Part shown: positions 1 through 34,831 of the stretch, in pieces | How the letters are laid out: every line of letters starts with the position of its first letter | Position numbering within the stretch: the first letter of the stretch is position 1 | Assembly: GCA_001776935.1 (NCBI GenBank) | Contig: MFDN01000009.1 | Location: forward strand, 1-34,831 | Direction of reading: 5' to 3' | Source of the DNA: Candidatus Daviesbacteria bacterium RIFCSPLOWO2_01_FULL_39_23 | GTDB lineage: Bacteria > Patescibacteriota > Microgenomatia > Daviesbacterales > UBA10151 | Length of the DNA: 34,831 nucleotides | Translations under genes and position numbers: made by a program | Notes under the pieces: model-generated | What the model was told of the DNA's origin: nothing | What the model saw: only the letters and a program-made list of their open reading frames with translations | Databases searched by the model: none

Positions 1-1686
1 AGAACATAAGGGAGAACAGTTGTTTAAGGCTCCTTCGCATTTTTGCCAGTAATGGGTCCAGACATAGTTGGCACCCGGATTTTGGGCAGTGCAGGTCCTG
101 GTGGGATAGCCCGGACCGCAGTTGGTGACTGAACCTTGCGTCCAGGCATCATTGACACAGGTAGAGGCGTCACCGGAGGTCACACTAAAATTCATACTAT
201 TGCCCGGGCTGGCCGGGTTAGGCAACACTCCCAGATTTACATCAGTGTTGCAGGTAATGCTTGAGTTGACAGTGCAGTTGGGAGCAGGGGGATTGACGCA
301 GGAACCGCAGTCTCCGGGACAGACAGAACAGGTTTCGCCGTTATTGCAGGATCCATCCCCGCAATAACCTATACCTCCGCTTGAACAATTAGGTGCAGTT
401 TCTCCTTCTGAGGCTTTTACATCATTGCCATACCAGGCCTCCAGTGAATAACCGCCGCTGTTGACTACACTACCGCAGCTGCCCAAAGAGCTGATATTTG
501 CAATATCCCCGGAGCAGGAAGTGGAAATTTGATGAAAGCAGCCTCCGGCCCGGATGCCGATGTTACAGGTGCCTGAGCCGATATTACCCCACTGGGCCCG
601 CAGTGTGGGGGAGGTGCCGGAACAGCCGGAAGACAAAAGCGCCCAGGGGTTGGAAGAATTACAGGTGTTATTGCAGTCTGAAGAATCAAAACCACCTGAG
701 TTGTTGTTTACCACACAGGATGAACCGCTGCAGCCGTATTTGGGAGGACAGGTAGCAGATTGGGTCCGGTCATTGGTGCCGTCACTGGCATGCAGGATGT
801 ATGGCCCGCCGCCCGGAGATCCGCCATAGGTGCCACTTCCTGAGCAGGAGGTGGAGATTTGATGATTGCCGGAGCCGTCTGTCACATAGATGTTGCAGCT
901 TGAGGAACCGGAACCACTCCAGGAAGCATACAAAGTCCGGGGATCTCCGGAACAGGAAAAACTGCTGATACTGTCTACCCGGGCAGATTCTGTGCAGCTG
1001 CTGTTGCAATCTGAGGAAGTATACGGGCCATTTGCATCAACCACGCAGGATGAACCACTGCATTTATAATGGGTGACTCCGCCGCCGCCACCGCTGCAGC
1101 TTATCACTCCGGCACTGGTGATGCTTCCGGCTGGGCAACTTCCGTTGGAACAGTAGGTATTAGGGTAGCCTCCGCCTGATGAACAGCAGGATTTATACCA
1201 GCCTCCGTTAACACAGGCAGTATTTGGGTTTGCCCCGTCATAGGCATTTTCATTACAGTCTCCGGCCAAAACCCTGCCTTCTGAATCATAGCCTGTGCCT
1301 CCACCACCTGTTGCCCCATAACATCTGTCTGCAGAGGAACATTGGGTCTGAGACCAAGAGCAGTTAGCTTGAGGCATTCCCTGCTCAGGACATGCCATAG
1401 TAGAGCTGCTTAACCACTCATCGAAGGTGCAGTTAAATCGAATATTAACACACTGGGGATTATAATAAAATTTCCATTGGGAGCGGTCGCAAAAATTAGC
1501 CGGTTGAGCCTGTTGGCATTCAACGCCACCTATAGTGAAATTTTTGCCGCCATCATCCCATGTAGCATAAGTGCAATCTACTATCGGATTGGCAAAAGAA
1601 GTTTTAGGAGTTAACAGGAAAAAGAAGAGGAATATAGGTATAAAAAGAAGACCATAGAGGATTTTTTTAGGCAGACAAGAATGCAT
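1..1686 (-). CDS. Large secreted Cys-rich protein, 3' end truncated by the window edge (>=562 codons); signal peptide/TM, two tandem ~110-aa Cys-rich repeats, CGDGSCNNGETCSVCPGDCGSC motif
   Basis: Manual translation of the minus strand from ATG at 1686-1684 (MHSCLPKKILYGLLFIPIFLFFFLLTPKTSFANPIVDCTYATWDDGGKNF...) is open to base 1 with no stop. It is absent from the ORF track, apparently because it has no stop inside the window. It follows the upstream gene's stop (1688) directly. Confidence 0.88.
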   Translation of the reverse strand, partial: MHSCLPKKILYGLLFIPIFLFFFLLTPKTSFANPIVDCTYATWDDGGKNFTIGGVECQQAQPANFCDRSQWKFYYNPQCVNIRFNCTFDEWLSSSTMACPEQGMPQANCSWSQTQCSSADRCYGATGGGGTGYDSEGRVLAGDCNENAYDGANPNTACVNGGWYKSCCSSGGGYPNTYCSNGSCPAGSITSAGVISCSGGGGGVTHYKCSGSSCVVDANGPYTSSDCNSSCTESARVDSISSFSCSGDPRTLYASWSGSGSSSCNIYVTDGSGNHQISTSCSGSGTYGGSPGGGPYILHASDGTNDRTQSATCPPKYGCSGSSCVVNNNSGGFDSSDCNNTCNSSNPWALLSSGCSGTSPTLRAQWGNIGSGTCNIGIRAGGCFHQISTSCSGDIANISSLGSCGSVVNSGGYSLEAWYGNDVKASEGETAPNCSSGGIGYCGDGSCNNGETCSVCPGDCGSCVNPPAPNCTVNSSITCNTDVNLGVLPNPASPGNSMNFSVTSGDASTCVNDAWTQGSVTNCGPGYPTRTCTAQNPGANYVWTHYWQKCEGALNNCSPLCS

Positions 1687-1687
1687 A

Positions 1688-3508
1688 TTATTCTCTAATA
1701 ATAACAGGTTTACCGTCTTTTAATACCCACATATTTTTATCTGAGAGAGGAGGAGTAACTCTGGTTACTTCCCGGGTTTTGGTGCCTCCGTTGGGCAGTT
1801 TCAATGGCGGATTATAGTCTAAGTATTTAGATATTCTAACAAGAGATCGGTCGGCATCTGACATTTTTCCATTTATATCAATTGGTTCTGCTCCAAGAAA
1901 TGTAGAGAGTTCCTGTCCTGCTTTTATCTTGGCTCCAGTCTCTAAACTAGTTTTAAGGTTTGTTCTTCTTGCGCCAAAGTAAAAGTTGTAATAACTCTCA
2001 TCAGGATTTTTTATTTCGGAATTAATATTTATGCCATTAGCATCTTCCTCAATTGTGCCGCTAAAAGGAGCATAAATTTTGAGGTTTTTAGAATACGATA
2101 CATGAAAAGTTAGTTCCCCTTTATTTGAGATAATTTCACCGATATTTCCTGGACCTAGTGGATAAAGAAACTTGCCTTCCTGTTCTGCTGCCAGCTTTTG
2201 GGCTTCTTCTTTTGTAACGATAGTAAAAAAGGTAGAAATATTTGATTCATTAACATACATCATTTCATTACCAGTTGGAAATGTTTTTACTTCATATGGA
2301 GTCATTTCTGAAACTTTAGTTGGTGTGACAGTTGGTTCTTTGGTTGATTCAACTGTTGCTGTTGGAGTAGGTTCGACAGCCGAACCCCATTCCCATTCTT
2401 GGCCGTTAAAGGAAGCTGTGGCAAATATTTCTCCTGTTTTTTGATTTTTTGCAAATATATTACCTTTATCATCTTCCGCAACTTCATATTCTATATTGTC
2501 TTTATTGCCTTCAAAAAATTCCCGCGGGATAAAAGGCACCACCGGTTCAGGATGAAGCGTGCCATCCGGTAATTTATCCACCCAATAGGTGCCTGTGACC
2601 CCTTTTATTTTGTTAAGCATGGTAGCTTCAAAAGTGTTAGGAGTCCACTGGTATTCCTGGCCGCCTTCAACCAGCTGGAAAGATATTCGTCCGTCGACTG
2701 TTATGTTATAACCGCTTTCTTTTAATAAACCCTCGACGCTTTTTTCTCCAGCTTTGGCATCTTTCGCCCGATAAGGCATTATTGCAAGGTGCAACCGTGG
2801 GGTTTGCCGGGGAGTAATTTCTTTTTCGCCTCTTTTAAAGCCTTCTTCAATCGCTAAAACTGCTTCATTTCCTGAAACGCCTATTAAGGAAATACGGGTA
2901 TCGTTTCGGCCGATTACTTTTGCAGGCATTGAGCCTGTAAATTCTGCTTCCCCGGAGTTGCTGCCTACTTTAAGTTTGCCTGAACGGTAAGTGCGCATAA
3001 TAGCGCCTTCCTGCGGATTGCCGGAATGGTTGTAATAGGTGGAATTTTGTATTCCGCCCATCGCCCCGTCTGCTATTTTTTTCTTAAGCAGCTTAATGGG
3101 GTTTTGTAAATCGGCATCTGTGATTGATTCATTCCAGACAGAAGAAGCATAGCTTAAGCTTTTTTCCAGGTCTTCTGTTACCGGTCTTTTTTCAACATCT
3201 GCTTCCATTTGAAATGTACTGTTTCCTCTGATTTGTTGGTAAAGCGCTGCTAAAGAGTTTTCGGAGATTTCAATTCCCGGCAGTTCAATTGGTTTTGGTG
3301 TGGGGGTGGCTTCAGGAGCATGGGTGGCAACAGCTATGGGTGACAAAGAGGTGGGAGTTTCAGCAGTTTGAGTGATGGGAGGTTGCGGACTTTGAGACTC
3401 GCGCCCGAAAATCTTTTGAGCAATTGCCGCGCCTCCGGTTAAAATAACTGCTGCTCCGGTTACCCTAAGTATTGTTTTAATTGTAGACCCCTGTTCAGGA
3501 TTTGGCAT
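1688..3508 (-). CDS. Secreted or membrane-anchored protein with N-terminal TM, Pro/Thr linkers and a C-terminal degenerate M23/LytM-like region
   Basis: 606-aa ORF; N-terminal hydrophobic segment TILRVTGAAVILTGGAAIAQ; PTPTATVESTKEPTVTPT linker; C-terminal 'KIYAPFSGTIEEDANG...GAKIKAGQELSTFLG' resembles the beta-rich peptidase M23 fold without clear catalytic residues; good promoter upstream. Confidence 0.75.
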   Translation of the reverse strand: MPNPEQGSTIKTILRVTGAAVILTGGAAIAQKIFGRESQSPQPPITQTAETPTSLSPIAVATHAPEATPTPKPIELPGIEISENSLAALYQQIRGNSTFQMEADVEKRPVTEDLEKSLSYASSVWNESITDADLQNPIKLLKKKIADGAMGGIQNSTYYNHSGNPQEGAIMRTYRSGKLKVGSNSGEAEFTGSMPAKVIGRNDTRISLIGVSGNEAVLAIEEGFKRGEKEITPRQTPRLHLAIMPYRAKDAKAGEKSVEGLLKESGYNITVDGRISFQLVEGGQEYQWTPNTFEATMLNKIKGVTGTYWVDKLPDGTLHPEPVVPFIPREFFEGNKDNIEYEVAEDDKGNIFAKNQKTGEIFATASFNGQEWEWGSAVEPTPTATVESTKEPTVTPTKVSEMTPYEVKTFPTGNEMMYVNESNISTFFTIVTKEEAQKLAAEQEGKFLYPLGPGNIGEIISNKGELTFHVSYSKNLKIYAPFSGTIEEDANGININSEIKNPDESYYNFYFGARRTNLKTSLETGAKIKAGQELSTFLGAEPIDINGKMSDADRSLVRISKYLDYNPPLKLPNGGTKTREVTRVTPPLSDKNMWVLKDGKPVIIRE

Positions 3509-3553
3509 AGTTAATTATCTTCTAACCGATTAGGTTACAGTCTTTCGATAGAA

Positions 3554-3582
3554 AGTATATAATTTTCTATACGTAATGTCAA
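3554..3582 (-). promoter_or_regulatory. Sigma70-type promoter for the 3508->1 operon: TTGACA-N17-TATACT
   Basis: Minus strand reads TTGACA ttacgtatagaaaatta TATACT. Confidence 0.75.
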
Positions 3583-3594
3583 AATTTTATAGGT

Positions 3595-4233
3595 CTATTC
3601 CAAGCTGAATTTGCCCAAATCTTCTGTTTTAAGCGGCAGGGTTTTGTCTGTTTTTTTCTCCACCACTACAAATTTCAAATTTGCTTTATAGTCCCGAAGG
3701 GCTGCTCCGGGGATGATAGAAAGCACGTCTCCGCTTTTTACTTCCACGCCTTTGCCAAAAGTTTTTTCCTCTGTTACTGATAATTTAGTGGCGGGAGTAA
3801 AAAGGTATCTGGCTTCATATTTTTCATCTTTTGAAGTTAGAGTTACCAGCCTGGGGGAAGGAGTAGCGCCATAGGTTTCCTGCTCTTTGAATATGCCATC
3901 AAAGGCAGCTTTAATAACAGTATTTTCAGGCAGAGTCCAGCCTAAACCGTCATATTTTTTCCTGCCGCCGGGTAATGAAAACTCTAAAATTTTTCCTTTC
4001 TGGCAAAACTCCCCTGGTACCGGACAGGCAATAATTTTTGGCAGTGAGGGTTGGGAGGGGATTGATGAAATAGTTGAGCTATCAGCTTTTTGAGGATTAC
4101 TTTTGCCGGACAGGGAAGATAAACCTGAAAGAAGCTGCCCTTTAAAAAGATAAAAAGCTAAGGGGATAGCCACTGATACCAGTAATAATAAAAAAATCAC
4201 CCTGAAAGTGGGATTTTTAAATGATATCCCCAT
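3595..4233 (-). CDS. Membrane-anchored protein with degenerate M23/LytM-like domain; start re-assigned from 4269 to 4233
   Basis: ORF MGISFKNPTFRVIFLLLLVSVAIPLAFYLFKG... One TM, then 'LPENTVIKAAFDGIFKEQ...GVEVKSGDVLSIIPG'. A consensus promoter overlaps the tracked start, so the ATG at 4233-4231 is preferred. Confidence 0.75.
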   Translation of the reverse strand: MGISFKNPTFRVIFLLLLVSVAIPLAFYLFKGQLLSGLSSLSGKSNPQKADSSTISSIPSQPSLPKIIACPVPGEFCQKGKILEFSLPGGRKKYDGLGWTLPENTVIKAAFDGIFKEQETYGATPSPRLVTLTSKDEKYEARYLFTPATKLSVTEEKTFGKGVEVKSGDVLSIIPGAALRDYKANLKFVVVEKKTDKTLPLKTEDLGKFSLE

Positions 4234-4240
4234 ACCTGTT

Positions 4241-4269
4241 ATAGTATGAGAACAACCGGCTGGTGTCAA
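4241..4269 (-). promoter_or_regulatory. Sigma70-type promoter TTGACA-N17-TACTAT, 7 nt from the ATG
   Basis: Minus strand: TTGACA ccagccggttgttctca TACTAT aacaggt ATG. Confidence 0.75.
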
Positions 4270-4281
4270 ATAACAAGTTGT

Positions 4282-4401
4282 CTAAAGATCGTATTTTGAT
4301 AATTCAAAAAAGAGTTTTTTTCTTTGTTCTTTGGAAAGAGCCAGAATGCACATGATGAGAAATTTTAGGCCGTTATCACGAATTTTCTTTAATTCATTCA
4401 T
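4282..4401 (-). CDS. Possible small protein, 39 aa (MNELKKIRDNGLKFLIMCILALSKEQRKKLFFELSKYDL)
   Basis: Short ORF with a minus-strand TTGACA-N17-TTAAAT promoter-like element upstream, divergent from the GrpB gene; no Shine-Dalgarno. Confidence 0.35.
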   Translation of the reverse strand: MNELKKIRDNGLKFLIMCILALSKEQRKKLFFELSKYDL

Positions 4402-4458
4402 CTGAGGTCAAATTTAACACAACAATAAACTTATTGTCAAATATTTGATATACATATA

Positions 4459-4488
4459 TTGACAAATTTTAAAGATAATGATTAAAAT
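4459..4488 (+). promoter_or_regulatory. Promoter TTGACA-N18-TAAAAT for the GrpB/XRE gene pair
   Basis: TTGACA at 4459-4464, TAAAAT at 4483-4488, ATG at 4504. Confidence 0.55.
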
Positions 4489-4503
4489 TAGTAACTTTTC
4501 TTT

Positions 4504-5025
4504 ATGAATAAGTATATATTTGAGCATTACGACCCGATTTTCCCTAAACTTTTTAAAAAGGAACAGCAAAGGTTGAAGCAAATATTGGGGAATAAATACC
4601 CGGTTGAACACATAGGAAGCACTGCTGTTCCCGGTTTAGGCGGTAAGGGAATTATAGACATAATGGTTTTGGTTCCGAAACGGTTAATGAATCAAATCTC
4701 ACAGCTGTTACAAAAACGAGCTGGGTATGAATTTAGAGCAACTGGTGGTGACGAAGAAAGGCTATTTCACCAGCAGGATCTGTCCGATCCGCAAAAAGGG
4801 ATCAGGAGATACCATGTGCATGTTACTTTTCCGGGCAGTGAATCCGGAAAAAGGGCAATAGCATTTAGGGATTATTTAAGGAAGCACCCAAAAGATTTAA
4901 ATAGGTATGCCAAGGTCGAGCAAAAGGCAGCAGGTAAAGCTAAAGGAGACAGAGAGATTTATCTGGCAATTAAGGCGAATGTTATAGAGGAAATAATTCA
5001 AAAGGCTACAGAATCTAAATGTTAA
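4504..5025 (+). CDS. GrpB family (UPF0157) nucleotidyltransferase-like protein
   Basis: Characteristic 'VEHIGSTAVPGLGGKGIIDIMVLV' and C-terminal 'FRDYLRKHPKDLNRYAKVEQKAA'. Confidence 0.88.
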   Translation: MNKYIFEHYDPIFPKLFKKEQQRLKQILGNKYPVEHIGSTAVPGLGGKGIIDIMVLVPKRLMNQISQLLQKRAGYEFRATGGDEERLFHQQDLSDPQKGIRRYHVHVTFPGSESGKRAIAFRDYLRKHPKDLNRYAKVEQKAAGKAKGDREIYLAIKANVIEEIIQKATESKC

Positions 5026-5789
5026 CAGCAACTCTTGGGGGTTTAATCAAAGATTACCGGTTAAAAAAGAGGCTTTCACAGATGGAAGTTTCACTTCGGA
5101 TTGGCTGGAAAGATACCAGCAGGCTTTCTAAAATAGAACAGGGCAGGGTGGGAAAGCCCACCAGGGAAACCATTGATAAGGTAATTAAAGCGCTAGATTT
5201 AAGCGAGCAGGAAAAGGGTGAGTTTTTATTTACAGGCGGTTATTTACCCACTGATCAAGAAATTAAAAAAGTTATAGAGGCAGTCAGGGATAAAATACAA
5301 AACTGGCCTCATCCGGCAGTATTTATAGATTTCAGTTGGCGGTGTTTACTGATAAACCAGGCCACTGTTGAGACTTTCGGTTTTCCCAGGGATTTCATCA
5401 ATCAGGTTCCAATTGTAAAACCTAACCTGCTGGAAATGGTAATAGCCCCAAAAACTTTTATGCCGGTAGATATTTTCAAAGGAGATGATGAAAAAAATCT
5501 CAAGCCTTTTCCTATAGCCCAAACTGCACAGTTTAAGTTTGAGCAGACGGGAAGGGAGAATGATTCCTGGTATAAAAAACTGATCGGGAAACTGACCAAA
5601 AATCCGGAATTTAGAAAAATTTGGGCTAGCGTTGATCAAAGCATTTACCATAAGAAATTACTGGATTATGAATATAAAGAAATAAAATGGCCAAACAACG
5701 AAAAACCGGAACAAAAATACCATGTTTTTTCCTCAAGGTTAATAACAGACCAGAGGTTCCAGCTGACGTTATATCTACCTGCAAAATAA
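5019..5789 (+). CDS. XRE-family HTH regulator with MmyB-like C-terminal ligand-binding region
   Basis: N-terminal HTH 'LGGLIKDYRLKKRLSQMEVSLRIGWKDTSRLSKIEQGRVGKPTRETIDKVIKAL'; 'PAVFIDFSWRCLLINQATVETFGFP' resembles MmyB-type domains; overlaps the upstream stop. Confidence 0.8.
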   Translation: MLTATLGGLIKDYRLKKRLSQMEVSLRIGWKDTSRLSKIEQGRVGKPTRETIDKVIKALDLSEQEKGEFLFTGGYLPTDQEIKKVIEAVRDKIQNWPHPAVFIDFSWRCLLINQATVETFGFPRDFINQVPIVKPNLLEMVIAPKTFMPVDIFKGDDEKNLKPFPIAQTAQFKFEQTGRENDSWYKKLIGKLTKNPEFRKIWASVDQSIYHKKLLDYEYKEIKWPNNEKPEQKYHVFSSRLITDQRFQLTLYLPAK

Positions 5790-5833
5790 CAGCCTATAGG
5801 AGTTTTTCTGCCTTTATGTTAGAATAATTTGAT

Positions 5834-6589
5834 ATGGCAGTTGTTGAGGCTAACCTTACAGATTTGAAGAGAAAACTGTTCGCGCCTTTTGAGAAAATCG
5901 GCAGATTAAAACTTGATCCTGTTCAAGTAAAAATTAAAGTCGCGCAAGAAGGTTCGAAAGAACGTCAGCTGGCGGCAGATGTTATTGATTGTGTATACAA
6001 TTCATTATATAGAAAAGATAATGGCAATATTGTTAATATCGGAAGAGATCGTTTCGATAGTCTGCCGGGAACGGTCACTTTAGTTGGTACTCAAGAAGTT
6101 GCCGGTAATTTTCCGGTTGTAGTGACTTTAAGAGTAGTTTCTGATAAACATCTTGAAATTTTTGATTTTTTCCAACCTAAAGAAAATACCAGATGGCCTC
6201 ATGAAGTTGGGGATTATAAAGCCGGTGAAATAGGTAGATTAAGTTTTAACCCCGGTCTTGATTTTGTCCGGGCTAATTCTCAAGATGCTAAAGATGCAAA
6301 ATTAATTGATGATTACAAAAGAGATATCTTTAGAATGATTTATTCTTTTGGACTGGAAATTTTGAGGTCAAATGGGGTTGAAACGCCATATTATATGGTC
6401 GGTCCTCATGTTAACAGATTTCTTGTAAGTTGTGGTTTGTATGCTGTAAGGATTGATAATGTTGAGTCGAAGCGAACACCTGAGGTGGAGGCAATCAGAC
6501 AAGAATTTCGTGATTATTGGCATTCTGATAAATCTGTTAAATATCAGCCGTGGGCGTATCTAGCGCCATGGAAGTTTCAGGATAAATAA
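5834..6589 (+). CDS. Possible GNAT-fold / N-acyl amino acid synthase-like protein
   Basis: 251-aa ORF; 'EIGRLSFNPGLDF...IYSFGLEILRSNGVETPYYMVGPHVNRFLVSCGLYAVRI' suggests an autoinducer-synthase/FeeM-like acyltransferase arrangement (weak by-eye similarity). Confidence 0.45.
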   Translation: MAVVEANLTDLKRKLFAPFEKIGRLKLDPVQVKIKVAQEGSKERQLAADVIDCVYNSLYRKDNGNIVNIGRDRFDSLPGTVTLVGTQEVAGNFPVVVTLRVVSDKHLEIFDFFQPKENTRWPHEVGDYKAGEIGRLSFNPGLDFVRANSQDAKDAKLIDDYKRDIFRMIYSFGLEILRSNGVETPYYMVGPHVNRFLVSCGLYAVRIDNVESKRTPEVEAIRQEFRDYWHSDKSVKYQPWAYLAPWKFQDK

Positions 6590-6591
6590 TT

Positions 6592-7872
6592 ATGAAAAGT
6601 TTAACCCCTGAAGAAGAAAAATCTCAAGCTTATCTCGATTATCCTGGTAAGCCTAAAATTTTTGAGCCCGGAAAGATTACTTATCATGGTGAAATCACCT
6701 TTGGTAGGAAAAATATTTTATTAGACTTAAAAAGTGAAGAAACAGGTAAAAAGCCTAAAAGTGTTACCATACCTCCAGAAAAGCAGTATGATTTGGTAGG
6801 CGCAACATTGCTGGGTTTGAATGATGCTTTAGTGAGAGCTGAAAAAGGGGCAGCTTTAAGGGATAAATTGGAAACAGTCTTGGAGCATTATCAACCTGGG
6901 GATAGAAAGTATGGTGTTTATGTTTATTATCCTAATTCTGGTGATTTAGTCCAATATGCTCCTAGAGAATGGCATAGATTAGCCTTGGTAACTAGCAACT
7001 CTACTTTATATCTTGATCCTCAGAGACAGCTGGGGTGGGAAGAAGTTCGAGCAAAGTTTGATAATTTATTGATAGCAGTAGCAGGAGCTTCGGTAGGTAG
7101 CAATGTAGCTAGGGCTATTGCTATGGATGTCAGGCCGGAAAAGTTAAAAATCGGGGATCCTAACTTATTCAAAGTCAGCAATGCTAATAGAGTATGGTTA
7201 TCGTATGAGGATATAATAGTCTCAAATGCCAGAGCCCAGGAGCTCTTATACCCTTTAGGACTAAAAAATAAAGCTATAGGTACAGCTGAGAATATCCACA
7301 AAGTTGATCCTTTTATGGACATATATGCGTATTTTGAAGGAGTAGATTCAGACAATCTTGCCTCTTTTGTTGGAGGTAATCGGGTAGAGCCCGCAGCAGA
7401 CGTGATAGTTGAGGAAACTGACCAGCCGGACGCAAAAATGGCGATCCGGTTAGAGGCACGAAAGCATGGAAAACGCGTACTTATGGTTTCAGATATAGGA
7501 TCCTGGGTTCAGGGCGATATCAGGCCTTTTGATCTTGAGCCTTCAACCTCCTTGGCTTATGATATTTCAGATGATGAGCTTTTCGAAAGACAAAAAGCAG
7601 TTCGCGAAAAGCCAAGCCTCGAAACTTTTCTAAAATTTATAGAAGGCTGGATTGGCCCAGAATTTCTTAAAAGCGGAGAGTTTGGTGATTTGATAACTGG
7701 CAAGCTGCCGAAATGGACAGCCAGTATGCCCCAACTTGGTTCTACAGCTGGAGTAGCAGCAGGAATAGTTGCAGAGATTGTTGCCCGATCAGCTTTAGGT
7801 TATAAATTTCCAGAAAGGTTCATTATTGACAAACGGGAGCTTAAAGTTCAAAGCTTCGGGGAGCTAATTTAA
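6592..7872 (+). CDS. E1-like (ThiF/MoeB/HesA) adenylyltransferase family protein
   Basis: Rossmann motif 'LLIAVAGASVGSNVARAIAMDVRPEKLKIGDPNLFKVSNANRVWLSYEDI...NARAQELLYPLG' typical of the ThiF superfamily. Confidence 0.75.
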   Translation: MKSLTPEEEKSQAYLDYPGKPKIFEPGKITYHGEITFGRKNILLDLKSEETGKKPKSVTIPPEKQYDLVGATLLGLNDALVRAEKGAALRDKLETVLEHYQPGDRKYGVYVYYPNSGDLVQYAPREWHRLALVTSNSTLYLDPQRQLGWEEVRAKFDNLLIAVAGASVGSNVARAIAMDVRPEKLKIGDPNLFKVSNANRVWLSYEDIIVSNARAQELLYPLGLKNKAIGTAENIHKVDPFMDIYAYFEGVDSDNLASFVGGNRVEPAADVIVEETDQPDAKMAIRLEARKHGKRVLMVSDIGSWVQGDIRPFDLEPSTSLAYDISDDELFERQKAVREKPSLETFLKFIEGWIGPEFLKSGEFGDLITGKLPKWTASMPQLGSTAGVAAGIVAEIVARSALGYKFPERFIIDKRELKVQSFGELI

Positions 7873-7875
7873 ACT

Positions 7876-9003
7876 TTAAAGCACGACTTTTTCTATAGGT
7901 AATCTTGGTGAGTGCGGTCGTGTTTCTTCTGCTTTCCCTGTTCGAAATAGAGTAACTAGTTTTTCTTTTGTACCAAGTAATAATCCTAGAGGCCTGCTTA
8001 CAAAACTTACTTCAGCAAGCCCAGCGTGGACTGCCATGGCTAATCCATTTTTCTCTAAAGTCAACGCAATGTCCTGTAACGCCATTCCTGCTTTTATCCA
8101 ATAGAACGGTTGATCTTTAGAAGCGGTTATTCCGCCTATTACAGATGCTGACTCTATTCCCGCTTTGCTTGCAACTGCAAGGCCGGCTTTTTCAGTTGCG
8201 GTAAGTTCAACTTCCTTGAGCAGTCCTTGCGCAAATCTTTGTGCAGCTTCATTTTGTAAACCAAAAGTGTCGCCCGGCATACCAAGAGGAGATTTTGTAT
8301 CATTTGGAAAAAACCATCTGCCCAGTTCATCTGAAAAACCTTGATTATTGACTACATAGTTGTCTGCTTGTGCTTGAAATTCAGCTATTAATCGGATTGC
8401 GCCCCGTCCTCGCATGTCTTCACGACTAAAAGTATGTAAACTGACTTGGTTGTTTGTACAAATTTGAGAAAGATCTAAATTTAAATCTCTATTCATTAAG
8501 AAGTCGCCTGTGTATTTTCCTCTATTCATTCTTCTGGTAAAAATAGCTTCGAATTGCGCTCTGTCAACGTTATCTGCAGATGCTTCTGCCAGCAGGTAGA
8601 AGTTAGCAACCGGGATAAATTTTTGGGAGGTATTTTTGGGTTTCACAGATTTAGGGTTAATTTCAGTAATATCGATTTTAGGAGTGAAACCAAAATATCT
8701 TGTGGCAATACTCATATTTGTTATCAAACAACCTATACTTATGCAAGCCTGTCTGCCGTCAATATCAGAAGCAGGTAATACACGCTCTTTATCCAAAAAA
8801 ATCGAAAAACTGTTAGTCTCAGGTTCAATTTTGATTCCCCATGGTTGAGTATTGTGGGAGCTGGCTGCCAATTGCCCGCAAGTCACAAGATATTTTAGCT
8901 GTTGTGCTTGAGTGAGATGAAAGAAGTTTTCCGGCGTTAATTTTGGTGTTTTCCAAATTTGATAATTTTCTCCAGGCTTAATGCCTTCTGATTCTGTATA
9001 CAT
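7876..9003 (-). CDS. Nitroreductase-family (Acg-like) FMN-binding protein
   Basis: 'QLKYLVTCGQLAASSHNTQPWGIKIE...LPASDIDGRQACISIGCLITNM' typical of the family; C-terminal 'GLAMAVHAGLAEVSFVSRPLGLLLG'. Confidence 0.75.
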   Translation of the reverse strand: MYTESEGIKPGENYQIWKTPKLTPENFFHLTQAQQLKYLVTCGQLAASSHNTQPWGIKIEPETNSFSIFLDKERVLPASDIDGRQACISIGCLITNMSIATRYFGFTPKIDITEINPKSVKPKNTSQKFIPVANFYLLAEASADNVDRAQFEAIFTRRMNRGKYTGDFLMNRDLNLDLSQICTNNQVSLHTFSREDMRGRGAIRLIAEFQAQADNYVVNNQGFSDELGRWFFPNDTKSPLGMPGDTFGLQNEAAQRFAQGLLKEVELTATEKAGLAVASKAGIESASVIGGITASKDQPFYWIKAGMALQDIALTLEKNGLAMAVHAGLAEVSFVSRPLGLLLGTKEKLVTLFRTGKAEETRPHSPRLPIEKVVL

Positions 9004-9013
9004 ACCTTAGTTG

Positions 9014-9042
9014 ATTCTACTATAAGATAAAAAATAATTCAA
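9014..9042 (-). promoter_or_regulatory. Promoter TTGAAT-N17-TAGAAT for the nitroreductase gene
   Basis: Minus strand: TTGAAT tattttttatcttatag TAGAAT caactaaggt ATG. Confidence 0.65.
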
Positions 9043-9087
9043 TGCAGGGCTTTGTAAAAAGGGACCTTTTTGTTACAGTAAGGATAT

Positions 9088-11316
9088 ATGCTATTTTTAG
9101 CTGTTACTTTGTTTGTAGTCTTGTGTAATATATCACTTGGTTTAATTACGCTTTTTAAAAATCCTAAAAGCGCATCAGGTATCTTATTTTTTATTCTTTC
9201 AATCATCCTCGCGTTATGGGCAATCACAAATTATTTTTCTTTGCAAGACCTCCCTCCTGAAACAATTCTTTTTTGGATTAGGGCAGTAATGTTTGTCACA
9301 GGAGCAATGTTTGCTGTGCTTTACCTGCTGACAGATACTTTTCCTAAAAATAGTTTAAGCATTGGCCGTATACGTCTTGTTTTAGTTATCGGTTTTATAT
9401 TATTGACACAGATTTTATCTACAACTGATTTAGTTTTTCAGAGAGTAGAAGTCAATAACGGTGCGGTAAATCCAATACCAGGCCCGGCTATACCAATTGT
9501 GGCTGTTAATTTTGTAGGTTTTTTGCTGTTAACTCTAATAACCTTATACAAAAAAAATAGGTCCAGCATAGGATTAGAGCGGATTAGGTTAAAGTATTTA
9601 ATTTTTGGGATTACCTTAACTTTTATATTGGCGATTACCACAAACTTTATTTTTGTAGTCTTTTTAAAGCTTACTTCTTTTGTTGCATTAGGGCCTTTGT
9701 TTGCGCTAATACTGGTAGGCTTTATTGCTTATGCAATAGTCAAGCACAGATTCCTAGATATAAGGTTGGTAGTAGCAAGATCAGTAAGCTATTTCCTTTT
9801 AATGTTGATAGCTGGTGTTTTTTATGCAAGTGGACTTTTTGTTGTGGGAACTTTTATTACAAAGCAACCAAATACTTCAACTAATCTTATTACTTCAACA
9901 ATCCTTGCTCTAATTATTGCCCTTTCTTTTCAAACCTTTCTACGATTTTTCGAGAAGTTAACAGACAGTATTTTTTATAAGGATCATTACAGTCCACAAC
10001 TTCTTTTAAGTGCGCTTGGGCGTATTATGGCTTCGACACTGAACCTTAACGAACTTTCAACTAAACTTCTTAAAGAGTTAGTTACACAGATAAAAATTTC
10101 TGGTGGATATATTGTTATCAAACATAATTTATCTCCTATTAAGATAATAGCTGTAGGAGTGGAAAAGCAGGTTCAGTTTAAAGAGGAAGAAATTCAACTT
10201 TTAATTCGTCAAGCCGGGGAAGAAAACATTATAATTTTCGAAGAGCTTTCGGAATCCGGAATTAAAACAATTATGAGAGAGAATAACCTTAGTATAATCT
10301 TGCCTTTAGTGATGGAAGGAGAATCTATGGGAGCTATTTTGTTGGGAGGAAAATCCTCGGGAGAAATTTATTCGGAGGAAGACATTAACCTCTTAAAGAT
10401 ATTAGGACCAGAAGCTGCAGTTGCCATTAGAAACGGGCTTTCCTATGAGGAGATTAAACGATTCAATATTAGGCTTAGTGAAGAAATCAAAAGTGCTACA
10501 GTAGATTTACAGGAAGCAAATAGCAGGCTGAAAACAATTGATAAATTAAAAGATGACTTTGTATCCATTGCATCTCATGAGCTTCGTACTCCGATGACAG
10601 CTATCCGTTCCTATGCCTGGATGGCTTTGCATCGTTCGGATGTGCTATTGTCGCAGAATCTGGAAAAATATGTCACCAGAATTTTAATCTCCACCGAGCG
10701 GTTGATTAATCTGGTCAATGATATGTTAAATGTCTCAAGGATTGAGTCAGGTAAAATTGAAATTAAACCTGAGCCCGTTGATCTTATCTTGCTTATTAAA
10801 GATATTATTGATGAGGTTTACTTCTCAAAATCCGAAGAGAAAAAAATTAGCTTTATGGTGCTTGAAAAACAAACTCCCAAAGTTTTTGCCGATCCTGAAA
10901 AATTAAGGCAGGTATTTTTGAATTTGGTGGGCAACTCTTTAAAATTCACGCCCAACGGAGGCAGGATTATTTTTGATTTTTTTACTGACGGCAGGGTGGT
11001 TGAGACTTCTGTAACGGATTCCGGAGTGGGAATTTCCAAAGAAGATTTATCTAAATTGTTTAACAAATTCTCAAGGCTGGATAGTTCCTACACTGCAGCA
11101 GCCACTTCCGGCGGCACAGGTTTAGGGCTTTATATTTCTAAAAATTTAGTGCAACTTATGCACGGTAAAATTTGGGCTTCATCTGAAGGCTTGGGCAAAG
11201 GAACAACTTTTACGGTATCTTTACCGGTTGCAAGTGCAGAGGTTTTAAAAGATATTGAAAAATACAGTGTAGCGCCTAAAGGAGAAGTTAAAGGGTTGGA
11301 GCCTGTAGCTATTTAG
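9088..11316 (+). CDS. Sensor histidine kinase: N-terminal multi-TM (7TM-type) sensor, GAF-like, HisKA, HATPase_c
   Basis: H-box 'FVSIASHELRTPMTAIRSY'; N-box 'LVGNSLKFTPNGG'; G-boxes 'DSGVGISKEDL', 'GGTGLGLYISKNLV'. Confidence 0.93.
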   Translation: MLFLAVTLFVVLCNISLGLITLFKNPKSASGILFFILSIILALWAITNYFSLQDLPPETILFWIRAVMFVTGAMFAVLYLLTDTFPKNSLSIGRIRLVLVIGFILLTQILSTTDLVFQRVEVNNGAVNPIPGPAIPIVAVNFVGFLLLTLITLYKKNRSSIGLERIRLKYLIFGITLTFILAITTNFIFVVFLKLTSFVALGPLFALILVGFIAYAIVKHRFLDIRLVVARSVSYFLLMLIAGVFYASGLFVVGTFITKQPNTSTNLITSTILALIIALSFQTFLRFFEKLTDSIFYKDHYSPQLLLSALGRIMASTLNLNELSTKLLKELVTQIKISGGYIVIKHNLSPIKIIAVGVEKQVQFKEEEIQLLIRQAGEENIIIFEELSESGIKTIMRENNLSIILPLVMEGESMGAILLGGKSSGEIYSEEDINLLKILGPEAAVAIRNGLSYEEIKRFNIRLSEEIKSATVDLQEANSRLKTIDKLKDDFVSIASHELRTPMTAIRSYAWMALHRSDVLLSQNLEKYVTRILISTERLINLVNDMLNVSRIESGKIEIKPEPVDLILLIKDIIDEVYFSKSEEKKISFMVLEKQTPKVFADPEKLRQVFLNLVGNSLKFTPNGGRIIFDFFTDGRVVETSVTDSGVGISKEDLSKLFNKFSRLDSSYTAAATSGGTGLGLYISKNLVQLMHGKIWASSEGLGKGTTFTVSLPVASAEVLKDIEKYSVAPKGEVKGLEPVAI

Positions 11317-11341
11317 GGTTTAGGGTCTAGGGGTCAGGGTT
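11314..11341. repeat. Heptamer array TAGGGTT-TAGGGTC-TAGGGGT-CAGGGTT (4 units)
   Basis: Direct reading; the first unit contains the histidine kinase stop codon. Confidence 0.8.
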
Positions 11342-11364
11342 TAGTTGTGGTATAAAGAAATTAT

Positions 11365-11754
11365 ATGGAAGGCGATCAACAAAAGAAAATACTCATAGTA
11401 GAGGACGATCAATTCTTAAGGGAATTTTACCAGGAGCTGCTACAGGCAGAAGGTTATTTTGTGGATGTGGCGGCAGACGGAGAGGTGGCTTTGCAAAAAG
11501 TTCAGAACAATGAATATAACCTGGTTCTTTTGGACATCATGCTGCCTAAAAAAGACGGGGTGCAAATACTCCGGGATTTAAAAGTTAAAGGGCCTAAGTC
11601 TCCTGATGTCACTATTGTGGTTTTAACCAATTTGGGCCAGGACATGGTGATTAAGGAGTGTTTTGATTTAGGGGCAGCAGGGTATTTAATAAAATCTGCC
11701 CTAAACCCTGACCAGGTTTTAACAGAAGTAAAAAGCTACTTACAAAAAAGCTAA
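11365..11754 (+). CDS. Receiver-only response regulator
   Basis: 'KILIVEDDQFLREFYQELLQAEGY...LVLLDIMLPKKDG...VVLTNLGQ...AGYLIKSAL'; no output domain. Confidence 0.92.
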   Translation: MEGDQQKKILIVEDDQFLREFYQELLQAEGYFVDVAADGEVALQKVQNNEYNLVLLDIMLPKKDGVQILRDLKVKGPKSPDVTIVVLTNLGQDMVIKECFDLGAAGYLIKSALNPDQVLTEVKSYLQKS

Positions 11755-11779
11755 CTTATCTAACTGATAGAATATTAAA

Positions 11780-12190
11780 GTGGTTTTAATCTTGGATGAA
11801 TTTTTGAAAATTCCTTATAACGCTAAACGATACCCCCGGAAAAAGAGAGTGATAGATGTTTTCAAAGGGGCAAATTGTCAGCTATTTGTATACGAATTTC
11901 TTCGCTGTAATGGTTATGATATTCCATTTGATTATCGTTCAAGCGGTCTATGGGAAGATCAAAAATTTACAAAAAGAGTCAAGAGTTTAAAACCTTTTGA
12001 TATTCTGTTTTTTAATAAAACTTCTAATTCGTATGGAGCTCATTTAGGAATTTATATTGGTTCAGATAAGGTAATTCATCTTAGTAGGGTTGCGGGATAT
12101 GCGGCTGTCTGGGGTATGGAAGAATTTAAAAAATATGATCGGTATAAGTATTTTCTTGGTGCAAAACGGTTGAAACAGAAAAAGGTATAA
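11780..12190 (+). CDS. NlpC/P60-like cysteine peptidase family protein
   Basis: 'GANCQLFVYEFLRCNGY' (Cys) and 'AHLGIYIGSDKVIHLS' (His) motifs; GTG start. Confidence 0.7.
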   Translation: MVLILDEFLKIPYNAKRYPRKKRVIDVFKGANCQLFVYEFLRCNGYDIPFDYRSSGLWEDQKFTKRVKSLKPFDILFFNKTSNSYGAHLGIYIGSDKVIHLSRVAGYAAVWGMEEFKKYDRYKYFLGAKRLKQKKV

Positions 12191-12197
12191 TATTTTT

Positions 12198-12968
12198 GTG
12201 GAATTTTCTCATTTAATTCGAAAACTATACGAGGATGATTATTTATTGGTGGTTGAAAAGCCTGCTGGATTGGTGGTGGATCCTGCCGATACTGTTAAAG
12301 AAGAAACTCTTGCGGATATTTTAATCCGGGATTTTAAGATTAATCTGCCGCGGGGTGGAATTGTGCACAGGCTGGATAAAGATACCTCGGGAATATTGCT
12401 TGTTGCCAAAACCCAGGCGGCTTTGGAAAATCTGCAGTTTCAATTTAAGGATAGGAAAACAAAGAAAGAATACCTGGCTTTAGTGCATGGTATTGTTGCT
12501 CTGGCCGGGGTGGTGGAAGGAAATATCGGCAGGAATCCGGGAGACAGAGAAAAGTTTACAGTTTTAGCAGAGGGTAAAGAAGCGGTGACTGAGTATGAAC
12601 CGGTTGAGCAATGCACAATTGACAATGAACAATTGACAAAAATGTTTCCGGATTTTAATAAGATTCAGATGAGGAAGCTTGAGAGACAAAAATATGGCAA
12701 GCTTACTTTGCTTCGCTGTAAACCGAAAACTGGACGGACTCATCAAATTAGGGTACATTTAAAGCACATAGGTCATGCGATAGTTTCGGATGAGAAATAT
12801 GTCGGCAGGAAAATGTTCCGGCTGGATAAGCGGTGGTGTCCGAGGATGTTTCTGCATGCAGCGAAATTAGGTTTTGAACATCCGGAAAACGGGGAATGGA
12901 TGGAGTTTGAAAGTGAATTGCCGGAAGACTTAAAAAAAACTCTAGATCTTTTAGAATCTGGATCCTAG
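12198..12968 (+). CDS. RluD/RluA-type 23S rRNA pseudouridine synthase
   Basis: 'YLLVVEKPAGLVVDPA', 'GIVHRLDKDTSGILLVAKT', 'TGRTHQIRVHLKHIGHAIVSDEKYVG'; GTG start. Confidence 0.9.
   Translation: MEFSHLIRKLYEDDYLLVVEKPAGLVVDPADTVKEETLADILIRDFKINLPRGGIVHRLDKDTSGILLVAKTQAALENLQFQFKDRKTKKEYLALVHGIVALAGVVEGNIGRNPGDREKFTVLAEGKEAVTEYEPVEQCTIDNEQLTKMFPDFNKIQMRKLERQKYGKLTLLRCKPKTGRTHQIRVHLKHIGHAIVSDEKYVGRKMFRLDKRWCPRMFLHAAKLGFEHPENGEWMEFESELPEDLKKTLDLLESGS
12615..12642. repeat. Heptamer array ACAATTG-ACAATGA-ACAATTG-ACAAAAA inside the pseudouridine synthase gene
   Basis: Direct reading. Confidence 0.7.
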
Positions 12969-12979
12969 ACCCTTGACTC
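12952..12979. repeat. Degenerate heptamer array TAGAATC-TGGATCC-TAGACCC-TTGACTC spanning the pseudouridine synthase stop
   Basis: Direct reading; the stop TAG is at 12966-12968. Confidence 0.55.
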
Positions 12980-12989
12980 TGGTTACTAT

Positions 12990-14699
12990 ATGGATAACAC
13001 ATTTATACAACTTGCAATAATTTTGGGCTTATGTTCGGTTTTAGGTTATATTGTTGTCAGGTTTAAGCTGCCCCTTCTGATTGCTTATTTAATCGGAGGT
13101 TTGATGATTGCTTCATCTGCAATTTTTGATCCGCGGGCTTCTGAGGTTTTAAATTTTTTGCCGGAAATTGGTATTGCATTTGTGCTTTTTTTAATCGGGA
13201 TGGAGCTTGATTTCCGGGAAATTAAAAGTCTTGGCAAGCCCATTCTAATTGCAGGTACCTTGCAGATTTTTATAACCACGATTATAGGAGCAAGTTTGGC
13301 AAGGGTTTTAGGTTTTGGTGATGTGGAGTCATGGTATTTGGGTGTAGGACTGGCTTTTTCCTCTACGATTTTGGTCGTCAAACTTTTAATCGATAAAAAA
13401 GATGAAGGTTCTTTGTATGGCAAGCTGGCAGTCGGGATCTTAATTCTGGAAGATCTTTTGGCAGTGTTGCTTTTAGTGATTTTGACTGTTTCCAGCTCGG
13501 TTTTGGGGACAGGTTTGCAGCAGGCTTTTCCTCTTTTGGCTTTAATCCTTAAAGCTTTTTTGCTCTTTGGGCTGGTTTTTGTATTCAGCAGGTTTATATT
13601 GCCTTCGGTATTTAAGACAGTTTCCCGGCAAAACGAACTCCTTTTTATAACTGCTTTGGCATGGTGTTTTATTTACATATCTTTTGCAATCTTGCTGGGT
13701 TTTTCTGTTGTGATTGGAGCATTTTTAGCCGGGATGGCGCTTGCTAATTCACCATTCCACTATCAGATCCAGGGCAGAATCAAACCATTAAGGGAATTTT
13801 TCGTAGCCTTATTTTTTGTGTATCTTGGGACCCAGGTAAACTTTTCAGGCATTGGTAAGATTTATCCGTTAACGATACTTTTTACTACCTATACTCTGCT
13901 TATTAAACCAACCATTTTTTTGTTAATTTTGGGAATTTTTGGCTTTCGGAAACATACAATGTTTCAAACAGCCTTAAGTTTAACTCATATAAGCGAGTTT
14001 TCTTTAATTGTGCTGCTTGTGGGTTTTAAATTGGGCGCTATTTCCCAGTCAGCTCTGACAACTATAGCATTATCTACCGTGCTGTCAATGATCATTGCAT
14101 CAGTAATGATTACCCATTCAACCAGGTTGTATAAGAGATTAAATAAAACGATCGGTTTTTTTGAAAGAAAAAACTATAACCATGCTTTGGAAAGGTGGAG
14201 AAATTATCAGGATTTGAAAGGTTTTGTGATAGTGATCGGGGCCCGTAAAGTGGGAGGGGAGATTGTGAAGCTTTTAAAAAGAGAAAATATGCCGCAGATA
14301 GTTTTGGAGATGAATCCGCATCAGGTAGAAATACTCCTTAAGGAAAAGATTCCGGTGCTTTATGGGGATATGGGTGATCCGGAGGTATTGGATGGCCTTA
14401 ATTTAGGAGATGCCCGGATGGTTATTTCCACTGCTGCCAATGAGGAAGATAATAAATTGCTGCTTGAGGAATTAAATTCAAGACGGATTAATATTCCGGT
14501 GATTGTCAGGGCGGAGACTGCTGATGAGGCCCAAAGTTTATACAAATCAGGGGCTGATTTTGTCATAATTCCTGAAATTTTGGCAGGGGACTTTTTAGTA
14601 GGAAAATTAAGGGAACATTTGACTGACGGGGAATTCTTTAAAGACAGGGCAGATATTGAAATGGAAAAACTCTCCCGCAAAACCCTCTCCTGGGGATAA
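12990..14699 (+). CDS. CPA2-family cation:proton antiporter with TrkA-N/RCK domain (KefB-like)
   Basis: About 12 TM helices, 'LLIAYLIGGLMIA', 'FVLFLIGMELDFREIK', then 'GFVIVIGARKVGGEIVKLLKRENMPQIVLEMNP' NAD-binding domain. Confidence 0.9.
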   Translation: MDNTFIQLAIILGLCSVLGYIVVRFKLPLLIAYLIGGLMIASSAIFDPRASEVLNFLPEIGIAFVLFLIGMELDFREIKSLGKPILIAGTLQIFITTIIGASLARVLGFGDVESWYLGVGLAFSSTILVVKLLIDKKDEGSLYGKLAVGILILEDLLAVLLLVILTVSSSVLGTGLQQAFPLLALILKAFLLFGLVFVFSRFILPSVFKTVSRQNELLFITALAWCFIYISFAILLGFSVVIGAFLAGMALANSPFHYQIQGRIKPLREFFVALFFVYLGTQVNFSGIGKIYPLTILFTTYTLLIKPTIFLLILGIFGFRKHTMFQTALSLTHISEFSLIVLLVGFKLGAISQSALTTIALSTVLSMIIASVMITHSTRLYKRLNKTIGFFERKNYNHALERWRNYQDLKGFVIVIGARKVGGEIVKLLKRENMPQIVLEMNPHQVEILLKEKIPVLYGDMGDPEVLDGLNLGDARMVISTAANEEDNKLLLEELNSRRINIPVIVRAETADEAQSLYKSGADFVIIPEILAGDFLVGKLREHLTDGEFFKDRADIEMEKLSRKTLSWG

Positions 14700-14705
14700 A
14701 AGATA

Positions 14706-14742
14706 TTGACAATTTTGTAACCATTGTATATACTTTAGTTAC
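14706..14742 (+). promoter_or_regulatory. Promoter TTGACA-N17-TATACT of the TA operon, with GTAAC/GTTAC inverted repeat flanking the -10
   Basis: TTGACA 14706-14711, TATACT 14729-14734, GTAAC 14717-14721, GTTAC 14738-14742, ATG 14744. Confidence 0.75.
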
Positions 14743-14743
14743 T

Positions 14744-15028
14744 ATGTCTGTATCTACTGTGATTCATATTAAAGCTGATAAAGAGGTTAAAAAAAATGCC
14801 CAAAAAGCTGCTAAGGATTTGGGGTTGACCTTATCCGATGTGATAAATGCTTCCCTTAGAAATTTCATCAGGACCAGAGAAGTGGTTTTTTCCGATGTTC
14901 CAAAGATGACTCCTGAACTGGAGAAACTTCTTGAGGGCGTTGAGAAGGACATCAAAGAGGGTAAAAATCTTTCCCCGGCATTTGACAATGCTAAAGACAT
15001 GGATAAATATCTTGACTCGCTAAAATAA
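14744..15028 (+). CDS. RelB/DinJ-family antitoxin
   Basis: N-terminal RHH-like 'TVIHIKADKEVKKNAQKAAKDLGLTLSDVINASLRNFI'. Confidence 0.85.
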   Translation: MSVSTVIHIKADKEVKKNAQKAAKDLGLTLSDVINASLRNFIRTREVVFSDVPKMTPELEKLLEGVEKDIKEGKNLSPAFDNAKDMDKYLDSLK

Positions 15029-15031
15029 TCC

Positions 15032-16533
<1,502 letters not shown>

Positions 16534-16536
<3 letters not shown>

Positions 16537-16794
16537 TACAACAGGTGCATTTCCACCTTGTTCTCCGCCTTGTTCGCCACTTGTTTCATCGGTTGATGAA
16601 GCAGGCATTTCTTCCGGCTGAGATTGTGGCTCTGAAGTTGGCACTTCTGGCATATCTTGAGAGACAGGCACCTCAGTTGGTTCCGGTGCAACCGGAGTAT
16701 CTGATGTTACCGGAGTATCTGAGACCACTGGAGTATCAGATGCGTTTGGATCAGTAACAGGTGTTCCCATTGGGTTATTATTTTGATCGTCCAT
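16534..16794 (-). CDS. Small acidic low-complexity protein with SDTPV-type repeats
   Basis: 86 aa; strong Shine-Dalgarno AAAGGAGGTGA upstream on the minus strand; repeats 'SDTPVVSDTPVTSDTPVAPEP'. Confidence 0.7.
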
Positions 16795-16895
16795 TATATA
16801 ATTTCACCTCCTTTCAGCTTTAGTGTATCCTGTAACTTACGGCTGGGTCAATAACCTACTTGCTCCCTGCATCGCAACTTAGGTAAACTAGAAGT

Positions 16896-17942
16896 ATGCC
16901 CGCAAAATCTGCCCGCGCAAAATCCGGAAGAAAAAAATACTGGAAAGACGTTCAGTCTAAATCAAAAACAAAAAAAAGAAATAAATTAGCTCTAGCTGTT
17001 CTGGGAATTCTGGTTGGAATTTTAATTATTGGCTGGTTGATTAATTTCACCCAAAGCCTTTTTAAGCCTTTCAATAATGCTGGCTCATCTGCCGGTAATT
17101 ATCAAAAAAAATACAGTTGGGATGGTTCCTTCAATATAAATCTGGTGATCCGTACAAAAAATATTTCTCTTCTTTCTTATAACCCTACAAAAGGAAGCAT
17201 AATAATACTTAATATTCCTGATGAGACTTTTTTGGAACTGCCGAACGGGTTTGGAAAATGGCAGCTCCGGGCTATTTATGATTTTGGTCAGACTCAAGGG
17301 TTGGGAGGAGACAAACTGCTCAAGGAATCTTTAAGCAGTTTTTTTGCAGTACCGATTGATGGCTTTTTGGATCTTAGCGCTTCTGGGGTTACATCTGCCG
17401 AAGTTATAGAGACTTTAAGGAAAAATCCTCTCTCAGGGTATGGTCTTTTATCAGCTTTAAAAACAGATTTAACTATGTGGGAGCTTTTAAAATTTAAGAT
17501 GAATATCAGCGCTGTCCGGTTTGACAAAATCAAAGAGTTGAATCTTGATAAATTAAGCGTGCTTCAAAAAGATAATCTCCCGGATGGGAGTTTTGTTTTC
17601 ATTTCAGACCCTTCTATCTTGGACAGCGTTTTGGGGGATTTAGTCGATCCAAAAATTGTCTCAGAACATAAAACAATTGCAGTTTTAAATGCAACGGATA
17701 AGCCGCAGCTAGCGCAAAAATGGGCAAGACTGATTACAAACCTGGGAGGCAATGTAATTATCACCGGCAATGCCCCTGAAAGACTGGAAAAAACCCAGGT
17801 TTTTGGCGAACAGTCGTTCACCTTAAAGAGGCTTCGGCAAATTTTTGCTCCGGATGATAAAATTAGTTCATCTGAAGGAGTTATGGGATCTTCCCGGGCA
17901 CAGATTAATGTACTGATCGGAGAAGATTACATTGATAAATAA
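16896..17942 (+). CDS. Membrane-anchored LytR-CpsA-Psr-related protein with LytR_C-like C-terminus
   Basis: Basic N-terminus plus TM; 'NISLLSYNPTKGSIIILNIPDETFLELP'; C-terminal 'IAVLNATDKPQLAQKWARLITNLGGNVIITGNA'. Confidence 0.65.
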   Translation: MPAKSARAKSGRKKYWKDVQSKSKTKKRNKLALAVLGILVGILIIGWLINFTQSLFKPFNNAGSSAGNYQKKYSWDGSFNINLVIRTKNISLLSYNPTKGSIIILNIPDETFLELPNGFGKWQLRAIYDFGQTQGLGGDKLLKESLSSFFAVPIDGFLDLSASGVTSAEVIETLRKNPLSGYGLLSALKTDLTMWELLKFKMNISAVRFDKIKELNLDKLSVLQKDNLPDGSFVFISDPSILDSVLGDLVDPKIVSEHKTIAVLNATDKPQLAQKWARLITNLGGNVIITGNAPERLEKTQVFGEQSFTLKRLRQIFAPDDKISSSEGVMGSSRAQINVLIGEDYIDK

Positions 17943-17945
17943 GAG

Positions 17946-18653
17946 ATGATTCTTTGGGTGGCGCTTTTTTTAATAATTATCGGACTTTCTTTAGTTTTAG
18001 CCCTGCGTTCAATGAGAGATTACCAGGAGATTCCTCAAAAATCTAAACTTGAGTATGGGATATTCTTAATACGGAAATTACAAAATTTTAACGGGGGGAT
18101 TCTGGAAGCTTTGGGGAAAATTATATTTGAGGAGAGCCTGGTTGTTGGCATTGAGAGACTTTTTAAGGGTAGAGAATCTGCCTTGACTATATTTGGCCCT
18201 AAAATTATCCTTCAACAATTTGCAAATGATTTGGATCTTTTGGAACTTGAAGACTACACGCGCAATTTTGATAAAAATAATTTTCTTGTTTGGGAAATGG
18301 GAGTAAAACACAACAAAGTGAATCTGCAAAGTTTTAATATTTTTGATTCTTTGCCTAAACTTGAGCCGCAGGAGCAGCTTTTTTGGCAGATGATTCTCGG
18401 TCCAAACAAAAGCAAGCATGACCTGACATTTCAAACACAAATCAGAGCAGGGATTTATGCTCAAGACGACCGGAGGAGAAAAGAGCTTGCCTTATCGCTT
18501 CAATCTTTAAGACCGGATGATTTAGTTAAGATCCCAAAGCCATTCTCAAACGAGCAGATGATAGAATTTTACCGGCAAAGGATTCTGGAAAGAGACAGTA
18601 AGGGTCCGGTTGTGGGCTTCAGGCAGGTTTTGAGCATTTTGGGTATAAATTAG
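17946..18653 (+). CDS. Hypothetical protein, N-terminal TM
   Basis: 235-aa ORF immediately downstream and co-directional. Confidence 0.6.
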   Translation: MILWVALFLIIIGLSLVLALRSMRDYQEIPQKSKLEYGIFLIRKLQNFNGGILEALGKIIFEESLVVGIERLFKGRESALTIFGPKIILQQFANDLDLLELEDYTRNFDKNNFLVWEMGVKHNKVNLQSFNIFDSLPKLEPQEQLFWQMILGPNKSKHDLTFQTQIRAGIYAQDDRRRKELALSLQSLRPDDLVKIPKPFSNEQMIEFYRQRILERDSKGPVVGFRQVLSILGIN

Positions 18654-19369
18654 GCTTCCTGTTCTTCTTCTGTATTTTCTTCGCCATCAGTTTCATCGGA
18701 ATAATTCAATATGCTTGTTGCTGCCGGAGAGTCGGAATATTCCAAAAAAGACGGCTGATTTTTAAATTTTTTACTGCGGTAGATTTCTTTAATAATTATT
18801 GAAAGACTGTTGACCCGGATGGATTTAACAAACAGGTCGTATTTATTGCCGCCTTTTGACAGCCGCAGCATACGGTGACTCACATCATCAGGCAATACTC
18901 CCAGATAATTTCCGTTTAAATCCACAATAGTGATTCTTCTGCTTTTTACCACCATATTCACTTTCATTCCGCAAAAAGCAGAAGACAGCTTTTGCGGCTC
19001 AGCCACTTTTAGAAGGTTCACCATTTTAGTTTTGCCGGGTTCCTGTAAAAATAGTGATGGAGAAAGCCTGCCCTGGCTGCAGATAGTCGGGGCTTGCCCG
19101 TTCGGTTTGTAGGATTTAATTATTTTTAAATTTTTTAGGGCAATAGGGTTATAGGGATCAAACTTTAAAGCTTCGGAATAATATTTTTTTGCCAGGTTTG
19201 GTTTGCCAAGCTCCATATAGGCTTTGGCCTGGCGGTTTAGGGCATCAACATTTTTTGGATCGAGCTTGATTATTTTTTTATTGATTTTTAAGGCTTCTTC
19301 CCACTTGGAATCTAAAGCTGCATCTATTGCCTGCTGGTAAAGGTTGGAAGGTAGAGAGGAATCGTCCAT
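18650..19369 (-). CDS. TPR-repeat protein with acidic C-terminal tail
   Basis: 'DAALDSKWEEALKINKKIIKLDPKNVDALNRQAKAYMELGKPNLAKKYYSEALKFDPYNPIALKNL'; C-terminus EENTEEEQEA. Confidence 0.82.
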   Translation of the reverse strand: MDDSSLPSNLYQQAIDAALDSKWEEALKINKKIIKLDPKNVDALNRQAKAYMELGKPNLAKKYYSEALKFDPYNPIALKNLKIIKSYKPNGQAPTICSQGRLSPSLFLQEPGKTKMVNLLKVAEPQKLSSAFCGMKVNMVVKSRRITIVDLNGNYLGVLPDDVSHRMLRLSKGGNKYDLFVKSIRVNSLSIIIKEIYRSKKFKNQPSFLEYSDSPAATSILNYSDETDGEENTEEEQEA

Positions 19370-19488
19370 CTAAGGGTGAAAGTATAGAAGCAACCTTAAT
19401 GCTTGTCAATATTTCGGCTTTTATTTTGTTCATTTTGCCCGTGTTTCTCTTGCAAAACTGAATTCTAAACGCTAATATCTACTAATCT

Positions 19489-20262
19489 ATGTCAGGTCAT
19501 TCCAAGTGGTCAACAATAAAGAGGCAAAAAGGTGTGGCAGATATAAAGCGGGGGCAAACTTTTACCAAACTCGCTAACGCAATCACGATTGCTGTTAAAA
19601 TGGGAGGGTCGGGCGACCCGGAGTCCAATCCGCGCCTCCGGGTGGAAATAGAAGAAGCAAAGAGTGTCAATATGCCCAAAGAAAATGTTTCCCGGGCAAT
19701 TGACAGGGGGTTGGGTAAGCTTCCCGGCCAAACCTTGGAAGAAGTAGTTTATGAGGGCTTTGGACCCGGCAGAGCAGCATTTATTGTAGAAGGTGTTACG
19801 GATAACAAGCTTCGAACTTTACAGGAAATCAAAAATATTTTTGAAAGAAGCGGAGGCAGTTTAGCCGGGCAGGGAGCAGTCTCTTATATGTTTGAAAGAA
19901 TGGGAGAGATTAGAGCAAGGAGCAAGGAGCAGGGAGCAGGGAGCAGGGATGATGAAATGCTTGAACTTATAGACCTTGGAGCAAAAGACGTGGAAGACTA
20001 TTTGGAGGATAATAAACAAATGTATTTAGTATATACAGAAGGCTTAGAACTAAATACTATGGGTAATAAAATTACTCAGGCCGGATATGAAGTAGAATCA
20101 CAGGCGATGGTGATGAAACCGAATGCTCCGGTGCAAATAGAGGATGCAGAAACAGCCAAGAAAGTGCTGGAGTTTGCAGAAAAGCTGGAAGGGTTAGATG
20201 ATGTACAGAAAGTGTATGCAAACTTTGATATAGAGGAATCGCTTTTGGCGGCTAGCTCTTAG
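19489..20262 (+). CDS. yebC: YebC/PmpR-family protein (TACO1 family)
   Basis: 'MSGHSKWSTIKRQKGVADIKRGQTFTKLANAITIAVKMGG', 'NMPKENVSRAIDRGLG', 'YEGFGPGRAAFIVEGVTDN'. Confidence 0.95.
   Translation: MSGHSKWSTIKRQKGVADIKRGQTFTKLANAITIAVKMGGSGDPESNPRLRVEIEEAKSVNMPKENVSRAIDRGLGKLPGQTLEEVVYEGFGPGRAAFIVEGVTDNKLRTLQEIKNIFERSGGSLAGQGAVSYMFERMGEIRARSKEQGAGSRDDEMLELIDLGAKDVEDYLEDNKQMYLVYTEGLELNTMGNKITQAGYEVESQAMVMKPNAPVQIEDAETAKKVLEFAEKLEGLDDVQKVYANFDIEESLLAASS
19913..19947. repeat. Heptamer array GAGCAAG x2, GAGCAGG x3 inside yebC
   Basis: Direct reading; five contiguous 7-mers (35 bp). Confidence 0.9.
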
Positions 20263-20283
20263 CTATTCGTTTGATTATGAATT

Positions 20284-20311
20284 GCTAATAGCCAAAAGCC
20301 AATAGCTAAAA
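20284..20311. repeat. Heptamer array GCTAATA-GCCAAAA-GCCAATA-GCTAAAA upstream of ruvC
   Basis: Direct reading; ATG of ruvC at 20316. Confidence 0.8.
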
Positions 20312-20315
20312 GCTT

Positions 20316-20849
20316 ATGATTATTTTAGGAATTGATCCCGGAACAGCAACCACCGGTTTCGGAGTTATAAAAATACCTGATGATATTTTAAGCAGGGAAT
20401 TTAACTATGACCTGGAACTGATAGCATATGGCAATATAAGCACTCCTAAAGAGAAGCTTATGCAGGATCGTTTGCATATGATTCACAATGAGCTTAGCAG
20501 TGTTGTTGAAAAGTATAAGCCTGATCAGATTGCCTGCGAAATGTTATTTTTTGGCGCCAATACCAGAACTGCTATCATGGTTGGACAGGCAAGGGGAGTG
20601 ATAATGCTCACAGCGGCCCAGCACAATATTCCCTTTCAGGATTATACGGGTCTACAGGTTAAACTGATGGTGGCCGGTTCCGGCAGGGCCGACAAAAATC
20701 AGGTTCATGACGGAGTAAGGAAGTTTTTGGGTACGCCGGGCAGAAGAAGGAATAAACTTAAAGCACATTGGAAAGGCGGACATTTAGACGATGCCACAGA
20801 TGCCTTGGCAATAGCTATTTGTCATGTGTTAAAGTTGGTTGCGAAATAA
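20316..20849 (+). CDS. ruvC: Holliday junction resolvase RuvC
   Basis: 'MIILGIDPGTATTGFGVI', 'QIACEMLFFGANTRTAIMVGQARGV', 'HLDDATDALAIAICH'. Confidence 0.93.
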   Translation: MIILGIDPGTATTGFGVIKIPDDILSREFNYDLELIAYGNISTPKEKLMQDRLHMIHNELSSVVEKYKPDQIACEMLFFGANTRTAIMVGQARGVIMLTAAQHNIPFQDYTGLQVKLMVAGSGRADKNQVHDGVRKFLGTPGRRRNKLKAHWKGGHLDDATDALAIAICHVLKLVAK

Positions 20850-20933
20850 GGACTAAAGTCCTTGCGATCCTTTGGATCTAAAGGATCTGCTTCGCTTGCA
20901 GAATCTTGCCTTTTTTGAAAGGATTCAAAAAAC

Positions 20934-21716
20934 GTGAAACTAAATTTAAATAAAAGACAAAAAATAGTTATCTCCTCAGTTGTGTTAACTCTAGGGCTTT
21001 TATCAACACAAATGGTTGATTTTAACTTGAGGTTCCGCTTTTTGGCAGGTCTTGCTGTTTTGGCATACACGCTTTCTGTCTGGTCTTTGTGGGATGGATT
21101 AAATGCCACAAAAGCATTTGTACTTTTAATTTTGCCGACCCTCTTTGCAACAGCAGTTGGGAGTTTTTATTTTCTTTTGCCGGTGAGATGGCTTACAAGA
21201 CTGCCGGTGGCTGTCGTGTTTGGCCTAACTTTCTATTTATTGTTGCTTGCGCAAAACGTTTTTAACGTGGCAAGTTTGCGTACCATTCCTTTATATAGGG
21301 CTGCTTCGACAGCCAGTTTTCTTTTTACGCTTCTTTCAGCCTTCTTTATATACCATGTAGTCTTTGCTTTTAATTTATTATTTTTATGGAATGGGATAGT
21401 GATTTTTTTAGTAAGTTTCCCTCTGATTTTACAGCTTCTTTGGACTATCTCGATGGAAGACAGGATCTCAATAGCCATACTTGTGCAGAGCTTTATTTTG
21501 AGCCTGGTGTTAGGGGAGCTGGCCCTGAGCTTTTCTTTTTGGCCTTCGCCTGTGACAATCCGGTCTTTAACAATCTCATCTGCAATGTATGTTCTTTTAG
21601 GGTTAACAACGCAAAATCTTCGGAGCAGACTTAACGGGAGAGTGGTCTGGGAGTATGTTGGTATCGGGGTGGCGGTGTTTTTGGTCAGTTTAGTGTCAAC
21701 TTCCTGGGGTGGGTAA
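20934..21716 (+). CDS. Hypothetical multi-pass membrane protein
   Basis: 260-aa ORF (GTG start) with multiple hydrophobic helices; no recognised family. Confidence 0.65.
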   Translation: MKLNLNKRQKIVISSVVLTLGLLSTQMVDFNLRFRFLAGLAVLAYTLSVWSLWDGLNATKAFVLLILPTLFATAVGSFYFLLPVRWLTRLPVAVVFGLTFYLLLLAQNVFNVASLRTIPLYRAASTASFLFTLLSAFFIYHVVFAFNLLFLWNGIVIFLVSFPLILQLLWTISMEDRISIAILVQSFILSLVLGELALSFSFWPSPVTIRSLTISSAMYVLLGLTTQNLRSRLNGRVVWEYVGIGVAVFLVSLVSTSWGG

Positions 21717-21818
21717 GGTAAAATATTTGGCATTTTTCAATTGACATTTAACAATTTAGATTATTGGGACCAGTCAAAGTGGGGAAGTAGGGTGTATAAA
21801 ATTGTAAGATTGTGAAAA

Positions 21819-21899
21819 ATATCCTATAATCTCGTGAAAACTCCGGACGATACAGTTTGATATAGTTACCAGACACGAGATATTAAAATTATAGGATAT
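21819..21899. repeat. Nested inverted repeat ATATCCTATAAT-CTCGTG ... CACGAG-N8-ATTATAGGATAT
   Basis: 12-bp outer arms 21819-21830 / 21888-21899 and 6-bp inner arms 21831-21836 / 21874-21879. Confidence 0.8.
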
Positions 21900-22087
21900 A
21901 TTGTGCCTATATTGGCATGTCTTGTGGATAAGTGCTAAATCAAAACCCGAAGCTCTGCCGGAGAAGAGGGGTGCTTCTTTCCTCTTACAATGCCTTGCTA
22001 ACTGTTATATAAGCGGTATGTAATGAGCTGCTCTGTATTTGTGTTTTAAGCTTGTCTTCTCCTCTTTTGGGGGTAAGGAAACTTCCC

Positions 22088-22112
22088 TATATTGTCGATG
22101 TCGTACAATATA
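22088..22112. repeat. Inverted repeat TATATTGT-cgatgtcgt-ACAATATA
   Basis: Perfect 8-bp arms, 9-nt centre. Confidence 0.8.
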
Positions 22113-22250
22113 AAACATTGCAGTAAGCTGGAGAAGTGGTCTTTTTGGAAACAATACTGAGTAAATAAACATTACCAGAAGACTTTATGTTATTTAATCT
22201 TGTACAAATTTTTATATATTTCCTATTGATTTTGTTTGTTTTTCTAATTA

Positions 22251-22278
22251 CTAAACACTAAATCCTAAACTCTACCTT
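22251..22278. repeat. Heptamer array CTAAACA-CTAAATC-CTAAACT-CTACCTT
   Basis: Direct reading; similar to the complement of the TAGGGTT-type array at 11314. Confidence 0.65.
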
Positions 22279-22301
22279 TAGGGCTTTAGAAAGCCCTAAA
22301 C
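22278..22301. repeat. Palindrome TTTAGGGCTTTAGAAAGCCCTAAA
   Basis: 11-bp arms separated by AG. Confidence 0.8.
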
Positions 22302-22539
22302 CTTAGATGACCTATTCTACGTCTTATCCCCTCAAAAGCCGTTTTTGGGGCACTGTAGGGCTTCGTGCCTATATGGGTTCAAGGAGCGTAAAATCCCAAA
22401 TTAGAAGACTGGTGTTTTTTATTCACTGATATGCCTTCGTAGCGCTAATGGTTTCGCCCCGTAAGGATATACCCGCTGGTAACGATCTAACGTTACTTCA
22501 ATCCCTTAAGTATTATACAGCTTAGTTTTAAATTAATAC

Positions 22540-22569
22540 TTGACAGTGTCCGTTTAGCTTTGTTATTAT
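22540..22569 (+). promoter_or_regulatory. Promoter TTGACA-N18-TATTAT for the recombinase
   Basis: TTGACA 22540-22545, TATTAT 22564-22569; ATG 22603. Confidence 0.6.
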
Positions 22570-22602
22570 TCTTGTAATCAGCATTACACGAAGTCTAAAT
22601 TT

Positions 22603-23601
22603 ATGCCCAACCCTACAAAAGAAAATATAGAAACTCCTCCTCTTTTTTCCAACATGGATTTGATAGATGACTTCTTTCTTTTCCTCCAAACAAATAACTA
22701 TTCCCCTGCAACTACCTATCATTATAAAAACGATCTTGCTATATTTGATAATTTTTTAAAATCCAGAAATTTAAGAGTTAAAGATTTGGATAAACGTTTA
22801 ATATTTGAATTTAAGGCTTATCTTTCATCCGACGAGAGACAGACTGCTACTACTCATCAGGAAGGAGCTATAAGATTATCCTCTGCCAGTATAAACAGAT
22901 GTTTATCCGCAGTCAGAGCTTATATCAGGTTCTTAATCGAACAGGATTATGATACTCCGGTAGTCCCTGATCAATTTAAAATGGTCAAACGCGAGCGGAC
23001 TCATCCAAACGTTGCTGAACTGGGCGAGTTGATATCTCTGATCGAATCACCGTCAAGTATAGAGCAGGATCAGGTCATAGCTGTCCGCAATAGGGCTATC
23101 TTGGAGGTTTTGTTTGCAACAGGGATGCGTATTTCAGAACTTGTAAATTTAAACAGGAGGGATTTGAATATAGAAGGAAAGATTTTTATTACCGGTAAAG
23201 GCCGGAAACAAAGATTTGTATATCTTACGGAGCGGGCTAAGTTTTATTTGAACCAATATTTGACTTTGAGGAATGATAATCAGCAAGCCTTATTTATTCC
23301 GACTAAAACCAGAAGTAAAGACAAGCTATCCTCAAGACTTACTCCCAGATATATTCAAGAAAGACTTAAAACTTATAGGGAAAAACTAAGAATAAATTTG
23401 CCAACTACCCCGCATTCTTTTCGTCATGGATTTGCTACCTATTTGGCAGAAGAAGGCGCATCACCGGCAGCGATACAGATATTGCTTGGCCATGAATCTC
23501 TAAATACTACAACCAGGTATGTAAGTGCATCTGACCGTTTCGCCCAGGAGTCGCACAGGAAGTATCATCCTTTGACTGAAAGATCTGATAATGGTAAGTG
23601 A
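22603..23601 (+). CDS. XerC/D-like tyrosine recombinase
   Basis: 'ATGMRISELVNLNRRDL', 'TPHSFRHGFATYLAEEGASPAAIQILLGHESLNTTTRYV'. Confidence 0.93.
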   Translation: MPNPTKENIETPPLFSNMDLIDDFFLFLQTNNYSPATTYHYKNDLAIFDNFLKSRNLRVKDLDKRLIFEFKAYLSSDERQTATTHQEGAIRLSSASINRCLSAVRAYIRFLIEQDYDTPVVPDQFKMVKRERTHPNVAELGELISLIESPSSIEQDQVIAVRNRAILEVLFATGMRISELVNLNRRDLNIEGKIFITGKGRKQRFVYLTERAKFYLNQYLTLRNDNQQALFIPTKTRSKDKLSSRLTPRYIQERLKTYREKLRINLPTTPHSFRHGFATYLAEEGASPAAIQILLGHESLNTTTRYVSASDRFAQESHRKYHPLTERSDNGK

Positions 23602-24127
23602 AGATTTTGTAAAGATTTTTTACAGTAATTTTACCTTAAATATTGATTGGGACAATATTGATGAAATAACTTGGATGTATAACGAAGGGTTATTTAGTAT
23701 GATTGCTCAGCCAGTTGCATTACATGATGAATTTAATGAAAGAATAGAATTGGTTTCGAAGCCCAAAAATGGTTTTGTAAGAAGCGGTGAGAATGGTGGG
23801 CACTTAGCATTAAAGTCTTTAGCGAGGGATCATCTGGTTGGACATTGCAATGTTTTAAATGGAGATGTTCGTTATGAATATCCCTTGATCGGTTTTGAGG
23901 TAGATGTCATAGATAAAGATCTGCATTTTCCTGTAGAGTGCGGAGATACGAATGTTTTAAAATTAGAGAAATATTTGTTTCTTCCGGCTACAAAAAAGAT
24001 GTTAATCCTTCCCTATCCTCATGGTGAAGATGTAAAGGTTTTTATGTTTGAGGCTAAGCCCCGATTTTTTGAATATATAATACATAAACAAAATTTTCTT
24101 AATCAGAAGAACGCGAAGCTGCGTTAG
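23591..24127 (+). CDS. Hypothetical protein, translationally coupled to the recombinase; possible nuclease-like fold
   Basis: 178-aa ORF overlapping the recombinase stop by 11 bp; 'GFEVDVIDKDLHFPVECGDTNVLKLEKYL' vaguely recalls a PD-(D/E)XK core. Confidence 0.55.
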   Translation: MVSEDFVKIFYSNFTLNIDWDNIDEITWMYNEGLFSMIAQPVALHDEFNERIELVSKPKNGFVRSGENGGHLALKSLARDHLVGHCNVLNGDVRYEYPLIGFEVDVIDKDLHFPVECGDTNVLKLEKYLFLPATKKMLILPYPHGEDVKVFMFEAKPRFFEYIIHKQNFLNQKNAKLR

Positions 24128-24201
24128 TCGCTTAAAGAGCATCCTTGTCGCACAATATTGTTGTTTCCCCCTTTTTTCTATTTTGTGTTACTATCGAATT
24201 A

Positions 24202-26349
24202 ATGGGGCTTTTTGGCTATAAGTTAAAACTTTACGAGTTAATTACTTTCGCGATCCTTATTATTCTTATATTGGCGATCCCCTCTTCTGTTTACTTAGTA
24301 AAAAAAACACAAATTTTAAAAAGTAAGGCAACGAGTAATTTTAATGTTGGAGTAAATATTGTTGGAATAACTCATTTAGGACCGGATGATATGGAAGCAA
24401 ATTTAGCAGAGATAGCGAGAATGGGAGGAAAAGTAGTCAGGGTTTTTGCTCCTAAAGATGAAGTATCTCATGAGGTAGCTGCCCAGAGATTAGATGATTT
24501 TTTGAGTCGTGCACAAAGGTATGGAATTACTGTTATTGTTGCTTTGATTGATTTTTACGGCAGTGGATACAGGCCGCAAGGCACTGAAGGTTTTTATACT
24601 GATAATTTTAATGGTATCCCTCTCTTAAATCATGACTTTTTTGCAGGTGGATATAGGGGCGCTTATAAGCAATTTATTGAGACAGTTGTCTCCCGTAATA
24701 AACATCATTCCAACATTTATGCCTGGGAGATTGGTAATGAATTGAAAGATGATAAAAGCCCGGAAACATTTATCGATTTTATGAAAGATATTGCTTCAAC
24801 TATAAAAAATCTTGATCCGGGTCATTCGATTGCTTCGGGTATGTTAAGTGCTGGCCATGCTAATTTATCACCGGAGGCTCTTTACAATGCTGTACCTGAT
24901 ATAAATATTGTGACGATTCATATGTATAACGGCAACCGGGCCGGCGAACAAGATACGGCTTGGGCTCAAGTCAATGGTAAAGTTTTTATAGATGAAGAGG
25001 CAGGATATTCCGGAAGCGGTGATCGCACCTCACAAATGAGAGATGAAATAGAATTCTGGAAGAGCCGCGGAGCAGCAGCTATATTACAGTGGGGATTTAT
25101 AGCAGGGGGCTTGGGAGATAATGGATTCGGTGACAGGGATTTTGGTATGGATACCATTTGGCATTCAGATTACAATAATTTGTTTTCCTTATATCAATCA
25201 TTTAACGGTGGTGGTAATCCAGCTCCTCCGCCCGGTGGAGGCAGTTGCAATATCGATTATCAATCCCCTAGTTTAAAAGACAGTTGTTCTGCCTGTCTTT
25301 CTTCTAAAGATCCGGGTTTGGCCGGCAGCTTTAAGAGTTTGAATCCTTCTAAGTTCAACAGTTGTTCCACCAAAGAGCTTTTGGCTTACTGGTGCAACGG
25401 CGGCATCAGTCCCCAGGCTATGAAAGATTGCCTGAAATGGAAAAGCGCCTGCGGCGCAAGCTGTGCCGGCGAGTGGGTTATGGCAGATGCAAATTGTCAG
25501 GATAGTTGTTCAAATTGTGTTTTGCAGTATAGGGACGATATTTTACCTTTCTTTCTGCAAAATCAATGGGATGTCCGTTGCCAAAATTATTCCAAGATTG
25601 TCAGCAACTGGTGCGGGATTGATCCCAAAGGTTGCTCCGACGTCAAAAACAATAACTGTAAATCAAGTTGTTCCGGCGGCGGCGCAACAGTTTCTCCAAG
25701 TCCTGCCGTAGGCGGCACTATCTATGGAGTAATTTGGGATGATACCAAAGGCAATACCAAACAACCTGACGGAGTCAGGCAACCTGATGAGCCTTTAATT
25801 TCCGGTATTAAAGTCTGTGTCAGGCAGCTTACTTCCTCCGATCCTGCAAATTGCACCGTCACGCAGGATAAACTTAATGATGCAAAGGGCAACTATAAAT
25901 TAACAGGAGTAGCAGCAGGCAGCCGTAAAGTCTTTGTTGATAGCAGTTCTTTTGGAAGCTGGGCACCGGTTAATCTCACTGAAAGAGCTACTAATCCTGC
26001 TGCTTTACAGGCCGGCAAAAGCGCCAGCGCTTCTTTTTACTTTAAACCAATCCTTTCAAGTCCTGCTCCGTCTTCTTCTCCCTCTCCCGTGTCATCCCCT
26101 ACACCTACACCAACTCCAACTCCTACACCCACGCCATCCCCATCCCCTACACCTACACCTACACCAACCCTGCAGTTATCTTCTGAACAAATTAAATTCG
26201 ATTTGAATAAGGATAAAAAGATCAATAGTATAGATGTTAGTTTATTCCTTGAATTTTGGCGAAACGACAGTTATTCCCAAAAGTACGATTTTAATAATGA
26301 CGGGGTAATTAATACGATAGATTATGCCAGCCTGCTAAGTAATTTTTAG
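24202..26349 (+). CDS. Secreted GH5-like glycoside hydrolase with two Cys modules, SdrD-B/SpaA-like domain, Pro/Thr linker and C-terminal type I dockerin
   Basis: TIM-barrel-like 'NIYAWEIGNELKDD' and 'KVFIDEEAGYSG'; C-terminal 'FDLNKDKKINSIDVSLFLEFW...YDFNNDGVINTIDYASLLSNF'. ATG at 24202 (MGLFGYKLKLYELITFAILIILILAIPSS) preferred over the tracked TTG at 24145. Confidence 0.82.
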   Translation: MGLFGYKLKLYELITFAILIILILAIPSSVYLVKKTQILKSKATSNFNVGVNIVGITHLGPDDMEANLAEIARMGGKVVRVFAPKDEVSHEVAAQRLDDFLSRAQRYGITVIVALIDFYGSGYRPQGTEGFYTDNFNGIPLLNHDFFAGGYRGAYKQFIETVVSRNKHHSNIYAWEIGNELKDDKSPETFIDFMKDIASTIKNLDPGHSIASGMLSAGHANLSPEALYNAVPDINIVTIHMYNGNRAGEQDTAWAQVNGKVFIDEEAGYSGSGDRTSQMRDEIEFWKSRGAAAILQWGFIAGGLGDNGFGDRDFGMDTIWHSDYNNLFSLYQSFNGGGNPAPPPGGGSCNIDYQSPSLKDSCSACLSSKDPGLAGSFKSLNPSKFNSCSTKELLAYWCNGGISPQAMKDCLKWKSACGASCAGEWVMADANCQDSCSNCVLQYRDDILPFFLQNQWDVRCQNYSKIVSNWCGIDPKGCSDVKNNNCKSSCSGGGATVSPSPAVGGTIYGVIWDDTKGNTKQPDGVRQPDEPLISGIKVCVRQLTSSDPANCTVTQDKLNDAKGNYKLTGVAAGSRKVFVDSSSFGSWAPVNLTERATNPAALQAGKSASASFYFKPILSSPAPSSSPSPVSSPTPTPTPTPTPTPSPSPTPTPTPTLQLSSEQIKFDLNKDKKINSIDVSLFLEFWRNDSYSQKYDFNNDGVINTIDYASLLSNF

Positions 26350-26414
26350 GAAGAGAAACGTTGACAAAGTTACTATATATAGTTCACTATTAATTGGAAG
26401 GCCTATCATCATAA

Positions 26415-29162
26415 ATGGGAAAATTGTTGGATAATATTAAAAACGAAATAATAAACTTATTTCAAAGTAAAAAAAATCTTGTTAATTTACTACTTTTGGG
26501 GATAATGATTCTGGCTCTTCCTTTGACTGTTAAGGTGGTGCGAGAGCAGCAGATAGTTCAATCCCGGGCTGTTAATCCGCCGATTGTTTTTAAAGGAGAT
26601 AATGTTTCTCAAAAAGATGGCAAATGGGTGGCATCAAAGCCGCAAATTACCCTTGAGCTTACCTCTCCTTTTGGCCCACCTGCAGGAGTAGGTATAAATA
26701 ACCCTACTCCTTCGCCTTCAGCCGGAAACCCCACTCCTTCTCCTTCTCCTTCTGTATCTCCCTCCCCCAGCGCTGCAGGCAGAGCCTGTTCAGGAAATGC
26801 ATGTACAGATTGTATTTTAAACAAACGGGATGATGTTTTAAATTATTATAAAAATAACGGTTGGGACATCAGTTGCGCAAATCAGACAAAGGTTAAAGAT
26901 GACTGGTGTAAGATCGATGCGTCAGGTTGCCAAACTGTTAAAAGCGGCGCCTGTGCTTCTGCCTGCAGCACCACCTCTTTTATTCCGTCAGGGGAAGGCT
27001 TTGCGTTGTTTTCACCGGTTAAAACAGCATATGCTGCTGAATGTGAGTGTGAATATGTAGATTCAGCGGCTGTGAGTGGACATAATGAGTGTACCAGCGG
27101 TCAGGCAGTTTACTCGGGAAACTGCACTGCTCCTAATTACAACCCTGGCTGTTCTGCATTTAAAAGATGCGTAGAGCCTGTAACTTCCTGCCCGGCAGGT
27201 CAGGATAAAGTTAAAGTAGATTTTAATACCAGTAAAGGTTACCTTGTTAATAATACAATTGTAGGATCAGACTTAAATCCATATAAAGGAACCGGGGAAT
27301 GCGGTTATAAATATTATGTTTGGAAATCTACTTTACCTAGTGGCGAGTATTGTGTTACATACAGTTTTGGTAAATGGGATGATCAAACCAAATGTCCGAA
27401 ACAAACCGGTTCCCCTCCTCCTGCATCCGTTCCTCCTGGCGGGTCAGTCACTACAAAGTGCGGCACTACAAAAACCTGGGCACAAATTGATGCAGAACTC
27501 AAAACCGCCGGATGGCCGGGTCCTTTTGATCACAGCCAGAATGAATTAACAGCATATAACAATACTGTTGTATGTCCCAGCGCTTCTCCTTCCTCAGCTC
27601 CTTCTTCTTCCCCGGCTGTTTCTCCTTCACCGCAGGGAGCGACAACTGTTGCGTTCAGGGTTGCAGAAAACCCGGCTGATTTTGCTGAAACAGGTTCAAA
27701 CGGCTGGCAAGTTTATACTTCTCATCCTATGAAAAACATCAGCTTTGAATTCAAAGATAAAAAACCGGGACAAAAGTCCGTGTTTGTAGAATTTAAGGAT
27801 TCAACATTGCCGGCTCCTAATGTTGAAAGAAAAATTGAACAAATAACACTTTTGGGTTCTGGTCCGGCAATTACAGGTTGTTCTTTGAACTTTGAAGATA
27901 CAGGTGCTGTGTTTGTATTGAGCGGACAAAACTTTGGTTCTGATAAAGGAGCTATCAAAAGCGGTGAAACAAGTTTATCAATAAGAGAGTGGAAAGATGA
28001 CAGCGTTAAGGTGGTGTGGTCAAATGCTCCGCAAGGAGTTGCGATTCCCATAATTTTGACCAGCAAGGACGGTCAATCAAGCCAGGAGGCTCAATGCAGT
28101 GCAATTTCTCAGCTTGCTTTGGGAGCTAAGTTTTTCTGCAGGGCGCCGTCCACTCATGATATGGATGATGTGGATATAACTTTGGCAGGTGTTTTTAAAG
28201 ATGGCACAAAGCTAAATCAAAAAATCCGAATAAACAGGGATGGCAGTATTGCAGGCTTAAATCAAAAGCTTGAGGCAGGTAAAAGATACAGACTATCAAT
28301 TAAGGCTCCGGGAACTTTGCGAAGGACGGTTGAGTTTACAGCAAGCGGTGGGACTACCAATATTCCTGATTTCGTTTTACCTGTAGGTGATATTTTTCCT
28401 GCTGATGGTGGAGATGGCGTAATTAACAGTTTAGATAAGGCGGAATTAAACCGCCAGTGGATTATCTCGCAATCTGCAAGCGGCAGGTCCGGAGATTTTA
28501 ATAGGGATGGACGGGTTAATTCTATTGACTGGGCCTGCATGAGATTTGATTTTGGAGATTCGGATCAGGAAGTAGCTGTGCCTGGTGCGCCGGTTGTTTC
28601 TCCTTCCCCAAGCGCCAATCCTTCGGTTTCTCCTTCCCCAAGCGCCAGCCCAAGCCCTAGTCCGAGTCCCACTATAACCCAGGTGGTTAGCCTGTCTCCT
28701 CAAACATTAACCTCCGGTGCATCTCTTGCCAAATTATGGACTACAACATTTTCTAATTCTGCAGACTTTAAAAATATTAAGAATGCCTTTATCCTTATTT
28801 CTGTAAATGGAAGCAATAAGCCGGCCACAGATCCTACATTTTTCAATGGATACTATAATGTGGCTGACAATAAATTTTATGTCTGGGATCCGGGTAAAAC
28901 AGGCGGAGAAGGTTGGATAGGAGGATTTACGCCGGGAAGTGCAGGATCAACAATTGCTGTTAATTCTTTTGGCTTAATTCCGCTTTTAAACGGCAATGGC
29001 ACCAATACAAACGGAACCGGAGGCAAAAACCTGGTCTTAAATTGGTATATCACATCAAGCGGTGGAGCAAAAGGCAAAACTTACAAAATATTCTTAAGGG
29101 CGCAGGGAAAGGAAGGAACTGATACAGGCTGGGTGGAGAAAGGAAGCTGGACAATTAATTAA
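26415..29162 (+). CDS. Large secreted dockerin-containing protein with Cys module, IPT/TIG-like domain, internal dockerin and a C-terminal beta-rich domain
   Basis: 915 aa; N-terminal TM; 'GDGVINSLDKAELNRQWI...GDFNRDGRVNSIDWACMRFDFGD'; 'SGPAITGCSLNFEDTGAVFVLSGQNFGSDKG'. Confidence 0.82.
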   Translation: MGKLLDNIKNEIINLFQSKKNLVNLLLLGIMILALPLTVKVVREQQIVQSRAVNPPIVFKGDNVSQKDGKWVASKPQITLELTSPFGPPAGVGINNPTPSPSAGNPTPSPSPSVSPSPSAAGRACSGNACTDCILNKRDDVLNYYKNNGWDISCANQTKVKDDWCKIDASGCQTVKSGACASACSTTSFIPSGEGFALFSPVKTAYAAECECEYVDSAAVSGHNECTSGQAVYSGNCTAPNYNPGCSAFKRCVEPVTSCPAGQDKVKVDFNTSKGYLVNNTIVGSDLNPYKGTGECGYKYYVWKSTLPSGEYCVTYSFGKWDDQTKCPKQTGSPPPASVPPGGSVTTKCGTTKTWAQIDAELKTAGWPGPFDHSQNELTAYNNTVVCPSASPSSAPSSSPAVSPSPQGATTVAFRVAENPADFAETGSNGWQVYTSHPMKNISFEFKDKKPGQKSVFVEFKDSTLPAPNVERKIEQITLLGSGPAITGCSLNFEDTGAVFVLSGQNFGSDKGAIKSGETSLSIREWKDDSVKVVWSNAPQGVAIPIILTSKDGQSSQEAQCSAISQLALGAKFFCRAPSTHDMDDVDITLAGVFKDGTKLNQKIRINRDGSIAGLNQKLEAGKRYRLSIKAPGTLRRTVEFTASGGTTNIPDFVLPVGDIFPADGGDGVINSLDKAELNRQWIISQSASGRSGDFNRDGRVNSIDWACMRFDFGDSDQEVAVPGAPVVSPSPSANPSVSPSPSASPSPSPSPTITQVVSLSPQTLTSGASLAKLWTTTFSNSADFKNIKNAFILISVNGSNKPATDPTFFNGYYNVADNKFYVWDPGKTGGEGWIGGFTPGSAGSTIAVNSFGLIPLLNGNGTNTNGTGGKNLVLNWYITSSGGAKGKTYKIFLRAQGKEGTDTGWVEKGSWTIN

Positions 29163-29201
29163 ACTGGTAAAAAGTTTGAAATTGTAGTACAAAATATATA
29201 T

Positions 29202-29825
29202 ATGGATTATTTTACAGATTATAAAGTTGAGCATGGGGATAAAATAAAAAAGATCTTTTCCGGACCTAAAATTATTTTTGCGATTTTAGGAATTGTGATA
29301 TTAATAGAGTTTATATATGCATTTAGGGTTCTGACGCAACCGGTGTCTGTTGCTGCGCCGTCTATTTCGCCGGCTGCTACAATTGTAAAATCCGGAGGCA
29401 GAATTTCTCTTGCTGCTCCTAAGACAAGCATTTTGGTAAAAGAAGTCATTCCTGTAAAGGTTAAGATTGAAAGCGGCGGAAATACGCTTGGCGGCGCTGA
29501 CGTGATTATTAAATATGACCCAAAAATATTAGAAGCGACACAGGGAGCAATAATACGGGGAGCTATTTTTGATGAATATCCTTTTGTATCTCTTGATTCA
29601 AAAACCGGTTTAATTTCTATTTCCGGGATAAGCAGTATCGGAGAAGGTTTTAAGGGTGCGGAAGGCGACTTTGCCACTATAACTTTTAAGGCTAAGAGTA
29701 AGGGAGCAACTTCTTTATCCGTTGATTTTCAAAAGGGATCAACTGCTGATTCTAACCTGGTGGAAAAAGATGCCTCCAGGGATATATTGGAAACCATAGG
29801 TAATCTGGAATTGAATGTGCAATGA
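29202..29825 (+). CDS. Cohesin-domain protein with N-terminal membrane anchor
   Basis: TM 'IIFAILGIVILIEFIYAF'; 'VIPVKVKIESGGNTLGGADVIIKYDPKILEATQG...GFKGAEGDFATITFKAKSKGATSLSVDF'. Confidence 0.82.
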   Translation: MDYFTDYKVEHGDKIKKIFSGPKIIFAILGIVILIEFIYAFRVLTQPVSVAAPSISPAATIVKSGGRISLAAPKTSILVKEVIPVKVKIESGGNTLGGADVIIKYDPKILEATQGAIIRGAIFDEYPFVSLDSKTGLISISGISSIGEGFKGAEGDFATITFKAKSKGATSLSVDFQKGSTADSNLVEKDASRDILETIGNLELNVQ

Positions 29826-30541
29826 AAAAATGTTTAATTTTGCTTTTTGCTTTTAGTTTTTTGTTTTTAGTGCTGCCTAAAACCGCGAAGGCAGCTTCTT
29901 TGTCCTTATCTCCTGCAACAGGAACCCTTAATATCGGCTGCACATATTCTCTGGATGTAGTGCTGGATACAGCCGGGGCGCAAACCGACGGCACAGACGC
30001 TATTTTAAATTTTGATTCCACCCGCTTTAGCATTAATTCAAACTCGATTATTCCCAACACTAATATATATCCGGATTTTCCGGGCAACAACGTAGATGAA
30101 TCAAGCGGTAAAATCACCATTTCCGGCCTTGCTTCGGTTTCCTCTGCTTTTTCGGGAAAAGGCACTTTGGCAACACTGCGTTTTGTAGTGAAAGATCAGG
30201 CGCCTACCGGAGCAACCCAAATTACGTTTGAATTTGATCCTAATGATAAAGCTAAAACTACGGATTCTAATGTGGTAGAGCGTAATACCGTGGTGGATGT
30301 GTTGAATTCAGTGACAAATGGAAGTTTCGTAATTGGCAAAGGGGCGTGCGGTAGTAATATTGCCAGCCCGCTTCCTCAGGGTGCTGATTCTGTTTCAACG
30401 CCTGCAGGTCAGCTAAAAAATCTTGACCAGCTTGTAGATAAGACCGGTAAAGGAACGGGTACTGTTGAGCTTACTTCTGTGGTGGCGATTGTGGGCGGAG
30501 TTTTGACTATTTTAGGGATTTTGGGACTGGCACTGCTTTAA
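29822..30541 (+). CDS. Cohesin-domain protein with signal peptide and C-terminal membrane anchor
   Basis: 'SLSLSPATGTLNIGCTYSLDVVLDTAGAQTDGTDAILNFDSTRFSI...AFSGKGTLATLRFVVK'; C-terminal TM 'VVAIVGGVLTILGILGLALL'; ATGA overlap with the preceding gene. Confidence 0.82.
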   Translation: MKKCLILLFAFSFLFLVLPKTAKAASLSLSPATGTLNIGCTYSLDVVLDTAGAQTDGTDAILNFDSTRFSINSNSIIPNTNIYPDFPGNNVDESSGKITISGLASVSSAFSGKGTLATLRFVVKDQAPTGATQITFEFDPNDKAKTTDSNVVERNTVVDVLNSVTNGSFVIGKGACGSNIASPLPQGADSVSTPAGQLKNLDQLVDKTGKGTGTVELTSVVAIVGGVLTILGILGLALL

Positions 30542-30544
30542 AAT

Positions 30545-31474
30545 ATGGCTGTCCTTTCTGCGCTTATTACTGATTTCTTAGAGTATTTGGAGCTTGAGCG
30601 TAATGCCTCCCAGCTCACTATCAGAAATTATGACCACTATTTGAAAAGGTTTTTAAATTTTGCCGGTGATATTGACCCCAAGGAAATTGATTTAAATTTA
30701 GTAAGAAAATTTCGGCTTTATCTATCCCGTTGGACAGATCCTGAGAGTCAGAAGAATTTAAAAAGGGTCACTCAAAATTATTTTATGATAGCTTTAAGGG
30801 CATTTTTAAGATATCTGGCAAGGATTGATGTTGTTACACTTTCAGCGGAAAAAGTGGAGCTTGGAGAAGCTGAACCGCGGCCGTTAAAAGTTTTGGATAA
30901 CTCTCAGCTTAATTCCCTTCTTGAGGCGCCGGATGTAAATAAAAAAGACGGACTTAGGGACAGGGCAATCCTGGAAACCCTTTTTTCAACTGGACTTCGG
31001 GTATCAGAACTTGCGGCCTTAAATAGGGATACTATCAATTTGGCGAGGAAAGAGTTTGGTATTGTGGGTAAAGGAGGAAAAGAACGGGTAGTTTTTTTAT
31101 CGGATAACGCTGGTGTGTACCTGGAAAAATATTTATCGGCCCGAAAAGATACCTTTAGGCCGCTGTTTATAAGGTTTCAGGGTAAAATTGATCTTACTGA
31201 GGGAGGAGAAGCTATGAGGCTGACATCCAGATCAATTGAAAGGATAGTGGAAAAATATGTCAAAATCTTAGGGCTTTCTGTAAAAGCAACTCCGCACACC
31301 CTGCGGCATGGCTTTGCCACTGATCTTTTAATAAACGGCGCAGATATCCGTTCGGTACAGGAAATGTTGGGTCATTCTAACATTGCCACCACCCAAATCT
31401 ACACCCACGTTACCAATGCCCATCTTAAGGATGTGCATAAAGCATTCCATTCAGGGAATGCGGCGGGGACGTAA
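30545..31474 (+). CDS. XerC/D-like tyrosine recombinase
   Basis: 'STGLRVSELAALNRDTI', 'TPHTLRHGFATDLLINGADIRSVQEMLGHSNIATTQIYTHV'. Confidence 0.93.
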   Translation: MAVLSALITDFLEYLELERNASQLTIRNYDHYLKRFLNFAGDIDPKEIDLNLVRKFRLYLSRWTDPESQKNLKRVTQNYFMIALRAFLRYLARIDVVTLSAEKVELGEAEPRPLKVLDNSQLNSLLEAPDVNKKDGLRDRAILETLFSTGLRVSELAALNRDTINLARKEFGIVGKGGKERVVFLSDNAGVYLEKYLSARKDTFRPLFIRFQGKIDLTEGGEAMRLTSRSIERIVEKYVKILGLSVKATPHTLRHGFATDLLINGADIRSVQEMLGHSNIATTQIYTHVTNAHLKDVHKAFHSGNAAGT

Positions 31475-31478
31475 ATAG

Positions 31479-31844
31479 CTACTTCCCTATTTTACCTAAA
31501 TCTTTAAACACTGCATTTAAAGCAGTTGAAACAACAGAAAGCACTATTGCTCCTAAAATTGCCGCAAGCCATCCGTCGATAGTAACCCCCTTAACTATAG
31601 CTGAAACTATAAATAAGATAATGGCATTAATCACAAAAACAAACAGTCCTAAAGTGACGATTGTTAAGGGTGCAGTGATAAAACTTAGTATTGGTTTTAT
31701 AAAGGTGTTAACCACCCCTAAAACTATCGCTGCAAGCAGTGCCGTTGTAAAATCAGCAACCTGGAATCCGGGAACGATGTAGGCTGCCAGCAATAGAGCT
31801 AAGGCATTTAAAACCAAAGCTATTATAATTTGCAAATTGATCAC
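31479..31844 (-). CDS. Phage holin family 4-like small membrane protein (YvlD-type)
   Basis: Four TM segments; 'NTFIKPILSFITAPLTIVTLGLFVFVINAIILFIVSAIV'; GGGGGTGATC Shine-Dalgarno-like sequence. Confidence 0.82.
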   Translation of the reverse strand: MINLQIIIALVLNALALLLAAYIVPGFQVADFTTALLAAIVLGVVNTFIKPILSFITAPLTIVTLGLFVFVINAIILFIVSAIVKGVTIDGWLAAILGAIVLSVVSTALNAVFKDLGKIGK

Positions 31845-31914
31845 CCCCTTATTTTAATACTGAAATAAATATTTATACTTGTCAACATACCTGTTAAACT
31901 AAAATAATATACTT

Positions 31915-32469
31915 ATGGATTCTAAGGTAAAGAAGTTAATTTTTAAAACGGCTGTTTTTGCTGTTAGTTTAAGTTTTGCGTGGTGGATCTTAAAAAGCGG
32001 TTACTTAAGCGTAATGATTGATACTATTTTACCCCTTAAGTTTGTTTCTGAAATTGTGGCAGGAATTTTTTATACTTCTTTTTTAACTTCGCCGGTTTCT
32101 GTGGCTATGCTGGTTATTTTGGCAAAAGCAAATAATCCCGTTACAACAGCTTTACTTGCAGGCGTCGGAACGGTGATCGGAGACCTGCTTATTATAAAGT
32201 TTTTCAGGTCGCAGATTTCAACTGATTTAAATGTGGTCTCAAAGGAGCTTCATCTTCAAAGGATTAATGCATTTTTAAAAATGCTGCATATAGATTTTTT
32301 AATTCCTCTTTTGGGGGCAGTTATTGTGGCTTCTCCCCTGCCGGATGAGCTGGGGCTTATGATGCTTGGTGCATCCAAATTAAATTACCGCGAGCTAGCA
32401 ATTTTAAGTTACACTTTAAATACCGCAGGAATATTATTAATAGTTACGCCGGTTAATTTACTATCATGA
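31915..32469 (+). CDS. Hypothetical multi-pass membrane protein
   Basis: 184-aa ORF; ATGA overlap with the downstream ATPase gene. Confidence 0.65.
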   Translation: MDSKVKKLIFKTAVFAVSLSFAWWILKSGYLSVMIDTILPLKFVSEIVAGIFYTSFLTSPVSVAMLVILAKANNPVTTALLAGVGTVIGDLLIIKFFRSQISTDLNVVSKELHLQRINAFLKMLHIDFLIPLLGAVIVASPLPDELGLMMLGASKLNYRELAILSYTLNTAGILLIVTPVNLLS

Positions 32470-34769
32470 TTGGTTTAACTACGCATCAGGCAGAAGAATT
32501 GTTGAAAAAATACGGTTTAAATGCCCTGCCGCAAAAACAAAATTCCTCTGCGCTTAAGGTTTTCCTAAAACAGGTGCAAAATCCCCTTTCATACTTATTA
32601 ATAGGTGCTGTAGTTTTATCTTTTGTGATCGGCGATAAATTAGACGCCTTTTTAATTGCGGCTATTTTGATTTTAAATACCATCTTAGGATTTTGGCAGG
32701 AATACAAAGCCTCAAGAGAACTTGAGGCTTTGCGGAAACTCGAGGTTGAATACGCAAGAGTGGAAAGAGATGGCCGGCAAATTGAGATATCTTCAAGCTT
32801 GCTTGTTCCCGGAGATCTGGTTATTTTAGAATCCGGCGACCGTATTCCTGCAGACGGAAAAATCGCAGAATGCTACTCTTTGCAGGTAAATGAGTCCATT
32901 CTAACAGGTGAATCTTTGCCGGTTATAAAATCGGATAAAAAAGATGAAAATTTAGTATATTTTGGCACTACTGTTACCTCGGGACGTGCCAAAATATGGG
33001 TTTTGCAAACCGGTGTTCAAACGAAATTTGGAATTTTAGCTCAACAATTATCTTTGGTTGAGGATGAGCAAACTCCGTTTGAAAAAGCGCTTGCTAATTT
33101 CAGCAAAGGTTTAGGGTTAGGAGCCCTGGTAATCTCAGTGGTGATTTTTATTTTGAGAATGCTGCAGGGATATGAGCTTTCCGAAGTCCTGCTTTCCAGT
33201 ATTGCCTTAATGGTGGCTGTTGTGCCTGAAGGCCTGCCTGCTGTTGTGACAATAGTTTTGGCTTTGGGTATGCGCAAAATGTATAAGAAAAATGCATTGG
33301 TGCGGAAAATGATTGCAGTTGAATCCCTGGGAACAGCCACAATAATTTGTACAGATAAAACCGGGACTTTAACTAAAAATGAAATGAGAGTCAAAGAAAT
33401 TAAAGTTTTAGGTCTGCAGGAAAAAGAGCTTCTTTTATGTTCAGTGCTTTGCAATAGCGCAAATTTAGTTTTAAAAGAAAAAGGTTTTGATATTTTGGGA
33501 GATACCACGGAGGGAGCTTTGCTTCTTTGGGCAAAAGATAAAGGTGTGGATATAGAGCTTACCCGTTCGGAAGGGAAACTGCTTGAGGAAATTCCTTTTA
33601 GTCTGGAAACAAGAAAAATGACTGTAGTATGGCAAAACGGAAGTAAAAAATCCGTATATGTTAAAGGCGCGCCTGAGGTTTTAATTCCCAACTCTAATTT
33701 GTCAGAAAAAGATCAAAAAAAATGGGAGCTGGAATATCAGGAGATGGCAAAAAAGGGTCTTAGGGTTTTGGCATTCTCCAAAGATAGAAAGTTTCTGGGT
33801 TTGGCAGGTATTGCTGATGAGGTTAGGGCTGAGGTGAAGGATGCAATAAAACAAACCAAGCAGGCAGGGATTAAAGTGGTTATGGTGACAGGAGATAATG
33901 AATTAACAGCCAAAGCCATTGGTGAAGAAGTTGGGCTTTTATCAGACGGAGACGAGATTTTAACAGGCATCCAGCTAACCCAACTTGATGAGGAGGAATT
34001 CTTGCAGATAATCGGCAAAGTTAAAATCTTTGCCCGTATCACACCGGCGCAGAAACTTCGCATTGTTAGAGCATACCAGTTATTGGGTGAGGTGGTTGCT
34101 GTTACAGGAGACGGGGTTAATGATGTTTTGGCTTTAAAGCAGGCAGAAATAGGGGTTTCTATGGGGATAACAGGAACAGATACCAGCAAGGAAGCCTCGG
34201 ATATAATTTTGCTGGATGATAATTTCGCAACTTTAGTAAGCGCTGTTGAACAGGGTCGCCTTATTTATTCCAATATCTTAAAAGTGGTAAAGTTTCTATT
34301 AACAGGAAACCTTTCGGAAATGCTTTTGATTGTGGGAGGAGCTGTTTTGGGATTACCTGCTCCTCTTTTGCCAATCCAAATTCTTTGGATTAATTTCGTG
34401 ACAGACGGTCCTCCGGCGCTGGCTTTAGGATTTGACAGTCCTTCTTCTGCTCTAATGCGAGTGCCCCCCAGAAAGAAGTTAAATTTATTAAACAAAGACT
34501 CTATGCGTTTTATTTTAATTGGAGGTGTCACTATTTCTATTTTATGTTTGTTAGCATTTTATCTGACTTTCACTTTGGTGGGATTGCAAACTTCCCATGC
34601 TGTAACATTTACACTGATGGTATTTTTGCAAATGCTGCTTCCGTTTATTATGAGAAGGCATCACACAATTTTGTCTAACAAAAGGCTGTTTTTGTCTGTT
34701 GCAATCATCCTACTGATGCAGATTTTAATAATTGTTTTTCCGCCGCTGCGGTCATTATTTAAGATTTAA
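32466..34769 (+). CDS. Cation-transporting P-type ATPase (Ca2+-ATPase-like, type II)
   Basis: 'TGESLPV', 'PEGLPAVVTIVLALGMRKM', 'IICTDKTGTLTKNEM', 'VMVTGDNELTAKAIG', 'VAVTGDGVNDVLALKQAEIGVSMG'. Confidence 0.95.
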   Translation: MIGLTTHQAEELLKKYGLNALPQKQNSSALKVFLKQVQNPLSYLLIGAVVLSFVIGDKLDAFLIAAILILNTILGFWQEYKASRELEALRKLEVEYARVERDGRQIEISSSLLVPGDLVILESGDRIPADGKIAECYSLQVNESILTGESLPVIKSDKKDENLVYFGTTVTSGRAKIWVLQTGVQTKFGILAQQLSLVEDEQTPFEKALANFSKGLGLGALVISVVIFILRMLQGYELSEVLLSSIALMVAVVPEGLPAVVTIVLALGMRKMYKKNALVRKMIAVESLGTATIICTDKTGTLTKNEMRVKEIKVLGLQEKELLLCSVLCNSANLVLKEKGFDILGDTTEGALLLWAKDKGVDIELTRSEGKLLEEIPFSLETRKMTVVWQNGSKKSVYVKGAPEVLIPNSNLSEKDQKKWELEYQEMAKKGLRVLAFSKDRKFLGLAGIADEVRAEVKDAIKQTKQAGIKVVMVTGDNELTAKAIGEEVGLLSDGDEILTGIQLTQLDEEEFLQIIGKVKIFARITPAQKLRIVRAYQLLGEVVAVTGDGVNDVLALKQAEIGVSMGITGTDTSKEASDIILLDDNFATLVSAVEQGRLIYSNILKVVKFLLTGNLSEMLLIVGGAVLGLPAPLLPIQILWINFVTDGPPALALGFDSPSSALMRVPPRKKLNLLNKDSMRFILIGGVTISILCLLAFYLTFTLVGLQTSHAVTFTLMVFLQMLLPFIMRRHHTILSNKRLFLSVAIILLMQILIIVFPPLRSLFKI

Positions 34770-34831
34770 TTTTCTTTCATTGAGTAGGCTGAGATACATC
34801 GGTAACACTTCTAAGTTAGAATAACTAACTT

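Follow-up and report, generated by a model that had tools for sequence, protein, structure and literature searches.

Acyl-oxazolones of Mycobacterium tuberculosis are produced by a trio of enzymes: TyzA N-acylates tyrosine or phenylalanine, the ThiF-like TyzB performs the ATP-dependent cyclization, and TyzC, a member of the nitroreductase superfamily, carries out the desaturation with O2 (PMC10404671, PMC12856293). TrzAS does the same for tryptophan, with the cyclase and the oxidase fused, and an aspartate of the ThiF motif is required (PMC10404671, PMC12856293). Planctomycete and proteobacterial producers of N-acyl dehydrotyrosines possess the same trio (PMC12479983). The physiological role of acyl-oxazolones is considered a major unresolved question, and cell-cell signalling by these compounds has only been suggested, from their structure and from neighboring cyclic di-GMP genes (PMC12856293).

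The stretch of DNA analysed here (the window) consists of 34,831 nucleotides of contig MFDN01000009.1 from Candidatus Daviesbacteria bacterium RIFCSPLOWO2_01_FULL_39_23, a CPR bacterium with a genome of 1.28 Mb in 15 contigs that is 98% complete. It contains the gene set of TyzABC, TrzAS and OxzAB, namely a putative N-acyltransferase, a ThiF-like putative cyclase (hereafter E1) and a putative flavin oxidase of the nitroreductase superfamily (Table 1). The sequence-only reading of the window had placed these three open reading frames correctly, including the 2-bp gap between the 251-aa protein and the E1 and the 3-bp gap between the E1 and the convergent nitroreductase. The cassette is wider than that reading had it: an MmyB-like regulator is encoded upstream, and a 7TM histidine kinase and a receiver-only response regulator are encoded downstream, and homologs of all three recur alongside the cassette in other genomes. 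The GrpB gene that overlaps the start of the regulator gene was not seen beside the cassette in other loci. Elsewhere in the window, a cohesin-dockerin gene set is flanked by integrase-family genes and is perhaps located on a mobile segment.

Table 1. Coordinates of the cassette genes, other features of the window, and related loci (L) in this and other genomes (G); entries without a locus handle lie in the window
Feature	Position or locus	Strand	Basis or remark
GrpB gene	4504-5025
XRE-type HTH regulator, weak MmyB/MltR-like ligand-binding domain	5019-5789	+	Pfam
251-aa putative N-acyltransferase (AHL-synthase/FeeM-like, GNAT)	5834-6589	+	conserved R100, E132, R135
426-aa ThiF/E1-like ATP-dependent putative cyclase	6592-7872	+	GxSVG 165-169, D189, N199-R200, K227, D277 conserved
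375-aa Acg-type nitroreductase-superfamily flavoenzyme, putative desaturase	7876-9003	-	family-model and PDB matches
742-aa histidine kinase, putative receptor: 7TM sensor, GAF-like, HisKA, HATPase	9088-11316	+	Pfam
129-aa receiver-only response regulator	11365-11754	+	after kinase gene
Integrase-family genes	22603-23601; 30545-31474
Cohesin-dockerin set	24145-30541		two large dockerin-containing proteins, then two cohesin-domain proteins
Acyltransferase homologues	G304 (L024/L056), G470 (L071), G563 (L072), G631 (L073), G357 (L152)		G357 copy short
Acyltransferase-clade E1 locus with divergent acyltransferase relative	L129, 965-1513
Acyltransferase-clade E1 locus with 379-aa gene	L130, 4142-5281
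Apparently decayed cassette	L152 (G357), 6652-8075
FadD-like ligase	L154 (G000, the window's genome, contig 5), 1378-3756
Ligase-type cassettes	L025-L055, L131-L153		PaaK-like adenylate ligase, E1, with or without nitroreductase, 7TM histidine kinase

The closest described systems each share part of this layout. As in the window, TyzACB (Rv2336, Rv2337c, Rv2338c) consists of three stand-alone enzymes encoded in one cluster and not all on one strand, and TyzA adopts the AHL-synthase/FeeM-like fold that we propose for the 251-aa protein, a likeness drawn, like the others to Tyz, from published descriptions. However, no histidine kinase was noted in the published Tyz cluster, TyzB is shorter than the window E1 (318 against 426 aa), and TyzC belongs to subgroup FDO-A23, whereas the window nitroreductase groups with Acg-type enzymes. 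TrzAS (Rv1356c-Rv1355c) and OxzAB likewise combine E1 and nitroreductase domains in one pathway, and the Rv1355c family is the closest NCBIfam family of the window E1, but the cyclase and the oxidase are fused there and separate in the window. The clusters for stieleriacine, thalassotalic acid and kyonggic acid (NasY, ThiF and nitroreductase) contain the same three kinds of genes close together; unlike the window, the Stieleria clusters include methyltransferases, and no sensor kinase has been described for them.

The E1 protein matches the Pfam ThiF model with 33.4 bits (cut-off, 28.1), and its best NCBIfam model is the Rv1355c family (NF005901; 3e-25, 88.5 bits); the latter score is below the family cut-off of 476 bits, and the E1 and the nitroreductase are separate proteins. 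The GxSVG, N-R, K and D residues are retained across four homologues and were matched by eye to the ATP-binding residues of ThiF, and D277, also by eye, is equivalent to the aspartate whose loss abolished cyclization by TrzS. The Pfam match and these motifs together predict a cyclase of the ThiF-like kind whose ATP-binding residues are intact. The E1 tree has long branches. One side of it holds the acyltransferase-type loci together with L129 and L130 (support 100/100), whereas the other side unites ligase-type CPR loci (see below) with actinobacterial Rv1355c-type proteins; the Rv1355c-type E1 thus falls in a different clade from that of the window. L129 and L130 have no clear acyltransferase: L129 encodes a 182-aa, very divergent relative that lacks the E..R motif, and the corresponding place in L130 is taken by a 379-aa gene that matches nothing in Pfam. 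In L152, the acyltransferase is short and the first half of the E1 runs into nitroreductase-looking sequence.

The 375-aa protein matches the Acg family FMN oxidoreductase model NF047509 over its full length (2e-50, 171.9 bits), which places it as a relative below the 199-bit cut-off of that family, and it also matches the structure of Acg (PDB 2ymv, 2.5e-6); its earlier identification as an Acg-like nitroreductase is borne out by both comparisons. The nitroreductases of five acyltransferase-type loci, including L129 and L130, which were classed by their E1, group together (100/99). In a tree that does not include TyzC, the window enzyme is located on the Acg side, apart from the TrzS-type actinobacterial fusions (100/100). 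Enzymes of the Acg side are assigned other substrates in the literature.

The 251-aa protein yielded no matches in Pfam, NCBIfam, PADLOC or PDB sequence searches. Profile searches detected homologues in five further genomes, all of the same class, and sampling of the wider phylum added nothing beyond one marginal match, so that, at this sensitivity, the family appears to be rare and lineage-restricted. No relative was found in viral contigs, and tblastn against plasmids produced chance matches only. Five members of the family have in common Y...Y, T.R.V, a leucine-rich L..F..F, W.H and E..R. With nine plasmid AHL synthases as the yardstick, hhalign aligned the five-homologue profile over 119 columns (E 9e-4, score 31.1), which brings R100, E132 and R135 into register with the invariant R69, E100 and R103 of the AHL synthases. 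Control scores were 22.0 or less for 12 unrelated families from the same loci, 11.9 for the reversed alignment, and at most 22.3 for 200 column shuffles, none of which reached the real score; when two short divergent homologues were added, the match dropped to E 4e-3. The protein does not qualify as a LuxI-type AHL synthase: it has no Pfam autoinducer-synthase match, and what it shares with the AHL synthases is limited to R, E and R and, in part, a single D, rather than the full set of invariant W, E, D and D of the LuxI-type N-terminal part. AlphaFold2 modelling of just two sequences of the family gave no confident fold (pLDDT 39 and 34), and the Foldseek matches obtained with these models are meaningless and were not used. 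The original guess of an acyltransferase finds support in the profile comparison with AHL synthases. We consider it likely but not proven, on these sequence comparisons, that the protein is an AHL-synthase/FeeM-like N-acyltransferase; a general GNAT of other function would give a similar match to the AHL-synthase profile. A FadD-like ligase is encoded next to the acyltransferase gene in L073. In the genome of the window, the sole PF00501 AMP-binding match is the 792-aa FadD-like ligase of L154, a possible source of acyl donors, which extends into an additional C-terminal domain that Pfam does not recognize.

The acyltransferase form of the cassette is represented in six genomes. L071 encodes the HTH regulator, acyltransferase, E1, convergent nitroreductase and kinase in this order, with the receiver two genes further, and two contig ends of a single MAG (L024 and L128, G304) together encode the acyltransferase, E1, convergent nitroreductase, kinase and receiver. 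In L072 and L073, the acyltransferase, E1 and kinase are accompanied by a receiver nearby, and no nitroreductase was found within the stretch read, L072 being a short contig. The HTH family of the window is found beside the acyltransferase in L071 (9e-50) and L072 (2e-50). The three enzyme genes are therefore co-conserved, with order and orientation preserved in L071 and in L024 plus L128, in agreement with the E1 (100/100) and nitroreductase (100/99) groups. The link between E1 and nitroreductase proposed in the sequence-only reading is supported as well.

A commoner form of the cassette, found in 47 of the 60 loci, encodes a PaaK-like ligase in place of the acyltransferase, and may matter more than the form seen in the window. 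Often these loci also carry a gene for an ELFV dehydrogenase (16 loci), for an aromatic amino acid lyase (13) or for an aminotransferase (6). The acyltransferase and the ligase never occur together in one locus (P 3e-5 if loci are independent, although the acyltransferase loci form a single E1 clade), which suggests that they are alternative suppliers of the acyl step that work by different means.

A histidine kinase is encoded one to four genes downstream of the E1, on the same strand, in 55 of the 60 related loci, which are spread across the phylum and many families, and none of the 149 genes located six or more positions away from the E1 encodes a histidine kinase. The 7TM sensor domain PF16927 lies within 5 kb of the E1 in 27 of 32 genomes, compared with 0.24 expected from the density of the domain, with genomes treated as independent in these linkage counts; the window kinase contains the only PF16927 match in its own genome. 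The cassette is thus not stand-alone, as had been thought, but tied to a neighboring sensor kinase. Nor is it unusual for a reduced CPR genome: E1 relatives were detected in 36 of 374 genomes of the class and in 40 of 287 sampled genomes of the phylum, where cassettes that pair an E1 with a kinase are frequent. LuxM/LuxN and CqsA/CqsS are synthase-receptor pairs in which the synthase of a small acylated signal is coupled to a multi-TM histidine kinase receptor, and the adjacency of synthase genes to a multi-TM histidine kinase that characterizes such pairs is what we observe here, both by locus and by genome. These pairs, however, lack E1 cyclase and flavin oxidase chemistry, the window kinase is not a hybrid kinase of the LuxN or CqsS type, and signalling by the cassette is putative. 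As for the regulators, the HTH protein matches HTH_31 (2e-8) and falls just short of the MLTR_LBD cut-off (25.3 against 26.3 bits); its family resembles MltR, the crystal structure of which contained a bound fatty acid. The response regulator consists of a receiver only and has no output domain.

The reading that we put forward, and regard as evenly poised, is that the cassette synthesizes an N-acyl amino acid-derived signal and is paired with a receptor kinase, forming a putative autoinducer system. With acyl-CoA or acyl-ACP as the donor, the 251-aa enzyme would acylate an amino acid at its amino group; the E1-like enzyme would adenylate the carboxylate of the N-acyl amino acid and close the ring, yielding an acyl-oxazolone; and the nitroreductase-family flavoenzyme would desaturate the latter. 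The diffusible product would then be sensed by the adjoining 7TM histidine kinase, with transfer of phosphate to the receiver protein, and the MmyB-like regulator might be an intracellular sensor of the acyl ligand. We infer the reactions and the product from homology to the characterized trio, and the signalling role, including ligand recognition, from gene linkage only. Several observations speak against this reading: the link of the acyltransferase to AHL synthases is a single profile match with no confident fold model beside it, the nitroreductase is on the Acg side and is absent from the stretches of L072 and L073, oxygen, a requirement of TyzC, is missing from many CPR habitats, and the receiver has no output domain.

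It is conceivable, if rather unlikely, that the product is a membrane or stress lipid of the cell's own (an acyl-amino acid or oxazolone) or an agent against neighbors, and that the kinase, instead of being a signal receptor, regulates production in response to a cue from the environment. The proposed roles of oxazolones include stress adaptation and, for the related N-acyl tyrosines, antimicrobial activity (PMC12856293); moreover, a regulator linked to a cluster often controls it without being a sensor of the product. About one-third of the loci read have no nitroreductase and, therefore, the final product may vary. Against this stands the position of the 7TM sensor kinase, downstream and in the same orientation in nearly all loci, a tightness typical of synthase-receptor pairs. 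The pathway could also stop before the oxazolone or be diverted from it, with the same kinds of enzymes making an N-acyl dehydroamino acid or another cyclized or conjugated acyl compound. Although we lean against this outcome too, producers of thalassotalic acid, kyonggic acid and stieleriacine carry the trio and no oxazolone was seen in them (PMC12479983), and the window nitroreductase belongs to a subgroup other than that of TrzS.

Modification of proteins or peptides, whereby the E1 would activate a ubiquitin-like protein, a ThiS/MoaD-like carrier or a short peptide in a RiPP or ubiquitin-like system, appears quite improbable. Such activation is a common role of ThiF-fold enzymes, and nitroreductases occur with YcaO in azole-peptide clusters of CPR (PMC7298704), but the 2-bp and 3-bp gaps leave no space for a small partner gene, no YcaO was found among the window proteins scanned, and neither the acyltransferase nor the E1 nor the nitroreductase has a PADLOC defence match. 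In addition, the nearest E1 relatives by profile are of the Rv1355c (TrzS) type, the substrate of which is an N-acyl amino acid. The suggestion of a peptide-modifying pathway finds no support, as neither a precursor peptide nor a ubiquitin-like partner nor YcaO was found nearby. The defence-system, RiPP and ubiquitin-like readings were dropped for want of partner genes among the annotated neighbors, although a partner might be encoded at a distance.

For the autoinducer reading, the conserved link between the synthesis cassette and the 7TM kinase across the phylum provides a receptor candidate and makes the role of oxazolones directly testable. We found no description of this cassette in CPR in the open-licence PMC literature. 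A broader proposal, which we hold with somewhat less than even confidence, is that CPR bacteria possess a widespread, previously undescribed form of cell-cell signalling that would combine a modular supply of acyl-amino acids (by an AHL-synthase-like acyltransferase, or by an aromatic amino acid lyase with a PaaK-like ligase), an E1-made oxazolone-type signal and a dedicated 7TM kinase. If the signalling reading is correct, the orphan acyl-oxazolones would gain an autoinducer function, and CPR bacteria, thought to be mostly symbionts, would gain a chemical signalling system.
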